Assembly: GCF_000519185.1 (NCBI RefSeq)
Contig: NZ_JAFA01000003.1
Coordinates: forward strand, 254,583 to 318,582
DNA from: Paraburkholderia nodosa DSM 21604
Lineage (GTDB): Bacteria; Pseudomonadota; Gammaproteobacteria; Burkholderiales; Burkholderiaceae
Direction of reading: 5' to 3'
DNA: 64,000 bases
Every line of letters begins with the position of its first letter. Positions within the stretch are counted from its first letter, which is position 1. Under the pieces are notes generated by a model. That model ran no database searches, was not told where the DNA came from, and was given only the letters and a program-made list of their open reading frames with translations. Made by a program: the position numbers and the translations under genes. This document shows, in pieces, positions 1 through 64,000 of the stretch.

Positions 1-235
1 GCGCGCCGGCCTTCACCATCATCAGGATGCGGCGCGGCTTTTCCAGCGAATCCACGAACTCTTCGAGCGTGTACGCCGGCACGAGCTTGCGATCCGGATA
101 CTCAGCGATCAGCTCGTCGGTTCGGGCGCGGCTGCGATTGAACACCGAGACCGCGTGGCCGCGGCTTTCGATGTTGAGCGCCAGATTGCTACCCATCACG
201 GCCAGACCCACCACGCCGATTGGCTGTTTGCTCAT
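1..235 (-). CDS. gnd: 6-phosphogluconate dehydrogenase, N-terminal part (cut by window edge)
   Basis: Only the first 78 codons lie in the window; the gene runs off the left edge. The protein begins [20 protein letters not shown], which carries the NADP-binding GxxGxxxMG motif (residues 7-15) and the NRSRARTDE segment typical of decarboxylating 6-phosphogluconate dehydrogenase. The enzyme oxidises 6-phosphogluconate to ribulose 5-phosphate in the cytosolic pentose phosphate pathway. The start is the ATG at 235. A related 3-hydroxyisobutyrate-type dehydrogenase is the main alternative, but the [11 protein letters not shown] stretch favours Gnd. Confidence 0.9.
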
Positions 236-356
236 GTTGTTTCTCCACTTCATTCATTGACGGCGCCGCAACGGGGCGCCAACCGTGCAAGCATAAGGGA
301 AACGTAGCGGTGCTGCGCGAACGCGCGCATGCGCGACGGACGTTTGCCGACCTCGC

Positions 357-971
357 TTACTGTTTTCGGAACACCAGGCTGAAATTGTTCGCTGGCATCG
401 GCACGCGCGCTTCGCACGCGAAGCCTTGTGCCTGCGCCAGCGCCTCCACTTCCTCCATGTCGCGCACGCCCCAGGACGAGTCGCGCGCGCGCAAGTCGGC
501 GTCGAAAGCCTCGTTGCTCGGCGCCGTGTGTGCGCCTTCGCGCCGGTACGGCCCGTAGAGCACGAGTGCCCCACCCGTAGCAACGCGCGCGCCCGCGCCT
601 TTCATGAGCGCCTGCGCCGCTGCCCACGGCGCGATGTGAATCATGTTGATGCAGACGATGGCGTTCACCGCATCGATCGGCCAGGGCTCGCGGCGCACGT
701 CGAGGTCGAGCGGCGCGCGCAAATTGGCGAGACCCGAGTGCTCGCGCCAGGCGTCGATCGAGGCGCGGGCGCGCGCGTCGGCGTCGCTCGGCTGCCACGC
801 GAGGTCGGGAAACGCGGCCGCGAAGTGGACGGCATGCTGGCCGGTGCCGCTCGCGATTTCGAGCACGGTGCCCCGCGCGGGCAGCGCGCCGCGCAGCACT
901 GCCAGGATCGGCGCGGCGTTGCGCTCGGCGGCGGGCGCGCAAAGGCGTTGGGCGGCTTGCGGGTCGTTCAT
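357..971 (-). CDS. DUF938 family SAM-dependent methyltransferase
   Basis: A 204-residue cytosolic protein with a Rossmann methyltransferase fold. Motif I (VLEIASGTGQHAVHF, residues 36-50) binds S-adenosylmethionine, and CINMIHIAPW in the middle and LYGPYRREG further on are typical of the DUF938 family. The C-terminus ends in the usual NNFSLVFRK. Length matches the family. The methyl acceptor is not known for this family, so no substrate is proposed. It stands as the last gene of a minus-strand run that begins near 2.5 kb, about 120 bases before gnd. Confidence 0.85.
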   Translation of the reverse strand: MNDPQAAQRLCAPAAERNAAPILAVLRGALPARGTVLEIASGTGQHAVHFAAAFPDLAWQPSDADARARASIDAWREHSGLANLRAPLDLDVRREPWPIDAVNAIVCINMIHIAPWAAAQALMKGAGARVATGGALVLYGPYRREGAHTAPSNEAFDADLRARDSSWGVRDMEEVEALAQAQGFACEARVPMPANNFSLVFRKQ

Positions 972-1007
972 CGTCTTGCGGTCTCTCAGCGTTCAGTCGG
1001 CATTCAC

Positions 1008-1625
1008 TCAGTACAGCGTGGTCTTGATGCGTTGGGCGAGACCGGCCTCGTAAGTCTCGGCGTCGAACGTCTCGCCATATTGCTCCTCATTTACGCGGCG
1101 CAGCATCTCGCCCGCGCTCGGCAGGTGCGAGCGTTCGACGTGGCGCGACGGGTCCCACAGCTTCGAGCGCACGATGGCCTTGGAGCAATGGAAGTACACG
1201 CTTTCCACGTCGATCACGAGCACCGAGCGCGGCGGCTTGCCATCCACGGCGAAACTCGCGACGAGCGCGGGGTCGGTGCTCACGCGGCCACGCCCGTTCA
1301 CGCGCAGCATCTCGCCCACGCCCGGCACCATGAACAGCAGCCCCACCTGCGACGAGGCAACCACGTTGCGCAGGCTGTCCACGCGATTGTTGCCGGGACG
1401 GTCGGGCAACGCGAGCGTGTGCTCGTCGAGAATGCGCACGAAGCCGGGTGCGTCGCCGCGCGGCGAGCAGTCGAGACCTTCCGGACCGCCCGTGGCGAGC
1501 ACGACGAACGGCGAGCTTTCGATGAAACGCCGGTAATCCGCGTTGACGTGATCGATTTCCTTGCGCAACGCGCGTTCGTGCGGCGTGCCGTAGTGCGCTT
1601 CGAGGTCGGCTAGCGTGGTCAGCAT
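1008..1625 (-). CDS. Pyridoxamine 5'-phosphate oxidase-fold FMN protein
   Basis: A 205-residue protein of the PPOX-type flavin family (MSMEG_1061-like): the N-terminal SSPFVVLATGGPEGLDCSPRG and the NRVDSLRN and VNGRGRVSTDP segments are the split-barrel FMN-binding signature. The start is the ATG at 1625; an open frame extends further upstream but lies inside the sirtuin gene. Proteins of this type are putative flavin reductases or oxidases of unknown substrate. The C-terminal SAGEMLRRVNEEQYG tail fits the family. Its start lies 28 bases from the sirtuin stop, so the two are probably co-transcribed. Confidence 0.8.
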   Translation of the reverse strand: MLTTLADLEAHYGTPHERALRKEIDHVNADYRRFIESSPFVVLATGGPEGLDCSPRGDAPGFVRILDEHTLALPDRPGNNRVDSLRNVVASSQVGLLFMVPGVGEMLRVNGRGRVSTDPALVASFAVDGKPPRSVLVIDVESVYFHCSKAIVRSKLWDPSRHVERSHLPSAGEMLRRVNEEQYGETFDAETYEAGLAQRIKTTLY

Positions 1626-1653
1626 GTCGTCGGTTCCGTGGGGACGTGGAGTG

Positions 1654-2520
1654 TCAGGGGACGAGGCGCGCGCCCAGTGCGTCGAGCACGGCCGCGCAAG
1701 GGGCTTCGAGTTTGAGTGCGAGGAGCGGGTCGGCGCGCGTCTTGCCCATGTTGATCGCGGCGACGGGTTTGCCGCGCTGCTGCGCCCAGGCGCAGAAGCG
1801 GTAGCCCGAATACACCATGAGCGAGGAGCCGACCACGAGCACGGCGTCGGCCTCGTCGAGCGCATTCGAGGCGCTCGCCACGCGCTCGCGCGGCACGTTC
1901 TCGCCGAAGAACACCACTGAAGGCTTGAGCATGCCGCCGCACGCCGCGCACGCGGGCACGTGGAAGGCGTTGGCGCCGTCGAAGTCGAGATGGGCGTCGC
2001 CGTCAGCGGCGGGTTCCGCGCTCGCGCCCACGATGGCCGGGTTGCGCGCTTCGAGTTCCGGCTGAATCGAGGCGCGCGAGTACTGCGCGCCGCAGTCGAG
2101 GCAATGCACGTGCGCGATGCTGCCGTGCAGCTCGATCACGTCGCGGCTGCCCGCGCGCTGATGCAGGCCATCCACGTTCTGCGTGACGAGCGTGCGCGCA
2201 TAGCCCGCCGCACCGAGGCGCGCGAGCGCGCGGTGCGCGCCGTTGGGCTGCGCGAGACCCACCGTGGGCCAGCCGATCAGGCTGCGCGCCCAGTAACGGC
2301 GCCGCATGCTCTCGGAGCCGAGGAATTCCTGCAGCGTGATGGGCGGCGAGCGTTTCCAGGCGCCGTTCTCGTCGCGGTAACCCGGAATGCCCGAATCCGT
2401 GCTGATGCCCGCGCCCGTCAGCACGAACAGGCGCGGATGACGCTCGACGAACGCCTGCAGCGCGTCGAGGGCGGCGGCGTCGAGGGCGGGAGCGTCGGGA
2501 ACGAGGATGGATTCGGTCAT
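1654..2520 (-). CDS. Sir2-family NAD-dependent protein deacylase
   Basis: A 288-residue sirtuin, which removes acyl groups from lysines at the cost of NAD and yields nicotinamide and O-acyl-ADP-ribose. Visible signatures are GAGIS (36-40), GIPGYRD (44-50), [12 protein letters not shown] with the catalytic His in ELHGS, and a four-cysteine zinc site made of CLDC and CAAC separated by a long insert. [13 protein letters not shown] closes the NAD pocket. The ATG at 2520 was chosen; a TTG five codons upstream (2535) is possible. It heads the sirtuin-PPOX pair. Confidence 0.9.
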
Positions 2521-2541
2521 GGCGGCAGGGAGCAATGCAGT

Positions 2542-2814
2542 TCAGCGCGAGGGCTTGTCCCGCGACGGCGCGGCCGATGGCGAAGCCGGTTTTGCGGCTC
2601 GCTTGCGCGGCGCTTTCACCTGCGCCTGTACCTGTGCCTGCCGTTCGGCTTCGCGCGCTTCCCACGCGGCCAGCGCGGCGCGATACCGGCCGAACTCCTC
2701 GTCATACAGATCGAAGATGCAGGGGTCGCAGCCGCTATGGCAGCAGTCGTCGTTATCGGGGCATTCGGGCGGCTGGGGACGCGGATCATCGTCCGGACGC
2801 GGGGGCAAAGACAT
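2542..2814 (-). CDS. Small oxidoreductase-like domain protein (Cys-rich)
   Basis: A 90-residue protein whose first half carries PPECPDNDDCCHSGCDPC followed by FDLYDEEFGRY. This is the short cysteine-rich domain found at the N-terminus of some oxidoreductases and in small stand-alone bacterial proteins. The C-terminal 30 residues are Lys/Arg/Ala/Pro-rich and low in complexity. Cysteine spacing suggests metal or iron-sulphur binding, which is inference. The start is the ATG at 2814. It precedes the sirtuin by 21 bases on the same strand. Confidence 0.75.
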   Translation of the reverse strand: MSLPPRPDDDPRPQPPECPDNDDCCHSGCDPCIFDLYDEEFGRYRAALAAWEAREAERQAQVQAQVKAPRKRAAKPASPSAAPSRDKPSR

Positions 2815-2900
2815 GGGCGCTCGGGCGTCGTGGTGGTTCAGCGGCCAGTATACGGGACGCGGCGGCCGAGCGTGCGGCGGCGCCCGCCCGGCCTGCGCGC

Positions 2901-3665
2901 TCAGCCGCGCCCCACGAACGGCATCTTCGTCGCCATGATCGTCATGAACTGGATATTCGCTTCGAGCGGCAGTTGCGCCATGTGCAGCAGCGCGTCGGCC
3001 ACGAGTTCCACATCCATCAGCGGTTCGACGGCAATCTCGCCGTTCGCCTGCGGCACGCCGCGCGCCATGCGCTCGGCCATCTCGGTCGCCGCGTTGCCGA
3101 TGTCGATCTGCCCGCACGCAATGTCGTAGCGCCGGCCATCGAGCGAAACGGTTTTCGTGAGGCCCGTGATGGCGTGCTTGGTAGCCGTGTAGGCGGCGCT
3201 GAACGGCCGCGGCGCGTGCGCCGAAATCGAGCCGTTGTTGATGATGCGCCCGCCTCGCGGCGTCTGCCGCTTCATGAGCCCGAACGCCGCGCGCGTGCAC
3301 AGGAACACGCCGGTGAGGTTCGTATCGACCACGGCGCGCCAGTCGTCCACGGAAAGCTCGTCGATGTCCACGGCCGGCGCGTTGCGGCCCGCGTTGTTGA
3401 AGAGCAGGTCGAGCCGGCCGTAGCGCGCGCGGATCGTCTCGAAGAGCGCCTCGACGGCCGCCGCGTCGGTCACGTCGCAAGGCGCCGCCAGCGCCTCTTC
3501 GCCGCGCGCGCGGGCCTCGCCGGCGAGCGCTTCGAGCGGCGCGGCTCGCCTGCCCGCCAGCACGACGGCAAAGCCGTTGGCTAGCAGTCTTTGCGCGCAC
3601 GCGCGGCCAATGCCGCTGCCCGCGCCCGTCACCAGGGCGATCTTGCGTTGTTCCGTATCACTCAT
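2901..3665 (-). CDS. SDR family NAD(P)-dependent oxidoreductase
   Basis: A classical short-chain dehydrogenase of 254 residues. The nucleotide loop TGAGSGIG is at 14-21, NNAG follows strand 4, and the catalytic Ser-Tyr-Lys set is visible in GSISAH and YTATKHA. No substrate can be read from the sequence. It is complete, of normal family length, and ends with the [20 protein letters not shown] tail seen in SDRs of unknown function. It sits alone between the binding-protein gene and the small Cys-rich gene. Confidence 0.88.
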
Positions 3666-3692
3666 CGTTGCCTCTTTGTTTCGGTTGAGCCT

Positions 3693-4685
3693 TCAATCGA
3701 GCGGCTGGTCGTTGGGATTCGCGAAAAGCGCCTTCATCGGCTCCGACATCGGATAGTCGAGGTTCACGCCCGCAGGCGGAATGGGCGACTCGAACCAGCG
3801 CCGGTAAAGCGCGAGCGCCTCGCCCGAGCGCTCCATCCTCGCGATGGTGTCGTCGGCAATGCGCTTGAAGGCGGTGTCGCCGCGCCGGAACATGCAGCCG
3901 TACACTTCCGACCTGGCCGGGCTGCCGACGATCGCGTAAGCGCGCGCGTCGTTCAGGTTACGCGCACTTTGCGCGACGGGCGCACCCGGCGTGTCGCTCG
4001 CCATGTAGCCGGTCGCGAGCGCGGCGTGCAGCAGCGGTTCGTCCATCACGAAGGCAACGGCGCGGCCCGAGCGCACGGCTTCGACGGAATCGCCGTGAGT
4101 CTTCGCGACGACGATGCGCATGTTCATCGCGCGCTCCATGTTCCAGCGGCGCAGCAGGCGCTCTTCCGACGTGCCCGCGGTCGTGACCACCGTACGGCCC
4201 GCGAGATCGCCGAAGTCGAGGACCGGCGAGCCGCGCTTCACGAGCATGCGCACGCCGTACTCGAAGATGCTGTTGGAGAACGCCACGTCGTTCTCGCGCT
4301 CGCGCGTATGCGTCGTGGTGCTGCATTCGAGGTCGATCGTGCCGTTCTGCACGAGCGTGATGCGGTTCTGCGGCGAGACGACGAGTTCGCGCACGCGCAG
4401 CTCGGGGAGCTTGAGCGTTGCGCGCACGCTTTCCACGATGCGCTGGGTGATCTCGTACGAGTAGCCCGTTGCGTGCTCGCCGCCGGCCATATAGGAAAAC
4501 GGCACGGTGGCCTCGCGCACGCCGATGACGATCGTCCCGGTATCGCGAATCTTGCGCAGCGTGGGGCTTTCCAGTTCGTCGGCATGCACCGCGCCTGCAG
4601 ACACGCAGGCGCACGCGAGCGTGACGTAGCGCATGTGGCCGCACAGCCTTCTGGCGACACCCAACGGCTTTGACTCGCGCTTCAA
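3693..4685 (-). CDS. Amino-acid-type ABC transporter substrate-binding protein (SBP_bac_3)
   Basis: A periplasmic solute-binding protein of the GltI/polar amino acid type. After a signal peptide ending VSAGAVHA the mature domain begins LRKIRDTGTIVIGVREA, with the family segments GYSYEITQRIVE, VQNGTIDLECSTTTHTRER and AGRTVVTTAGTS. The best start is a TTG at 4685 because GGAG lies just upstream and the peptide MKRESKPLGVARRL gives a basic n-region; an ATG at 4634 is the alternative. No permease or ATPase gene is adjacent, so the protein is an orphan or serves a distant transporter. The neighbouring LysR gene may control it. Confidence 0.82.
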   Translation of the reverse strand: MKRESKPLGVARRLCGHMRYVTLACACVSAGAVHADELESPTLRKIRDTGTIVIGVREATVPFSYMAGGEHATGYSYEITQRIVESVRATLKLPELRVRELVVSPQNRITLVQNGTIDLECSTTTHTRERENDVAFSNSIFEYGVRMLVKRGSPVLDFGDLAGRTVVTTAGTSEERLLRRWNMERAMNMRIVVAKTHGDSVEAVRSGRAVAFVMDEPLLHAALATGYMASDTPGAPVAQSARNLNDARAYAIVGSPARSEVYGCMFRRGDTAFKRIADDTIARMERSGEALALYRRWFESPIPPAGVNLDYPMSEPMKALFANPNDQPLD

Positions 4686-4809
4686 CCGTGTCTCCTTCGA
4701 TCTCTGATTCGTTCGCTCGAGGCGCGCGCACAGCTGCGCTCCCCTTCTGCGCGCGATTGTACCGGCGGTCCGTGCCGGCTCGCGTGATGTGGCCTGGGCT
4801 CCCAGGCGC

Positions 4810-5703
4810 TCACACCGTGCACGTCGCGGCGAGGCAGCCGCGCAGCACGTCCACGAACGCGTTGCCTGCCTGCGAGTCCATACCGCCTTCGCGCCACATG
4901 GCGAACACGCCGACCGTGAGCGCCGGTTCGACGCGTCGGATCGCCACCGGCTCGCCCGCCCCGCGCGCGCTGAGTTCGTCGAGCAGCACGCGGCCGATGC
5001 CGCGCGCCGCAAGTGCGCGCGCGACGTGCCACGTCTGCGCCTCGACGGCCGCGAGCCGGTCGTCCACGCCTTCGGCTTCGAGCAGGTTGCTGATCGCCTC
5101 GCCAAGCGGATCGACATTGCCGATGCTGATCCACTCGCCGTCGACCAGATCGCGCAACGCGAGCGGCGCGTGTTCCGGCGTCGGGTCGTCGGGCGGCCCG
5201 ACGCAGACCACGGCCGTGCGCGCCAGTTCGACCGCGGCGATGCCCGGCCGCGCGGGCGGATTGAGCGCGACGCCCAGATCGAGTTCGCGCGTGAGCAGCG
5301 CGTTGAGCAGTTCCGCGGTGTGGCGCGTCTGGATCCTGAGCGACACCTCGGGGTAGCCCGCGCGAAACGTCTGCACGGCAGCCGGGATCAGGCTCATGCC
5401 GAGGCTTGGCAGACAGCCGATGCGCAGCAGCCCTTGCGGGCGCAGCGCGAGATTGCGCGCGAGATCGCGAATGCTGTCGAGGTTCGATTGCAGCTTCTGC
5501 GTTTCGGCGAACAGCAATTCGGCCTCGCGCGTGGGCTGCAGACGGCCGTGCGCGCGGCTGAAGAGCTTGAGGCCCGCGCTGCGCTCCGCATGCGCGAGCA
5601 CCTTGCTGACCGCGGGCTGCGAAACGCACAGCAGCTCGGCCGCTTTGGAGAGCGAGCCGGTGCGCATGATCGCGTGAAAGACTTCGATATGGCGTAGACG
5701 CAT
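4810..5703 (-). CDS. LysR-type transcriptional regulator
   Basis: A 297-residue LysR regulator. The N-terminal winged helix-turn-helix spans about residues 3-60 (RHIEVFHAIMRTGSLSKAAE, then VSQPAVSKVL), followed by the periplasmic-binding-like effector domain beginning LLRIGCLPSLG. It lies upstream of the binding-protein gene on the same strand with a 124-base gap, so it could regulate that gene from a shared or separate promoter. Three in-frame ATGs lie just upstream (to 5736); the one at 5703 gives the standard MRLRHIEVF start. Confidence 0.88.
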   Translation of the reverse strand: MRLRHIEVFHAIMRTGSLSKAAELLCVSQPAVSKVLAHAERSAGLKLFSRAHGRLQPTREAELLFAETQKLQSNLDSIRDLARNLALRPQGLLRIGCLPSLGMSLIPAAVQTFRAGYPEVSLRIQTRHTAELLNALLTRELDLGVALNPPARPGIAAVELARTAVVCVGPPDDPTPEHAPLALRDLVDGEWISIGNVDPLGEAISNLLEAEGVDDRLAAVEAQTWHVARALAARGIGRVLLDELSARGAGEPVAIRRVEPALTVGVFAMWREGGMDSQAGNAFVDVLRGCLAATCTV

Positions 5704-5815
5704 GGGGCGCATGCCGGGCATGCGTACGAGGCTCATGCGCGGCGGGATGAAAGAAAAGCGCAAGGATAGCGCGTTCGGCTGCGCGCTTCGCTTGCAGCTT
5801 GGACTCAGACCCGGC

Positions 5816-7225
5816 TCAAACGCGGAAATCGGCGGCCATGTCCTCTTCGCTGCGCGCGACGATCGCGCCGCTGCGCGCGGCCTTGAGGAACACGTCGTAA
5901 TCGCGCTCCACCTGGTCGGCATAGCTGAAGGCGTAGCCCGTGAGCGCCTCCGCAAACTGGTCGCTGCGGCCAATGTACGAAGAGATTTCGATGGCGGCGC
6001 TGCCCGACTTCGCATGCGCGCGCGCGAGCGCCCAGCCGCACAAACGCGCATAGCCGCAGAGCAGCGTGCTGTCGAGCAGCTGGAGATCGACCGAGAGCTT
6101 CATGTCGCGCAACTGGCGCACGTAGAAATGACGCCCGTTGGGCCCCGTGGTCCAGCCGAGGAAGAGATCGCTCGCCGCCTGCAGCAGCCGCTGGCCGTGC
6201 ACGACCCGCGCGCCTTCGTGCTTGATCGAAGGCGACTTGAAGTACTGCGAAACGACCGAGCGACGCGCCTCTTTCACCTGCAGGAAGAGCGGCTTCTCGT
6301 GATGATCGACGAGCAGCATCACGAGGCAACGCGTACCCACGCTGCCCACGCCCACTACCTTGAACACGAGGTCCTGAATCGCGAAGTGATCGAGCAGTTC
6401 GCGCCGGTCGGGCGCGAGCGTCTTCGCGTAATCCTCGTACATGGGCTCGATCAACGTGCGCCAGTCGCCAAGCGTGAACCAGTCGTCTTCGGGTTCGAAC
6501 AGCGTGTTGACGCCGTGCACGTGAAAGAGCGCGGGCGGGGCGTCGTGAATCGTCCAGTGGTCGCCGTCGCGCTCCGCGAGCTTTTCGAGCAGGTTCTCGT
6601 GCGTGCGGTTCGCGGCCTTCTCCATGCCACGCCGGATCAGGCGACGGCCTTCGGGCGTGAGCGCGGTTTCGACCATGCGGTCGAAGGTGATTTTGTCGTA
6701 CCAGAGATCGAGCGCGCCGTACTCGGCGTATTGGCGCAGGCGGTCGCGATAGCTAGTCACGGCCGTCATCACCAGTTCCTCGGCCACGCCGCGCGAGTAG
6801 CGCATGTGCCGCGCCGCCACGACGAAGCTCGCCACGAGGCGCTTCACATCCCACTCCCACGGGCCAGGCGCGACCTCGTCGAAGTCGTTGAGATCGAACA
6901 CGAGCTGGCGCTCGGGCGTGGCGAAGGCGCCGAAGTTCAGCAGATGCGCGTCGCCGCAAATCTCCATCGTCATGCCGGTGTTGGGCACGCCCGCGAGGTC
7001 GTGCGCCTGGAGGATCGCGCTACCGCGAAAGAACGTGAAGGGCGAGACGATCATGCGCCCGTAGCGCAGCTGCACGAGGTTCGGCACGCGGCCTTCGCTG
7101 CTCGAGCGCAGCAATGCGAGCGGATCGCGCTTGATGGTGCCGGTTTCCTTGTGGCTCGAACGTTTCGAGCGCTCGCGCGCGGCACGCCCGGCCGCCTCGC
7201 GATCAGCAACGGTGCTCCCATTCAT
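5816..7225 (-). CDS. DUF2252 domain protein
   Basis: A 469-residue protein of the DUF2252 family. It shows MEICGDAHLLNFGAF and LVFDLNDFDEVAPGPWEWD, two motifs that resemble the catalytic HxD...N and DFD elements of aminoglycoside-phosphotransferase-like kinases; the kinase relation is a resemblance, not proof of activity. Further family blocks are FLQVKEARRSVVSQYF and HGQRLLQAASDLFLGWT. The ATG at 7225 was chosen because GGAGAAGG lies directly before it; an ATG at 7297 also exists. Function unknown. It is divergent from gltS. Confidence 0.85.
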   Translation of the reverse strand: MNGSTVADREAAGRAARERSKRSSHKETGTIKRDPLALLRSSSEGRVPNLVQLRYGRMIVSPFTFFRGSAILQAHDLAGVPNTGMTMEICGDAHLLNFGAFATPERQLVFDLNDFDEVAPGPWEWDVKRLVASFVVAARHMRYSRGVAEELVMTAVTSYRDRLRQYAEYGALDLWYDKITFDRMVETALTPEGRRLIRRGMEKAANRTHENLLEKLAERDGDHWTIHDAPPALFHVHGVNTLFEPEDDWFTLGDWRTLIEPMYEDYAKTLAPDRRELLDHFAIQDLVFKVVGVGSVGTRCLVMLLVDHHEKPLFLQVKEARRSVVSQYFKSPSIKHEGARVVHGQRLLQAASDLFLGWTTGPNGRHFYVRQLRDMKLSVDLQLLDSTLLCGYARLCGWALARAHAKSGSAAIEISSYIGRSDQFAEALTGYAFSYADQVERDYDVFLKAARSGAIVARSEEDMAADFRV

Positions 7226-7482
7226 GACCTTCTCCGGTTCTTGTACGGTCTTGCGCCATCGTGGCAAACGGGGAAATGCGGGGTATTCGTCCTGCATGGG
7301 CGGCGGCCTTTCGCCCGTGAATGCCTGCCTATTTAAGCGTGGCGCCCCGTTTCGTGCAAGCAACGTGGCCGTAACCGGCGCCTGGCTGCGCACCATGCGC
7401 GCAACGCGCAAGCGCCTGGTGTACCGTGCGCGAAAGATGCGCCGCCAGCCTGGCCCCCTCATTGCCCCGCCGGACACTCGCC

Positions 7483-8697
7483 ATGAACGTCAAAGTCTAC
7501 GGAACGCTCGTCGTCGCATCGCTGGTGCTGCTGGTCGGCCAGTGGCTCGTCGCCGCCGTGCCGATCCTGCGCAAGTGGACCATCCCGGAGCCCGTGGCGG
7601 GCGGCATTGTCGCCGCGCTGATCGTCTTCGGCCTGCACAGCTTCGCGCATAGGGACGTGGTCTTCGACACCTCGCTGCAAGCGCCGCTGATGCAAGCGTT
7701 CTTCGCCACCATCGGCCTCAATGCGAACCTCGGCAACCTGAAACAGGGCGGCCCTGTACTCGTGCGCTTTCTCGCCGTCGTGGTCGCACTGCTCGTACTG
7801 CAAAACGCGCTGGGCATCGCGCTCGCCATGGCGTTCGGCGTCGATCCGCTGTACGGGCTGCTGGGCGGCTCGGTGTCGCTCGCGGGCGGGCACGGCACGG
7901 GCGCCGCGTGGGGCGCGGTGTTCACCGAGCATCACGGGCTGCAGTCCGCCACCGAAGCGGCGATAGCGTGCGCCACGTTCGGGCTGATCATGGGCGGCAT
8001 CCTTGGCGGCCCCGTTGCGCAGCACCTCATGAAGCACATCGGCGCACAGGCCGGCGACGCAGCGCCCGGCGCCAGCGGCGCGGCAACGCCCGACCCGTAC
8101 GCATTCGAGGAGCCGAAAGCCGAACAGCCCACCACGCCGGGCGCGTTCATCAACACGGTCACGCTCATCGCCATCAGCCTCGCCGGGGGCGACGCGCTCT
8201 CCGGGCTGATCGCGGGCACCGCGTTCGAACTGCCCACCTTCGTGTGCGTGCTGTTCGTGGCCGTGTTACTCGCCAACGCGCTCGCACTCGCCAGGCGCCC
8301 CGTGGCCGAGCACGCCGTCGCGCTGATCGGCAACGTGAGCCTCGCGCTCTTTCTCGCCATGGCGCTCATGACGCTGCGCCTGTGGGACCTCGCCGCGCTC
8401 GCGCTGCCGGTGTTCACGATCCTCGTCGCGCAAACGCTGCTCATGGTGGTCTACGCGATCTTCGTGACGTTCCGCGTGATGGGCGCGAACTACGACGCCG
8501 TCGTGCTTTCGGCGGGGCACTGCGGCTTCGGCCTCGGTGCAACGCCCACAGCGATTGCGAACATGCAGGCGGTCACCGCGCGCTTCGGCCATTCCCATCT
8601 GGCGTTTCTCGTGGTGCCGATGGTGGCCGCGTTCTTCATCGACATTGCCAACGCCATCACCATCAAGCTCTTTCTCATGCTGCCGGTTTTCCATTGA
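7483..8697 (+). CDS. gltS: Sodium/glutamate symporter
   Basis: A 404-residue inner-membrane carrier of the GltS family, which takes up glutamate with sodium. It has about ten membrane segments in two inverted halves and the family blocks WTIPEPVAGGIVAA, SVSLAGGHGTGAAWG and the second-half counterpart VLSAGHCGFGLGATPTAIANMQ. A cytoplasmic, proline- and alanine-rich loop lies near residues 190-220. The start is the ATG at 7483. It is followed after 86 bases by a LysE-type exporter, which may or may not share its transcript. Confidence 0.92.
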   Translation: MNVKVYGTLVVASLVLLVGQWLVAAVPILRKWTIPEPVAGGIVAALIVFGLHSFAHRDVVFDTSLQAPLMQAFFATIGLNANLGNLKQGGPVLVRFLAVVVALLVLQNALGIALAMAFGVDPLYGLLGGSVSLAGGHGTGAAWGAVFTEHHGLQSATEAAIACATFGLIMGGILGGPVAQHLMKHIGAQAGDAAPGASGAATPDPYAFEEPKAEQPTTPGAFINTVTLIAISLAGGDALSGLIAGTAFELPTFVCVLFVAVLLANALALARRPVAEHAVALIGNVSLALFLAMALMTLRLWDLAALALPVFTILVAQTLLMVVYAIFVTFRVMGANYDAVVLSAGHCGFGLGATPTAIANMQAVTARFGHSHLAFLVVPMVAAFFIDIANAITIKLFLMLPVFH

Positions 8698-8783
8698 GCG
8701 GCAAGGCGGATCGCGCCAGGCGCGCTAGAATGGCGCGAATCACGGCGCGCCGCGCGCGGCGCTAACGTTCTTCGAGCGTCATC

Positions 8784-9404
8784 ATGTCCCTCACCGCCTG
8801 GCTCTTCTTTCTGCCCGCCTGCTTCGCGCTGAACATGGCGCCGGGGCCGAATAATCTCCTCTCCATCAACGTAGCCGCGCGGCACGGTTTCCTGCGCGCG
8901 TTCCTCGGCGGTACGGGCCGGCTCGTTTCGTTCGCCGCCATGATCGCGCTCGCGGCCGCGGGTCTTGCCGTGGTGCTGCGCGCTTCCGAGGCGGTCTTCT
9001 TCGTCATCAAGCTCGCCGGCGCCGCTTACCTCGTGTGGCTCGCGGTGCAGCTTTGGCGCAGCGACGCCAACCCTATCGGCGAGAGCATGGATAGCGACGC
9101 CTCGCTCGCGCGCCTCGCGTGGCGCGAGTGCCTCGTGGCGGCGGGCAACCCCAAGGCGATTCTCGTTTTCACGGCCTTCCTGCCGCAATTCGTCGACGTC
9201 GCCAGGCCCATCGCGCCGCAATTCGGCGTGCTCGGCGCGAGCTTTCTCGTGCTCGAATGCGTGGCCATCGCGCTCTACTCGCTCGCCGGCATGTACCTCG
9301 GCCGCTGGCTCACACGCACCGCCGTGCGCCGCTGGTTCAATCGCACCTGCGGCGCATTTCTCGGCCTGATCGGCGTGAGTTTTCTGCTCGTGCGGCGCGT
9401 CTGA
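8784..9404 (+). CDS. LysE/RhtB family amino acid exporter
   Basis: A 206-residue membrane protein with six predicted segments. FALNMAPGPNNLLSINVAARHG near the N-terminus is the signature of LysE/RhtB translocators, and KLAGAAYLVWLAVQLWR and NPKAILVFTAFLPQF are further conserved blocks. Such proteins export amino acids or derivatives (homoserine, threonine, lysine, others); the substrate cannot be read here. It lies just downstream of gltS. Confidence 0.88.
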   Translation: MSLTAWLFFLPACFALNMAPGPNNLLSINVAARHGFLRAFLGGTGRLVSFAAMIALAAAGLAVVLRASEAVFFVIKLAGAAYLVWLAVQLWRSDANPIGESMDSDASLARLAWRECLVAAGNPKAILVFTAFLPQFVDVARPIAPQFGVLGASFLVLECVAIALYSLAGMYLGRWLTRTAVRRWFNRTCGAFLGLIGVSFLLVRRV

Positions 9405-9466
9405 ACAGCCTCGTCACGCGCTCTTCATCCATAAGTATCTCTTGATGATTTTCGCGAGAAACTTTA

Positions 9467-9485
9467 ACTGTCGTTAATCGACAGT
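9467..9485. promoter_or_regulatory. Inverted repeat before the ketopantoate-reductase gene
   Basis: ACTGTCG and CGACAGT form a perfect 7-base inverted repeat around TTAAT, 112 bases before the panE-like start. The symmetry and AT-rich centre suit a dimeric repressor. The cognate protein is unknown. Confidence 0.35.
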
Positions 9486-9596
9486 GCCCCCTATGCTCAA
9501 ACCATCGTCCGGGGTCGCGGCGAGCGGGCAGCTTTTCCCCGACGCTCGCGCATCGCCCTGCGGACAAGCGGTTTTCAACGTCATTGGGGTTTCAAC

Positions 9597-10574
9597 ATGA
9601 AGATCTGCATCTTTGGAGCGGGCGCCATTGGAGGCATGATGGGCGTGCAACTCGCACGCGCAGGCGCCGACGTGAGCTTCGTCGCTCGCGGCCCGCATCT
9701 GGCCGCCATGCGCGAGAACGGCGCACGCCTGCTGATGGACGGCGAGGAGTACGTGGCGAAGGTGCGCTGCACGTCCGATCCGCGCGAACTGGGCGTGCAG
9801 GACGTCGTCATCATTACGCTCAAGGCGCATTCGGTGGCGGGTGTGATCGACGCGATGCAGCCGCTCCTCGGCAAGCACACAGCCATCGTCACGGGCACCA
9901 ACGGCATTCCCTACTGGTACTTCTACCAGCATGGCGGCAAGTTCGCGGGCACGCGGCTCGAAAGCATCGACCCGGACGGCGCGCAATGGAACCGACTCAC
10001 GCCCGAGCGCGCGATTGGCTGCGTGCTCTATCCGGCCGCCGAAATCGACGCGCCTGGCGTGATCCGCCACGTGTACGGCAAGAAGTTTCCGATTGGCGAG
10101 CCTTCGGGCGAGCGCACGCCGCGCATCGTCCAGCTTCATGAAGCCATGCAGGCCGCCGGGTTCGATGCGCCGATCCGCGAGAACATCCGCGACGAAATCT
10201 GGCTCAAGCTGTGGGGCAATCTCTGCTTCAACCCGATCAGCGCACTCACGCACGCCACGCTCGACGTCATCACCAGCGACCCGGCCACGCGTGCCGTAGC
10301 GCGCACGATGATGCTCGAGGGCAAGCGCATTGCCGAGCGGTTCGGCGTGAACTTCCGCGTGGATGTGGAGCGTCGCATCGACGGCGCGGGCGCGGTGGGC
10401 GCGCACAAGACCTCGATGCTCGTCGACCTCGAAACCGGCCGGCCGATGGAGATCGATCCGCTGATCACCGTCGTGCAGGAAATGGGCAGCCTGGTTGGCG
10501 AGCCGACGCCGGCCATCGACACCGTGCTTGCCTTGGTCAAGCAGCGTGAGCGGATGGCGATGCAGCCGGCGTAA
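9597..10574 (+). CDS. 2-dehydropantoate 2-reductase
   Basis: A 325-residue protein with the ketopantoate reductase two-domain fold. MKICIFGAGAIGG at the N-terminus holds the NADP-binding GxGxxG, and the KAHSV, TGTNGIPYW and WLKLWGNLCFNPISALT blocks are those of the ApbA/PanE family; the last holds the catalytic region. The product, pantoate, feeds coenzyme A synthesis. Burkholderia carry several paralogues, so this copy may act on another 2-keto acid. It is followed by a strong terminator. Confidence 0.88.
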   Translation: MKICIFGAGAIGGMMGVQLARAGADVSFVARGPHLAAMRENGARLLMDGEEYVAKVRCTSDPRELGVQDVVIITLKAHSVAGVIDAMQPLLGKHTAIVTGTNGIPYWYFYQHGGKFAGTRLESIDPDGAQWNRLTPERAIGCVLYPAAEIDAPGVIRHVYGKKFPIGEPSGERTPRIVQLHEAMQAAGFDAPIRENIRDEIWLKLWGNLCFNPISALTHATLDVITSDPATRAVARTMMLEGKRIAERFGVNFRVDVERRIDGAGAVGAHKTSMLVDLETGRPMEIDPLITVVQEMGSLVGEPTPAIDTVLALVKQRERMAMQPA

Positions 10575-10587
10575 GACACGACGAAGG

Positions 10588-10611
10588 GCGGCGCGTGCGC
10601 CGCTTTTTTTT
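10588..10611 (+). terminator. Rho-independent terminator of the panE-like gene
   Basis: A 7-bp stem (GCGGCGC/GCGCCGC, 2-base loop) is followed by eight T residues, 14 bases after the stop codon. Confidence 0.85.
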
Positions 10612-10640
10612 CTGCGCCGGTTCTCGGTGCTGGAAAAACA

Positions 10641-10669
10641 AAAACGGATCGCTTCGAGCGATCCGTTTT
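10641..10669. terminator. Bidirectional terminator between convergent genes
   Basis: A perfect 13-bp stem (AAAACGGATCGCT and its complement) with a TCG loop. The A/T flanks allow termination in either direction between the panE-like gene and the convergent LysR gene. Confidence 0.8.
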
Positions 10670-10694
10670 GCTTTGCGGAGGAAGGAAACGCGCG

Positions 10695-11837
10695 CTATTC
10701 GATGCGGGCGTGGGTCCGGGTCACCTGGAGCGGCGGCGGCGTATCGGCGCCGCGCAACGCGACGCGCATCGGCGCGCCGTTCGAGCCACGCATCGGCGAG
10801 CCGTCGATGGACGTTTCCGGCAGCGCGTCGCTATCCGGCGATGAGGCCTGTGCGTCAGAACCGTCCGCCACTGCCCCGTCCGCGACTGGCCCGTCCGGCA
10901 TGAACTGCGACCACGCGGCCTGAGCACAGGGCCGCAGCGAACGATGGCGACGCCGCACGAGCATCGTCGTCACGTTGACGACGGGATGCAGCAAACGAGT
11001 AACGAGTGCCCCCGCGGGCGCGGGCCAGTGACACGTTGCGTGCGCAACGTCGCCCGCACGATGCGCATGCCCCCCGCGCGCGCCGTCCACGCACACCGGC
11101 AACACGCCGATGCCCATGCCGAGCTGCGCCATGCGTGCCACGCCCGCCACGTGCGCGAACTCCTGTAGCGGCCTCCCCTCAGGCCGCAGACCGTCCAGCG
11201 CCCGCATCACCGCGCCGCGGCAACCGGCGTCGCGATTGAGCGTGACGAGCGGTTCGCGCGCGAGATCGTCCCATCGCAGCGCCCCCTGTAGCGCAAGCGG
11301 ATGGTGGGCTGGCAAGAGCGCGCAAAGCGGCGTGGCCGAGAGCGGCTGCACATCGAGGTTGCCGCTCGCGAACGGCACGCTTTCCGCGATCACGCCGAAG
11401 TCGGCCTCGCCCTGCTCGACCGCCTGCAGCACGGCCGCCTGCGGCAAGTCCTGCAGTTGCAATGTGAGCGATGGAAAAGCCGCCGCGCAGCGCGCGAGCG
11501 CGGCGGGCACCCAGCTCGACGAGAGCACCGGGTTGCTCGCCACGAGCACCACGCCGCTATGTGCCTGATGCGCGTCGCGACCCTCGTTGAGCGCCATCTC
11601 GATCTCGTCGAGCAAGCGGCCGATGCGCCGCTCGAAGCCGCTGCCCGCGAGCGTGAGCTCGACCTGGCGCGTGGTGCGGTCGAACAGCTTGAGTTCGATC
11701 GCTTCCTCCAGTTCGCGCACGCAGCGGCTCACGGCCGACTGCGTGAGCCCGAACTCGCGCGCGGCGCGCGTGAAGCTGCGCGCCCGCGCCACCGCGACGA
11801 ACACCTTGAGTTGCTGGAGCGATACGTTCATCGACAT
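10695..11837 (-). CDS. LysR-type regulator with long C-terminal tail
   Basis: A 380-residue LysR protein. The helix-turn-helix occupies residues 4-62 (SLQQLKVFVAVARARSFTRA, LTQSAVSRCVRELEE) and the effector domain starts near SGVVLVASNPVL. LysR proteins are usually about 300 residues; here the last 55 or so are a low-complexity Ala/Asp/Ser/Pro tail (VADGAVADGSDAQ and on). The start is the ATG at 11837, with a second ATG two codons on. Its start is 16 bases from the stop of the OFA antiporter gene, so it is probably the downstream gene of that operon. Confidence 0.85.
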   Translation of the reverse strand: MSMNVSLQQLKVFVAVARARSFTRAAREFGLTQSAVSRCVRELEEAIELKLFDRTTRQVELTLAGSGFERRIGRLLDEIEMALNEGRDAHQAHSGVVLVASNPVLSSSWVPAALARCAAAFPSLTLQLQDLPQAAVLQAVEQGEADFGVIAESVPFASGNLDVQPLSATPLCALLPAHHPLALQGALRWDDLAREPLVTLNRDAGCRGAVMRALDGLRPEGRPLQEFAHVAGVARMAQLGMGIGVLPVCVDGARGGHAHRAGDVAHATCHWPAPAGALVTRLLHPVVNVTTMLVRRRHRSLRPCAQAAWSQFMPDGPVADGAVADGSDAQASSPDSDALPETSIDGSPMRGSNGAPMRVALRGADTPPPLQVTRTHARIE

Positions 11838-11853
11838 GGCGGGCCCGCGCGCC

Positions 11854-13209
11854 TCATTCGCCGCTTTGGTTGGACCAGTGCGGCAACCCTGCGCCGGTAT
11901 TCGTGGCCAGCGTGACGTTGGACTCGTTGCTCGCGTCACTGCTGGCTTCGCTGCTCTGCTCGATCAGACGCTTGCGCATCGGCGCGAGGAAGAACTTGGC
12001 GCTCACGCCCGCCGCGATCGTGATGACCGCCGCCGCGATGAACACCGCGCTCCAGCCGCCCGTAGCAGACAGCACCGATGCCACCGGCACGAGCAGCGCC
12101 GCGGTGCCCTTGGCGGTGTAAAGCGTGCCGGCGTTCGAGGCGGCGAACTTGCTACCGAAGGTGTCCGCGCAGATGGCCGGGAAGATCGAGAAGATCTCGC
12201 CCCAGAACAGGAAGATGAGCGCAGCGAAGGTCATGAACGCATACGGGTTCGTGCCGAACTGCATCATGCCGAGCAGCGCGAGCCCTTCGCCCACGAAAAT
12301 CAGGAACATCGCGTTCTCACGGCCGATCTTGTCGGAGATGAAGCCGCACAGCGGACGCGTAAAGCCGTTGCAGATGTTGTCGATCGACAGCGTGAGCGTG
12401 AGGAGCGGCAGCGTCATGCCGAACACCGTCATCGGAATGCGGGCGAGGCCCCAGTCCTTGGCGATCGGCCCGATCTGCGCCGTTGCCATCAGGCCGCCGG
12501 CGGCCACCGCGACGAAGCAGATGTAGATCACCCAGAATACCGGCTGCTTGATCATCTGCCCCGGCGTGTAGTCGACGCGCGAGACGAGACGGCGGCCTGC
12601 CACGGCGACGGGGCGCGTCACGGGCTTCACGAGCAGGAACGAGAGCACGAGAATCGACACACCCTGGAGCACGCCAAAGAAGAAGAACGTGTGCTCGTAG
12701 CCGGAGCGCGTGATCATGTTCGCAATCGGAATCACCGTCACGGCGGCGCCGGCGCCGAAGCCCGCGGCCGTGAGGCCCGCGGCGAGGCCGCGGCGGTCCG
12801 GGAACCACTTGAGCGCGTTACCCACGCAGGTGCCGTACACGGCGCCCGCGCCGATGCCCGCGATCACGGCCGACACGTAGAGCATCGGCAGCGTCGTGAC
12901 GTAGGAGTTGATCACCCAGGCGAGGCCTGCGCATACCGCGCCGACCGCCACGACCGGACGCGGGCCGAACTTGTCGACGAGCCAGCCTTCCACCGGCACG
13001 AGCCAGGTCTCGGTCAGAATGAAAATCGAGAACGCCAGTTGAATCTCCGCCTGGCCCCAGTGGTGGCGCGAGTTCATCGGCGCGACGAACAGCGTCCATG
13101 CGTATTGCAGATTGGCAACGAGCGCCATGCATAGCATGCCCACCACCAGTTGAAACCAGCGGTTCGTCCAGAACGGACCGCTCTCGCTCCTCTGACCGAT
13201 TGCATTCAT
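11854..13209 (-). CDS. OFA-family MFS transporter, oxalate/formate antiporter type
   Basis: A 451-residue major facilitator with 12 membrane segments. The blocks NLQYAWTLFVAPM, FILTETWLVPVEGWLVDKFG, YGTCVGNALKWFPDRRGLAAG and NICNGFTRPLCGFISDKIG are those of the OxlT/OFA family, whose type member exchanges oxalate for formate. A Ser/Asn-rich tail ends the protein. The role in oxalate transport is supported by the nearby frc gene but not proven. It is 62% or so alike by eye to the second OFA gene at 27.0 kb, though I did not align them formally. It is divergent from a LysR gene. Confidence 0.85.
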   Translation of the reverse strand: MNAIGQRSESGPFWTNRWFQLVVGMLCMALVANLQYAWTLFVAPMNSRHHWGQAEIQLAFSIFILTETWLVPVEGWLVDKFGPRPVVAVGAVCAGLAWVINSYVTTLPMLYVSAVIAGIGAGAVYGTCVGNALKWFPDRRGLAAGLTAAGFGAGAAVTVIPIANMITRSGYEHTFFFFGVLQGVSILVLSFLLVKPVTRPVAVAGRRLVSRVDYTPGQMIKQPVFWVIYICFVAVAAGGLMATAQIGPIAKDWGLARIPMTVFGMTLPLLTLTLSIDNICNGFTRPLCGFISDKIGRENAMFLIFVGEGLALLGMMQFGTNPYAFMTFAALIFLFWGEIFSIFPAICADTFGSKFAASNAGTLYTAKGTAALLVPVASVLSATGGWSAVFIAAAVITIAAGVSAKFFLAPMRKRLIEQSSEASSDASNESNVTLATNTGAGLPHWSNQSGE

Positions 13210-13260
13210 ATCGCTTGTCTCCGCTATCTATTCATTGCAGCCTGCATGATTACGGGTCTG

Positions 13261-13278
13261 CATAAATTGAGGCTTATG
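13261..13278. promoter_or_regulatory. LysR-type operator candidate in the antiporter/LysR intergenic region
   Basis: CATAA and TTATG flank eight bases (ATTGAGGC), a 5-base inverted repeat of the size and A/T type bound by LysR proteins. It lies between the divergent OFA gene (start 13209) and the LysR gene (start 13582). The other 350 bases of this gap are AT-richer than the genes and show no reading frame I would accept. Confidence 0.4.
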
Positions 13279-13581
13279 GTTTTAACTTTTCACTTCGCCA
13301 CGCTGCGTTTTTTATTCGCCGGCTGAATCACAAATCCGAATGACAATTCGTCAATCCTCATTCACCCTGGCATTACGTCAGACCCCTGAAAACATCGTGA
13401 AACAAGGGCTTTTCTACGTGTTGTCCCTTATGAAATCGTATTTCCGAGCGTTAACCCGAACGTAGCTTCGAGCGTTTTGCGCGGCATTCGGACTCCTTTC
13501 AACTTATGCTAGGGTGATTGCTGAATTACTCACAATTAAAGTTTGTTATTATGTGGATTCAGTATCCTTTATGGTTCGGCC

Positions 13582-14526
13582 ATGACGATGCGAAACGCCA
13601 CGCTGCGCCAGCTCAAGGTCTTCGAGACCGTGGCGCGCCACCTCAGTTTTTCGCGTGCTGCGGAAGAGCTGCATCTCACCCAGCCGGCCGTTTCTACGCA
13701 GGTTCGGCAGCTCGAAGATCACGCAGGCCTGCCGCTCTTCGAGCAGCTCGGCAAGAAGATCTATCTCACGCCCGCGGGCACGGAGATGCTTCACTACAGC
13801 CGCTCGATCATGCAGCAGTTCCACGAAGTCGACGAGGCGATGGGCCAGCTAAAGGGCGTCTCGGGCGGCAAGCTCAACGTCGCCGTCATTAGCGCGGGCG
13901 ATTACTTCTTTCCGCGCCTGCTGGCCGAGTTCACGCGCCGCTACAAGGGCGTCGCGCTCAATCTCTCCGTGCACAACCGCGAGCAGCTGCTCCAGCAGCT
14001 CGCCACCAACCAGACCGATCTCGCCGTGATGGTGCGCCCGCCCCACGCGACCGACGCCATCAACGAGCCGTTTGCGCCCCACCCGTACGTGATCGTTGCG
14101 GCGCCCACGCATCCGCTCGCCAACAAGCGCGCCATCAAGCTCAGCACACTCGCCAACGAGGCGTTCATCGTGCGCGAGCGCGGCTCGGACACATGGAACT
14201 CGATGGAAGAAGGCTTCGCCGGGAAGATCACGAACCTCAAGATCGCCATGGAGATCCAGAGCACCGAGACGATCAAGCAGGCCGTGATCGCGGGCATGGG
14301 CATCGCCTTTCTTTCGGCGCACACCATCAGCCTCGAATTGCAGGTCGGTCACCTCACCGTGCTCGACGTCGAAGGCTTCCCGGTCATGCTCAACTGGTAC
14401 GTCGTGCACCGGAAAAACAAGCGCCTGCCGCCCGTCGCGCTCGCGTTCAAGCGCTTCCTCATGGAGGAAGGCGCGGCGCTCATCGAGAACATTACAAAAG
14501 TGTCAGAATCGAGTTTGCATAAGTAA
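13582..14526 (+). CDS. LysR-type regulator, CbbR-like
   Basis: A 314-residue LysR protein with the CbbR-type opening MTMRNATLRQLKVFETVARH, the recognition helix in LTQPAVSTQVRQLED, and the effector domain starting KLNVAVISAGDYFFPRLLA. The EIQSTETIKQAVIAGMGIAFLS block is also typical of CbbR relatives. No Calvin-cycle gene is present in the window, so the regulon is more likely the divergent OFA antiporter. The ATG at 13582 was chosen over one 13 codons upstream because it gives the usual N-terminus. Confidence 0.88.
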   Translation: MTMRNATLRQLKVFETVARHLSFSRAAEELHLTQPAVSTQVRQLEDHAGLPLFEQLGKKIYLTPAGTEMLHYSRSIMQQFHEVDEAMGQLKGVSGGKLNVAVISAGDYFFPRLLAEFTRRYKGVALNLSVHNREQLLQQLATNQTDLAVMVRPPHATDAINEPFAPHPYVIVAAPTHPLANKRAIKLSTLANEAFIVRERGSDTWNSMEEGFAGKITNLKIAMEIQSTETIKQAVIAGMGIAFLSAHTISLELQVGHLTVLDVEGFPVMLNWYVVHRKNKRLPPVALAFKRFLMEEGAALIENITKVSESSLHK

Positions 14527-14627
14527 GGTTCGATGGTTTCAACACAAATCATCAGGCATGACTAATCGTTCGCGTCGTATTGCGCGTTCTGATGGTTTGT
14601 CTGGTCCCGCAGATGGTCGATACGATG

Positions 14628-15602
14628 TCAGTGCGGCCCTTGCCGCTGACGCAGCGCGCCGCCCCGGCTGCGCCGCCGCCGTGGCAAGTCCTGCGACGCG
14701 TGATGACCCGCGCGCCCCGCGCCGCCGTGCGGCGTGTCGCTCGCGGCCAGCCAGGCGGGTTCGAACGCGCCGCCGCCACAGGCCGCGACCAGCAGTTCGT
14801 CCGGCACACCCGCAAAGCTTGCATTGAATGTCGCGCTGAAGGGCTCGCGGGGCGGTGACGCCTCGACGGCGCCCGTCCGCGCGAACCGCGGTCGCCGCGC
14901 GCCGCTCATGAGCCGCGCGCCCAGCGCCGCGCACAGCACGCTCGCCGCGACCAGCACGGAGATTTCGAATTCGGGCGAAGCACGCGCGCTCAGGAATCCA
15001 TAGCCGAGCGCCGCGCCTAGCAGCAGCGCGATGACATGCATGACGCGGTCGCCGCGGCCGAACGGCACGCGCCTGCGCACTGCGCCGCTCGCTTGCGCGC
15101 CACGGCTGAACAGACTCAGCGCGCCGCCGATCAGCAGTGCGCCGGTCGCCGCCGCGACGAACAGCGCCATACGCTCGCCAGGACTACGCCCTGGCTGCAA
15201 CACGTAGCCAACGAACGCGCCGATCAATGCACTCGCGCCCGCTACACCACCCAGCAGCGCCGCCGTCCGCGCGCGCCGCGTGAGGTCGCGCCGGCCCGCA
15301 AGGCACAAACCACCCAGCACGCCGGCTTCGACCGCGACCGTCGCGTCGGGCGCATGCATCCAGGCCGCCGCGATCACGCCGGGCGGCACGGTCAGTAGCA
15401 ATGCGAACGACATGGCGAAGGCAAGCCGATGCTTGTGCGGCGCACCAGCACGCCTGGCGCAACACGGCGCGGCACGAGAACGCGACGACGGCCACGCACG
15501 CACCGGCGCGAGCGCCGCCAATTGTGCAAATGCACAGCCGAGCCATGCGAACAGCGCGCCAGCGCCCAGCCACGCCAGGTCGCCAGCCAGTTGCTCCGGC
15601 AT
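14628..15602 (-). CDS. Uncharacterised multi-pass membrane protein
   Basis: I do not recognise this 324-residue protein. The start at 15602 is supported by an AGGAGG sequence four bases before the ATG. About seven hydrophobic segments can be seen: residues 13-32, 62-82, 92-101, 113-134, 145-163, 187-206 and 213-231. After that comes a roughly 90-residue polar tail rich in Arg, Gly and His. The tail is probably cytoplasmic. It lies between the CbbR-like gene (convergent) and the frc operon (same strand), 51 bases downstream of the fumarylacetoacetase-fold gene, and could be the third gene of that operon. Confidence 0.6.
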   Translation of the reverse strand: MPEQLAGDLAWLGAGALFAWLGCAFAQLAALAPVRAWPSSRSRAAPCCARRAGAPHKHRLAFAMSFALLLTVPPGVIAAAWMHAPDATVAVEAGVLGGLCLAGRRDLTRRARTAALLGGVAGASALIGAFVGYVLQPGRSPGERMALFVAAATGALLIGGALSLFSRGAQASGAVRRRVPFGRGDRVMHVIALLLGAALGYGFLSARASPEFEISVLVAASVLCAALGARLMSGARRPRFARTGAVEASPPREPFSATFNASFAGVPDELLVAACGGGAFEPAWLAASDTPHGGAGRAGHHASQDLPRRRRSRGGALRQRQGPH

Positions 15603-15653
15603 CTCTCCTCCTCGCGCGGCATCGCTGCCGCGCGCGTCTTTGGTTTTACGCCG

Positions 15654-16466
15654 TCAAGCCGCGCCCTCTACGGCAGCGAGCGACTCGGAATGCGCGCATG
15701 CGGCGCCCAGCGCATTGCTCAACGTACCGATCCCTTCAATGGTGACCTCGACCGTTGCGCCATCAACGATCGAGCCTACGCCGAGGGAGGTGCCGCACGC
15801 AATCACGTCGCCCGGTTCGAGCGTCAGGTCCTGCGAAATGAGGCTCACCTGCTGTGCCGGCGAAAACACCATGTCGTCGAGCGGATAATTCTGCCGCTCC
15901 ACGCCATCGAGTTTCGTGACGACGCGTGCGCGCTGCCAGTCGAACCCGGAAACGATCGCCGGTCCCAGACAACAGAACGTATCGAAACCTTTGGCGCGGC
16001 ACCATTGCGGGAAGTGCGGATTCTCGGTGATGAGGCCCGCAGCCGTGACGTCGTTGACGATCGTGTAGCCGAAGATCGCCGACCCGGCTTCTTCGACGCT
16101 CGCATCGCGGCAGCGCTTGCCGATCACGATGCCGAGCTCGCCTTCGAAGACGATTTTTCCCGCATAGTGGGCAGGACGCCGAATCAATGCCGCAGAGCCG
16201 ATCACCGAAGCCGCCGGCTTGATGAGAAAAAGCGGGTGCGAGGGCACCGGTTTTTCGAGTTTCGCGGCGAGCGCGTGAAAATTGTTCCAGAGCGCGACGA
16301 CCTTGCCGGGCGCACAGGGCGCGAGCGGTGTGAGCGCGCGCAGCGACAGCACGGCGCCAGTGGGCACCGGCTGATCGAGCCCTTCGTATTCGTGCAGGTA
16401 ACCGTTCTCGACGCGGCCGAACACGATGCTGCCGTCGCTCGCCATCAAACGCATCCACGTTTCCAT
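15654..16466 (-). CDS. Fumarylacetoacetate hydrolase-fold protein
   Basis: A 270-residue member of the FAH superfamily. Metal-binding and catalytic features are seen in VFEGELGIVIG (106-116), FGYTIVNDVTAAG (132-144) and KGFDTFCCLGPAI (159-171). The family cleaves C-C bonds in 3-oxo acids, or decarboxylates or isomerises them, with Mg2+ or Mn2+. The ATG at 16466 has AAGGAG six bases upstream. It follows frc by 16 bases in one operon, an unusual partnership, so the substrate may be a product derived from CoA chemistry; that is inference. Confidence 0.85.
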   Translation of the reverse strand: METWMRLMASDGSIVFGRVENGYLHEYEGLDQPVPTGAVLSLRALTPLAPCAPGKVVALWNNFHALAAKLEKPVPSHPLFLIKPAASVIGSAALIRRPAHYAGKIVFEGELGIVIGKRCRDASVEEAGSAIFGYTIVNDVTAAGLITENPHFPQWCRAKGFDTFCCLGPAIVSGFDWQRARVVTKLDGVERQNYPLDDMVFSPAQQVSLISQDLTLEPGDVIACGTSLGVGSIVDGATVEVTIEGIGTLSNALGAACAHSESLAAVEGAA

Positions 16467-16482
16467 GTTTCGCTCCTTCGTT

Positions 16483-17730
16483 TCAAACGGCGCCAGAAGC
16501 ACGCAGCAAGTGGATCTCGTCCTTCGTGTAGCCGAATTCGGCGAGCACTTCGTCGGTGTGTTCGCCCAGCATCGGCGAACGCGTGACTTCGGTCGGGCTG
16601 TCCGAGAGCTTGATCGGGTTGCCCACCGTGAGGTACTTGCCGCGCACCGGGTGATCCACCTCGACGATCGTGCCGCTCGCGCGCAGCGATTCGTCGCTGG
16701 CGATCTCCTTCATCGAGAGAATCGGGCCGCACGGAATGTCGTAGCGATTGAGCACGGCCATCGCGTCGAACTTCGTGCGATGCATGGTCCAGTGCTCGAT
16801 CTCGTCGAAGATCGCCTTCAGGCGCGGCAGGCGCGCATTCGGCGTCGCGTAGTCCGGGTCGTCGATCCACTCCTCGCGCCCGATCAGTTTGCAGATGCGG
16901 TCCCAAACAGGCGCCTGGGCGATGAAATAGATATAGGCGTTCGGATCGGTCTCCCAACCCTTGCACTTGAGAATCCAGCCCGGCTGGCCGCCACCCGACG
17001 CATTGCCCGCTCGCGGCACCGCCTCGCCGAAGCCGTCGTTGGGATACTGCGGGTACTCCTTCATGACGCCGGTGCGCTCGAGCCGCTGCTGGTCGCGCAG
17101 CTTCACGCGGCACAGGTTGAGCACGCCGTCCTGCATGGCCGCGAGCACCTTCTGGCCGCGCCCCGTGTGCGTGCGCTGATAGAGCGCCGTGACGATGCCG
17201 AGCGCGAGATGCAGGCCCGTGCCGCTGTCACCGATCTGCGCGCCGGAGACGACCGGCGGGCCGTCGTCGAAGCCCGTCGTCGACGCCGCGCCGCCTACGC
17301 ACTGCGCGACGTTCTCGTAGACCTTGCAGTCCTCGTACGGGCCGGGGCCGAAGCCCTTCACCGAGGCGACGATCATGCGCGGGTTCAGCGTCTGTATGCG
17401 TTCCCAGCTGAAGCCCATGCGCTCGAGCGCGCCGGGCGCGAAGTTTTCGACCAGCACGTCGCAGTCGCGAATGAGCCGCTCCAGCACGCGTTTGCCTTGC
17501 GGGTTCTTCGTGTCGAGCGTGAGCGAACGCTTGTTGCCGTTGAGCATCGTGAAGTAGAGGCTGTCCGCGTCCGGCAAGTCGCGCAACTGCTCCCGCGTGA
17601 TGTCGCCGGCGCCTACGCGCTCTACCTTGATCACGTCCGCGCCGAACCAGGCGAGCAGTTGCGTGCAGGTGGGTCCCGACTGCACGTGCGTGAAATCGAG
17701 GATGCGCACGCCGTTCAATGCCTTGCCCAT
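16483..17730 (-). CDS. frc: Formyl-CoA:oxalate CoA-transferase
   Basis: A 415-residue class III (CaiB/BaiF) CoA-transferase that moves CoA from formyl-CoA to oxalate. It follows the characterised enzymes closely: [66 protein letters not shown] and [19 protein letters not shown]. The catalytic aspartate is D168 in IGDSG. Residue 48 is Gln, as in the E. coli YfdW enzyme, rather than the Trp of Oxalobacter. The flexible glycine loop reads [10 protein letters not shown], one glycine changed to serine. The oxalyl-CoA decarboxylase that normally works with it is not in the window. A GntR-type operator lies 112 bases upstream. Confidence 0.93.
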
Positions 17731-17841
17731 GTCATGTCTCCTTATCTAATCGTGGCCGGGCGAGTTTTCGAAAATCGGTGGGGTTGCGTGGGCAGAGGCG
17801 TTTCGCGCGATGGCGCGTCATCTGCGTCCTTGAGCAATACG

Positions 17842-17857
17842 GTATGTGATATATCAG
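17842..17857. promoter_or_regulatory. GntR-type operator upstream of frc
   Basis: GTATGTGATATATCAG contains the perfect 10-base palindrome TGATATATCA (17847-17856). The identical 16-mer occurs before the GntR-gene cluster (19211-19226) and a one-mismatch copy lies before the second OFA antiporter. The rest of the gap 17731-18128 holds no other feature I can support. Confidence 0.7.
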
Positions 17858-18128
17858 TACGAGGCAAGAGGGGAATTGCCCATCGGGAATGCCATTAGAA
17901 TCGCGCCGAAGCCGTATCCACCATGGTTTTGGCGCAAGTCCGACGGTTTTGACGCGGTGCACACAAGGGAAAACCCCGAGCATTTGCTGCGTCTGATATG
18001 CCAGATTCCGTGTAATGGATGGCTGTAGGGCACCGTGATTTGGTCAGGGATGCCAGGGGTTGATGCGCATAAAGTCGGCCGGCGGAGGCGTTCAGCCGAC
18101 GCGTGATGAATGGGCGTGATGGGACGTA

Positions 18129-18168
18129 AACGCAAAACGGGAGACCCGAAGGTCTCCCGTTTTGCGTT
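18129..18168. terminator. Strong terminator after the GntR gene
   Basis: A perfect 18-bp stem with a CGAA loop lies 25 bases beyond the GntR stop codon on the minus strand. The outer stem is AACGCAAAAC and its complement, so it can stop transcription in both directions. Confidence 0.8.
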
Positions 18169-18193
18169 GAGTTCGCAGCGCTAGCTGTCCGCC

Positions 18194-18922
18194 TCAATCC
18201 AGGAAATCGCAGTTCTTGTCGACGTAGACCGCTAGATCGAGCGAATGCTGGCGCACAAGCTTTTCCGCCAGTTCGGTGTCGCGCTTCTCCAGTGCCTCGA
18301 TAATGCGCAGATGATCGACGATCGAGCGCGAAGCCCGGTCGCTCTGCGAAATCGTCATGCGGCGAATGGCGCGCACGTGCACGAAGATGTTCTTGATGGT
18401 GTCGAGGATGATCTGCGAGCGGGAAAGCTCGACGATCGCCTGGTGGAACGCGATGTTGGCGTCCGAGTACTCGGCGATGTGTTCGGCGGGCGTGCTGTCG
18501 CGGAAGTCGTCGAACATGTGGCGCAGCCGCGCGATTTCCTCGTCGGTGGCGTGGATCGTGGCGAGGCGCGCGGCCATGCTTTCGAGCGCGGCCCACATCT
18601 GGATCATCTCCACGATCTCGCGCTTGCTCTTGCGCACGATATAGATGCCGCGGCGCGGCACCATGCGCAGGAAGCCTTCCTGCTCGAGCAGCGTCATGGC
18701 CTCGCGCACCGGCGTGCGGCTCACGCCGAGCGATTCGCTCAGCACGCGCTCGTCGAGCCGGATTTCCTCGCGCGACTGGTAGATGTCGGCGTCGGCAATG
18801 GCCTGGCGCAGCATGGCATAAGCCTGATCGCGCAGACTCAGTGTGGCGTTGATGGGCTGCAGCACCAGCTTGAGCGGTGCCGCTTCCCGGCTTGCTACAA
18901 CTTCAGTTTGTTCTGACGACAT
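18194..18922 (-). CDS. GntR family regulator, FadR/FCD subfamily
   Basis: A 242-residue regulator. The winged helix domain covers about residues 28-100 (SLRDQAYAMLRQAI, RVLSESLGVSRTPVREAM, LLEQEGFLRMVPRRGIYIV). The helical FCD ligand domain follows, with the metal-site residues in DANIAFHQAIVE, RRMTISQSD and DHLRIIEALEKRD. FCD proteins sense small carboxylates and usually repress. The same palindrome before this cluster, before frc and before an OFA antiporter suggests autoregulation and control of oxalate-type metabolism. The small upstream frame overlaps its start by 20 bases. Confidence 0.9.
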   Translation of the reverse strand: MSSEQTEVVASREAAPLKLVLQPINATLSLRDQAYAMLRQAIADADIYQSREEIRLDERVLSESLGVSRTPVREAMTLLEQEGFLRMVPRRGIYIVRKSKREIVEMIQMWAALESMAARLATIHATDEEIARLRHMFDDFRDSTPAEHIAEYSDANIAFHQAIVELSRSQIILDTIKNIFVHVRAIRRMTISQSDRASRSIVDHLRIIEALEKRDTELAEKLVRQHSLDLAVYVDKNCDFLD

Positions 18923-19139
18923 TGATTACCTCTTTTCCGACCTGCGGACGGATTCGCGGACCGAATTGTGCACGACGAACGGCCCTGGCGCGCGGTGCTT
19001 CGCCCAAACCAGCGTACCGGCCATGCTGCGCGGCCTGCTCGATGGCAGACTGCGGCAGCCACCTGGCGATCATGACCGTAGCAGCTGCACCCAGACCCAC
19101 GACCGCTGCACCGAACAGTGCGAGAGAAACGAAATCCAT
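18903..19139 (-). CDS. Small membrane-anchored protein upstream of the GntR gene
   Basis: A 78-residue frame with GGAG six bases before its ATG. Residues 4-25 (VSLALFGAAVVGLGAAATVM) form one hydrophobic segment; the rest is basic and polar. It overlaps the GntR start by 20 bases, which suggests translational coupling, and the operator at 19211-19226 lies 72 bases upstream. I know no family for it. It could be a real small membrane protein or merely a translated leader. Confidence 0.45.
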   Translation of the reverse strand: MDFVSLALFGAAVVGLGAAATVMIARWLPQSAIEQAAQHGRYAGLGEAPRARAVRRAQFGPRIRPQVGKEVINVVRTN

Positions 19140-19210
19140 TTGAAGCTCCGCATGATTGAGTAATCGAATGACTCAATCATATGCTGCGTCGCGACAAAAA
19201 GCAATATTCT

Positions 19211-19226
19211 GTATGTGATATATCAG
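19211..19226. promoter_or_regulatory. GntR-type operator upstream of the small gene and the GntR gene
   Basis: The 16-mer GTATGTGATATATCAG is identical to that before frc. Its core TGATATATCA (19216-19225) is a perfect palindrome. It is 72 bases upstream of the small gene's start and would allow autoregulation. Confidence 0.7.
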
Positions 19227-19613
19227 ATGCAGTCGTTTCCCTACAACACTTCGATGCTTCGCGGGCTTATCAGGGGTGCGCTCCCACATTGTGGGCACGG
19301 TCGACCGGATATCCATGAAAAACAACCCATCCTAGTGAGAAACCGGTGCTGCCCGCAAGGGGTATGCTATCGAAGGGCACGATCGCGTCATGCAAAGGTG
19401 CGAACGAGACGCGCACGCAACACAAACTACGGCTGCCAAGCCATTTAAGCATTTCAGGTTGACAGCGCTGCAAGGCACCCCGCACACTCGACCCATGCAC
19501 ACTTCCTCCACCCGCCTCGTCATCGCAAACACGATGAATCATCCGTGGAAAACCCATATGGGTAGCCCACGGGGATGGTGTGCGTACTAGCAGTCTGTCG
19601 TCACGCAAATCAC
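19227..19613. other. Gene-poor stretch before the DUF2917 gene
   Basis: No acceptable reading frame. It holds a 12-base palindrome ACCCATATGGGT (19552-19563) and a small hairpin CCCACA/TGTGGG (19283-19295), and leads into a plus-strand terminator with no gene in front of it. It may encode a small RNA. Confidence 0.3.
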
Positions 19614-19647
19614 AAGCCCCGCCGGCATCGACGGGGCTTTTTGTTTT
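19614..19647 (+). terminator. Plus-strand terminator without an upstream gene
   Basis: An 8-bp stem (AAGCCCCG/CGGGGCTT, ten-base loop) runs into a T-rich tract, 49 bases before the DUF2917 start. It is either an attenuator in that gene's leader or the end of a small RNA. Confidence 0.65.
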
Positions 19648-19695
19648 TCTGGGTGACAGCGCTCCGTTCGTCGGCTCCAAAAACTGGAGAAAACG

Positions 19696-20121
19696 ATGGA
19701 TGACGCTTTTCAGGCAGCTTCACTGACCGCTTCACAACCCGCCCCACAGCCCGCACCGCACGCCGTTGCGGACGCAACCGACCGCTTCGACGATCCGTTG
19801 CCCGCACAATCGATCCACTTCGCCGTGCCGTCCATGCGCACGCTCACCTGGCGCGTGAATGCGTCGGCCACGCTGCGGGTTCAGGTCGCCCAGGTGTGGG
19901 TCACGCGCGCCCGCTCGCCCTACGACCACTGGCTGCAACCGGGCGAGACGCTTCGGCTCGAGCGTGGCGAGCGCATCTGGCTCAGCACCGAGGCCGCCTT
20001 GCCGGCGCGCGTGAGCATCACGAGCGCTTGGCAGCCGCCGTTTGCGGGCGTACGGCGCGGTATGGAGCGCCTCGCCGCCTGGCTTGCGCTGCTCACGCTC
20101 CGGCGCTCGCGCGAGGCGTGA
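19696..20121 (+). CDS. DUF2917 domain protein
   Basis: A 141-residue protein. The DUF2917 core is LRVQVAQVWVTRARSPYDHWLQPGETLRL (residues 58-86), a small beta domain common in Burkholderiales. The first 40 residues are Ala/Pro/Gln-rich and probably disordered. No function is known for the family. The ATG has GGAG six bases upstream. It stands alone between two terminators. Confidence 0.8.
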   Translation: MDDAFQAASLTASQPAPQPAPHAVADATDRFDDPLPAQSIHFAVPSMRTLTWRVNASATLRVQVAQVWVTRARSPYDHWLQPGETLRLERGERIWLSTEAALPARVSITSAWQPPFAGVRRGMERLAAWLALLTLRRSREA

Positions 20122-20180
20122 TGCGCGAAGCCCTGGCGCTTGACGCGCTTTGAGCCGAAGCCAGAGCCGCAAACGCCAAA

Positions 20181-20216
20181 ACGCCGGATGCACCGCCCAA
20201 CTGGCGCATCCGGCGT
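20181..20216 (-). terminator. Terminator of the porin gene
   Basis: An 11-bp stem (ACGCCGGATGC/GCATCCGGCGT) lies 29 bases past the porin stop and on the minus strand runs into TTTTGGCGTTT. Confidence 0.65.
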
Positions 20217-20244
20217 CGTAAATCGAGGCGCGCGCGGCGCGCGA

Positions 20245-21408
20245 TCAGAACTTGTGCCGCAGCCCGAGGTTCACGATGGTCTGGTTCGACGTCCCCGCGT
20301 AACCGTACGAACCGACCGACGCCTCTGCCGGCGTCGAGCCGCCGGTCCCGTTGCCGGTATCGCCGCTCGCATGCTGCCAGGCCGCCGTCATGTAAAGGTC
20401 CGTGCGCTTCGAAAGGCTGTAGTCCGCGCCGAGCGACACCTGGTTGTAATTCGCCGACGTATCGCCATTGGCGTGCGTGTAGCTATAGCCGATGCCGAGC
20501 AGCAGCGCGGGGTTCAGCTGATAGTTCATGAAGCCCTGGCCGGTGTTGTACTTTTGCGTCTCGCGGAACACCGAACTCGCATCGGGCGAGTAGCGCGCAT
20601 TGCTGTAGCCGAGGCCGAAGGTGAACTGGCCGAGCTGATACTGCGCCGCCGCGCGCGCGATGGTGAGCGAGTGTGCCGTGGCGTAGCCGGAGTTGATCGG
20701 GCCGTCGAAGGTGCCGTCCGAGGTGCTCGTCCAGCCGCCGGTCCGAATGCCGTTCACGGCCTGGCTGTTCGCTGCGTAGAAGTAGCCGCCTGCCAGCGCG
20801 AGCGGACCGTTGGTGTAGTTGACCGCCGCCGAGTACGACTGTTCGGCGCCTGTCGAGCCCGCAATGCCGCCAAACGAGTACATCGCCGCAGCCTGGAGGC
20901 CGCTCCATACGGGCGTGGTGTACTTGACGGCGTTGTTCACGCGGAAGCTGTTGTCGTAGTTATCGACGTCGCCGGGCGTTGCGAACACGGAGCCGAAATA
21001 GTTGTCCGCCGTGATGCCCTGCACGAGGTCGATGAGCGGGTCATACTGCCGCCCGAGCGTGAGCGACCCGTACTGCTCGGCCGTCAAGCCCACGTATGCC
21101 TGTCGGCCGAACAGCCTGCCGCCCTGCGCGAGCGCGCCCGTGGACGGGTTGAAGCCGCTTTCCAACTGGAAGATCGCCTTGAGGCCGCCGCCGAGATCTT
21201 CGGCGCCTTTCAAACCCCATCGCGAGCCGGAGAGATTGCCGAAGCTGCTGTTGCCGAGCGTCCACAGGTTCTTGCTGCCGTCGGCGTGATTGACGTAGGT
21301 GATCGAGGTGTCGATCGTGCCGTACAGCGTCACGCTGGTCTGTGCCTGAGCCGTGCCGGCAACCCCGAGCGCGGCCAGCGAAAGGGAAGTCAAGGCTAGT
21401 CTTTTCAC
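20245..21408 (-). CDS. Gram-negative outer-membrane porin (Burkholderia OmpC type)
   Basis: A 387-residue trimeric-porin homologue. The start is a GTG at 21408 with GGGAGA upstream; the signal peptide MKRLALTSLSLAALGVAGTAQA is cleaved before QTSVTLYGTIDTSITYV. The 16-strand barrel shows alternating patterns throughout and the repeated family blocks SGSRWGLKGAEDLGGGLKAIF, LFGRQAYVGL and YGSLTLGRQYDP (eyelet loop region). The C-terminus ends LGLRHKF with the terminal Phe needed for BAM assembly. It allows diffusion of small solutes across the outer membrane. Confidence 0.93.
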   Translation of the reverse strand: MKRLALTSLSLAALGVAGTAQAQTSVTLYGTIDTSITYVNHADGSKNLWTLGNSSFGNLSGSRWGLKGAEDLGGGLKAIFQLESGFNPSTGALAQGGRLFGRQAYVGLTAEQYGSLTLGRQYDPLIDLVQGITADNYFGSVFATPGDVDNYDNSFRVNNAVKYTTPVWSGLQAAAMYSFGGIAGSTGAEQSYSAAVNYTNGPLALAGGYFYAANSQAVNGIRTGGWTSTSDGTFDGPINSGYATAHSLTIARAAAQYQLGQFTFGLGYSNARYSPDASSVFRETQKYNTGQGFMNYQLNPALLLGIGYSYTHANGDTSANYNQVSLGADYSLSKRTDLYMTAAWQHASGDTGNGTGGSTPAEASVGSYGYAGTSNQTIVNLGLRHKF

Positions 21409-22035
21409 GTCATTCTCCCGGCCCAGTAAAACAACTCTTGACCAAAGCAGACTAACTCTCCCGCCGAGCATTGTAAAAGGATTAAACAAGCTGTCTCGAA
21501 TTAGTGACAGCGATTTCAGGAAGCGCCTGGCTAACAACTAAAACATTAGATCCGGCTGCGCAACAATGCCCGAAGCGACTGCCTGCAACGCCCGCCACGC
21601 AAGGCTTTCGGCGAAGCGGCCCGATCGGCGCCTGTTTCAGCATGCGATCAGCGCCCACCCATTACTCATAACTTAACAATTACCTTGCCGTTCAATTCAC
21701 TTGTTAATCAGGCTTTGCAAACATCAATCATCAAAAGATTATTCCCCAATTAAATCCGCTAGTTACGGCGCGTTTTCGCGCCCAATTGATCCGCACCCAA
21801 TAGCGGTTTCTTGCACCGCGGCGTCAACCGGCGGGTAGTCCTATGCGTTTGCTGAGCTTAACTAGTCCTTTCCGAACGATTACGATTCGGCTCGAATTTC
21901 CGGTTCACGGCGCGAGGTGCGCGAGAACCGGCCTCGAAAGAACGTGAACGCAAAACGCGAATAAACACGATGTCACCGCCGGGGAAGCTGTAACAGTCGA
22001 TACGGCGACATCGCAGAGAGCCACCAGACCGATCC
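21409..22035. other. Divergent promoter region between porin and mprF
   Basis: 627 bases without an acceptable gene, much more AT-rich than the flanks, which suits promoters for the porin and mprF. The inverted repeat TTAACAA (21673-21679)/TTGTTAA (21701-21707) could be a regulator site. No -35/-10 pair stands out enough to mark. Confidence 0.4.
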
Positions 22036-24645
22036 ATGTCTCAATCGCATTCTTCGCGCGCGGCGCGCGCCCTCGGGGCGCTGCACCGCCGCGCCGGTGC
22101 CCTGCACCTGCCGCGCTTTGTCGCGCCGGTGTTGGCACTCGGCATCTGCGCGCTGCTGCTGGTCGTGTTCCAGCACCTCTCGCGCACGGTCGACTACCAC
22201 TCGGTGATCCGCCAGCTCTGGACGCTCACTCCGGCGCAATGGGTCGGCGCGCTCGCCGCCACGGCCGTGAGCTTCGTCGCGCTGGTCGGTCGCGACGCCG
22301 TGGGCCTGCGCTACCTCGGCGCACGCGTCTCGCGCGGCGCGCTGTGGGCCGGCGCGATCGCCGGCTCGGCGCTCGGCAACGTCACCGGCTTCGGCGCCCT
22401 CACGGGCGGCGCCGTGCGCTGCCGCGTGTATGGCGGCGCGGGCGTCACCGCCGCGCAGATCGGCCGCATGACGGTGTTCACGAGCGTCACGCTCGCCCTC
22501 GCCCTCGTGTTCATGACCGCGCTCGGCATGGTCGGCGCCGCCGGCACACTCTCCGGTCTGCTGCATCTCTCCCCCGACGAGCTGCGCCTGATCGGCGGCG
22601 TGGTGCTAGGCTGCGGCGCGGTGATGGTCGTCCTTTGCCCCCCAGGCGCGCGCGAGATCGAGCCGTTCGGCCGCGCCTGGCTGCGCTTTTCGGTGCCGGC
22701 ACGGCGCGACCTCGTCGCGCAGCTGCTGCTGGCCGCGCTCGACGTGGTCGGCGCCGGGCTTGCGCTCTGGTCGGTCATGCCGCATGCGCTCCTCGGCTTC
22801 ACCGACTTCCTCACCGTGTATTGCGCCGCCATGCTGCTCGGCCTGATCGGCCACACGCCCGGCGGCATCGGCGTGTTCGAAGCCGCGATGGTCTACGCGC
22901 TCGGCCCGAGCGTGCCCACCTCCAAGGTGCTTGCCGCGCTGCTCGCCTATCGCGCGATCTACTTCGGCGCGCCGCTCGCGCTCGCCGCGGCGGTGCTCGC
23001 CGTATTCGAGGGCCGCGCGCTCAAGACACCGCTCAGCGCCCGCTTTGCGAAGCGCGGCGCCGACGGCGTCTCGCAACTCGCGCCGCTGTTCCTCGCCATC
23101 GTGACCTTCGTGACCGGGAGCATGCTCGTGATCTCGGGCGCCACGCCCGCGTTCGCCAAGCGCATCGCGCTGCTGCAAACCATCGTGCCGCTCTGGGTGC
23201 TCGAAAGCTCGCAGCTGATGGGCAGCCTCTTCGGCGTGTTGCTCCTCTTCGTCGCGCGCGGTCTGCTGCGGCGCCTGGACGCCGCCTGGTGGCTCGCGCT
23301 CGTGATCGCCATGGCCAACCTCGCGCTCTCGCTCGCCAAAGGCCTCGCCTTCGTCGAAGCGGGCGTACTGTGCGTGCTGATCGTGCTGCTCCTCGGCACG
23401 CGCAAGCGCTTCAATCGCCACTCGTCGATGTTCTCCGAGCGCTTCACGCCGGCCTGGCTCGCCTCGGTCGGCTGCGTGATCGCGCTCGCCGTGTGGGTGC
23501 TGCTGTTCGCCTTCCGCGACGTGCAGTACTCGCAAAGTCTCTGGTGGCAATTCGCCTTCCACAGCCGCGCCCCGCGCGCGCTGCGCGCCACGCTCGGCGC
23601 CGGCGTGTTCGCCGCCGCGCTCGCGCTGTGGCAATTGCTCCGCCCCGCCGCGGGCCGCTTCGTGATGCCCCCGAGCGAAGACCTCGAAGAGGCCGCGCGT
23701 ATCGTGCGCGCGCAGGAACGCAGCGACGCGGGCCTCGCGCTGATGGGCGACAAGAGCTTCCTCTTCTCCGCCTCGCGCAAGGCGTTCCTCATGTACGCGA
23801 AGCGCGGCCGCACGTGGGCGGCGCTGCACGACCCGGTCGGCCCGCGCGAAGAGTGGCCCGCGCTGATCCGCGAATTCGTCACGCTCGCCCATACGCACAA
23901 CGGCCGCGCGGCGTTCTACCAGGTGCGCGCCGACGCGCTGCCGCTTTATCTCGACGCCGGCCTCACGCTGATGAAGCTCGGCGAGGAAGCGCGCGTGATG
24001 CTGCAAGAATTCGACCTCAAGGGACCGCAGCGCGCGCATCTGCGCTACGCGCTCAAGCGCGGCGAACGCGATGGCTTTTCGATCGAACATATCGAGCCCA
24101 CGCAGATGGGCTCGAGCCTGCCGGTGCTGCGCGCGATCTCCGACGCCTGGCTGCAGGACCGCGAAGCGCGCGAAAAGAGCTTCTCGGTGGCCGCGTTCGA
24201 CGACGACTATCTCGCCGCGCAGTCCGTGTTGCTCGTCCGCCAGAACGGCGAGCCGCTCGCCTTCGTCACCTTCATGACGACCGATCTGAACACCGACGCG
24301 ACGGTGGGCGTCATGCGCCATTTGCCGGGCGCCTCGTCCTACGCGATGGAGTATCTGTTCACGCAGCTCGCGCTGCATCTGAAGACCGCCGGCTACCAGT
24401 CGCTCTCGCTCGGCATGGCGCCGCTCTCGGGCATGGGTCCCTCGCCGCTCGCTTCGTCGTGGCACCGGCTCGCGGGCTTCATCTGGCGTTTCGGCGGCCG
24501 CTTCTATAACTTCCGGGGGCTGCGCGGCTTCAAGAACAAGTTCGCGCCGCGCTGGGAACCACGCTATCTGGCCGCCTCGGGCTCGATCAGCGTGTTCATC
24601 ACACTCGCCGATCTATCGCTGCTGGCAGGAGGCTGGCGCTCATGA
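22036..24645 (+). CDS. mprF: Bifunctional lysylphosphatidylglycerol flippase/synthetase
   Basis: An 869-residue MprF. The N-terminal flippase half carries about 14 membrane segments (for example VLALGICALLLVVFQHL and LLGLIGHTPGGIGVFEAAMVY). The C-terminal cytosolic DUF2156/GNAT-like domain begins near residue 550 and shows GDKSFLFSASRKAFLMYAKRG, DPVG, LQEFDLKGPQRAHLRYALKRGERDGF and SLGMAPLSGMG. It transfers lysine from Lys-tRNA to phosphatidylglycerol and moves the product to the outer leaflet, which lowers envelope negative charge and protects from cationic peptides and acid. It overlaps acvB by four bases. Confidence 0.93.
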   Translation: MSQSHSSRAARALGALHRRAGALHLPRFVAPVLALGICALLLVVFQHLSRTVDYHSVIRQLWTLTPAQWVGALAATAVSFVALVGRDAVGLRYLGARVSRGALWAGAIAGSALGNVTGFGALTGGAVRCRVYGGAGVTAAQIGRMTVFTSVTLALALVFMTALGMVGAAGTLSGLLHLSPDELRLIGGVVLGCGAVMVVLCPPGAREIEPFGRAWLRFSVPARRDLVAQLLLAALDVVGAGLALWSVMPHALLGFTDFLTVYCAAMLLGLIGHTPGGIGVFEAAMVYALGPSVPTSKVLAALLAYRAIYFGAPLALAAAVLAVFEGRALKTPLSARFAKRGADGVSQLAPLFLAIVTFVTGSMLVISGATPAFAKRIALLQTIVPLWVLESSQLMGSLFGVLLLFVARGLLRRLDAAWWLALVIAMANLALSLAKGLAFVEAGVLCVLIVLLLGTRKRFNRHSSMFSERFTPAWLASVGCVIALAVWVLLFAFRDVQYSQSLWWQFAFHSRAPRALRATLGAGVFAAALALWQLLRPAAGRFVMPPSEDLEEAARIVRAQERSDAGLALMGDKSFLFSASRKAFLMYAKRGRTWAALHDPVGPREEWPALIREFVTLAHTHNGRAAFYQVRADALPLYLDAGLTLMKLGEEARVMLQEFDLKGPQRAHLRYALKRGERDGFSIEHIEPTQMGSSLPVLRAISDAWLQDREAREKSFSVAAFDDDYLAAQSVLLVRQNGEPLAFVTFMTTDLNTDATVGVMRHLPGASSYAMEYLFTQLALHLKTAGYQSLSLGMAPLSGMGPSPLASSWHRLAGFIWRFGGRFYNFRGLRGFKNKFAPRWEPRYLAASGSISVFITLADLSLLAGGWRS

Positions 24646-26015
24646 CATTCCGAATTCCCAAGCTGCCGCGCATTGCAGGCACGGCAGCGGGCGCCGCTGT
24701 GCTCGCGTTTTTCACGGCTCACGCGAACGCGGCTTCGACGCCCCCCTCGATGCCCGCTTCCGCCGCGACGATGCACGTTTCCGGCGGCCGTTACGGCGAG
24801 GTCGCGGTGACGAAACCGAGTGGCGCGATGCGCGGCTTCACCGTCCTGTTCTCGGCGGACCCGCACTGGAGCGCCGCCGACCAGACGCGCGCCGACGCGC
24901 TCGCGCAGCATGGCGCGCTCGTCGTGGGTGTGGATACGGAGCGCTATGCGCAGAACCTGTCCGCCGTGAAGAACGAGACCTGCCACAAGCTCTACAGCGA
25001 CGCCGAAGCGCTGAGCCACCAGCTCGAACGCCAGCAAGGGGCCAGCGAGTACTACGCGCCGATCGCCATCGGCAGCGGCGAAGGTGCGCTCATCGCACAG
25101 CGCATGCTCTCGCAGGCGCCCGCGAACACGATGGCGGGCGCCGTGTCGCTCGATCCTGCCGCGAAGCTCGACGCGCGCTTCGCCCCCTGCCCGGCGGACC
25201 CCACGCTCTCGCGCGGCAATGGCCTGCCGGGCTTCTTCGAGCAGGGTGTGACGACGAAAGATGCGCGCGCAACCAGTGCTGGCGCCCCGCGTGCCTTCGC
25301 TCCCGGCGTTGCCGACGCCGACAAGATCGTTGCACTCACCTCGAATCACCTGCGCGTCGTGACGGAGAGCGAAGAGGACGTGTCGGACCTGCCGCTCGTC
25401 GAACTGCCCGCGGCACACCCCACCGACATGCTCGCGGTGGTGATCTCGGGCGACGGCGGCTGGCGCGATCTCGACAAGACGATTGCTGAAGCGCTGCAAA
25501 AGCAGGGTATTTCGGTGATCGGCTGGGACGCGCTGCGCTACTTCTGGAGCGAAAAGACGCCCGAGCAAACGAGCCACGATCTCGCCCGCGTGCTGAAGAC
25601 CTACGGCTCGCGCTGGCATGCGCAGCACATCGCGCTGGTGGGCTACTCGTTTGGCGCGGACGTGATGCCGTTCGCCTACAACCGTCTGCCCGACGCGTTG
25701 CGCGCGAAGGTGTCGTACATGTCGCTGCTCGGCTTCGCGCCGGACGCCGACTTCCAGGTCCGCGTGACGGGCTGGCTCGGCATGCCCGCCAGCGACAAGG
25801 CACTGCAGGTGCGCCCGGAACTCGCGAAGGTGCCGCCTTCGATCGTGCAATGCGTGTATGGCGAGGGCGAGAAAGACACGCTGTGCCCGGCGCTCGTGAA
25901 TACCGGCATCGACGTCGTGAAGACGAACGGCGATCACCACTTCGACGGCGACTACAACGCGCTCGCGGGGAAGATCATCGCGGGCTGGAAGAAGGAGATC
26001 GCGGCGCGGGGGTGA
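24642..26015 (+). CDS. acvB: AcvB/VirJ-type lysyl-phosphatidylglycerol hydrolase
   Basis: A 457-residue exported alpha/beta hydrolase with a signal peptide ending AHANA. The N-terminal half is the AcvB-specific domain; the C-terminal VirJ half (from about residue 262) starts with LAVVISGDGGWRDLDKTIAE and has the nucleophile elbow GYSFGADVMPFAYNR and the late GDHHFDGDY with the catalytic His. In Agrobacterium, AcvB removes lysine from lysyl-phosphatidylglycerol in the periplasm. The ATGA overlap with mprF joins synthesis and turnover in one transcript. Confidence 0.9.
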   Translation: MTFRIPKLPRIAGTAAGAAVLAFFTAHANAASTPPSMPASAATMHVSGGRYGEVAVTKPSGAMRGFTVLFSADPHWSAADQTRADALAQHGALVVGVDTERYAQNLSAVKNETCHKLYSDAEALSHQLERQQGASEYYAPIAIGSGEGALIAQRMLSQAPANTMAGAVSLDPAAKLDARFAPCPADPTLSRGNGLPGFFEQGVTTKDARATSAGAPRAFAPGVADADKIVALTSNHLRVVTESEEDVSDLPLVELPAAHPTDMLAVVISGDGGWRDLDKTIAEALQKQGISVIGWDALRYFWSEKTPEQTSHDLARVLKTYGSRWHAQHIALVGYSFGADVMPFAYNRLPDALRAKVSYMSLLGFAPDADFQVRVTGWLGMPASDKALQVRPELAKVPPSIVQCVYGEGEKDTLCPALVNTGIDVVKTNGDHHFDGDYNALAGKIIAGWKKEIAARG

Positions 26016-26045
26016 GGGGGAGCGTCGCTTTTCCGTACTCGCTAG

Positions 26046-26264
26046 ATGAGCCAGAACGCGCTGGCGCGAGCCATGAAAGTGCCGCTGCGGCGCATCAACG
26101 AAATCGTGCATGGCGCGCGCAGCGTGACCGCTGACACCGCACTGCGTCTCTCGATCGTATTCGGCACCTCACCGCAGTTCTGGATGAACCTCCAGAGCGA
26201 CTACGATCTGGAGGAGGCCGCAAGAAACGCCGATCTCTCGGAACTTCGGCCCCTCGCGGCATAG
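26046..26264 (+). pseudogene. Truncated HigA-type antitoxin
   Basis: 72 codons that match the C-terminal two thirds of HigA/VapI XRE antitoxins: SQNALARAMKVPLRRINEIVHGARSVTADTALRLS and SPQFWMNLQSDYDLEEA. The usual first 20 or so residues (the HPGEILxEEFL part) are missing; an in-frame TAG directly precedes the ATG. No HigB toxin gene is present on either side. It may still fold as a small DNA-binding protein, but it looks like a leftover of a toxin-antitoxin locus. Confidence 0.7.
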
Positions 26265-26276
26265 GCGTCCCGCCCC

Positions 26277-26540
26277 TCACTTCCTCCCCACCAGATACTG
26301 CACGCCCTGCGGCCCGTAGCGCTCGGCGTGCGGCAGGTTGGCGGCGAGATGAAACACGTCGCCGGCCTTGTAGAGCCGCTCCTCGTCGCCCACGCGGATG
26401 TGCAGTTCGCCCTCGATGACCAGCGCCTTCGCTTCGAACGGATGCGAATGGACCTCCATGACGCCGGCTTCGCGCGTCACGACGACGGGCTCCGGAAAGC
26501 CTTCCTCGGCCAGGCTGCGGATGAATGTTTCGCGCTGCAT
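26277..26540 (-). CDS. Small cupin protein
   Basis: An 87-residue single-domain cupin. HSHPFEAKALVIEGELHIRVG (from residue 32) is cupin motif 1 with two histidines and a glutamate region, and AGDVFHLAANLPHAERYGPQGV is motif 2 with its histidine, so a metal site is likely. Substrate unknown. The ATG at 26540 has AGGAG seven bases upstream; an upstream open frame to 26726 has no such support. It is convergent with the antitoxin remnant. Confidence 0.8.
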   Translation of the reverse strand: MQRETFIRSLAEEGFPEPVVVTREAGVMEVHSHPFEAKALVIEGELHIRVGDEERLYKAGDVFHLAANLPHAERYGPQGVQYLVGRK

Positions 26541-26658
26541 GATTCGTCTCCTCGATCGACGGCGTCGACCCGCCGGCAGCCAGTTTGGCACGCGCACTGA
26601 GGCGCTGCACGACCTCGCTTCCTGCCGTGCCGCCAGCCCGCGCGCAATAATGCCGGTC

Positions 26659-26688
26659 AACCTTTCACTCAAATCAACTTGAAAGGTT
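26659..26688. promoter_or_regulatory. 9-base inverted repeat upstream of the cupin gene
   Basis: AACCTTTCA and TGAAAGGTT flank 12 bases. It lies about 120 bases upstream of the cupin start, in an AT-rich stretch, and is followed at 26719 by a further GCTTTCAA half-site. It may be an operator or part of a promoter. Confidence 0.35.
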
Positions 26689-26739
26689 TTAGAAAAATTT
26701 CCCCTTACATTACCAAAAGCTTTCAACTATAACGACATC

Positions 26740-26807
26740 ACATGTCGCGATTTCCGCTATCTCGCGCATGCCTTAGCCCGCCCGGCCTAGCCGGCGGGCT
26801 TTTTTTC
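26740..26807 (+). ncRNA. Possible short RNA ending in a strong terminator
   Basis: A TATAAC box (26725-26730 region) is followed about 45 bases later by a terminator: stem AGCCCGC/GCGGGCT with an inner CGGC/GCCG stem (26775-26800) and seven T residues. No plus-strand gene precedes it. The transcript would be roughly 65-70 nt. The -35 region is weak. Confidence 0.35.
26775..26807 (+). terminator. Rho-independent terminator with no upstream plus-strand gene
   Basis: A 7-bp outer stem plus a 4-bp inner stem and a T7 tail. It lies before the second OFA antiporter and would also insulate that gene from upstream readthrough. Confidence 0.8.
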
Positions 26808-26902
26808 TGGCGCCGGCAGCATCGATCGAAATCTTTCAAAAAGCATACTCATCAATACCCAGAGCTAGTAGAAGCCCTGAGATGTCTTCCGCTTGACTTC
26901 AT

Positions 26903-26916
26903 TGATATATTACATA
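26903..26916. promoter_or_regulatory. GntR-type operator upstream of the second OFA antiporter
   Basis: On the minus strand it reads TATGTAATATATCA, one mismatch from TATGTGATATATCA found before frc and before the GntR cluster. It lies 104 bases before the start codon, a similar distance to the frc site. Confidence 0.6.
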
Positions 26917-27019
26917 TTGTGTAAACGACTGTCAGCTAAACGACAGAAATCGTGACTGCGATCCGGGCGAATTCCGCCCCTCGCAGATGGCCATTCATTC
27001 GAAGAAACCGGAGACACAC

Positions 27020-28363
27020 ATGGAGCATCGGCAAGGAGGGGCGTCGCGATTCGCGTCGCCGTGGACGCAACTCGTGTTCGGCGTCATCTGCATGGCGATG
27101 ATCGCCAACATGCAGTACGGCTGGACGCTGTTCGTCAATCCGATCAACGAGAAGTACCACTGGGGGCGCGCGGCGATTCAGGTCGCGTTCACGATCTTCG
27201 TCGTCACCGAAACCTGGCTCGTGCCCGTGGAAGGCTGGCTCGTCGACAAGTACGGGCCGCGTCCGGTGGTCGTGGCCGGCGGGCTGTTGTGTGCGGTTGC
27301 CTGGGTGCTCAATTCGGTCGCGGCGTCGCTGCCGATGCTCTATATCGCGGCCGCAATCGGCGGGCTGGGTGCTGGGGCCGTTTATGGCACGTGCGTCGGC
27401 AACGCGCTCAAGTGGTTTCCGAACCGGCGTGGGCTCGCGGCCGGCATCACGGCGGCGGGCTTCGGAGCGGGGTCGGCGGCGACCGTCGTGCCGATCGCCA
27501 ACATGATCAAGAGCAGCGGATACGAGTCCACCTTCCTCTGGTTCGGTCTGGGGCAAGGGATCGTCGTGCTCGTGCTCGGCTTCGCACTCAGCGCGCCCGC
27601 CTCGCACGGCGTCGCCGCGGCGAAACGCGCCATCGGGCAAATGGGACACGCGGCGAAGCAGCTTGCGCAGGGTGCGAGCGCCGTCTACAACGCGAGCCCG
27701 CGCGAGGTGGTTGCGTCGCCCATCTTCTGGGTGATGTACGCCATGTTCGTGATGATGGCCGCAGGCGGTCTGATGGCGACCGCGCAGCTCGGCCCTATCG
27801 CGAAGGATTTCGGCCTGCACGACTCGCCCGTTTCGCTGCTCGGCCTCACGCTGCCCGCGCTCACGTTCGCGCTCACCATCGACCGCGTGCTCAACGGTCT
27901 CACGCGGCCCTTCTTTGGCTGGGTATCGGACCGCATTGGCCGCGAGAACACGATGTTCGTCGCGTTCGGCATCGAGGCGATCGGCATCGTGCTGCTTTCG
28001 CAATACGGTCACAGCCCAATGGCGTTCGTCGTGCTCACGGGCATCGTGTTCTTCGCGTGGGGCGAAATCTACAGCCTCTTTCCCGCTACCTGCGGCGACA
28101 CCTTCGGACCGAAGTTCGCCGCGACCAACGCGGGTCTGCTCTACACCGCGAAGGGCACGGCCGCGCTGCTCGTGCCGTTCACGAGTGTGATCACCGCGGC
28201 AACCGGCAGCTGGCACGCGGTATTCATGCTCGCCTCGGGCATGGCGGCGGTCTCAGCCCTGCTCGCCATATTCGTGCTCAAGCCATTGCGCCAGGCCCAT
28301 CGGCAAAAGCATGCGGAACCGGCGGCCGACTTCCCGTATGGCAGCCCGCTCGTCCAGGACTGA
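27020..28363 (+). CDS. OFA-family MFS transporter, oxalate/formate antiporter type (second copy)
   Basis: A 447-residue 12-segment transporter closely related to the one at 11.9 kb: NMQYGWTLFVNPINEKYHWG, VVTETWLVPVEGWLVDKYGP, YGTCVGNALKWFPNRRGLAAG and NGLTRPFFGWVSDRIGREN. The ATG at 27020 has GGAG seven bases upstream; an ATG at 26987 lacks one. The shared operator links it to frc and the GntR gene, so it is the better candidate for oxalate uptake or formate exchange in this regulon. Confidence 0.87.
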   Translation: MEHRQGGASRFASPWTQLVFGVICMAMIANMQYGWTLFVNPINEKYHWGRAAIQVAFTIFVVTETWLVPVEGWLVDKYGPRPVVVAGGLLCAVAWVLNSVAASLPMLYIAAAIGGLGAGAVYGTCVGNALKWFPNRRGLAAGITAAGFGAGSAATVVPIANMIKSSGYESTFLWFGLGQGIVVLVLGFALSAPASHGVAAAKRAIGQMGHAAKQLAQGASAVYNASPREVVASPIFWVMYAMFVMMAAGGLMATAQLGPIAKDFGLHDSPVSLLGLTLPALTFALTIDRVLNGLTRPFFGWVSDRIGRENTMFVAFGIEAIGIVLLSQYGHSPMAFVVLTGIVFFAWGEIYSLFPATCGDTFGPKFAATNAGLLYTAKGTAALLVPFTSVITAATGSWHAVFMLASGMAAVSALLAIFVLKPLRQAHRQKHAEPAADFPYGSPLVQD

Positions 28364-28386
28364 GCCGTCTTATCTCGCGAAACCAT

Positions 28387-28412
28387 AAAAAAACGCCGGC
28401 GTGAGCCGGCGT
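28387..28412 (-). terminator. Terminator of ahpF
   Basis: An 8-bp stem (ACGCCGGC/GCCGGCGT, GTGA loop) that on the minus strand runs into seven T residues, 27 bases past the ahpF stop. It may also end the antiporter transcript from the other side. Confidence 0.8.
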
Positions 28413-28438
28413 AAAGAGAGACTGCTCTAAACCTTTGC

Positions 28439-30040
28439 TCAGGCGACCACGGGCGCCGCCTTCGCGTCCTCTTCCTGCTCCACGGAGGAGCGGATCAGGT
28501 AATCGAATGCGCCGAGCGATGCCTTCGCACCTTCGCCCACGGCGATCACGATCTGCTTGAACGGCACGGTCGTCACGTCGCCCGCGGCGAACACGCCCGG
28601 CACCGACGTCTGGCCCTTCGCGTCCACTTCGATCTCGCCGTGCTTCGACAGCGCCACCGTGCCCTTGAGGAACTCGGTGTTCGGCACGAGGCCGATCTGC
28701 ACGAACACGCCTTCGAGTTCGAGCTGACGCTTCTCGCCCGACGTGCGTTCGAGCCAGGCGAGACCCGTGACCTTCTGGCCGTCGCCGGAAATCTCCGTGG
28801 TTTGCGCGTTCACGTGCACCGTGACGTTCGGCAGGCTGCGCAGCTTGCGTTGCAGCACTTCGTCCGCACGCAGTTGCGCGCCGAATTCGAGCAGCGTGAC
28901 ATGGCTCACGATACCGGCCAGGTCGATCGCCGCTTCCACGCCCGAGTTGCCGCCGCCGATCACCGCGACGCGCTTGCCCTTGAAGAGCGGACCGTCGCAG
29001 TGCGGGCAGTAGGCCACGCCCTTGTTTTTGTACTGCTGCTCGCCCGGCACATCGACATTGCGCCAGCGCGCACCCGTGGCGAGCACTACGCTCTTCGCGC
29101 GCAGCGTCGCGCCGCTTTGCGTGCGCACTTCGAAGCCGTTACCCGTGGGCACGAGCGCTTCCGCGCGCTGCAGATTCATGATGTCGACGTCATAAGCGCG
29201 CACGTGCTGCTCCAGCGCCGTGGCGAACTTCGGCCCTTCCGTTTCCGTCACGGAAACGAAGTTCTCGATGGCCATCGTGTCCAGCACCTGGCCGCCGAAG
29301 CGCTCGGCGAGCACGCCGGTCTTGATGCCCTTGCGCGCCGCGTAGATCGCAGCCGCAGCGCCAGCGGGGCCACCGCCGACGATGAGCATGTCGAAAATAT
29401 CCTTCTGGTTCAGCTTCTCGGCGGCGCGCGACGATGCGCCCGTGTCGAGCTTCGCGAGAATCTCTTCCACGCCCATGCGGCCCTGGCCGAACACTTCGCC
29501 GTTCAGGTAGAGGGTCGGCACGGCCATGATCTGGCGCTTCTCGACTTCGTCCTGATACAGCGCGCCGTCGATGGTGACGATCTGCACGTTCGGGTTCAGC
29601 GCGGCCATCGCGTTGATCGACTGCACGACTTCCGGGCAGTTCTGGCACGACAGCGACATATAGACTTCGAACGAGAACACGCCGTCGAGCGCCTTCACCT
29701 GTTCGATGGTGTCGTTCTCGAGCTTGACGGGGTGGCCGCCCACCTGGAGCAGCGCCAGCACGAGCGACGTGAATTCGTGGCCCATCGGGATGCCCGCGAA
29801 CGTGACCTTCACGTCGGAGTTCGCGCGCTTGATGTCGAACGAAGGGGTACGCGCGTCGCCGGCTGCGGCGCCACGGCGTTCTTCGTAGGCAATGCGATGC
29901 GAGAGCGATGCGATGTCCTGCAGCAGTTGCTGCAGTTCTTGCGACTTCTCGCCATCGTCCAGGTACGCAACGATCTCGATCGACTGCGTGACTTTTTCGA
30001 GGTAGCTTTTGAGTTGATCTTTGAGGTTGGCGTCGAGCAT
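28439..30040 (-). CDS. ahpF: Alkyl hydroperoxide reductase subunit F
   Basis: A 533-residue flavoprotein disulphide reductase that passes electrons from NADH to AhpC. The N-terminal thioredoxin-like tandem domain holds the redox pair C132/C135 (SCQNCPEV). The FAD site is [21 protein letters not shown] near residue 217, the thioredoxin-reductase active site is [11 protein letters not shown], and [17 protein letters not shown] binds NADH. Length and domain order match AhpF. It lies downstream of ahpC on the same strand with 188 bases between, including a GC-rich hairpin. Confidence 0.96.
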
Positions 30041-30135
30041 GGCTTTTTTTCCGGCTAGAGAAGAAGCAGGGGAATTCTAAGTATTGCCTGGCAATTTCGC
30101 CGTTCCGCTCATGGCGTCAAGAGGCGAACAGGGCA

Positions 30136-30167
30136 CCCGGGCCGCGGCCGCGTGGGCGCGGCCCGGG
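30136..30167. terminator. GC-rich hairpin between ahpC and ahpF
   Basis: A perfect 10-bp stem (CCCGGGCCGC/GCGGCCCGGG) without a T tract. It may stabilise the ahpC transcript end or cause partial termination so that ahpC is made in excess over ahpF. Confidence 0.45.
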
Positions 30168-30228
30168 GATACAGCTAGTCAGACTTCGGCGTCATGCGAT
30201 CAGGGCGATCGCATGGATACTGCGACGC

Positions 30229-30792
30229 TTAGATCTTGCCGACGAGGTCGAGCGACGGCTTGAGCGTTTCAGCGCCCGGCGTCCACTTGGCGGGGCAGAC
30301 TTCACCCGGGTGCGATGCCACGTACTGAGCAGCTTGCACCTTGCGCAGCAGTTCCTTGGCGTCACGGCCGATGCCGTTGTCGTGGATTTCGCACAGCTTG
30401 ATCTCGCCTTCCGGGTTGATCACGAACGTGCCGCGCAGTGCCAGGCCTTCTTCTTCGATCATCACGTCGAAATTGCGCGTGATTGCGCCCGTCGGGTCGC
30501 CGACCAGCGGGTACTTGATCTTGGCGATCGTGTCCGACGTGTCGTGCCATGCCTTGTGCGTGAAGTGCGTGTCGGTCGACACACCGTAGACTTCAACGCC
30601 GAGCTTCTGGAATTCTGCGTACTGGTCAGCCAGGTCGCCGAGTTCCGTCGGGCACACGAAAGTGAAGTCGGCCGGGTAGAACACGACAACCGACCACTTG
30701 CCCTTGAGGTTTTCTTCTGAGACCGGAACGAACTTGCCGTTGTGGTATGCGGTTGCCTTGAACGGCTTGACTTGCGTGTTAATGAGAGACAT
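30229..30792 (-). CDS. ahpC: Alkyl hydroperoxide reductase subunit C (typical 2-Cys peroxiredoxin)
   Basis: A 187-residue AhpC/Prx1-type peroxiredoxin. The peroxidatic cysteine is C47 in [10 protein letters not shown], the resolving cysteine C166 in GEVCPAKW, and [23 protein letters not shown] and [12 protein letters not shown] are the usual conserved parts. It reduces hydrogen peroxide, alkyl hydroperoxides and peroxynitrite and is recycled by AhpF. It is first in the ahpC-ahpF pair; a possible OxyR site lies upstream. Confidence 0.97.
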
Positions 30793-30862
30793 GCGTTGTT
30801 TCCTCGGTCTGGGTTGGGAAAAGGTATGAACGAAGGTTACGGGAACCGCGTCCGTTTGAAAA

Positions 30863-30899
30863 ATTGGTTGCTTTGATCGCGGGTATTAACCCTGCCTAT
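30863..30899. promoter_or_regulatory. Candidate OxyR site upstream of ahpC
   Basis: On the minus strand four tetranucleotides at 11-base steps read ATAG, TAAT, ATCA and CAAT, against the OxyR pattern ATAG-N7-CTAT-N7-ATAG-N7-CTAT (11 of 16 positions). It lies 71 bases upstream of ahpC. OxyR control of ahpC is well established elsewhere; here it rests on spacing and context. The rest of the 30793-31104 gap has nothing else I can mark. Confidence 0.35.
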
Positions 30900-31104
30900 C
30901 GGCCCCCATAACGTCCGTCAAAGCCCGCCAGCATGGGGTTCCGCGCCCGCATCGCGCGGCCCGAGCAACCCTCGGGGCGGTGAGCATACAACGAAACTGC
31001 GACAATGCGCCTCACGCACCCGCGCTGTCATGGTGCGTTCACGAAGCTCTACATGTTAGATGCAGGCACAACGGTGCTTCTGCAAGGGCCGCAGGCTTGC
31101 CGCG

Positions 31105-32013
31105 TCAAAGCGCCCCGCCACGCGCGGTTGCCGCACGCGCCGCGAGCCGCTCGCGCAGGTATTGCGTGAACGCGCGAATCGTCACGGAAGCTTCACGATG
31201 CTGCGGATACAGCGCATGGAGCGCGTTGGGCGGCGGCATGAACGGTTCGAGCACCTCCACCAGCAGGCCCGCATCAACCGATCCCGCCACGATGAAGTCC
31301 GGCAGATAGCAGATGCCGAGCCCGGCAATGGCGGCGTCGCGGATCACTTCGCCGTTGTTCGCGCGCAGCGGCCCGTGCACGTCGAAAGGCGTGCGCACGC
31401 CATCGACGATGAATTCCCACGGCGCGCGGCCCTGCTGCCCGTACGGCAGGCAGGCGTGCTGCGCAAGATCGGCGGGCGTTTGCGGCGCGCGCCGCCGGCG
31501 CCGGTAGCCGGGGCTGCAGCACGCGATCATGCGCACGTCGATGAGCTTTTGCGCGACCAGCGTGGAATCCGCCAGCCGGCCGATACGCAGCGCCATGTCG
31601 AAACCTTCGCCGATCACGTCGACGGTGCGGTCGCTCAGATCCATGTCGAAGCGCACGTCCGGATGCTCGCGCAGAAATTCGGCGACGAGCGGCGAAAGGT
31701 GCGCCATGCCGAACGACATCGGCGCGCTCACTTTCAGGAGGCCGCGGGGCTCGCTGCGCCGGTCCGACATGGCCTGCTCGGCCTCCGAGACGTCCGCAAG
31801 GATCCGTTTCGCGCGCTCGTAGAAGTCCTGGCCGAGGTCCGTGACCGCCAGCTTGCGCGTGTTGCGCACGAGCAGGCGCGCGCCCAGATCGGCCTCCAGC
31901 GCCGCCACGCGCCGGCTCACGAACTGCTTGGAAAGCCGCAGCCGATGGGCCGCCGCCGTGAAATTGCCCGCATCCACGGTGTTCACGAAGATCCGCATGT
32001 CGTCGAGTTGCAA
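31105..32013 (-). CDS. LysR-type regulator divergent from pirin
   Basis: A 302-residue LysR protein of the CrgA/DmlR-like group. The helix-turn-helix is LDDMRIFVNTVDAGNFTAA and LSKQFVSRRVAALE, and the effector domain opens LLKVSAPMSFGMAHLSPLV. The start is likely the TTG at 32013 (MQLDDMRIF); an ATG lies five codons further in. It is divergent from the pirin gene, so that gene is the expected target, as is usual for LysR regulators. Confidence 0.87.
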   Translation of the reverse strand: MQLDDMRIFVNTVDAGNFTAAAHRLRLSKQFVSRRVAALEADLGARLLVRNTRKLAVTDLGQDFYERAKRILADVSEAEQAMSDRRSEPRGLLKVSAPMSFGMAHLSPLVAEFLREHPDVRFDMDLSDRTVDVIGEGFDMALRIGRLADSTLVAQKLIDVRMIACCSPGYRRRRRAPQTPADLAQHACLPYGQQGRAPWEFIVDGVRTPFDVHGPLRANNGEVIRDAAIAGLGICYLPDFIVAGSVDAGLLVEVLEPFMPPPNALHALYPQHREASVTIRAFTQYLRERLAARAATARGGAL

Positions 32014-32063
32014 TCCGATTGTCCACTTCAGCGTGACAGTGAGTCGTATTTTAAGGCAATTAA

Positions 32064-32080
32064 AGTCAGTTTGATTGACC
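32064..32080. promoter_or_regulatory. LysR-type operator candidate in the pirin/LysR intergenic region
   Basis: GTCA (32065-32068) and TGAC (32076-32079) flank seven bases, in an AT-rich stretch midway between the two divergent starts. Confidence 0.4.
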
Positions 32081-32181
32081 TAAAATTCTTCCATCGCAAC
32101 CCGTCAACCGAATCCCATTAACCCCAATGGGGCCAGAGTAAGGCGCTAAAGCACCAACGCTGGCCGACAGGAGAGACCAAA

Positions 32182-32907
32182 ATGATCGAACTTCGCAAGG
32201 CAGACCAACGCGGCCGCGGTGAACATGGCTGGCTCAGCTCGCGTCACACGTTTTCGTTTGCCAACTACTACGATCCGAAGCAGGTGGGCTTCTCGGACCT
32301 GCTCGTGATCAACGACGACCGCGTGGCCCCGGCGCGCGGCTTCGGCAAGCACCCGCACCGCGACATGGAAATTTTCTCGTACGTGCTGGAAGGCGCCCTC
32401 GAGCACAAGGACTCGATGGGCACGGGCTCGGTAATCGTCCCCGGCGACGTGCAACTGATGAGCGCCGGCACCGGCGTGGCGCACAGCGAGTTCAACCACT
32501 CGGCCGACGAAGGGGTGCACTTCCTGCAGATCTGGATTGCACCGAACGTGAAGGGCGCGCAGCCGCGCTACCAGCAAAAGCACATCGCCGATGAGGAAAA
32601 GCGCGGCAAGCTCCGCCTGATCCTCTCGCCGGACGGCGCCGAAGACTCGCTGCTGCTGCGCCAGGACGCACGCGTGTATGCCGGCCGCCTCGACGGCGCG
32701 GAAACGGCGAAGGTCGAAGTGGGCGCCGACCGGTACGCCTACGTTCACGTGGCGCGCGGCAGCGTGAAGCTGAACGGCGTGGAACTGGGTGAAGGCGACG
32801 GCGCGCGCATCCGCTCCGAGCGCGAGTTGAGCTTCAGCGACGGACACGATGCAGAGGTCCTCGTGTTCGATCTGCGTAATATCGAAGTGTCGGAGCTGTG
32901 GTCCTGA
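32182..32907 (+). CDS. Pirin family protein (quercetin dioxygenase-like)
   Basis: A 241-residue bicupin of the YhhW type. The metal-binding residues H57, H59, H101 and E103 are all present in FGKHPHRDMEIFSYVLEG and GTGVAHSEFNHS, at the same positions as in E. coli YhhW. YhhW shows quercetinase activity in vitro, but the true substrate in bacteria is not settled. It is followed by doxX, and the two may share a transcript that responds to the divergent LysR protein. Confidence 0.9.
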   Translation: MIELRKADQRGRGEHGWLSSRHTFSFANYYDPKQVGFSDLLVINDDRVAPARGFGKHPHRDMEIFSYVLEGALEHKDSMGTGSVIVPGDVQLMSAGTGVAHSEFNHSADEGVHFLQIWIAPNVKGAQPRYQQKHIADEEKRGKLRLILSPDGAEDSLLLRQDARVYAGRLDGAETAKVEVGADRYAYVHVARGSVKLNGVELGEGDGARIRSERELSFSDGHDAEVLVFDLRNIEVSELWS

Positions 32908-33036
32908 CTTCGGCGTTGCGCCTGAGGTTATGCTGGCGACCGGCGCGCGGCGGTCCGCTCACTGAGAGCGGGCCGCCGCCCGGCACAGCGCGAACTGATA
33001 CGTAGTGAACCACTTAATACTTCTTCGGAGAAAACC

Positions 33037-33450
33037 ATGCGATACAACCTGTTCGGGCCGGGCAACGACGTCGTGCTGCTGGTCTCGCGCATCCTGCTGA
33101 CTTCCCTGTTCATCCTGTTCGGCTGGTCGAAGATCACCGGCTTTTCGGGCACGGTCGACTACATGGCGCACGTGGGCGCGCCCGTGCCGATGCTGTCGGC
33201 CGCCATCGCCGTGATCATGGAGTTCGCGGTCGGTATCCTGCTGCTCGTGGGCTTCTACACGCGGCCGCTCGCCGTGCTGCTCGCGATCTATACCGTGGCG
33301 ACAGCCTTCATCGGCCATCACTTCTGGACCATGACCGGCGCCGACCAAATGGCGAACATGATCAACTTCTACAAGAACATCAGCATCGCCGGCGGCCTGC
33401 TCGCGCTCGCGGTAACGGGTCCGGGAGCGATCTCGATCGACAGGAAGTAA
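33037..33450 (+). CDS. DoxX family membrane protein
   Basis: A 137-residue inner-membrane protein with four segments: VVLLVSRILLTSLFILFGWSK, MLSAAIAVIMEFAVGILLLVG, PLAVLLAIYTVATAFIGHHF and a last one near residues 112-130. The family is DoxX/YphA-like, with roles reported in redox and thiosulphate contexts but no agreed function. The ATG has GGAG seven bases upstream. Pirin and DoxX genes are often neighbours in Burkholderia. Confidence 0.88.
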   Translation: MRYNLFGPGNDVVLLVSRILLTSLFILFGWSKITGFSGTVDYMAHVGAPVPMLSAAIAVIMEFAVGILLLVGFYTRPLAVLLAIYTVATAFIGHHFWTMTGADQMANMINFYKNISIAGGLLALAVTGPGAISIDRK

Positions 33451-33474
33451 CGCACGGTTTCGTTTGACGGCAGA

Positions 33475-33508
33475 AAGGCGCGATGCGGGATGGCATCGCG
33501 CCTTTTTT
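33475..33508 (+). terminator. Terminator of the pirin-doxX unit
   Basis: A perfect 12-bp stem (AAGGCGCGATGC and its complement, six-base loop) followed by T6, 25 bases past the doxX stop. Confidence 0.88.
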
Positions 33509-33653
33509 GTGTCCGGAGCGCGATCTGCGACACGCGGCGAAGTCGTTGCGCATGCATTGCCTGCCCGGCGATCCGCACCCGGCAGACACGGCTTGATATG
33601 CTTGGCAGCGCGCCCGCTTATCCTCACGTTCTCCTTACGACCGATCACGCGCG

Positions 33654-34211
33654 ATGCACGACCCACAAGACAACCTCTACGCCTATCTCACTTCGCTCCA
33701 GCAATCGGCGCTGGGCGCGCTCAAGCGCCTGCCGCTCAGGAGCCGCGCCGCGCAAGGCACGCTCATGGCGCTGCGCGCCGTCTGCGCGGCAGGTCTTGCG
33801 TACAGCATCGGCCGCGCGCTCCACACCGAACAGGCGTTCTGGGCCGCGATCACGGCGATTGCCGTCACCCAGCACGATTACGCCGATACGCTCGCGCAGT
33901 CGCGCGACCAGTTCATCGGCGCGATTGCGGGCGGCGCGGTGGGGCTCGCAACGGCGGCGTTCGGCCCGGAAAATCTCGCGGCCTACCTCGTAGCCGTGAG
34001 CGTGGTGATCATCGGCTGCTGGTGCCTGAGCGTCAGCACCGCCGCGCGGCTGGGTGCAATCACCACCACCATCGTGCTGCTCGTACCCATGAACGGGCCG
34101 GTGTGGGACGTCGCGCTCTTTCGCGTGGCGCAGGTCGCCATCGGCATGGCCTGCGCGGTGCCGGTCAGCTGGCTGTTTTCGTATATCGAACGGCGCTGGC
34201 TGCAGATGTGA
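33654..34211 (+). CDS. FUSC family membrane protein
   Basis: A 185-residue protein with five or six membrane segments, matching the N-terminal half of fusaric-acid-resistance/aromatic-acid exporters: ALRAVCAAGLAYSIGRAL, FWAAITAIAVTQHDYADTLAQSRDQFIGA and AARLGAITTTIVLLVPM. It lacks the long cytosolic second half, as in many small stand-alone FUSC proteins. Transport of aromatic acids is the family theme, without evidence here. The 265 bases after it hold nothing I can mark. Confidence 0.82.
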   Translation: MHDPQDNLYAYLTSLQQSALGALKRLPLRSRAAQGTLMALRAVCAAGLAYSIGRALHTEQAFWAAITAIAVTQHDYADTLAQSRDQFIGAIAGGAVGLATAAFGPENLAAYLVAVSVVIIGCWCLSVSTAARLGAITTTIVLLVPMNGPVWDVALFRVAQVAIGMACAVPVSWLFSYIERRWLQM

Positions 34212-34476
34212 GCCGCTTCTCTCAACGCCTGCGAAATAAACCATCTCCGCGCGCTCAGGAATCCGGTCCGCATTGGCGGCGATAATCAGTGCCGCTGTGC
34301 GGCGCAGGTTGCCGGCGGCGAAATCTGCGGCGCGTGCGCGCAGACGCCGCGCAAATGCCCCCGTCGATGCGAAATCGTGCGAAACTCCCCCGCCGCGCTC
34401 TGCCGCCGTCATGCCGACCATGGCGACTTTAAGGGCGCAATCGAGACCGCAACCCACGCCGCCGCAAGATCACCCT

Positions 34477-34605
34477 ATGAACACCACCACCCGTCCCGCC
34501 GCTTCGAACGCCAAGTCCAGCAAGTCCATCACGCTCCTGCAAATGCTCGCGCTGATCGCCGCTGGCGGTATCGCGGCTTCGCTGCTGTTCCGCTACTTCC
34601 TGTGA
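34477..34605 (+). CDS. Small membrane protein (42 residues)
   Basis: A short frame: a polar Thr/Ser/Lys-rich start (MNTTTRPAASNAKSSKS) followed by one hydrophobic segment (ITLLQMLALIAAGGIAASLL) and ending FRYFL. It lies 40 bases before the rubredoxin gene on the same strand. The clear charge-then-hydrophobic pattern supports a real single-pass protein, but no ribosome site or homologue is certain. Confidence 0.5.
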   Translation: MNTTTRPAASNAKSSKSITLLQMLALIAAGGIAASLLFRYFL

Positions 34606-34645
34606 GCGCAGCGCGTCCGGGGCATCAAGCCAACCGTTTTCGCTT

Positions 34646-35062
34646 ATGTACAAGAAAGGCGTCGCCCTCGAAATCCAGTTCTCGCCCGAACGCCTGAATG
34701 ACGGCGCAGGCGACCCGTACTGGATCGACCTCACCGCCGACGAAGCCGCCGCGCTGCTCGCCACGCTGCAAGGCAAGCTCGCTGAACGCGAGAGCACCAC
34801 AGCGCCGCTCGTCGTCGCGCTCGACACCCCGCCCGAAGGCGCCGCGCCCGAGGCGCCCGCAAGCGCTTCAACGGGAGCGGCCAGCGCCGACGACGGCCTG
34901 AAGCAATGGGTCTGCGTGATCTGCGGCTGGGTGTACGACGAAGCGGCAGGCGCCCCTGACGACGGCCTCGCTCCCGGCACCCGCTGGGCCGACGTGCCCG
35001 ACGACTGGCGCTGCCCGCTCTGCGACGTGGGCAAGGAAGACTTCGCGCTCGTCGAGTTCTGA
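34646..35062 (+). CDS. Rubredoxin-domain protein with N-terminal extension
   Basis: A 138-residue protein. The C-terminal 54 residues are a rubredoxin: the iron ligands are C90, C93, C123 and C126 (WVCVICGWVYDEAAG and RCPLCDVGKEDF). The first 60 residues form a separate domain (MYKKGVALEIQFSPERL) joined by an Ala/Pro/Ser-rich linker. Rubredoxins carry single electrons; the partner is unknown here. The extension is not part of the classic 54-residue protein. Confidence 0.88.
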   Translation: MYKKGVALEIQFSPERLNDGAGDPYWIDLTADEAAALLATLQGKLAERESTTAPLVVALDTPPEGAAPEAPASASTGAASADDGLKQWVCVICGWVYDEAAGAPDDGLAPGTRWADVPDDWRCPLCDVGKEDFALVEF

Positions 35063-35088
35063 CGCGCGCCGCCAAAGGCGCGCGGCAC

Positions 35089-35955
35089 TCATGCGCCCAT
35101 GCGCCCGAGCGGCTCGTAGAAGAGCGCAAACAACTCCGACTGCGAACTCACGCCGAGCTTCGCGTAAATATGCTTCTTGTGCGCGCGCACGGTCTCGAAC
35201 GATATTTCGAGCCGCTCCGCAATCGCGCGCGTGGAAAAGCCGCTCAGGCTCAAGCGCACCACTTCGATCTCGCGCGCGGTGAGCGGCACGCGTCCGCTTT
35301 GCCGCGTGACCGCCTCGATGCGGCTCGCGAAGCCCGCCTCGCTCAACTGCCCCTGCTGCGCCGCGCTGTCGGCTTCAGCCGCATCCGACGCGACCGCCTC
35401 GGCGACACCCTCGGCAAACGTCTCATACGCGAGCCGCTGCTTCATGAGCGCGACCACCCACGGCGCAAACATCGCGAACAACGCAATATCGCGCTCCGTG
35501 TAATGGTGCTTTGCGCCTAGCGAGAAAATCAGCGTGCGCGCTTCGTCGAGCGGCACATTGAACTGCACTTCGTCGCCGATGATGTTGCTCTTGAAGTAGC
35601 GCTGGTAATAGTCCGTCATGCTGAAATTGTCGGGCGCGACTTCGGCGAGCGTGACGAGCCCCGCGCGCGGCTTCTCGCTCGCATTCAGATAGAACGGATC
35701 GAGCAGGTACATCCCTTCCAGATACGCGCGGAACAAGAGATCCACGGTGCCGTCGGGCATGGGCGACTCGGCGCATACGAGCGGCGCGCGATCGCGCCGG
35801 AAGACGAGCGCAACCCAGTTGTCGAACGCGACGAAGCGCTCGATCACACGCGTCATGCGGGTCCAGAAGTCGGGGCCGTCGAGGGCGTCGATCAGCGTCG
35901 CGATATGGTGATGGAACGCGCGGTCCTGCCAGTCCAGTTCCATGAGGGGCTCCAT
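35089..35955 (-). CDS. LuxR family transcriptional regulator
   Basis: A 288-residue regulator. The C-terminal GerE-type helix-turn-helix is LTAREIEVVRLSLSGFSTRAIAERLEISFETVRAHKKHIYAKLGV (from about residue 222). The N-terminal 200 residues resemble no autoinducer domain that I can name; no LuxI gene is nearby. The ATG at 35955 has GGAGG upstream; an ATG four codons on is possible. It is divergent from the amidase gene and probably controls it, with a palindrome between them. Confidence 0.87.
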   Translation of the reverse strand: MEPLMELDWQDRAFHHHIATLIDALDGPDFWTRMTRVIERFVAFDNWVALVFRRDRAPLVCAESPMPDGTVDLLFRAYLEGMYLLDPFYLNASEKPRAGLVTLAEVAPDNFSMTDYYQRYFKSNIIGDEVQFNVPLDEARTLIFSLGAKHHYTERDIALFAMFAPWVVALMKQRLAYETFAEGVAEAVASDAAEADSAAQQGQLSEAGFASRIEAVTRQSGRVPLTAREIEVVRLSLSGFSTRAIAERLEISFETVRAHKKHIYAKLGVSSQSELFALFYEPLGRMGA

Positions 35956-35969
35956 GGGTCCTCCGATCA

Positions 35970-35987
35970 GGGTACCCCTGCAGGGTA
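35970..35987. promoter_or_regulatory. Overlapping palindromes between the LuxR and amidase genes
   Basis: GGGTACCC (35970-35977) overlaps CCCTGCAGGG (35976-35985), and TACCC/GGGTA flank CTGCA. The site is 15 bases upstream of the LuxR start and about 90 before the amidase, fit for autoregulation and divergent control. Confidence 0.5.
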
Positions 35988-36073
35988 ATTTCTCGACAAA
36001 AATAACGTGGAGATAATAGCCGCTCCTGACGCCCACGCGGTGCTTTACGTAATACATAAGGATGGAGACAGGC

Positions 36074-36904
36074 ATGCAACTCGAACTCGCGCAGATCCCG
36101 ATCGTGGACGGCGCAGTCGCTCCCAACCTCGCCCGCGTACTCGACGCTACGGCCAGGCGCCGCGAAGGCAGCGATCTCATCGTCTTTCCCGAAGCCACGC
36201 TCACGGGCTTTCCCACCCGCGAGAACGTGCGCGACGTGGCCGAATCGCTCGAAGGCCCCTCGCTCTCCAGAGTGCGCGACGCCGCACGCGCGGCCCAGAT
36301 CGGCGTCGCCGTGGGCCTCGCTGAGCGCGACGGCGATCGCTTCTACAACACGACTGTGCTGATCGACGAACGCGGCGACATCGCGCTGCGTTACCGCAAG
36401 ACCCATCTGTGGGCCACGGACGTGGGCGTGTTCACGCCTGGCGACCGCTATGAGGTGTGCGAATACAAGGGCACGACCGTGGGTCTCTTGATCTGTTACG
36501 ACATCGAGTTTCCCGAAACGGCGCGCGCCGTAGCCTCGCTCGGCGCGGAAATGCTCGTCGTCACGAACGGCAATATGGATCCGTTCGGCCCCGTGCATCG
36601 CCGCGCGATCGTCGCGCGCGCGATGGAGAACCAGATGTTCGCCGCGCTCGTGAACCGCACCGGCGACGGCGACGACAACCTCACGTTCCCCGGCGAAACA
36701 GCGCTCGTGAGCCCGTTCGGCGACGTGCTCTGCGAGTTGAAGAACGAAGACGCGGTGCTGCACGCGAAGGTGGATCGCACGTTGCTCGCGCAAAGCCGCG
36801 AACACTACAGCTATCTGCACGACGCACGCATTGCGCTCAATCTCGCGGACGAGAACGACGCGCAAGGCCGTCGCTCGCTCAATATCCGCCCGCGCACGCG
36901 CTAA
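36074..36904 (+). CDS. Carbon-nitrogen hydrolase (nitrilase superfamily)
   Basis: A 276-residue amidase-type enzyme. The catalytic triad is visible: E40 in LIVFPEATLTGF, K109 in RYRKTHLW and C141 in GLLICYDIEFPETAR. It cleaves a C-N bond of an amide, carbamoyl or nitrile compound; the substrate is not known. The ATG at 36074 has GGAG six bases upstream; one at 36062 is too close to its AAGG. It is followed by an APC permease gene, so import and hydrolysis of an amide, perhaps amino-acid or polyamine derived, may be linked. Confidence 0.85.
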   Translation: MQLELAQIPIVDGAVAPNLARVLDATARRREGSDLIVFPEATLTGFPTRENVRDVAESLEGPSLSRVRDAARAAQIGVAVGLAERDGDRFYNTTVLIDERGDIALRYRKTHLWATDVGVFTPGDRYEVCEYKGTTVGLLICYDIEFPETARAVASLGAEMLVVTNGNMDPFGPVHRRAIVARAMENQMFAALVNRTGDGDDNLTFPGETALVSPFGDVLCELKNEDAVLHAKVDRTLLAQSREHYSYLHDARIALNLADENDAQGRRSLNIRPRTR

Positions 36905-37036
36905 AGCCCTTACAAGCGTCAAGCAGCAAGACCCGGTAACAAGCCCGGCAACCAGCGATCCGGCAAGCCGCTTCTCGTGGCTCGCCCGGCTCGCCCACGC
37001 CTGCCAGAACTGCAGCACCCAGGAGACAACTGCATC

Positions 37037-38392
37037 ATGAAGCCAGCCTCGCCGTCGCATGAACGCGGCACTCAAGAACCTCACCTGAAGCGCACGCTCG
37101 GCCTGCCATCCGTGCTCCTGTTCGGCCTCGCCTATATGGCGCCGCTGATCGTCTACGGCACCTATGGCGTGCTCGCCGGCGCGAGCCAGGACACCGCCGC
37201 TCTCGCGTATCTCATCGCGCTAGTCGCAATCGTGTTCACGGCGCTCAGCTACGGCAAGCTCGCGCGCCTTTTCCCGGTGGCGGGTTCGGCCTACACGTAC
37301 ACGCGCAAGAGCTTCAATTCGCAGCTGGGCTTCATGATCGGCTGGGCCACGCTGCTCGATTACTTCTTCCTGCCGATGGTGATCTGGCTGATTGGCGCGG
37401 CGTATCTTGGCGCGGCGTTCCCGAGCGTGCCCACGTGGATCTGGATCGTCGCGTTCATCGTGCTCACGAGTGCGCTGAACGTCATTGGCATCGAACTCGC
37501 GGCGCGTTTCAACATCGTGCTCATGATCGTGCAGCTCGGCATTGCGGCAATGTTCGTAGTCCTGTGCTTGCACTACGCCTCTGCAGCCGCGGGCCCGGGC
37601 GGCCTGATCGCGGCGCAGCCGTTCTTCCAGCCGCACGTGCCGCTCTCGGCCACGATGGCGGGTGCTGCGATCGCCGCGTATTCATACCTCGGCTTCGACG
37701 CCGTTTCCACGCTCACCGAGGAAACCATCGAGCCCGAAAAGACCATTCCGCGCGCCATCGTGCTGATCGCGCTGGTGGGCGGCGCAATCTTCGTGATCGC
37801 CGCTTACACGCTGCAGCTCGCGCATCCGGGCGCCGTCTTCAAGGACCCCGATTCGGCCGCGTTCGAAATCGCGCGCAAGGTGGGCGGCGATATCTTCGTG
37901 ACGATTTTCCTCGCGGGCCTGATCCTCGCGCAGTTTGCCTCGGGCATCTCGGCGCAAGCCAGCGTGGGGCGTCTGCTCTATGCGATGGGCCGCGATGAAG
38001 TGCTGCCCAAGTCGATCTTCGGCTACATTCACCCGCGCTTTCGCACGCCTGCGATCAACATCGCGATTGCCGGTGTCGTCGGTCTGATCGCGCTGAAACT
38101 CGACGTGGCCACGTCCACCTCGTTCATCAACTTCGGCGCGTTCCTCGCGTTCACTTCGGTGAACCTGTGCGTGATCCGCCAGTACTTCAGCGGCGCGGCG
38201 GGCACGCGTGGCTTCGGGTTGCTCGGCGGTCTGGTGTTCCCGCTGATCGGCGCCGTGACCGACATCTGGCTGCTGTGCAGCCTCGAAAAGACCGCCATCG
38301 TGCTCGGCGTGATCTGGTTCGTGCTCGGCCTCGTGTACCTCGGCTGGATCACGCGGTGCTTCCGCCAGGCGCCGCCGGAAATGGCCGTGTAA
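37037..38392 (+). CDS. APC family amino acid/polyamine permease
   Basis: A 451-residue inner-membrane permease with 12 segments. Early signatures are GLPSVLLFGLAYMAPLIVYGTYGVLAG and SYGKLARLFPVAGSAYTYTRK, and the AAYSYLGFDAVSTLTEET block in segment 6 marks the amino-acid/polyamine/organocation family, near the PuuP/YeeF group. The ATG at 37037 was chosen over a frame that starts 20 codons upstream. It is 132 bases after the amidase and both lie between the LuxR and GntR regulators. Confidence 0.88.
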   Translation: MKPASPSHERGTQEPHLKRTLGLPSVLLFGLAYMAPLIVYGTYGVLAGASQDTAALAYLIALVAIVFTALSYGKLARLFPVAGSAYTYTRKSFNSQLGFMIGWATLLDYFFLPMVIWLIGAAYLGAAFPSVPTWIWIVAFIVLTSALNVIGIELAARFNIVLMIVQLGIAAMFVVLCLHYASAAAGPGGLIAAQPFFQPHVPLSATMAGAAIAAYSYLGFDAVSTLTEETIEPEKTIPRAIVLIALVGGAIFVIAAYTLQLAHPGAVFKDPDSAAFEIARKVGGDIFVTIFLAGLILAQFASGISAQASVGRLLYAMGRDEVLPKSIFGYIHPRFRTPAINIAIAGVVGLIALKLDVATSTSFINFGAFLAFTSVNLCVIRQYFSGAAGTRGFGLLGGLVFPLIGAVTDIWLLCSLEKTAIVLGVIWFVLGLVYLGWITRCFRQAPPEMAV

Positions 38393-38426
38393 GCACAGCG
38401 CATCACACTCAAGTCCGCTTCAAGCG

Positions 38427-38462
38427 AAACGGCGAGCGCCCCTTACGGGGCGCTCGCCGTTT
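38427..38462. terminator. Bidirectional terminator between the permease and GntR genes
   Basis: A perfect 16-bp stem with a TTAC loop, AAACGG on one end and CCGTTT on the other. It serves the convergent permease and GntR genes. Confidence 0.88.
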
Positions 38463-38490
38463 ATCCATCCTGCGCAGCGAAAAGAAACGC

Positions 38491-39162
38491 TTAGTTATCC
38501 AGACCAGCCAGCCGCGCCGCGGCCATCACTTCGCGCCTGGTATCGAGAATATGCCGCTCGATCAGCGCCACCACTTCATCCACGGCGCGCCGCTTGCAGG
38601 CATCGACGATCGCGTAGTGATCGCTTTGCACTTCGTTCTTCTCCGTATCGAGCGACATGCGCAGATGCGGGTATCGATTCGTCGTACTCAGGCAGTACTC
38701 CTCGATCATCTTGCGCAGCCGCGAATTGTTCGCGGGCGCGCACAGCGCCAGATGGAACTGGCGATTGCATTCGGCCCACTCCGCGGGCGACGAAGCGGCG
38801 TCGTACGCCGCGAGAATGCGCTTCATCACGTCGATGTCGCCCGCCACCATGTTCGGCACCGCGAGCTTCGCCGCGTAGGTCTCCAGCGCCGCGCGAATGT
38901 CGAGCAGCTCGCAGATCTCCTGCGTGGACATGGCGATCACCACCGCGCCGCGATTGAGCTGATAGCTCACGAGCCCTTCGGCCTCGAGCTGGCGCAGCGC
39001 CTCGCGCACGGGAATGCGGCTCGCGCCGAAGCGCTCCGCAAGGCTCTCCTGGCGCAGCTGCGCACCGGGCGGCAGCACGCCGCGCAGGATCTCGTCGCGC
39101 AGCTGGTCGCGGATCGTTTGAGGCAGCGATCGCTGGTCTTCCTTGGCCTGCACTGTCGTCAT
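38491..39162 (-). CDS. GntR family regulator, FCD subfamily
   Basis: A 223-residue regulator with a winged helix at residues 14-78 (TIRDQLRDEILRGVLPPGAQ, SRIPVREALRQLEAEGLVSYQLNRGAVV) and an FCD domain with AECNRQFHLALCAPANN and DHYAIVDACKRRAVDE, the latter with the metal-ligand histidines. The start is the ATG at 39162. It may act on the convergent permease-amidase unit or on distant genes. A run of half-sites lies upstream of its own start. Confidence 0.88.
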   Translation of the reverse strand: MTTVQAKEDQRSLPQTIRDQLRDEILRGVLPPGAQLRQESLAERFGASRIPVREALRQLEAEGLVSYQLNRGAVVIAMSTQEICELLDIRAALETYAAKLAVPNMVAGDIDVMKRILAAYDAASSPAEWAECNRQFHLALCAPANNSRLRKMIEEYCLSTTNRYPHLRMSLDTEKNEVQSDHYAIVDACKRRAVDEVVALIERHILDTRREVMAAARLAGLDN

Positions 39163-39237
39163 GAGCTCGTGGGCGCCGGGCGGACGAACGCCGTCCGACG
39201 AAAAAGTGTTGTCGTCAATATTTTTGCCTGCCAGAAA

Positions 39238-39263
39238 TGGATACAATCCAATCGCTTTTGGAT
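39238..39263. promoter_or_regulatory. Three half-sites upstream of the FCD GntR gene
   Basis: TGGAT-ACA-ATCCA (39238-39250) is a perfect 5-base inverted repeat, and ATCCAA/TTGGAT (39246-39263) is a second overlapping one. GntR proteins bind such symmetric sites; autoregulation is the likely use. Confidence 0.45.
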
Positions 39264-39960
39264 ATTTAAACTGACAGTACGGATCCGCCAGCCATTCCCA
39301 CTGTGCCGTGTCCTTGTCTGGAGACTGTATAGGTTTCTGTAAGCATCTGAAAACCAAGCAATTTTAGCGTATCCAGGGTGTTCCGAGGCTGTTGCGTGCG
39401 CAACGGTTTCGCCCGGCAAACCGCCATCAGGCTGCCGGTTTCTTTTGCTTCACCCCTGCGCAAAAAGGCACGCCGCGCGCTCCGAACGCGGTGCGGGCCC
39501 GGCTGCGCCCATGAAAAACGTAGACCGCTGAGGAGGTCTACAAGGTCGCGAATGGCAAGTGGCAGCCGCTCACGACGGTCGGCACGAAGTAAGTCGATGA
39601 AGTCAGTCGACGAAGTGAACCGATGAAGTGAGCCCACACTGACGCCGCGTTGCGGGCGCGGCGGCCAGTGTGGCCCGACGATTTAGCGCATTGCGCACAG
39701 GAACAGCCGGCGGTACCCGGCTGCGGCGCACGCCGGCGAGTGCTCTTCTCCGCTCGCTGCCCCGGGCGCCGGGTTGACACGGGCTTTCGCGTTGGGCGGA
39801 AGCCCGTTTTTTTCGTCATGTGGGATGTAAGCTTCGGAACGCCTTCGTCCGGCTTTCGAAATCCCTCGAAAAAACGAGCGTTCGGTCGTGCGCAGCGGAA
39901 CCGAACTACAATGCATCCCGTCCCATGCAATGCCGCATTGCTGCCCTGTTTGCTCCGAAC
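39264..39960. other. Long gene-free stretch before the DUF2242 gene
   Basis: About 700 bases without an acceptable gene. It contains a small hairpin GTAGACC/GGTCTAC (39521-39541 area), then three imperfect direct repeats of a GTCGATGAAGT-type unit (about 39592-39630), then a large hairpin with CCACACTG (39634-39641) and CAGTGTGG (39666-39673) arms. It resembles an intergenic repeat element or RNA rather than coding sequence. Confidence 0.4.
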
Positions 39961-41091
39961 ATGTCCCGTTTTTCGAAAGTCGTCCCTCGTTTGTCCGCCC
40001 CGCTTCGCAGCGCCGTCCTCGCCGTAACCACGGTGACGCTGGCTGCTGCGCTCGGCGCGTGCTCCTCGCCCAAGCCCGGATTCCAGGAAGATCAGTTGCT
40101 GAGTACGGCGCCCAGCCAGTTCTCGCGCAGCTTCAGTTACGCGAGCGCTGATGCCTGTGAGTCGTCGCGCCGCGCGCTGCTGAGCCAGGGCTACATGACG
40201 ACAATGACGCGCAACGACACCGTCGACGCCACGAAGAACTTCCAGCCGACGATGGATCAGCACATCGTCGTGGAGGTGCACGTGGTCTGCACGCCGGGCG
40301 ACGCGAGCAATACGAGCATGGTGTATGTGAACGCCGTGCAGAACGGCTACGCGCTCAAGAAGAGCGATACTTCGGCAAGCGTCGGGCTCTCGATTCTGGG
40401 GTCGGTCTCTCTGCCTATTCGCTCGAACAGCGACGAAATGGTGAAGATTTCAAGCGAGACGATCCAGTCTGGCCCGTTTTATTCACGATTCTTCGATCTG
40501 GTGGGGAAGTATTTGAACGCTTCGGCGCGCAGTGAGCCTGTGCCGGGCGCCGGCGCGATCAAGATTTCGCCGTTGCCGCCGCCTATCGAGCCGGTCACGG
40601 CAAGCGCCGCGCCCGCCGCGACCACGGTGGGGTCGGCCGCACCGGCCGCCGCAGCAGCGGCTGCGGCGACGGGTGCGGCGGTGTTGCATGGCAGCACGCT
40701 GCCGGCGGCGCCGGTCGTGACAGTGCCATCGGTTGCACCTGCGCCTGCGCCTGCCACGGCGACGCCCGCTCCCGCCGCTTCTGCGCCGGGCGCCTCCGCA
40801 CCGGTCGACCACGGTGCTGCGGCTGCGGCGGCGATCATGGGCGTGCCGGCGACGGTTGCGGCAACCCCGCAAGCGGTGGGGCTCGCGACGAGTGTGACCA
40901 CTCACAACGCGGCGACGCCCGCGGCGGCGTCTGCGGCCGTGGCGGCGTCGGCTAGCGTGGCGACGGCACAAACGCTCGCGTCGGCCTCAACGACTTCCGG
41001 CACCCAGAGCGTGGCAGCGGAATCGGCAACGCCGTCGGCTGCCGCGGACACGCCGATCGCAGCGCCGGCCGCTTCGACTCCCTCGCCTTAA
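39961..41091 (+). CDS. DUF2242 family lipoprotein
   Basis: A 376-residue protein. The N-terminus carries a lipoprotein signal (TTVTLAAALGAC, lipobox LGAC), then the DUF2242 domain (FSYASADACESSRRALLSQGYMTT, VEVHVVCTP, VGLSILGSVSLPIRSNSDE) to about residue 190. The last 180 residues are an Ala/Pro/Thr-rich low-complexity tail, presumably disordered. The family is found mainly in Burkholderiales and has no known role. The ATG at 39961 was chosen as it gives a normal signal; earlier in-frame ATGs exist. Confidence 0.82.
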   Translation: MSRFSKVVPRLSAPLRSAVLAVTTVTLAAALGACSSPKPGFQEDQLLSTAPSQFSRSFSYASADACESSRRALLSQGYMTTMTRNDTVDATKNFQPTMDQHIVVEVHVVCTPGDASNTSMVYVNAVQNGYALKKSDTSASVGLSILGSVSLPIRSNSDEMVKISSETIQSGPFYSRFFDLVGKYLNASARSEPVPGAGAIKISPLPPPIEPVTASAAPAATTVGSAAPAAAAAAAATGAAVLHGSTLPAAPVVTVPSVAPAPAPATATPAPAASAPGASAPVDHGAAAAAAIMGVPATVAATPQAVGLATSVTTHNAATPAAASAAVAASASVATAQTLASASTTSGTQSVAAESATPSAAADTPIAAPAASTPSP

Positions 41092-41106
41092 GCGCCACCT
41101 GCGCGC

Positions 41107-41733
41107 TCAGCGCAAGCCGGCCATCATCGCGCCCATTCCCACGAGCAGGCTGCCCATCAGGCGATTCACGGCGCGCATGCGCCTCGGCCGCTGCAGCACG
41201 TGGCGCAGCCGGTGCGAAAACAGCGCCATCGACGCCACGCCGCCCGCAAACAGCAGCGCGAATGTCGCCGCCAGCAGCCAATACTGACGGTTGGCGCTCC
41301 AGGGCGCATCGGCGCTCATGAACTGCGGGAAAAACGAAGGGAAGAACAACAAGGTCTTCGGGTTGAGCCCGGAGGTCGCGAATCCGCGCCAGAACAGATC
41401 GCGACGGCTCGCCCCATCGGCTTCGGCAGGCACATCCGTGCCCGTCAAGGAGCGGCTGCGCCACTGCTTGCAGCCCAGCCAGACCAGATAGGCCGCGCCC
41501 AGCCAGCGCAACAACGTAAGTGAATGCTCACTAATGAGCAGCAGCGAATTAAGGCACAGCGCGGTCAGCGCGAGCTGGAGCAGCACCGCGAGCGTGCCGC
41601 CCCAGACACAGGGCAGCGCGCGCCGCCAGCCGGCGTGGAGCGCCTGGCTCATGGTAAGCACGTTGACGGGACCGGGCGTGTAGACAAGGACGAGCGCGGC
41701 GGCGAGAAACGATAGATACAGCTGGATCGACAT
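41107..41733 (-). CDS. LysE/RhtB family amino acid exporter
   Basis: A 208-residue, six-segment exporter. LVYTPGPVNVLTMSQALHAG and WLGAAYLVWLGCKQWRS are the LysE-family blocks, followed by SGLNPKTLLFFPSFFPQFM. The substrate is unknown. It is convergent with the DUF2242 gene. On the upstream side, 86 bases before its start, is a strong terminator that belongs either to a leader that controls it or to a separate RNA. The Lrp gene beyond is divergent and may regulate it, as Lrp-type LysG-like pairs do. Confidence 0.88.
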   Translation of the reverse strand: MSIQLYLSFLAAALVLVYTPGPVNVLTMSQALHAGWRRALPCVWGGTLAVLLQLALTALCLNSLLLISEHSLTLLRWLGAAYLVWLGCKQWRSRSLTGTDVPAEADGASRRDLFWRGFATSGLNPKTLLFFPSFFPQFMSADAPWSANRQYWLLAATFALLFAGGVASMALFSHRLRHVLQRPRRMRAVNRLMGSLLVGMGAMMAGLR

Positions 41734-41818
41734 TGCGGGGCGTGCTTACGGAAACGTTGTAACGAATGGCGCTCGAGGTAGCGAAGGGTATTGAAAGCGG
41801 GTATCGAAAACGGGCAAC

Positions 41819-41844
41819 AAAAAACCGCGCGAAAGCGCGGTTTT
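41819..41844 (-). terminator. Terminator upstream of the LysE gene
   Basis: A perfect 10-bp stem (AAAACCGCGC/GCGCGGTTTT, GAAA loop) that on the minus strand ends in six T residues. It lies between two divergent genes, where a terminator is not expected unless an RNA ends there. Confidence 0.85.
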
Positions 41845-42020
41845 CAAATGCCATCTGCCTGACCGGACATTGCTGGCTGCGTGGTGAACGCGCGCAACGC
41901 CCGGTAGCCGCCGCAGGGTGCAGCGCAAACGGCCCTGACGGACCACCGCGGCTCGTGGCTGCGGCGGCGCTCCCCACTGCGGGGAGGTGGCCGCGTGGGT
42001 CGTGCCAAGCAAGAAGGCAT
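41819..42020 (-). ncRNA. Candidate structured RNA or leader of the LysE gene
   Basis: On the minus strand a TATATT box (42027-42032) is followed by about 200 bases rich in stems and then a strong terminator. Stems seen are CTCCCC/GGGGAG (41970-41986), the 10-bp GCCGCCGCAG/CTGCGGCGGC (41907-41968), and weak pairing of the ends (ATGCC with GGCAT). There is no reading frame of note. It could be a 6S-like or other small RNA, or a riboswitch leader of the exporter. The end points are estimates. Confidence 0.45.
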
Positions 42021-42138
42021 GTGGAAAATATACCGGGGAATAGCCGGTATAGGCTTCCGGTTTTCAGGCGAAAACCGTCGATAGACAGAATCTTCTTCCG
42101 CTAGAATTGCTCCTACCTGTACAAGATTCTTTTTTGCC

Positions 42139-42621
42139 ATGAGCCCTCGTGAACGCCCGCCCAAAGCGCTGGACAACCAGGACCGCAAGATCCTCAGCGC
42201 CCTGCAAAAGAACGCCCGACTTTCGAACGCCGAACTGGCCGAGCAGGTGGGTATGTCCACCACCGCGTGCTGGAACCGCACGCGCCAGCTCGAAGCCGAT
42301 GGCTATATCGACGGCTATGTCGCGCTCGTGAACCAGCAAAAGCTGGGCTACGCCGACATCGTGATTCTGGAAGTGACGCTCGACCGCCACGAAGACGACG
42401 CGCTCGCGCGCTTCGGCGCCGAACTCGCGGCGCTGCCCGAAGTGCTGGAAGCCTATCTCGTCTCCGGCGAGTACGACTACTGGATCAAGGTGGCGGTGGA
42501 CGGCACCGCCGGCTACGAGCGTTTCCTGCGCGAGAAGCTCTATCGCATCTCGAGCATTCGCCACAGCCGGTCGATGTTCGCCTTGCGCTGCATGAAGGAT
42601 GTGCCGTCCATGCAGGTGTGA
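42139..42621 (+). CDS. Lrp/AsnC family transcriptional regulator
   Basis: A 160-residue feast/famine regulator. The helix-turn-helix covers residues 11-60 (LDNQDRKILSALQKNARLSNAELAEQVGMSTTACWNRTRQLE) and the RAM effector domain follows (LEVTLDRHEDDALARF, VLEAYLVSGEYDYWIKV). It probably senses an amino acid. It is divergent from the LysE exporter, a typical arrangement for regulators of amino acid export, and convergent with the MotB-like gene. Confidence 0.9.
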   Translation: MSPRERPPKALDNQDRKILSALQKNARLSNAELAEQVGMSTTACWNRTRQLEADGYIDGYVALVNQQKLGYADIVILEVTLDRHEDDALARFGAELAALPEVLEAYLVSGEYDYWIKVAVDGTAGYERFLREKLYRISSIRHSRSMFALRCMKDVPSMQV

Positions 42622-42660
42622 CGCGAGGTTGCCTTGGCGATCACGCGAAGAGCGTGAGCG

Positions 42661-43323
42661 TCAGCGCTGCACGATCAACGTCACGCGCCGGTTCAGCGCG
42701 CGGCTCGCGGGGTCGTTGCCTGCCACGAGCGGGAAGTTGTCGGCGCGGCCAATCGCGGCGAGCCGGTGAGGTTCGATGCCGCGCTCGACCAGATAGCGCA
42801 CCACCGCGCCCGCGCGCGCCGAAGAGAGCTCCCAGTTCGACGCGAATTTCGCGTTCGAGATCGGCGTGCTGTCGGTATGCCCTTCCACGAGGATATTGCC
42901 CGCCGGCGCCGCGCGCAGCACCTCGGCGATACGGCCCAGCACGCCAAGCGATTCGGGCAGCAGCGTGGCATCGCCCGCGTTGAACAGGATCTTCGCGTTG
43001 ATGCCGATCTCCACGCCGCGCGCCGCCGGCACGATCGTGATTTCGCCGCGCTCGCGCAGCGTTTCGAGCGCGGCGAGCAGCGCCTGATCGACGGCGGGCA
43101 TTCTCCCGACCACTGCCGCCGTGCTCGTGCGCTGGGCCGCCGAGCGTATTTCGGATTCCTTATGCTTTGCGAGCTGCATCGCATAGAGCGCGAGGAACAG
43201 CACCATCAGCGTCGTGATCAGGTCCGCGTAGGAAAGGAGCCAACGGCCGGAACTCGATTCGCCGCCTTCGTCCTCGTCGTAATCGAATTGGGCCGTGAGC
43301 GGCAGGTCTTTATCGGAAGGCAT
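42661..43323 (-). CDS. MotB-type stator protein with OmpA peptidoglycan-binding domain
   Basis: A 220-residue MotB/OmpA protein. A short acidic N-terminus leads to one membrane segment (residues 28-50, WLLSYADLITTLMVLFLALYAM) with D34 in the place of the proton-carrying aspartate of MotB (SYADL). The OmpA-like domain occupies about 105-218 with EGHTDSTPISNAKFA, LSSARAGAVV and SRALNRRV, which bind peptidoglycan. It is last in a three-gene operon, six bases after the MotA-like gene. It resembles MotD of dual-stator systems, but no flagellar gene is near. Confidence 0.88.
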   Translation of the reverse strand: MPSDKDLPLTAQFDYDEDEGGESSSGRWLLSYADLITTLMVLFLALYAMQLAKHKESEIRSAAQRTSTAAVVGRMPAVDQALLAALETLRERGEITIVPAARGVEIGINAKILFNAGDATLLPESLGVLGRIAEVLRAAPAGNILVEGHTDSTPISNAKFASNWELSSARAGAVVRYLVERGIEPHRLAAIGRADNFPLVAGNDPASRALNRRVTLIVQR

Positions 43324-43329
43324 GGGCGG

Positions 43330-44133
43330 TCAACTCGCGCGTGTCGTGTCCAGCGCCCACACGTTCGCTTCGCCCTGCAAACCGCCGCTCTTGCCGCCCA
43401 CCTCGCCAGCGAGGCGCGTGGCGATCGTGTGGGGCGACTCCTTGCGCGAAATGGCAAGCAGGCCGTCGAGATAGAGCTTGCGCAGGCGCAGTTCGCTTTC
43501 GATATGCGCACGCATCTTGCCATATAGCGGCAGAAAAACGAGGTTCGCAAAAGCAAGGCCGTAAAGCGTGGCGACGAAGGCCACGGCGATGCCGGGCCCG
43601 AGTTCGGCAGGCTCGATCAGATGCCCCGTGACCTGAATCAGGCCGAGCACCGAGCCGAGAATGCCGAACGTGGGCGCATAGCCACCCGCCTGCTGCCACA
43701 CACGCGCCGCCGCCATGTGCTTGCGCCCGGAGGCTTCGAGTTCGCGCTGGAGCGCATCTTCGAGCACGGCGGTCGAAACACCGCTCGCAAGCAGTTCGAG
43801 CCCGCGCCGCGCGAACGGATGAATGCCTTGCAGATCCATCGATTCGAAGGCTAGCAGACCGTTGAGCTTGGCCTGATCGCCCCACTCCAGCACGGCGGCC
43901 AGGCTCGCTTCGTCTACGCGCGGCGCTTTCACGAAGGCCGTGCGCAAATGCTTCACGGCGTCGAAGAAACGCGCCCACGTGTTCTGGATCATCACGGCGC
44001 CGAGCGTGCCGCCCAGCACGATGGCCAGCGCCTCGGGCTGGAGCAGCGTGACGAAATGGCCGCCTTCGAGCGAGAAGCCCGCGACGACAGCGAGCGCGCC
44101 AATCGCGATACCGATCAGGGTAAGCAGATCCAT
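43330..44133 (-). CDS. MotA-type stator protein
   Basis: A 267-residue MotA/TolQ/ExbB-family protein with four membrane segments: residues 2-20, 33-50, about 151-171 and 182-202. The conserved proline and channel-lining parts are seen in GGYAPTFGILGSVLGLIQV and GPGIAVAFVATLYGLAFAN. The cytosolic loop between segments 2 and 3 (about residues 51-150) is where MotA normally meets FliG. It would pair with the MotB-like protein to form a proton-driven unit. The upstream gene encodes a protein with a FliG-like end. Confidence 0.9.
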   Translation of the reverse strand: MDLLTLIGIAIGALAVVAGFSLEGGHFVTLLQPEALAIVLGGTLGAVMIQNTWARFFDAVKHLRTAFVKAPRVDEASLAAVLEWGDQAKLNGLLAFESMDLQGIHPFARRGLELLASGVSTAVLEDALQRELEASGRKHMAAARVWQQAGGYAPTFGILGSVLGLIQVTGHLIEPAELGPGIAVAFVATLYGLAFANLVFLPLYGKMRAHIESELRLRKLYLDGLLAISRKESPHTIATRLAGEVGGKSGGLQGEANVWALDTTRAS

Positions 44134-44147
44134 GCGTGTCTCCCAAC

Positions 44148-45371
44148 TCAGCGATCCGCCTGGCGCGCGCCAGGCGTCTTGAGTGCACGCACCGCTTCAA
44201 GCAGGCGCTGTTCGATGTCCTCGACTTCCACGGGATCGATCTTGATGTCGCGGCGCATGACCCACGACACTTCGTTCTTGCGTGCGTCCGCCATCACCGA
44301 GAGCAGGCGCTCGGATACGGCCGGATCCTCGATCGAGGCGAGCAGTTTCGCGAGATCGTAGGTATCGAGCGCGCTCACGGCTTCGAACAGCGTGCGCTGA
44401 TCGACGAACAACAGATCGTCGAGCGCCTTGAGTTCGCCGGAGCCGCGGTTCGTGCGCTTCGAGAAATACGCCACGCCCTTTTGCTCGACGAAGTTGAGCA
44501 CCTTCGACTTGCGGAACGCAAAGACCTCGTCGGCGATTTCGGCGTGCGAGAGCTTGTTGAGAATGACCTTGCGCTCCACGCCGATCAGCGCTTCGAGATC
44601 GCCCAGTTCGATCAGTTCGAGTTCGCTGTTGATCGACACATCGAGATCGCTGTCCGCGACCTGCGTCGCGCGCTCCACGATGCGCACGGGGTCGAACGTC
44701 ACCACCTGGCGGCCCAATGCGCCTTCTGCCGCTGCCGCGTTATTGGCGAGGTGCGTGGCCTGCCCGCTTTGCATCGCGACGAGATTGAGCTTTTCCATGC
44801 GCCGGAGCATGGCCATCACATGCGGACGCGAATGGCCGGCCACGGCACGGCATTTCTGCACGACGTCGGCGAGCGGCACGCTCACTTCGGCACCGCTCGC
44901 GCCGTGCCGCGACCAGGTATCGCTGCTTTCGGCGCGATCGCCCGCGCCTGCGATCAGCGCGAGCACGTGCGCGTACGACAGTACGCCCGGCATGAAGTCG
45001 GCATGGGTGTAGGTGGCGAGCAGATCGTCCTTCGCCTTGACGCGCCGCGTGAGCGTGCGCACCACGTGGCGCAGCATCGGCGTGACGCGTTCGAGTTCCT
45101 CTTCGATGAGGCTCGCCGGCACGACGGTCAGCTGACAAAAGCTGAGCGCCTTCGCCGTGTTCGGTCGCGGTTCCGCGCCGAGCAGCGCGGTCTCGCCGAA
45201 AAATTCGCCGCGTCCGAGCGTGGCCATCACGACTTTCTTGTCGTCGCAGCGGGTGGAGATTTCGACCTTGCCGTCGGCGATCACGAAGATCAATCGCTCG
45301 CCTGCAAAGCCTTCCGAATAAATGATCTCGCCCGGCGCCGCCGTACGCGACCATGTTTGACTGCGATTCAA
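44148..45371 (-). CDS. Cyclic-nucleotide-binding protein with FliG-like C-terminal domain
   Basis: A 407-residue protein that I cannot match to one named family. Residues 10-105 form a cyclic-nucleotide-binding domain, with the phosphate-binding cassette GRGEFFGETALLGAEPRP (53-70) near its end. Residues 163-203 (VPLADVVQKCRAVAGHSRPH, then MAMLRRMEKLNLV) look like a Crp-type winged helix. Residues 315-398 follow the FliG C-terminal domain: DDLLFVDQRTLFEAVSALDTYDL, then ERLLSVMADARKNEV and DIEQRLLEAVRALK. The FliG acidic pair reads DQ (324-325) instead of DD. It is the first gene of the operon with MotA- and MotB-like proteins (gaps of 14 and 6 bases). A ligand-controlled stator partner is inferred. 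Confidence 0.72.
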   Translation of the reverse strand: MNRSQTWSRTAAPGEIIYSEGFAGERLIFVIADGKVEISTRCDDKKVVMATLGRGEFFGETALLGAEPRPNTAKALSFCQLTVVPASLIEEELERVTPMLRHVVRTLTRRVKAKDDLLATYTHADFMPGVLSYAHVLALIAGAGDRAESSDTWSRHGASGAEVSVPLADVVQKCRAVAGHSRPHVMAMLRRMEKLNLVAMQSGQATHLANNAAAAEGALGRQVVTFDPVRIVERATQVADSDLDVSINSELELIELGDLEALIGVERKVILNKLSHAEIADEVFAFRKSKVLNFVEQKGVAYFSKRTNRGSGELKALDDLLFVDQRTLFEAVSALDTYDLAKLLASIEDPAVSERLLSVMADARKNEVSWVMRRDIKIDPVEVEDIEQRLLEAVRALKTPGARQADR

Positions 45372-45632
45372 GTTATATCCCCGGAAAACGATTCCATCGC
45401 CCGCATTTGTCTGACTATCTTATGCGTGTGCGAAGTGAGTGCTATGAGCCGCGTTTACGGCGTTTCCCAAGAGGTTCTTGAATCAGCTTGCATAGATTGC
45501 ACGCGTGGAAAGCGTGCCGAAAGCCCTTCGCGCAAGCGTGTGCGCCGATGTGTCATGTGCGCTTTACAAGCGCAAACGATTGCTTGCGCGAGAAGTGCTG
45601 CAAATGGGCCATGAATTGCGTGGGATAAATGA
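45372..45632. other. Promoter region of the CNB-MotA-MotB operon
   Basis: No acceptable gene in about 260 bases. A 7-base inverted repeat TGCGCTT/AAGCGCA (45558-45574) is the only symmetric element. The start side near 45372-45430 is AT-richer and probably holds the operon promoter. Confidence 0.35.
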
Positions 45633-45658
45633 ATGCGGCCAGTTCGCACTGGCCGCAT
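45633..45658 (-). terminator. Terminator of the monooxygenase cluster
   Basis: A perfect 11-bp stem (ATGCGGCCAGT/ACTGGCCGCAT, TCGC loop) 31 bases past the DUF2783 stop. On the minus strand it runs into ATTCATTTAT. Confidence 0.75.
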
Positions 45659-45688
45659 GTGTCAACGCTATCAGTCTCTTTCAGTCTT

Positions 45689-45919
45689 TCATGCCGCAAG
45701 TTTTCCCGTCGCGCCGTTGCTCGCCGGCGCACTCACGCCCGCGCGCGCAAAGCGAAGCGCCTGCAGCAGCGTTTCGTGCTCGCCTATGTGGTTCGCGAGC
45801 AGCAGGATCAGCTGCGCATTGGCCGATTGACTTTGCGCCTCGTCGAGATCGCGATGCATGTCGATCAGCGCTTCATAAAAGTCGTCCGGTCTTGCCAGAT
45901 TCGGTTGGGTGTTCAGCAT
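45689..45919 (-). CDS. DUF2783 domain protein
   Basis: A 76-residue helical protein (LNTQPNLARPDDFYEALIDM, then LILLLANHIGEHETLLQALRFARAG) of the DUF2783 family. Such genes regularly follow FAD-dependent aromatic monooxygenase genes, as here with an 18-base gap, and may encode a small accessory subunit. No activity is known. Confidence 0.85.
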   Translation of the reverse strand: MLNTQPNLARPDDFYEALIDMHRDLDEAQSQSANAQLILLLANHIGEHETLLQALRFARAGVSAPASNGATGKLAA

Positions 45920-45937
45920 GGTTGTCTCCTCGGTTCT

Positions 45938-47650
45938 TTATGCCGTGCCTTGCACGCAGAGCGCCCGCTTGAGCGCGCTCTCCACACGTGCCGCATCGGC
46001 GCGCCGCCAGCGCGCGCTCACGTGCTGGTCCGGACGAATCAGATAGAACGCGCCGTCCTGCGCGCCGTAGCGCTGCGCCGCCAGCCCTTGCATGTCGCGC
46101 AACACCACCGTCGATGCTGGCAGATCCGCGGGCACAGCCGCATCGCCTTCGAGCATCACCACGAACTTGAGCGGCACCGCAGAGCGCGAAAGCGCCTGCA
46201 GCGTGTCGAGCGTCGCGGTATCGAATGCCGAGCCAGCACGGCTGAAAACGAGCCCCGCAAACTGGTCGCCCAGATGCGCGAGCAGCCAGCTCTCGTGACC
46301 CGCTGCGTTGCGCACCGGCGCGTCTGCGCACGAAGCGCCCGGCTCCATCTGGCCGTCGAACGTCTCTTCGTCGGGCGTGTTCAAGGTCGATTCGCGCAGC
46401 ACCGCCGGCACGGAAAGCCGGCCGCTGTTCACGAGTTGACGCGCAAATGCGTGCTCGCGAGCGAGCGTGAGCACGGCGTCGCGGAACACGCGGCTCACCG
46501 CGCTTTTCGGCGTAATGAAGTCGGTCGAGCGCGTGGAGTTGCGGATGTTTTCGTCGGCGGCGTATTCGCGCTCGCTCGCGTAGGTGTCGAGCAGCGCGTC
46601 GGGCGCATGGTTCTCCAGCACCATCGCGAGCTTCCATGCGAGGTTCTCGCCGTCCTGGAAGCCGCTATTCGCGCCGCGTGCGCCGAACGGCGAAACCAGG
46701 TGCGCCGAGTCGCCCGCGAACAGCACGTTGCCCTGGCGGAAGCTGTCCATGCGCAGGCACGAGAACGTGTAGATGCTCACCCACTCCAGCTCGAACTTCA
46801 CGTCGGGCCCGAGCAGCGCGCGCACGCGCGGAATCACGCGCTCGGGCGTTTTCTCGAGCACCGGGTCGGCGTCCCAGCCGAGCTGGAAGTCGATGCGCCA
46901 GACGTTGTCGGGCTGGCGATGCAGCAACACCGACTGGTTCGGATGGAACGGCGGATCGAACCAGAACCAGCGTTCGGTGGGGAAGTCGGCTTCCATCTTC
47001 ACGTCGGCGATGAGGAAGCGGTCCTTGAACGTGCGGCCGTGGCTGTCGAGGCCGAGCAGCTTGCGCAGCGGGCTGCGCGAACCGTCGGCGGCCACCACGT
47101 AGCGAGCGAGCAGCGTGTACGGGCCGTCGGGCGTTTCGATTTCGAGCGCGACGTGCGCATCGTCGGCACCCGGCGTGCCGTGCTGCGCGACGCCCGTCAC
47201 CTTGCTTTTCCAGCGGATTTCGAGGTTGGGCAATGCCTGCGCGCATTCGAGCAGGTAGCCTTCCACATAGTACTGCTGAAGATTCACGAAAGCCGGCCGA
47301 TGATGGCCGCTTTCAGGCAGCAGGTTGAACGTGTAGACGAGTTCGTCCTTGCGGAACACCTTGCCCACGTTCCAGCTCACGCCCTTTTCGACCATGCGAT
47401 CGCCGCAGCCGAGGCGGTCGAAGATATCGAGAGAGCGCTTGGAAAAGCAGATGGCGCGCGAGCCCGTGGAAAGCGTGCAGTCGTCGTCCACGAGCACCAC
47501 CGGCACACCTTGCCGCGCGAGGTCGATGGCCGTCGCGAGGCCCACCGGCCCCGCGCCGACCACCACGACCGGACGCACGTACGCGGCGGCGTCCGGAGTT
47601 TGTTCGCTGCATCGCGCGTAGTCGAAGGTCAGCGTCTGATAGTCGATCAT
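45938..47650 (-). CDS. FAD-dependent aromatic-ring monooxygenase (MhpA-like)
   Basis: A 570-residue flavoprotein hydroxylase of the PHBH/MhpA class. FAD-binding is seen in VVVVGAGPVGLATAIDLA (28-45), the second motif ADGSRSPLRKLLG (near 200), and GDSAHLVSPFGARGANSGFQD near 310. A C-terminal thioredoxin-like part follows. These enzymes hydroxylate phenolic compounds with NAD(P)H and O2. The neighbours DUF2783 and the metallo-beta-lactamase-fold gene and the IclR regulators point to an aromatic catabolic step; the substrate is not evident. Confidence 0.88.
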   Translation of the reverse strand: MIDYQTLTFDYARCSEQTPDAAAYVRPVVVVGAGPVGLATAIDLARQGVPVVLVDDDCTLSTGSRAICFSKRSLDIFDRLGCGDRMVEKGVSWNVGKVFRKDELVYTFNLLPESGHHRPAFVNLQQYYVEGYLLECAQALPNLEIRWKSKVTGVAQHGTPGADDAHVALEIETPDGPYTLLARYVVAADGSRSPLRKLLGLDSHGRTFKDRFLIADVKMEADFPTERWFWFDPPFHPNQSVLLHRQPDNVWRIDFQLGWDADPVLEKTPERVIPRVRALLGPDVKFELEWVSIYTFSCLRMDSFRQGNVLFAGDSAHLVSPFGARGANSGFQDGENLAWKLAMVLENHAPDALLDTYASEREYAADENIRNSTRSTDFITPKSAVSRVFRDAVLTLAREHAFARQLVNSGRLSVPAVLRESTLNTPDEETFDGQMEPGASCADAPVRNAAGHESWLLAHLGDQFAGLVFSRAGSAFDTATLDTLQALSRSAVPLKFVVMLEGDAAVPADLPASTVVLRDMQGLAAQRYGAQDGAFYLIRPDQHVSARWRRADAARVESALKRALCVQGTA

Positions 47651-47689
47651 CGTTTTGTCTCCACCGTCTCCAGCCTGTCAAGCAGCACA

Positions 47690-48649
47690 TCAATCCTGCA
47701 GCGCGTCCCACATCTCCTTGTCGCGCTGCGCTGTCCAGATGCGCGGATGCGTAATGCCGCTCGCCTCGTCATAAGCGCGCGTCACGTCGAACGGCAGGCA
47801 GTGCTCGTAGATGAACACGTGGCCGAACTTCGGGTCCATCGCCTCGCGCGTGAGCGACATCGCGCCCTTCAGGTCGAGCTTCTGTTCCACGGCGGCGCGG
47901 CCTTGCGCGAGCAGCGTGGTCACGAAGTCCTTCGTGTAGTCGAGACCCTTGTTGACTTCCGCGGGGTTGAGCAGCGCGGGGCCGCGGCCCGGCACGAGCT
48001 TCTCGGCGCCCAGCGAGCGCAGCGCTTCGAGCGTGGCGGGCCAGTCGGCGAGCTGGGCGTCGCCGCAATAGCACGCAGCATCGTATTCGACGAGGTCGCC
48101 CGAGAACAGCACCTTCTGCTGCGGCAGCCACACCACCGTGTCCCCCTTCGTGTGACCCGAGCCGAGATGCGCGATCTTCACTTCGAGCTTGCCGAGGAAC
48201 AGCGTGATTTCCTTCTCGAACACGAGCGTGGGCCACGTGAGGCCCGGCACCGTTTCGACGCCCGCGAACAGGCGCGGGAAGCGCTCGATTTCCGACTTCA
48301 TGTCGGCTTCGCCGCGCTCGACGATCATTTCATAGGTGCCGCGGCTCGCGATGATCTGCTGCGCGCCTTCCTTGAAGTACGCCGAAGCGCCCAGCACGCG
48401 CACCGCGTGATAGTGCGAGAGCACGACGTATTTGATGGGCTTGTCGGTGACGGTGCGGATCTTCGCGATGAGGTCCTGCGCCATGGCGGGCGTGGCCGTG
48501 GTGTCGACGATCAGCACGCCGTCGTCGCCGATGATGACGCCCGAGTTGGGGTCGCCTTCCGTGGTGTACGCGTATGCGTTTTCAGAGAGCTGCGTGAACG
48601 TGACCTTCTTTTCTTCGAGGTCGGCCTGGGATGCGAACGCCTTTGCCAT
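47690..48649 (-). CDS. Metallo-beta-lactamase-fold protein with altered metal motif
   Basis: A 319-residue MBL-fold protein. The first metal motif, usually HxHxDH, reads HYHAVR, so the aspartate and third histidine are missing. SGHTKGDTVVWLPQQKVLFSGDL keeps the second His and the Asp of motif 4. Together these suggest a changed or single-metal site. The start is the ATG at 48649 (GGAG seven bases upstream); a longer frame is not supported. It heads the operon with the monooxygenase, 40 bases ahead, and may hydrolyse or remove a pathway product. Confidence 0.85.
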   Translation of the reverse strand: MAKAFASQADLEEKKVTFTQLSENAYAYTTEGDPNSGVIIGDDGVLIVDTTATPAMAQDLIAKIRTVTDKPIKYVVLSHYHAVRVLGASAYFKEGAQQIIASRGTYEMIVERGEADMKSEIERFPRLFAGVETVPGLTWPTLVFEKEITLFLGKLEVKIAHLGSGHTKGDTVVWLPQQKVLFSGDLVEYDAACYCGDAQLADWPATLEALRSLGAEKLVPGRGPALLNPAEVNKGLDYTKDFVTTLLAQGRAAVEQKLDLKGAMSLTREAMDPKFGHVFIYEHCLPFDVTRAYDEASGITHPRIWTAQRDKEMWDALQD

Positions 48650-48813
48650 GTTGAGTCTCCGTATCGAGGGGCTCTTGAAGCCGGGGCAGGGCGAAGCGCG
48701 CGGGGCCGGGCGCATTGGGCGCCAGCCCGGGTTGTCTCGCCCCGTTTGAAATTGAAATGGACCGCTGTTGTGCCGGGGTGAGGCCATGATGGTCTTCCCG
48801 TTTTTATTTGTCA

Positions 48814-48833
48814 ATAGCGAATTATATTGCTAT
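48814..48833. promoter_or_regulatory. Inverted repeat between the MBL-fold and IclR genes
   Basis: ATAGC and GCTAT flank ten AT-rich bases. It lies between the divergent monooxygenase operon and the IclR pair, about 165 bases before the MBL-fold gene and 100 before the first IclR gene, a plausible IclR operator. Confidence 0.5.
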
Positions 48834-48932
48834 AGGTTAATTTCTACGCAGAGAGCGCCGCAGCCCGAGTGGTTGCCAACGGCTGCCGCTGTTCAGTTAA
48901 CATGGACCCTTTTTCAGCCAGAGAAAAGCGCA

Positions 48933-49805
48933 ATGAGACGTCGCAACGACAGCGCCGCGTCCGCGCCGGAACGCAGCGCGACGGCGGCCCGCACGCAGCG
49001 CGGCATTCAGAGCGTGGAGGTAGGCGGACGCCTGCTGCGCGCCCTCGCCGACGCGCGCGCGCCGCTTGGCGCCACCGATCTCGCGGCCAGCGGTGACATT
49101 CCGTCGAGCCAGGCGCACGCCTATCTCGTGAGCCTGACGCGCCTCGGACTCATCAAGCGCGACGCGCTTTCGGGGCGCTATGAGCCCGGCCCACTCGCGC
49201 TGCGCCTCGGCCTGCTGCATCTCGCGCAGCAACCCGCGCTGCGCGAGGCCGTGCCGCGCGCCGCCGCGCTCGCGCAGGCGCTGAACTGCAGCGTTGCGCT
49301 ATGCATTGCCGGGCCGCAGGGGCCGACTATCGTGCGCTACGAGCACGCGAGCCTGCCGCTGCACGTGAACCTGCATGTCGGCACGGTGATGTCGCTGCGC
49401 GCCACGGCCACGGGCCGCGTGTTTTGCGCGTTCCTCGGGCCTGAGGCGCTCGAGGCCGCATGGGCCACACAAACCGCGCAGCCGGTGTGGCGCGGCACCA
49501 GCCACGTGGCCAGTGCCGCGGGCGCGCCCCAAGAAAGCGCGCCGGACGCCGCGTTCCTCGCCTCGCTCGACGCCATCCGCGCGCGCGGCTACGAACTCGC
49601 CATCGACGCACCCAGCCCCGGCGTGAGCAGCGTGTGCGTGCCCGTGCTCGGCCCTGGGCGCGAACCGAGCCTCACGCTCACCGCTATCGGCGCGAGCGGG
49701 GTGCTGGACGTGCAAGCGAACGGCGCGGTCGTGCGCGCGCTGCGCGACGCTGCTGCCGGGATCACCGCCGCCGCTTTTTCATCGACACCGACATGCCCCG
49801 AGTAA
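48933..49805 (+). CDS. IclR family regulator (first of a tandem pair)
   Basis: A 290-residue IclR protein. The winged helix is at about residues 28-90 (RGIQSVEVGGRLLRALADAR, SGRYEPGPLALRLGLL) and the effector-binding GAF-like domain continues to the end (AQALNCSVALCIAGPQGP, GVSSVCVPVLGPG). It is divergent from the monooxygenase operon and is the expected regulator. Its stop lies 13 bases inside the next IclR gene. The ATG at 48933 was chosen; ribosome site is weak. Confidence 0.88.
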   Translation: MRRRNDSAASAPERSATAARTQRGIQSVEVGGRLLRALADARAPLGATDLAASGDIPSSQAHAYLVSLTRLGLIKRDALSGRYEPGPLALRLGLLHLAQQPALREAVPRAAALAQALNCSVALCIAGPQGPTIVRYEHASLPLHVNLHVGTVMSLRATATGRVFCAFLGPEALEAAWATQTAQPVWRGTSHVASAAGAPQESAPDAAFLASLDAIRARGYELAIDAPSPGVSSVCVPVLGPGREPSLTLTAIGASGVLDVQANGAVVRALRDAAAGITAAAFSSTPTCPE

Positions 49806-50668
49806 GTTCCAAGCCGCCGCGCGACGACGCAACGCAAGCCGCCGGCGATGACGCCGCAGCCGGCATTGCAGCCGAAGCCGACAAACCGCAACGCGGCATC
49901 CAGTCGCTCGATGTCACGGGCGAGCTGCTTGCCGCGCTCGTCGCGGCGGGCACGCCCTTGCCGTTGCGGGACCTCGCCGCCGCCGCGGGGATGGCGCCCG
50001 CCAAGGCCTTCCCGCACCTCGTGAGCCTGCAGAAGATCGGCCTGCTCGCGCGCGACGCGGCGGGCCGCTACGAAGCGGGACCGCTCAGTCTCGAACTCGG
50101 CCTGATCGGCCTTGCGCGTCTTTCGCCGGTTCGCGAAGCCGATGCCGAGCTGGTGGGCCTCGCCGCCGCCACCGCGATGAGCGTCGCGCTCGCGGTGCCG
50201 GGGCCGCTCGGTCCGACCGTCGTGCGTCTCGAAGAATCGCCGTTGCCGCTGCATGTGAGCCTGCGCCCCGGCACGGTGATGTCGCTCGTGAACACGTCGA
50301 TCGGACGCGTGTTCGCCGCATGGGTCGACGACGACGTGCGCGCAGCCCTCCTCGCGCAGGATGAACTGCGGCTTGCGGGCGCGAAGCCGCGCGAGGGCGC
50401 CACGCCCGCCTACCTCGCGCGGCTCGCCGCCATTCGCGCCGAGGGCGTGGACACGGCGCTCGACAAGCCCATTCCCGGCATCAGCACCGTGACCGCGCCC
50501 GTGTTCGACCACACCGGCAGCGTGTGCCTCGTGCTCGCGGTGATGGGGCCTTCGGGCAGCCTCGACATCGCCCGCGAAGGAGCGGCGGCGCAACTGCTGG
50601 TCGCCGCCGCGGAACGCCTCTCGCGGCGCTTCGGTTACATGGAAGGCGCGGCGGCTGCGCCGCTATAA
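49793..50668 (+). CDS. IclR family regulator (second of a tandem pair)
   Basis: A 291-residue IclR protein, clearly a paralogue of the preceding one: RGIQSLDVTGELLAALVAAG against RGIQSVEVGGRLLRALADAR, and shared GRYE-GPL and LPLHV---PGTVMSL stretches. It overlaps the first gene by 13 bases, so the two are translated from one message. Its own effector domain (ATAMSVALAVPGPLGPTVV, PGISTVTAPVFDH) is intact. The pair may form hetero-oligomers or respond to different compounds. Confidence 0.88.
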   Translation: MPRVSSKPPRDDATQAAGDDAAAGIAAEADKPQRGIQSLDVTGELLAALVAAGTPLPLRDLAAAAGMAPAKAFPHLVSLQKIGLLARDAAGRYEAGPLSLELGLIGLARLSPVREADAELVGLAAATAMSVALAVPGPLGPTVVRLEESPLPLHVSLRPGTVMSLVNTSIGRVFAAWVDDDVRAALLAQDELRLAGAKPREGATPAYLARLAAIRAEGVDTALDKPIPGISTVTAPVFDHTGSVCLVLAVMGPSGSLDIAREGAAAQLLVAAAERLSRRFGYMEGAAAAPL

Positions 50669-50722
50669 TCGCCTCCCTCGCGTGATACAAGAACGGCACG
50701 CCCACCCAATGAGAACCTGCCT

Positions 50723-52174
50723 ATGAGCACGGCATCCGCCGGACAAGCGTTGCGCCAGATCGCCGACCTGCCCTGCCCGCGCGGCCTGCCGCTCGTCGGC
50801 AATCTGCTGCAGCTTTCGCCGCCGCGTCTGCATTTGATCCTCGAGCAATGGGCCGCCGAACTCGGCGCGCCCTACCGTTTCCAGGTGGGCGGCATCCCCA
50901 TCACGATCTGGACCGATACCGAACTGATCCAGCAGATCATGCGCGAGCGCCCGCATCGCTTCCGCCGCTATCAGCCGATCGAAGCGGTGTTCGAGGAGAT
51001 GGGCTTCAACGGCCTTTTCTCGGCAGAAGGCGTTGCGTGGGAACCGCAGCGCAAGCTAGTGATGCAGGCGCTCTCGATACCCAACATCAAGGCGTTCTAC
51101 CCCACGCTGGCCGATATCACGCAGCGTCTTCACACCCGCTGGCAACGTGCGGCCGAGCGCGGCGAAACCGTCGAGATGACCGACGACCTCAAGCGTTACA
51201 CGGTGGACGTGACGAGCGCGCTCGCGTTCGGCGAAGATCCGCGCACGCTGGAGCGCGATCACGGCGTGATTCAGGAACACCTGGAGCGCATCCTGCCGGG
51301 CGTGATGAGGCGCACCAATGCGCTCTTTCCGTACTGGCGATATGTCAAGCTGCCGGTGGACCGCAAGCTCGAGCGCTCGCTCGACGAAGTGCACCGCTAC
51401 GTCAACGCGATGATGGCGCGCGCCCGCGAGCGCATGCGCGACGACCCATCGGATGCGCCGCGCAACCTGCTCGAAGCGATGCTCGCGCAGCAGCAGGCGC
51501 CAGGCGGCGAGACGTCCATCAGCGACGCGCAGATCCGTGCGAATGTGCTCACGCTCCTGATCGCGGGCGAAGACACGACCGCCGATTCCATCGCGTGGAC
51601 GCTGCCTTATCTCGCCGCGGATACGGCCTTGCAGCAGCATCTCGGCGACGAAGCCTCACGCGTGCTCGGCGGTTCGACGGTCTGCCCCGACTACGCGACG
51701 TTGAAAGACCTCGATATTTTCGAGGCGATCTGTATCGAGGCCACGCGTCTGCGCCCGGTGGCGTCGGTGCATTCGTTCGAGCCGCTCGAAGATGTGGTGG
51801 TGGACAACGTGGCGTTGCCCAAGGGCACGCGCATGTTCTTCGTCGCGCGTCCCGCCATGCTCGACGCCAGGCATTTTGCCGATCCGCAGCGTTACGATCC
51901 GTGGCGCTGGATGAAGCGCGGCGAACGCGAAGCCGAAGATGGAAAAGCCCATGACGTGCGCGCTTATCTGCAGTTCGGCGCAGGGCCGCGCGTGTGTCCC
52001 GGCCGCCATCTCGCGACGGTGGAAATGCGTCTCGCGCTCTCGATGCTGATGCAGTCGTTTACGATCGAACTGGCGATCGATCCCGCGAAGATTCAGGAAG
52101 TGCAGGCGTTTACGATGGTGCCGGATACGATGCCGATAAAGCTCAAGCCGCGCGAAGGCGCCGCGTTCGCCTAA
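50723..52174 (+). CDS. Cytochrome P450
   Basis: A 483-residue soluble P450 with all core motifs: oxygen-binding I-helix AGEDTT (281-286), the K-helix ExxR in EATRLRP, and the haem loop FGAGPRVCPGRHLA with the cysteine ligand at 425. It lacks a fused reductase. No ferredoxin or ferredoxin reductase gene is next to it, so electrons must come from elsewhere. Its position 54 bases after the IclR pair on the same strand suggests it could belong to the same regulated aromatic or lipid oxidation set. Substrate unknown. Confidence 0.93.
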   Translation: MSTASAGQALRQIADLPCPRGLPLVGNLLQLSPPRLHLILEQWAAELGAPYRFQVGGIPITIWTDTELIQQIMRERPHRFRRYQPIEAVFEEMGFNGLFSAEGVAWEPQRKLVMQALSIPNIKAFYPTLADITQRLHTRWQRAAERGETVEMTDDLKRYTVDVTSALAFGEDPRTLERDHGVIQEHLERILPGVMRRTNALFPYWRYVKLPVDRKLERSLDEVHRYVNAMMARARERMRDDPSDAPRNLLEAMLAQQQAPGGETSISDAQIRANVLTLLIAGEDTTADSIAWTLPYLAADTALQQHLGDEASRVLGGSTVCPDYATLKDLDIFEAICIEATRLRPVASVHSFEPLEDVVVDNVALPKGTRMFFVARPAMLDARHFADPQRYDPWRWMKRGEREAEDGKAHDVRAYLQFGAGPRVCPGRHLATVEMRLALSMLMQSFTIELAIDPAKIQEVQAFTMVPDTMPIKLKPREGAAFA

Positions 52175-52177
52175 GCG

Positions 52178-53089
52178 TCAACGGCCGTCCTCGGGCGTGC
52201 CGACCGTGGAAGCATCGTCGGGCGCGCCGTCGCTGCGCGCCTGCGCGTCGCGCATCTTGGCTAGCGCCTTGGGCCCGAGGCCGAGCGACACGCCCAGCGC
52301 GAGCGCATCGAGCACCGCGAGATGCGCGATGCGCACCACGGCGGGCGCGTGCGCATCGCTCGCGGCGGGCACGCGCAGCAACAGTGGAATATCCACCACC
52401 CACGCGAGACGCGAACCCGCACTCGTGAGCGCGATGGTCGTCGCGCCGCGCTCCTTGGCGATCTGAATGCTCTCGTTCACTTCCACGCTGCGCCCCGACT
52501 GCGAGATCGCGAACGCCACGTCGCCCGGTTCGAGCAGCGCCGCGTAGAGGCGCTGCAAATGCGCATCCGTGAACGCGCTCGCGGCGATGTCGAGCCGCAG
52601 CAGGCGCAGCGCCGCGTCTTGCGCGACGAGCCCCGACCCCGCGCCTACGCCGAAGAAGTACACGCGCCGCGCGCTGGAGAGCGCCGCGACGGCAGCCTCG
52701 AACACAGCCGTATCGAGCGAAGCGCGTGCATGGGTCACGCCTTGCACGACCGACTCCGTCACCTTGTCGAGCAGGGTGCCGACCTCGCCGGCCCACCCGG
52801 CGCCGCTCGCCTCGCCGCCCGTCATCTCCGTGGCAAGCGCGAAGGGCACGTTGCCCGCCGCGCTCTGCGCGAGCCGCATCTTGAAGTCGCGCAGGCCGTG
52901 CGCGCCCACCGCGCGGCAAAAGCGCGTGACGGAGGGCTCGGACACGTCCGCACGCAACGCGAGCTCGGTGATGCTCGCGCGCATGGCGAAGTCGATGTCG
53001 GCAAGCACCATCTCCGCGACCTTGCGCTCGGCGGGACGCAGCGACTCCGCGACATTGCGGATGTGATGGATCAGGTTGGAGACCGGCAA
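52178..53089 (-). CDS. MurR/RpiR family regulator
   Basis: A 303-residue regulator with an N-terminal helix-turn-helix (residues 15-75, LRPAERKVAEMVLADID, ADVSEPSVTRFCRAVGAHGLRDFK) and a C-terminal SIS sugar-phosphate domain (VYFFGVGAGSGLVAQDAALRL, AISQSGRSVEVNESI). Start: TTG at 53089, with GGGA nine bases upstream. It ends the minus-strand arm of the sugar-transporter locus and probably senses a sugar phosphate. Likely operator copies lie in the divergent promoter at 55.1-55.3 kb. Confidence 0.87.
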   Translation of the reverse strand: MPVSNLIHHIRNVAESLRPAERKVAEMVLADIDFAMRASITELALRADVSEPSVTRFCRAVGAHGLRDFKMRLAQSAAGNVPFALATEMTGGEASGAGWAGEVGTLLDKVTESVVQGVTHARASLDTAVFEAAVAALSSARRVYFFGVGAGSGLVAQDAALRLLRLDIAASAFTDAHLQRLYAALLEPGDVAFAISQSGRSVEVNESIQIAKERGATTIALTSAGSRLAWVVDIPLLLRVPAASDAHAPAVVRIAHLAVLDALALGVSLGLGPKALAKMRDAQARSDGAPDDASTVGTPEDGR

Positions 53090-53165
53090 GCTGTTTTTCC
53101 CGTGGAAGATACTAGGGTCTGCTCACATGAGGGCCCGCTATCCAGTTTCGATGCGTGCTTCCGCT

Positions 53166-54227
53166 TCAATCGAGCCGCTTGCCGCTTTCAGTATCGAACA
53201 GATGCAGGTGCGCCAAAGGCAAACCTAGCGTCATGCGCTGGCCCGGAGAAACGTCCGGGCGCGCGCGCGTGGTGACGCACCATGTCGTTTCGCCTATTTT
53301 CCCGTACAAGTGGGTCTCCGCGCCAGTCGGCTCGATCACGTCGACGCTGAACGGCACGTCGCCGCCCGCCTCGATGTGCTCGGGCCGCACGCCGAGCGTC
53401 ACGCGCGCGCCCGCCTGGGCCTTGCCCTCCGGCAGCGCGATACGCACGCCGTCTTCAAGCACGAGCGCCGTGCCGCGCGCGTCGCTCATCACCGTGCCAA
53501 CGGCGAAGTTCATCGAAGGCGAGCCGAGGAAGCTCGCCACGAACAGGTTGCCCGGTTTGTCGTAAAGGTCGAGCGGGCGGCCGATTTGTTCGATGCGCCC
53601 CGCGTTCATCACGACGATGCGGTCCGCCATCGTCATCGCCTCGATCTGGTCGTGCGTGACGTACACCACCGTGTTGCGCAGGCGCTGGTGCAGCGCCTTG
53701 ATTTCGGTGCGCATCTGCACGCGCAGCTTGGCGTCGAGGTTCGAAAGCGGCTCGTCGAAGAGGAACAGCGCGGGCTCGCGCACCACGGCGCGGCCCATGG
53801 CGACACGCTGGCGCTGGCCGCCCGAGAGCGCGCGCGGCAGGCGCTCCAGGTAGCCCGACAGGTTGAGCATTTTCGCGGCAGCTTCGATGCGCGGCTTGAA
53901 ACCATTCTCGCGCTCCTTGCGAATGCGCGGACCAAACGCGATGTTGTCGTACACCGAGAGATGCGGGTAGAGCGCGTAGCTCTGGAACACCATCGAGATG
54001 TTGCGCTGCTGCGGCGGCAGCGCGTTCGCCCGCGTGCCGCCGATGGTGAGGTCGCCGCCGGAGATGTCTTCGAGGCCGGCGATCATGCGCATCACCGTGG
54101 TCTTGCCGCAACCCGAGGGGCCGACGAGCACGACGAATTCGCCGTCTTCGATATCGAGGTCGACGCCGTGCACGACCTGGGTGTCGCCATAGCGCTTGTA
54201 GATGCCGTTCAGTTGTACCGCTGCCAT
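53166..54227 (-). CDS. ABC sugar transporter ATP-binding protein (UgpC/MalK type)
   Basis: A 353-residue ATPase of the carbohydrate-uptake CUT1 family. Walker A is GPSGCGKTT (36-44), signature LSGGQ (134-138), Walker B LFLFDE (154-159), and the H-loop follows in YVTHD. The C-terminal TOBE/MalK regulatory domain ends with LGVRPEHIEAGGDVPFSVDVIEPTG. It energises the importer whose binding protein and permeases are encoded divergently at 55.4-58.5 kb. Confidence 0.92.
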   Translation of the reverse strand: MAAVQLNGIYKRYGDTQVVHGVDLDIEDGEFVVLVGPSGCGKTTVMRMIAGLEDISGGDLTIGGTRANALPPQQRNISMVFQSYALYPHLSVYDNIAFGPRIRKERENGFKPRIEAAAKMLNLSGYLERLPRALSGGQRQRVAMGRAVVREPALFLFDEPLSNLDAKLRVQMRTEIKALHQRLRNTVVYVTHDQIEAMTMADRIVVMNAGRIEQIGRPLDLYDKPGNLFVASFLGSPSMNFAVGTVMSDARGTALVLEDGVRIALPEGKAQAGARVTLGVRPEHIEAGGDVPFSVDVIEPTGAETHLYGKIGETTWCVTTRARPDVSPGQRMTLGLPLAHLHLFDTESGKRLD

Positions 54228-54291
54228 GCTGTCCTCGTTTGCGTGAAGTCTTTTCAGGTCGAAATGTCGGGTGCGCGGCCGGGTGCGCGCC

Positions 54292-55074
54292 TCAGAACGG
54301 ATCGAGCGTCAGCTCGTTCGCCATCATCCGGTTGCCCGCCATGAGGCCCGCGTCCACGGGCAGCGCCACGCCCGTGATCACGCGCGCCTGCGGCGAGGCG
54401 AGAAACTGCACGGCGTCGGCGATGTCCTCGGGCGTGGCCACGTCGCCGAGCGGATACCATTTGCTTAGTTCTTCGAAGATCTTCGGATGCTGCTCGACAC
54501 GCGCGCGCCACGCGGGCGTCTTCACCGTGCCCGGGCAAACGATGTTCGCGCGTATGCCGTGCGGCCCAAGTTCCATGGCGAGCGCCTTCGTGTAGCTCAC
54601 GAGGCCCGCCTTCGCCGCGCTGTACGCGGGGTGGCCGAGCGCCGAAAGGCCGTTCACCGAGCCGATCAGCACGAGCGCGCCGCGCCGGCGCTCGATCATC
54701 GAGGCGCGCACGGCTTCGACCGTGTAGTAGGTCCCGTTCAGGTTCAGGTCGATGTCGCGCCGCCAGCTCGTGGCGTCGGTATGCGCGAGCGTCGTGCCGA
54801 GCGCGCCGCCCGCGTTCGCCACGGCCACGTCCACCGGGCCGCGCGCCGCCACGCCGCGCGCCACGGCTGCGGTCACGGCGGCTTGATCGCTCACGTCGGC
54901 GGCGAGCGGTTCGAAGCGCGCCGCGCCCGCTTCGCCCAACTCCGCCGCGAGTTGTTGCACGCCCGCCGCATCGCGGTCGAGCGCGAGCACCGTGTCGCCC
55001 GCTTCCAGAAACCGTTTGCACAGCGCGCGGCCTATGCCGCCGCTCGCGCCCGTCACCAGCACCACCCGGCTCAT
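54292..55074 (-). CDS. SDR family sugar/polyol-type dehydrogenase
   Basis: A 260-residue short-chain dehydrogenase: TGASGGIG (8-15), NAGG in ANAGGALG, and the catalytic S138, Y150 and K154 (GSVNGLSALGHPAYSAAK). The C-terminal region ends VITGVALPVDAGLMAGNRMMANELTLDPF, the usual close of dehydrogenases for small sugars or polyols. Its place as first gene next to the ABC ATPase and divergent from the binding protein suggests it oxidises the imported sugar or polyol. Confidence 0.9.
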   Translation of the reverse strand: MSRVVLVTGASGGIGRALCKRFLEAGDTVLALDRDAAGVQQLAAELGEAGAARFEPLAADVSDQAAVTAAVARGVAARGPVDVAVANAGGALGTTLAHTDATSWRRDIDLNLNGTYYTVEAVRASMIERRRGALVLIGSVNGLSALGHPAYSAAKAGLVSYTKALAMELGPHGIRANIVCPGTVKTPAWRARVEQHPKIFEELSKWYPLGDVATPEDIADAVQFLASPQARVITGVALPVDAGLMAGNRMMANELTLDPF

Positions 55075-55114
55075 GTCGACTCTCCGTGCGGCCCGCCAGC
55101 CTTGCCGGAGAGCC

Positions 55115-55296
55115 TGAAAATTTCCTACATACGAATGACGCGCGGTTGCCCGTATGCGGGTTTATACCGAGCGCGCCGCGCTGCTGCAGCGCATGAATTT
55201 CCCCTGTTTTACAGCATGTTATGCAAATTTCGGCGCTCGAAACAATATCGCGTTTACCAGGTGACAACGCTTTTTTCATCCTGTAGGATTTTTTCA
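55115..55296. promoter_or_regulatory. Paired operator copies in the divergent sugar-transport promoter
   Basis: TGAAAATTTCCTACA (55115-55129) recurs in reverse orientation as TGAAAAAATCCTACA (55282-55296, minus strand), 13 of 15 bases alike. Each faces one of the two divergent operons. The RpiR-type regulator of the locus is the likely binder. Confidence 0.55.
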
Positions 55297-55363
55297 AACA
55301 ACGCAACCCAGCAGCCGGGTCAAGGCGGCGGCATAAGCAGGAACAACCACCAGGAGAAAGAGA

Positions 55364-56596
55364 ATGTCGTTTCAGGCACGTGCAACCACCATGCTCGGCA
55401 AGCTCGCCGTCGCGCTAGCGTTTGCCGGCATCACCGCCGCGGCGCACGCCGATACGGTCCGCGTGACCGTCGCCCACTACAGCGACGCCACCGCCCCGTA
55501 CTTCGAGAAAATGGCCAAGCAGTTCGAGGCCGCCAACCCCGGCATCACGATCAAGATCGAAGACGTGAACTGGGACTCGCTGCAACAGAAGCTGCAAACG
55601 GACATCTCCGGCGGCGCGAACGCCGACCTCGCGATCATCGGCACGCGATGGCTGCTCGACTTCGTGAAGGACGACATTGCCGAGCCGCTCGACCCGTACA
55701 TGGACGCGAACTTCAAGGGCCGCTTCATCGGTCCGTTCCTGGCTCCGGGTCAAATCAACGGCAAGACCTACGGCCTGCCGATCGCCGCTTCGGCCCGCGC
55801 GCTGTACTACAACAAGGACATGCTCGCTTCGGTCGGCTATCCGAACGGCCCGAAGACCTGGAACGACGTGATCGACGCCTCGAAGAAGCTGAAGGCGAAG
55901 GGCATTGCGGGCTTCGGTCTGCAAGGCAAGGAAATCGAAACCGACGTGTACTTCTACTACGCGCTGTGGACCCACGGCGGCGAAGTGGTGGGCAAGGACG
56001 GCAAGGCGGCATTCAACTCGCCGGCTGGCGTGAAGGCCGCGACGCTCTACAAGACCATGATCGACGAAGGTCTCACGCAGCCGGGCGTGACGGGCTACAG
56101 CCGTGAAGACGTGCAGAACCTCTTCAAGCAGGGCCGCGTGGCGATGATGATCTCGGCGCCGTTCCTCGCCAAGCAGCTGAAGAAGGAAGCACCGAACATC
56201 AAGTACGGCATCGACCCGATCCCGGTTGCGACGACGCCCGCCACCTACGCGGTGACCGACTCGATCATGATGTTCAAGAACTCCAAGGTGAAGAAGAGCG
56301 CCTGGAAGTTCCTGGACTACCTGTTCACGAAAGAACCGCGCGTGCAGTTCACGAGCACGGAAGGCTTCCTGCCGACCACGAAGGCTGAAGCGACCGACCC
56401 GGTGTTCCAGGACCCGGACACGCAAGCGTTCATCGCGCTCCTGCCGCATGCGAAGTTCGCGCCGACCGTGACGGGCTGGGAAGACACCGCCAAGGCCGTG
56501 ACCAACGCCATGCAATCGGTCTACCTTGGCAAGGCCAAGCCCGCCGATGCGCTGAACCAGGCTGCCACCGAAGCGAACAAGTCGCTCGGCAAGTAA
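55364..56596 (+). CDS. ABC sugar transporter substrate-binding protein
   Basis: A 410-residue periplasmic binding protein of the SBP_bac_1 type. The signal peptide MSFQARATTMLGKLAVALAF ends at AAAHA before DTVRVTVAHYSDATAPYFEKMA. Further blocks are GGANADLAIIGTRWLLDF and VAMMISAPFLAKQLKKEAPN, typical of CUT1 binding proteins. The ligand is a sugar or polyol that cannot be named. The gene has GGAG before its ATG and leads a plus-strand operon with two permeases. Confidence 0.9.
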   Translation: MSFQARATTMLGKLAVALAFAGITAAAHADTVRVTVAHYSDATAPYFEKMAKQFEAANPGITIKIEDVNWDSLQQKLQTDISGGANADLAIIGTRWLLDFVKDDIAEPLDPYMDANFKGRFIGPFLAPGQINGKTYGLPIAASARALYYNKDMLASVGYPNGPKTWNDVIDASKKLKAKGIAGFGLQGKEIETDVYFYYALWTHGGEVVGKDGKAAFNSPAGVKAATLYKTMIDEGLTQPGVTGYSREDVQNLFKQGRVAMMISAPFLAKQLKKEAPNIKYGIDPIPVATTPATYAVTDSIMMFKNSKVKKSAWKFLDYLFTKEPRVQFTSTEGFLPTTKAEATDPVFQDPDTQAFIALLPHAKFAPTVTGWEDTAKAVTNAMQSVYLGKAKPADALNQAATEANKSLGK

Positions 56597-56699
56597 ATTC
56601 GGCAAACAAGCCTTGATGGCAACACCGGCGCGCGCCCGAAGTTCCCGGCGCGCGCCGGAGCGCCTGAGAACCGACGTTTCGAAGCACTGACGATTCGAC

Positions 56700-57686
56700 A
56701 TGACTACGGGTCCCCTGAAGCCCTCGCCCGCCGCAGCACCGGCCGGCGATGCCCCCGACCGATCACGCGCACGAACCCGCATGAGCCGACAACCCCGCGC
56801 CGTTTCCGCGCCCCGCGCGCCCTGGCTCCTGATCGTGCCGAGTCTCGTGCTCGCGCTCTTCATCATCAGCTATCCGATCTTCAACATCGTGTATCAGTCG
56901 CTGCACGATGTCTCGCGCTTCGGACAGATTCGCGACTTCAGCGGCCTGCAGAACTTCTATAACGTGTTCGGCGACCCGGTGTTCATGAGCGCCCTGAGGA
57001 ACACGCTGATCTGGACATTCTTCGTCGTGGTGGGCACGGTTGGGATTTCCGTGCCGGTCGCGCTCGTGCTCAATCAGGACTTTTACGGCCGCGGCATTGC
57101 GCGCACGATCGTCATGCTGCCGTGGTCCGTCTCGCTCACGATGACGGCCGTGGTCTGGCGCTGGGCGTTCAACGACGACTACGGCATGGTCAACGTCACG
57201 CTGCAGCGCCTCGGCCTCACTTCGGGGCCGATCCACTGGCTCGCGACGCCCGAGTATGCGTTCCCGGTGGAAATCTGCGTGGGCATACTCGTGTCGATAC
57301 CCTTCACGACCACGATCCTGCTGGGCGGCCTCTCCTCGGTGCCGGGCGATATCTACGAAGCCGCGCGCATCGACGGCGCGAGCGCCTGGCAACAGTTCCG
57401 CCAGCTCACGCTGCCGCTGCTCAAGCCGTTCATCAACATGGCGATCCTGCTGAACGTGATCTACGTGTTCAACTCGTTCCCGATCATCTGGGTGATGACG
57501 CAAGGCGGCCCCGACGACAGCACGCATATTCTCGTCACGTACCTTTACGAACTCGGCTTCCGGTTAGGACGACCAGGCGAAGCCGCCGCCGTCTCGCTCA
57601 TCATGCTCGTCATCCTGTTCGCATTCTCGGTGGTCTACCTGCGCCTGCAGGCAAAACGCGGCGGCGCCGAAGGAGACCTGGCATGA
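56700..57686 (+). CDS. ABC sugar transporter permease (MalF/UgpA type)
   Basis: A 328-residue inner-membrane permease with six segments; a 45-residue polar start precedes the first (WLLIVPSLVLALFIISYPIF). The EAA loop that meets the ATPase is EAARIDGASAWQQFRQLTLPLLKP. It pairs with the next gene, which it overlaps by four bases (ATGA). Confidence 0.92.
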   Translation: MTTGPLKPSPAAAPAGDAPDRSRARTRMSRQPRAVSAPRAPWLLIVPSLVLALFIISYPIFNIVYQSLHDVSRFGQIRDFSGLQNFYNVFGDPVFMSALRNTLIWTFFVVVGTVGISVPVALVLNQDFYGRGIARTIVMLPWSVSLTMTAVVWRWAFNDDYGMVNVTLQRLGLTSGPIHWLATPEYAFPVEICVGILVSIPFTTTILLGGLSSVPGDIYEAARIDGASAWQQFRQLTLPLLKPFINMAILLNVIYVFNSFPIIWVMTQGGPDDSTHILVTYLYELGFRLGRPGEAAAVSLIMLVILFAFSVVYLRLQAKRGGAEGDLA

Positions 57687-58528
57687 ACCGCAAGCTCAAA
57701 CGCTCGATCTGGTGCTGGCTCGCGCTCTCGCCGCTCGTCGTGGCCGTGCTGTTCCCGTTCGCGGTGATGTTCTTCACCTCGTTCAAGCCGGCTTCGGAAG
57801 TGTTCGTCTATCCGGCGCGCTGGCTGCCGATGCAGTGGCGCTGGCAGAACTATGCCGACATGTGGCAGGCCGCGAACTTCGGCGTCGCGCTGCGCAACAG
57901 CATTGTGGTGAGCTGTCTTTCCACGGCGCTTGCGCTGGCCGTAAGCCTGCCGGCCGCCTATGCGCTCGCGCGCTTTCCGTTCCGCGGGCGCGGGCTTTAC
58001 CGCCAGTTCCTGCTCGTCACGCAGATGCTCTCGCCTATCCTGCTCGTGGTCGGCCTGTTCCGGCTCGCCGCGATGATTCCGTACGGCGACGGCAATCTCG
58101 TCGATTCGAAGATCGGCGTGATCGTCTCTTATGCGGCGTTCAATATCGCCTTTGCCGTGTGGATGCTCTCGTCGTATTTCCAGACCGTGCCGCGCGATCT
58201 CGAAGAATCGGCGTGGCTCGAAGGCTGCAGCCGCACGGGCGCCGTGTTCCGCGTGTTCCTGCCGCTTGCGGTGCCGGCCGTGGTGGTCACGGCGATCTTC
58301 ACGTTCATCAGCGCGTGGAATGAGTTCGCCGTGGTCTACACGCTGATCCGCTCGCCCGAGAACAAGACGCTCACGGTGCAGGTCACCGACATGGTGGCCG
58401 GCAAGTACACCGTGGAATGGCAGCTCGTCATGGCGGCGACGCTCGCGGCCACGCTGCCGGTTTCCGTGGTGTTCGCCTGGCTGCAGCGCTACATGGTGAA
58501 GGGACTCGCGCTAGGCGCTGTGAAGTAA
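57683..58528 (+). CDS. ABC sugar transporter permease (MalG/UgpE type)
   Basis: A 281-residue permease with six segments. The first is SIWCWLALSPLVVAVLFPFAVMF, followed by the short STALALAVSLPAAYALARFPFRG block and the EAA loop EESAWLEGCSRTGAVFRVFLPLAVPA. The ATG at 57683 overlaps the previous stop. Together with the binding protein and the divergent ATPase it forms a complete importer. Confidence 0.92.
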   Translation: MNRKLKRSIWCWLALSPLVVAVLFPFAVMFFTSFKPASEVFVYPARWLPMQWRWQNYADMWQAANFGVALRNSIVVSCLSTALALAVSLPAAYALARFPFRGRGLYRQFLLVTQMLSPILLVVGLFRLAAMIPYGDGNLVDSKIGVIVSYAAFNIAFAVWMLSSYFQTVPRDLEESAWLEGCSRTGAVFRVFLPLAVPAVVVTAIFTFISAWNEFAVVYTLIRSPENKTLTVQVTDMVAGKYTVEWQLVMAATLAATLPVSVVFAWLQRYMVKGLALGAVK

Positions 58529-58641
58529 CAGGAAGTCTCGCGCGCGCGGGCGCAGCAATCGGGCACGGTCCACGCTTTGGCCGCTTCGTCCCGTCGCCCG
58601 CGTGCGGGGGGTGCACCATCTCGACGTGCGCGAGGCGTCGC

Positions 58642-58845
58642 CTACTTGCTTAGTTCATGGCCGATCACGCCGCCGGCCACGGCGCCGCCCACGGTGCCGA
58701 CCGCGCTGCCGTTGGTGGCCCGGTTGCCGACATAGCCGCCCGCGGCGGCGCCGCCCAGCGTGCAGGCTCCCGTGCCCGCAACCGTGAGCACGACGGTGAT
58801 GACGAGTGAGGCGCGCGCGGCGCTTAAGCGTCTTAGCCAGTTCAT
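58642..58845 (-). CDS. Glycine-zipper small lipoprotein
   Basis: A 67-residue protein. A signal segment (LVITVVLTVAG) ends at TGAC, a lipobox-like site, and the rest is a glycine zipper GGAAAGGYVGNRATNGSAVG, TVGGAVAGGVIGHEL. Such 2TM glycine-zipper proteins are small envelope lipoproteins of the Slp/OmpB type. Function is unknown. The start is the ATG at 58845. Confidence 0.82.
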   Translation of the reverse strand: MNWLRRLSAARASLVITVVLTVAGTGACTLGGAAAGGYVGNRATNGSAVGTVGGAVAGGVIGHELSK

Positions 58846-58908
58846 CGCCGATTCTCCTGATCGATGGTCCTGGCTTTCATGCCAGCAAGCTGCGTGCCTC
58901 GCCGGATT

Positions 58909-59850
58909 TCAGCCGTGGTGCAGATGCAGCAGGATCAGCGTGAGCGTGACGAGCGAACCGAGTGTGGAATGCAAAATGGTGCGCGAAGTCACGTGCGCCT
59001 CGCGCCGGTAGTACTCGGCGAGCATGAACGGGCCGGTGCCCGTGGGCAGCGCCGCGAGCAACACCGCGATTTCCACGAGCTGGTCTGGCAGCCCGAATAC
59101 GCGATCGGCCAGCCACCACGTAAGCAGCGGCTGCGCGACGAGCTTGCAGAGCGTGAGCCACCACGACGACTCACGCGGCGCCTCGCCGCTCGCGCGGCGT
59201 TCGGCGAGAAAGAGCCCGAGGCTGACGAGCGCGCACGGGCTCGCCGCACCGCCCAGCAGCTTGAGGAACGTTTCCGCGCTAGTGGGCAGCGTGACGTGCG
59301 CGGCCGAAACGATCGCCCCCAGCGCCGGCGCAACCAGCAGCGGATTGCGCAGAAGCGAGCGCACGACCTTGATGGCAAGCCGGTGCGGACGCCGCTCGCT
59401 TTGCAGTCCCGTCTCGATCAGCACGATGGCGATGGCGAACAGCACGCAGACCACGAGGATCGTCGCGATGGTCGTGGGCGTGAGGCTCGACGGCCCGAAT
59501 GCGATCATGCACAGTGGGAAGCCCACGTAGCCGGTATTCGGATAGGCGGCGGCAAGCCCGTCGATGCTCGCATCCGCGAGCGGGCGGCCGAGGAACACGC
59601 GCGCGCCCACCACGGCGATGAATACGGCGAGCCCGGCAAGACCGAACGCGGCGACGAATGCCGGCTGATACAGCTCGTGCCACGTTGCGTGCGCAAGGAT
59701 ATCGAAGAGCAGCGCGGGGAGCGCAAGCCATACGACGAAGCGGTTCAGCTCGGAAGCCGCGGCGGGGCCGAGGACATTCGTGCGTCGGCAGGCGAAGCCC
59801 GCGAAAATGAGGCCGAAAACCGGCAGGAGAATGGAAACGGCAGAAAGCAT
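58909..59850 (-). CDS. AEC family auxin-efflux-type transporter
   Basis: A 313-residue protein with about ten membrane segments in two halves. AAYPNTGYVGFPLCMIAFG is the AEC signature, and SLLRNPLLVAPALGAIVS and LLAALPTGTGPFMLAEYYRRE are further conserved parts. AEC carriers move malonate, malate and related acids, and in some cases auxin-like compounds. The ATG at 59850 is preferred; a TTG six codons earlier (59868) is possible. It is on the same strand as and 69 bases after the DHA2 exporter. Confidence 0.88.
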   Translation of the reverse strand: MLSAVSILLPVFGLIFAGFACRRTNVLGPAAASELNRFVVWLALPALLFDILAHATWHELYQPAFVAAFGLAGLAVFIAVVGARVFLGRPLADASIDGLAAAYPNTGYVGFPLCMIAFGPSSLTPTTIATILVVCVLFAIAIVLIETGLQSERRPHRLAIKVVRSLLRNPLLVAPALGAIVSAAHVTLPTSAETFLKLLGGAASPCALVSLGLFLAERRASGEAPRESSWWLTLCKLVAQPLLTWWLADRVFGLPDQLVEIAVLLAALPTGTGPFMLAEYYRREAHVTSRTILHSTLGSLVTLTLILLHLHHG

Positions 59851-59919
59851 CGGGATTCGTGAATGCAAAGCGCGCGGACGTGCCGCGCGCCAGAGTGAAA
59901 CGGAGGACGAACAGTTTCG

Positions 59920-61485
59920 CTAATCCATCGCCGCGTGACTCGTATCGACAGTGGCGGCGCTCGGGCCGGTGCGGATCAGAAAGAGCAGCGGAATCACGAG
60001 CAGCGTCGCCACGAACATCATCTTGAAGTCGTTCAGATACGCGATCATCTGAGCCTGCTGCGTGATCGACTGGTTGAGCACGGCGAGATCGTACCGCGAA
60101 CCGCTTTCGAGCATCTGCTGAACCGCCGGATTGAACGGCGTGATGTTCGCGGCGAGGTCCGAATGTGCGATCTGCGTGCCGCGCGTAACGAAAGTCTGCA
60201 CGATCGAAATGCCGATACTGCTGCCGATGTTGCGCATGAGGCTATAGGTGGCCGTGCCATCCGCGCGCAGTTGCGGTGTCAGCGTCGAGAAAGTCAGCGC
60301 GGAAAGCGGCACAAATACGAAACCCAGGCCAAAGCCCTGCACCACGCCCGGCCACACGATATCCGAGGGCGAGAGCACCAGCGTGTACTGCATCATCTGC
60401 CAAAGCGCGTACGCGGAGACCATGAAGCCGAACAACAGCATGACGCGCGCGTCCACGCGTTTCAGCATGCGCCCCGCTATCAGCATGGCGACCATGGTGC
60501 CCGCGCCGCTCGGCGCGGTCACGAGCCCCGTAGTGGCGACCGGATAGCCCATGAGGTTCTGCAGCATGGGCGGCAGCAGCGCGCGCGTGGCGTAGAGCAC
60601 CGCGCCAATCACGAAGATGAAGAGTGTGCCCGTCGCGAAGTTGCGGTCCTTGAGCAGCTGGTAGCGAAAGAACGTGCCGGGCCCCGAGGTGGCCGTATGC
60701 ACGATGAAGAACGCAAAGGCAATGGCCGCAACCAGCGCCTCGATGCGGATCTCCAGCGAGCCGAACCAGTCGAGCTGCTCGCCGCGGTCGAGCAAGGCCT
60801 GCAGCGCGCCGATGGCAAGCGCGAGCGTGGCGAAGCCGAAAACGTCGAAGCGCTGCGTGCGGCCCGGCACACGCGCGGGCATGAACGTCGAGACGCCGAA
60901 AAACGCGAACAGGCCCACCGGCACGTTGATGAAAAACACCCAGCGCCAGTTGTAGCTATCCGTAAGCCAGCCGCCGAGCGTTGGCCCTAGCACGGGGCCG
61001 ACCATCACGCCCATGCCCCACACCGCCATGGCCTGCCCCTGGCGCTCGCGTGGATTGATGTCCAGAAGAATGGACTGCGAGAGCGGCACGAGCGACGCGC
61101 CGAACACGCCCTGCAACAGCCGCGAAGCGACAATCTCGCCGAGCGTTTCGGAAAGCCCGCATAGCGCCGAGGCCACGGTGAAGCCCGCAATCGCGACTCC
61201 CAGCAACCGCTTCACGCCGTAGCGGTCGGCGAGCCAGCCCGTGAGCGGCGTCGCAATGGCGGCCGCGACGATATACGAGGTGAGCACCCAGGTGATCTCG
61301 TCCTGGGAGGCAGACAGCGTGCCCTGCATGTGCGGCAGCGCGACATTGGCGATCGTGCTGTCCAGCGTCTGCATCAGCGTGGCGAGCATGATCGAGAGCG
61401 CGATCATGCCGCGATTGAGCGGGGCTTCCTTGCCCGACTCCGCCCGATGCTGCGCGGCGGCGCCGTCCTGCATGACTGCGGTCAT
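59920..61485 (-). CDS. DHA2 family multidrug MFS exporter (EmrB/QacA)
   Basis: A 521-residue, 14-segment exporter. LMQTLDSTIANVALPHMQGTL is the DHA2 motif in segment 1, GWLADRYGVKRLLGVAIAGF is motif A, and GPVLGPTLGGWLTDSYNWRWVFFINVPVG is motif C of antiporters. No EmrA fusion-protein gene is beside it. It is divergent from a MarR gene, and a palindrome overlaps its -10 box, so it is likely repressed by that protein. Confidence 0.92.
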   Translation of the reverse strand: MTAVMQDGAAAQHRAESGKEAPLNRGMIALSIMLATLMQTLDSTIANVALPHMQGTLSASQDEITWVLTSYIVAAAIATPLTGWLADRYGVKRLLGVAIAGFTVASALCGLSETLGEIVASRLLQGVFGASLVPLSQSILLDINPRERQGQAMAVWGMGVMVGPVLGPTLGGWLTDSYNWRWVFFINVPVGLFAFFGVSTFMPARVPGRTQRFDVFGFATLALAIGALQALLDRGEQLDWFGSLEIRIEALVAAIAFAFFIVHTATSGPGTFFRYQLLKDRNFATGTLFIFVIGAVLYATRALLPPMLQNLMGYPVATTGLVTAPSGAGTMVAMLIAGRMLKRVDARVMLLFGFMVSAYALWQMMQYTLVLSPSDIVWPGVVQGFGLGFVFVPLSALTFSTLTPQLRADGTATYSLMRNIGSSIGISIVQTFVTRGTQIAHSDLAANITPFNPAVQQMLESGSRYDLAVLNQSITQQAQMIAYLNDFKMMFVATLLVIPLLFLIRTGPSAATVDTSHAAMD

Positions 61486-61534
61486 CGTGCGGTTGTCTTG
61501 CGGCTATCTTGATTGGGGGCGGAGCGTGCCGAAT

Positions 61535-61554
61535 TAATAAGCCTGCTTATTATA
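61535..61554 (-). promoter_or_regulatory. MarR operator overlapping the exporter promoter
   Basis: TAATAAGC-CT-GCTTATTA (61535-61552) is a perfect 8-base inverted repeat. It overlaps the minus-strand -10 box TATAAT (61549-61554), which has TTGCGT 16 bases upstream as -35. A bound MarR dimer would block the exporter promoter. Confidence 0.7.
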
Positions 61555-61628
61555 CGACTCGCCCCTGCCGACGCAATCGGTATCGCCAGGCAGAGGACGC
61601 TCGCGAGAGGGCGCGAGCCGCACGCCCG

Positions 61629-61634
61629 TATAAT
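61629..61634 (+). promoter_or_regulatory. -10 box directly before the MarR start (possible leaderless mRNA)
   Basis: A perfect TATAAT ends six bases before the MarR ATG, so transcription would begin at or next to the start codon. No ribosome site is visible there. The -35 region is not recognisable. Confidence 0.45.
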
Positions 61635-61640
61635 CGCGCG

Positions 61641-62084
61641 ATGACTACCGACCTCGAAAAGCGCTTTGGCTTCCTGGTCGTCGACGTGGGCCGGCTCTAC
61701 GGCAAACGTTACGACGAGCTTGCGAAGTCGTCGCTCGAACTCACGCGCGCGCAGTGCCGCATGATCGCGTACCTCGCGCACTACGGCGACATGAACCAGG
61801 CGCGCCTCGCCGAACTGCTGGAAGTGGCGCCCATTTCCGCGGGGCGGCTGCTCGAGCGCATGGAAGAAGGCGGCTGGGTGGCGCGCGCGCCCAACCCGGA
61901 CGACCGCCGCGAATGGCTGGTGAGCCTCACGCCCAAGGCGGAAGGCGTGCTCACGGGCGCACGCCGCGTGGGCGACGAAGTCCAGGCGGAAGCCCTAGCG
62001 GGCTTCACGCCTGAAGAAGCCGAGCAGTTCAGCGCGATGCTTCAGCGGGTGCGCGCCAATCTCGGCGCGCTGGTGGAGCGGTAA
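61641..62084 (+). CDS. MarR family regulator
   Basis: A 147-residue MarR protein. The winged helix (ELTRAQCRMIAYLAHYGDMNQ, then ISAGRLLERMEEGGWVARAPNPDDRREW) has the DxRxxx wing motif DDRR. MarR dimers usually repress exporters and release DNA on binding phenolic compounds. It is divergent from the DHA2 exporter with the palindrome between. The start is the ATG at 61641. Confidence 0.9.
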   Translation: MTTDLEKRFGFLVVDVGRLYGKRYDELAKSSLELTRAQCRMIAYLAHYGDMNQARLAELLEVAPISAGRLLERMEEGGWVARAPNPDDRREWLVSLTPKAEGVLTGARRVGDEVQAEALAGFTPEEAEQFSAMLQRVRANLGALVER

Positions 62085-62103
62085 CTCGATGCGATAACGC
62101 GCG

Positions 62104-63594
62104 TTAGCGCAGGCGCACGAGCGTGGACTTGAGTTCCGTGTACTTTTCGAGCGCGTGCAACGACTTGTCGCGGCCGTTGCCGGATTCCTTGAAGCCGCCG
62201 AACGGGAAGTTCATGTCCCCGCCTTCGTCGTAGCAGTTCACCCACACCGTGCCCGCACGCAGCCTGCGCGAAATTTCATGCGCGTGTGTGAGGTTCGCGG
62301 TCCAGACGGCCGCCGCGAGCCCGTAGTCACTGTCGTTGGCAATGCGCACCGCTTCGTCGATCGTGCTGAACGTGATGACCGACAGCACCGGCCCGAAGAT
62401 TTCCTCGCGCGCGATCTTCGTGTCGTGATGCGTATCGAACACCGTGGGCTCCACGTAGAAGCCGCCGCCCTGCGCATTCACGCGTTCGCCGCCCGTCAGC
62501 AGCTTCGAGTCCTTGCGGCCGGCTTCGATATAGCTCAGCACCCGCTCCAGCTGAATCTTGTCGATGATCGCGCCCATCGACACCTCGGGATCGAGAGGAT
62601 TCCCAGGCTTATAGGCCTTTGCGGCCTCGACGAGCTTCGCAAGGAATACGTCCTTGATCTCGTGATGGACGAGCAGGCGCGAGCCCGCCGTACACATTTC
62701 ACCCATGTTGTAGAAGATCGCGCCCGCCGCCGCACTCGCCGCGCGGTCGAGATCCGGGCAATCGTGCAGCACGATATTGGGCGACTTGCCGCCCAGCTCC
62801 AGCCACACGCGCTTGAGGTTCGACTGGCCCGCGTACTGCATGATCTGCTTGCCCACGTTCGTCGAGCCCGTGAACGCAATGCAGTCCACGTCGCGATGCA
62901 GGCCGAGCAGTTTGCCGGGCTCCCCGCCACCCGGCAGCACGTTGAACACGCCCGCTGGAATGCCGGCCTCGTGCGCGAGTTGCGCCACGCGAATGGCCGT
63001 GAGCGGCGACTTCTCCGAAGGCTTGAGCACGACGCTGTTGCCCGCCGCGAGCGCGGGTCCGAACTTCCACGAGGCCATCAGGATCGGGAAATTCCACGGC
63101 ACGACGGCGGCGACCACGCCGATGGGCTCGCGCGTAACGAGGCCAACGAGATGATGATCGGCGGGCACGACTTCGCCGCCCACCTTGTCAATGGCTTCAG
63201 CGAACCATTCCACGCAATAAGCCGCGCCCGGCACGTCCACGGTCGTCGTGTCGCCAATCGGCTTGCCTGCGTCGAGCGTTTCGAGCAGCGCGAGTTCGTC
63301 GAGATGCTCGCGCATGAGCGCGGCCCAGCGCAGCAGCACGGCCTTACGCGCACGCGGATTCAGGCCTGCCCATACCCCCGCGCCGAACGCGCGGCGAGCA
63401 GCGCCGACCGCGGCATCGACATCGGCTGCGCCGCAATCGGCGACGCTCGCGAGCACGCGACCGTCGATCGGGCTCACGCAATCGAACGTGCGGCCCGAAT
63501 ACGCGTCGCGATACGCGCCGTCGATGAATGCGCGGCCTTCGATCGAAAGCGTCGCGGCCTTGTCCTGCCAGTAAGCGAGAGTTTTCTTTTCCAT
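62104..63594 (-). CDS. puuC: Gamma-glutamyl-gamma-aminobutyraldehyde dehydrogenase-type aldehyde dehydrogenase
   Basis: A 496-residue NAD(P)-dependent aldehyde dehydrogenase. The catalytic residues are E266 (LELGGKSPN) and C301 (NMGEMCTAGSRLL), with VVPWNFPILMASWK for cofactor binding. The opening LAYWQDKAATLSIEGRAFIDG and the end NGRDKSLHALEKYTELKS are close to E. coli PuuC, which oxidises the gamma-glutamylated aldehyde in putrescine breakdown. The PuuR-like gene just upstream supports this, though broad-specificity aldehyde oxidation is possible. Confidence 0.88.
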   Translation of the reverse strand: MEKKTLAYWQDKAATLSIEGRAFIDGAYRDAYSGRTFDCVSPIDGRVLASVADCGAADVDAAVGAARRAFGAGVWAGLNPRARKAVLLRWAALMREHLDELALLETLDAGKPIGDTTTVDVPGAAYCVEWFAEAIDKVGGEVVPADHHLVGLVTREPIGVVAAVVPWNFPILMASWKFGPALAAGNSVVLKPSEKSPLTAIRVAQLAHEAGIPAGVFNVLPGGGEPGKLLGLHRDVDCIAFTGSTNVGKQIMQYAGQSNLKRVWLELGGKSPNIVLHDCPDLDRAASAAAGAIFYNMGEMCTAGSRLLVHHEIKDVFLAKLVEAAKAYKPGNPLDPEVSMGAIIDKIQLERVLSYIEAGRKDSKLLTGGERVNAQGGGFYVEPTVFDTHHDTKIAREEIFGPVLSVITFSTIDEAVRIANDSDYGLAAAVWTANLTHAHEISRRLRAGTVWVNCYDEGGDMNFPFGGFKESGNGRDKSLHALEKYTELKSTLVRLR

Positions 63595-63674
63595 CAGGAT
63601 GCCTCAATGATTTGCGATCCACCTTGCACGCCGCAACGCGGCGTCAGGTGAAACGGGTTCGCGCGATCAGGGAG

Positions 63675-64000
63675 TCAGAAGGTGGGCGGCGAATTGGCCG
63701 ACACCACTTCGCAGACTTCGTTCGCGCTGGGATTGCGAAACCGGTGCGGGAAGCGGCTTTCGAAGTAGTAACTGTCTCCGGGGTCGAGCAGCCACGTCGT
63801 GCTCTCCACGGTCAGTTCGAGTTGCCCGGCGACCACCACGCCGCCTTCGTGCCCGGCGTGCACCAGCATTTCAGGGCCGGTATCGGCAAGCGGCTGATAG
63901 ACCTCGCGCATGATGCCCATGTTGCGGTCCTTCACATTCGCGCCGGCCAGATAGAACTCGATCGACTCGTTGCCGAGGTTCGGCATTTCGCCGCGCCGCG
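63675..64000 (-). CDS. PuuR-like cupin regulator, C-terminal part (cut by window edge)
   Basis: The frame stays open to the right edge (RRGE precedes the first Met), so the N-terminal DNA-binding part lies outside. The visible 107 residues are a cupin: MLVHAGHEGGVVVAGQLELTV and LLDPGDSYYFESRFPHRFRNPS. XRE-type regulators with this end include PuuR, which represses putrescine catabolism. It lies 80 bases upstream of the puuC-like gene. Confidence 0.75.
   Translation of the reverse strand, partial: RRGEMPNLGNESIEFYLAGANVKDRNMGIMREVYQPLADTGPEMLVHAGHEGGVVVAGQLELTVESTTWLLDPGDSYYFESRFPHRFRNPSANEVCEVVSANSPPTF

Follow-up and report, generated by a model that had tools for sequence, protein, structure and literature searches.

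A putative third stator operon of Paraburkholderia nodosa led by a cyclic-nucleotide-binding protein with a FliG-like C-terminal domain

Flagellar stators are known to respond to second messengers by way of PilZ proteins. In the nearest known pattern to the locus described here, and the precedent for the clutch proposed below, a second-messenger protein acts on the flagellar motor: according to passages of one article (PMC6093933), P. putida flgZ is FliA-dependent, the P. aeruginosa c-di-GMP protein FlgZ binds MotC, and YcgR acts on MotA, FliG and/or FliM to change motility. Pseudomonas possesses MotCD as a further stator set beside MotAB. A MotAB-like pair is also found outside the usual motor, in the anti-phage stator ZorA/ZorB of Zorya. 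Crp/Fnr factors and Bdellovibrio Bd2879 (PDB 9sfa) have a winged helix after the cNMP domain (~400 residues in all); according to excerpts of its description (PMC12750041), Bd2879 adds another winged helix and has its ligand residues replaced.

The window analysed here, a stretch of 64,000 nucleotides from Paraburkholderia nodosa DSM 21604, exhibits three minus-strand genes running from 45371 to 42661, with intergenic gaps of 14 and 6 bases and products of 407, 267 and 220 aa. Coordinates, strand, lengths and gaps are all as given in the initial annotation of this DNA. The features referred to below are the following.

44148..45371, minus strand: gene 1, 407 aa, TTG start; cNMP-binding domain, putative Crp-like winged helix and FliG_C-like end (Pfam, alignment and models)
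44166..44435, minus strand: FliG_C-like domain of gene 1 (residues 313-402)
43330..44133, minus strand: gene 2, 267 aa, MotA-type stator subunit, MotC-like
42661..43323, minus strand: gene 3, 220 aa, MotB-type stator subunit, with MotD as its best NCBIfam match
45454..45481, minus strand: sigma-28 (FliA)-type promoter box TCAAG-N15-GCCGTAAA, starting 110 bases upstream of the gene 1 start codon
45572..45580, minus strand: operon-specific conserved box GCAAACG[AT]T (the plus strand reads GCAAACGAT), inside the inverted repeat GCAA-ACGA-TTGC

No description of this three-gene operon was found in open PMC text. Whereas FlgZ and YcgR combine PilZ with c-di-GMP, gene 1 exhibits a PKG/PKA-like cNMP domain, a putative Crp-like winged helix and a FliG-like end, and is encoded with its own stator. 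Two neighbouring ORFs, the two scanned, encode an AsnC-type regulator and a FAD-binding protein (Pfam), both non-flagellar. The single FliG of P. nodosa and two other motAB pairs are located on other contigs.

Residues 10-94 of gene 1 match the Pfam cNMP_binding family (E-value = 9.7e-18), and its Pfam matches include no PilZ domain. The pocket residues G59, E60, P68, R69, T72 and A73 are invariant in 21/21 aligned sequences, E60 and R69 being residues of the phosphate-binding cassette. The closest solved sequences are chains of cGMP- and cAMP-dependent kinases. Compared with Bd2879, gene 1 exhibits an intact E/R pair in place of replaced ligand residues, and a FliG-like domain in place of the second winged helix. 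A putative Crp-like winged helix occupies about residues 124-245 of the AlphaFold2 model, and its recognition-helix stretch is highly conserved in the alignment. We infer that gene 1 forms a Crp-like dimer binding cAMP or cGMP and, as the pocket predicts, not c-di-GMP; nucleotide cyclase domains give five matches in the genome of P. nodosa itself. The middle part of the protein (about 246-312) is helical, with low confidence in both AlphaFold2 models. Structure matches barely cover this stretch, the candidate for a FliG ARM-like segment.

The initial annotation had assigned to gene 1 a cyclic-nucleotide-binding domain and a FliG C-terminal pattern, and Pfam agrees on the former, Pfam and AlphaFold2 structure matches on the latter. 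Pfam FliG_C matches residues 317-401 with an E-value of 1.3e-4 and 22.6 bits, just below the curated cut-off of 23.3; in a six-frame genome search the same stretch obtains 24.8 bits, above the cut-off. FliG_C matches in 117 genomes of the genus (E-value ≤ 1e-3) are either of FliG scale, with at least 90 bits, or belong to a set of 12 weak matches of 23.6-29.9 bits. Since all 12 weak matches fall, by their coordinates, at the C-terminal end of gene 1, we regard its FliG likeness as more than chance. Gene 1 copies of the other 48 of the 60 carriers miss the 1e-3 threshold in this search. In two AlphaFold2 models the C-terminal domain (about 313-402) is well predicted, and its best structural matches are FliG. 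Seven of the 21 aligned members exhibit no FliG_C match at E-value ≤ 0.01; among eight divergent relatives, one lies above the cut-off, five match weakly and two give no match at E-value ≤ 0.1. A profile-profile comparison of the C-terminal part with a very narrow set of five close Burkholderiaceae FliG sequences scored 17.2, against 21.7 for the best of 30 column shuffles. In an hmmsearch of our alignment A5 against the PDB, FliG is the top row, but with an E-value of 0.14.

Gene 1 thus resembles FliG in the fold of the C-terminal stator-contacting domain, and differs from it in other respects. Neither FliG_N nor FliG_M was found in its 407 aa by Pfam at E-value ≤ 1, a search that also gave two insignificant matches. 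The acidic pair D288/D289, through which the FliG torque helix contacts MotA, is not kept in the gene 1 family. Residues 369-372, which match this helix, are S, W, V and M in nearly all 21 members; the residue matching is ambiguous by one to two positions, and S-W-V-M holds at any register from 81 to 83. R364, E367 and R373 are invariant in the matching helix. Because the D288/D289 pair is replaced by S-W-V-M, the matching helix residues do not appear to support a docking of gene 1 on MotA through the charge pattern of FliG itself.

The MotA-type and MotB-type assignments of genes 2 and 3 were borne out by Pfam, and the intact proton aspartate of the latter by alignment. Gene 2 matches MotA_ExbB (E-value = 2.1e-24) and MotA_N (3e-11), and its score of 248.9 bits against the MotC-type NCBIfam model NF006583/PRK09109 is above the equivalog cut-off of 237. 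K89, a conservative change, and E97 stand at the positions of PomA R88 and E96 in 16/16 aligned sequences. Gene 3 matches OmpA (E-value = 9.6e-19) and MotB_plug (6.2e-11); residues 113-212 form an OmpA-type peptidoglycan-binding domain, and the transmembrane aspartate D34 is invariant in all 16 aligned sequences. Against the MotD-type PRK09038 it scores 173.1 bits, below the cut-off of 283, yet this is its top NCBIfam match. Since the genome holds two other motAB pairs and one FliG, genes 2 and 3 are, as judged from sequence, the third stator set of P. nodosa. Both other pairs pass the NCBIfam MotA and MotB cut-offs, which rules out genes 2 and 3 as the normal motor genes of the strain, the alternative that the initial annotation had named against itself. 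One of these pairs adjoins a cheA-like gene, identified by eye from its sequence. The likeness to Pseudomonas MotCD thus lies in a further set beside MotAB and in a gene 2 above the MotC-type cut-off; the differences are that the set here appears to be a third stator, that its operon is led by a cNMP/FliG_C protein, and that gene 3 remains below the MotD cut-off.

A Zorya-like defence function was also considered. ZorB models match gene 3 (best E-value = 2.7e-20), but gene 2 matches no PADLOC family at E-value ≤ 1, ZorA included, and the only PADLOC match of gene 1 is to AbiEi (residues 276-360, E-value = 9.3e-6). This candidate was rejected on the lack of a match for gene 2.

The upstream regions of the operon have diverged, yet 51 of 54 still carry the pattern [TC][ACT]AAG-N14-16-GNCG[AT][AT][AT]A at -108 to -138; a Markov control yields on average 0.035 per 54. 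The pattern was widened in three steps after reading the sequences, the successive counts being 36/53, 46/54 and 51/54, and its final form is missing at three loci (L027, L040 and L052). The E. coli sigma-28 consensus, as quoted in part of a published text, is TAAAGTTT-n11-GCCGATAA (PMC2859248). The spacer is 15 in 47 of the 51 boxes, one longer than in the E. coli consensus and before the organism's own motA (14). A spacer of 15 is also seen before one chemoreceptor (L106).

A strict version of the box gives seven matches in the 9.63 Mb of the P. nodosa genome. Five of them precede this operon, the canonical motA (the box ends 59 bases upstream of the gene start) and three chemoreceptor genes, recognized by their MCP signalling domains; in the case of the remaining two, Pfam finds nothing in the nearest ORF read. 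The backward pattern gives five matches against the seven forward, and no motility gene was seen, by eye and without Pfam, among the ORF starts read beside them. With a broader pattern, two Burkholderia genomes exhibit eight forward and eight backward matches, the forward ones preceding this operon twice, chemoreceptors twice and four others. The sigma-28 case rests on which genes follow the box, not on the numbers of matches. The operon is most likely of the late-flagellar-gene type, its promoter resembling late flagellar promoters, and would be read by sigma-28 after completion of the hook-basal body.

A second box, GCAAACG[AT]T, is found at -154 to -243 in 48/54 upstream regions. It occurs just 59 times in the 687 kb of 53 loci, upstream copies included. 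Within 400 bases of the other sigma-28-type boxes it was found for no gene with an assigned ORF; elsewhere among box-bearing places its one occurrence is at L117, where no ORF is assigned, and at motA it lies 1.3 kb off. Upstream of 12 of the 53 loci, a perfect palindrome CGCAA-N4-TTGCG contains or replaces it. The perfect palindrome is absent from the 64-kb window, where a shorter version stands. FNR-type sites have the same N4 spacing. A Crp/Fnr-type regulator could bind this box, the obvious candidate for that role being gene 1.

In the genus as sampled, gene 1 is present in about every second genome: 60 of 117 by a hand count of matches with E-values below 1e-100, the automatic count of 104/117 taking in other cNMP-domain proteins. 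The gene is split in two of the 60 carriers (G008 and the FliG-bearing G116, where the frame is split). At the family level a match is present in 72/299 genomes and 5/25 genera, a count that takes in a divergent protein of G161 and fragments in G370. The contig scan yielded 59 gene 1 loci, of which 53 hold a complete gene 1; the other six (L060, L062-L065 and L067) comprise one degraded remnant and five pieces at contig ends. A MotA-type and then a MotB-type gene follow directly downstream in all 53 complete loci. The fusion of a ligand-binding domain with a FliG-like end, in an operon that also supplies a stator, is upheld, as is the co-occurrence of the three genes for which the initial annotation had proposed a survey. 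The trio behaves as a single unit of inheritance. Only one exception was seen: L093, in the FliG-bearing G161, where a divergent gene 1 relative has no adjoining stator genes; a protein of this type can exist apart from them. Among 15 representatives, shared flanking ORFs are confined to two clades, and five of the 15 have none in common with the others. In relatives the operon is located on chromosome 2 in one case and on large plasmid records in others; P. sacchari and P. unamae are among its carriers.

FliG_N is present in 229 of the 299 family genomes. A gene 1 match is found in 71/229 FliG-positive genomes versus 1/70 FliG-negative ones (Fisher p = 1.3e-8, uncorrected for phylogeny); in other words, 71 of the 72 genomes with a match possess FliG. 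The FliG-negative genomes are mostly small and of other genera, so that phylogeny accounts for part of the association. G008, the only carrier that lacks FliG, has genes 1 and 3 broken into several frames and gene 2 open, and this tells against the presence of the operon in non-flagellated strains, which the initial annotation had proposed to survey.

With a probability that we put roughly at 0.55, the operon encodes a third flagellar stator, of MotC/MotD type, and a cyclic-nucleotide-sensing regulator dedicated to it, the predicted rotor-mimic domain of this regulator docking on that stator. The MotA-type and the peptidoglycan-anchored MotB-type proteins would form an ion-driven stator able to serve the flagellar rotor, K89 and E97 being kept. 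The C-terminal domain of gene 1, with the predicted fold of the stator-contacting part of FliG, would dock on the stator in the rotor's place, and the binding of a cyclic nucleotide would change whether such domains occupy the cytoplasmic ring of the stator. The docked rotor mimic may thus act as a clutch holding the stator out of the motor, which the stator would join upon release. Either ligand state of gene 1, bound or free, may be the docking one. The conserved box above the promoter is probably a binding site of the winged helix, through which the same protein would tune the amount of stator. A ligand-set clutch is the most economical reading, and it is likely that a cell signal decides when the extra stator drives the flagellum.

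The DNA-binding side of gene 1 lends itself to other weightings. It is a tentative possibility that gene 1 is a stator-tethered Crp-family factor: idle stators would hold it at the membrane by the FliG-like domain and their recruitment by the rotor would free it, so that transcription reads load or surface contact, with the nucleotide setting the threshold. The Crp-like winged helix of the model, its highly conserved recognition-helix stretch, the largely operon-specific box in 48/54 upstream regions and the N4-spaced palindrome, as in FNR-type sites, upstream of 12/53 loci are consistent with such a factor; but the box is a candidate site that could serve another regulator, and the window lacks the perfect palindrome. 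We consider it unlikely that gene 1 is a transcription factor with a rotor piece which, held by idle stators and displaced by the rotor, would when loaded with cAMP report motor engagement, as load or surface contact, to the genome, its own operon first; in this bolder reading transcription is controlled by the protein in its docked or its free form. If true, it would mean that the flagellar motor has a direct mechanical-to-transcriptional link.

Placing gene 1 on the rotor instead, as an adaptor that joins the flagellar C-ring and alters switching or torque with no sequestration of stators, would agree with its FliG_C-like fold and the flagellar-type promoter; but the protein has neither FliG_N nor FliG_M by Pfam and is inherited with a stator pair, and we think this quite improbable. 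The same lack of both domains speaks against a separate rotary device, in which the stator would turn a small assembly of gene 1 protein within the envelope, apart from the flagellum. The two non-flagellar neighbours and the varied neighbourhoods and replicons of the operon among relatives would suit such a device. However, a device apart from flagella is not supported, because the promoter box is common to the operon, motA and the chemoreceptors and because FliG is present in 71/72 carriers; we hold it to be very improbable, and an envelope device unrelated to flagella was rejected on these two observations. The initial annotation had offered a nucleotide-gated stator or an envelope device. 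The former stands as the best reading and the latter does not, so that the earlier interpretation, partly supported, moves from the envelope to the flagellar motor.

If the clutch reading is true, a receptor of cAMP/cGMP type with a rotor mimic, inherited with its own stator, would represent a solution different from PilZ, and this domain fusion would surprise motor specialists. In many Burkholderiaceae it would become possible to test how stators are selected, how surfaces are sensed and how motor state is coupled to transcription. Such genes are currently annotated as Crp/Fnr regulator or cyclic nucleotide-binding protein, flagellar motor protein, and OmpA family protein, and would thereby obtain a function.

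Searches with A5 at the order and phylum levels, in draws of 399 and of 398 genomes that are thin in carrier genera, yielded G000 and G127 alone. That the gene 1 family reaches slightly beyond this is indicated by a relative in an uncultured Azohydromonas (P0170).

The operon (a gene for a cNMP/FliG_C-like protein followed by MotA-type and MotB-type stator genes; genes 1 to 3) is damaged at the two loci below.

L077 2349-5166: broken operon of genome G008
L067 6001-6432: second-copy remnant in P. silvatlantica

G008 is the sole genome that carries a gene 1 match and lacks FliG. Its genes 1 and 3 are each split across several frames, while gene 2 remains open, and the locus is a case of operon decay accompanying the loss of the flagellum. 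In the P. silvatlantica remnant, the start of gene 1 is fused directly to pieces of gene 3. The own genome of the window, G000, contains three stator sets, the operon's own and two canonical pairs.

C48 (L098): canonical motAB pair, G000
C2 (L099): canonical motAB pair, G000

Upstream of the operon, a conserved motif precedes the promoter.

Window 45572-45580: operon-specific conserved box GCAAACG[AT]T, above the sigma-28-type promoter

This box was found in 48 of 54 operon upstream regions, and a palindrome, CGCAA-N4-TTGCG, occurs upstream of the operon at 12 of 53 loci. The box with the palindrome is a candidate regulator site.

Two further features concern the gene 1 protein and its relatives.

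Window 44292-44546: AbiEi match (PADLOC model), gene 1 residues 276-360, E-value = 9.3e-6
L093 3929-5083 (G161): divergent cNMP/FliG_C-like protein

The AbiEi match is possibly due to chance or to a contaminated model. Within the cNMP/FliG_C-like family, the L093 protein and P0121-P0170 make up a divergent branch, with identities to L093 as low as 29%. Stator genes are absent beside the gene in the neighbourhood of L093, where it adjoins an ORF resembling, by eye, a sigma-54-type activator.

In Paraburkholderia sp. CNPSo 3272, contig ends interrupt gene 1 in all four fragments (L062, L063, L064 and L065); the breaks fall at residue 151 or 267, a pattern that a repeated element inside the gene would produce. 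In Paraburkholderia sp. PGU19, the operon resides on a mobilizable 853-kb plasmid, with a chemotaxis gene directly upstream.

L126 1901-3700: methyl-accepting chemotaxis gene, PGU19 megaplasmid
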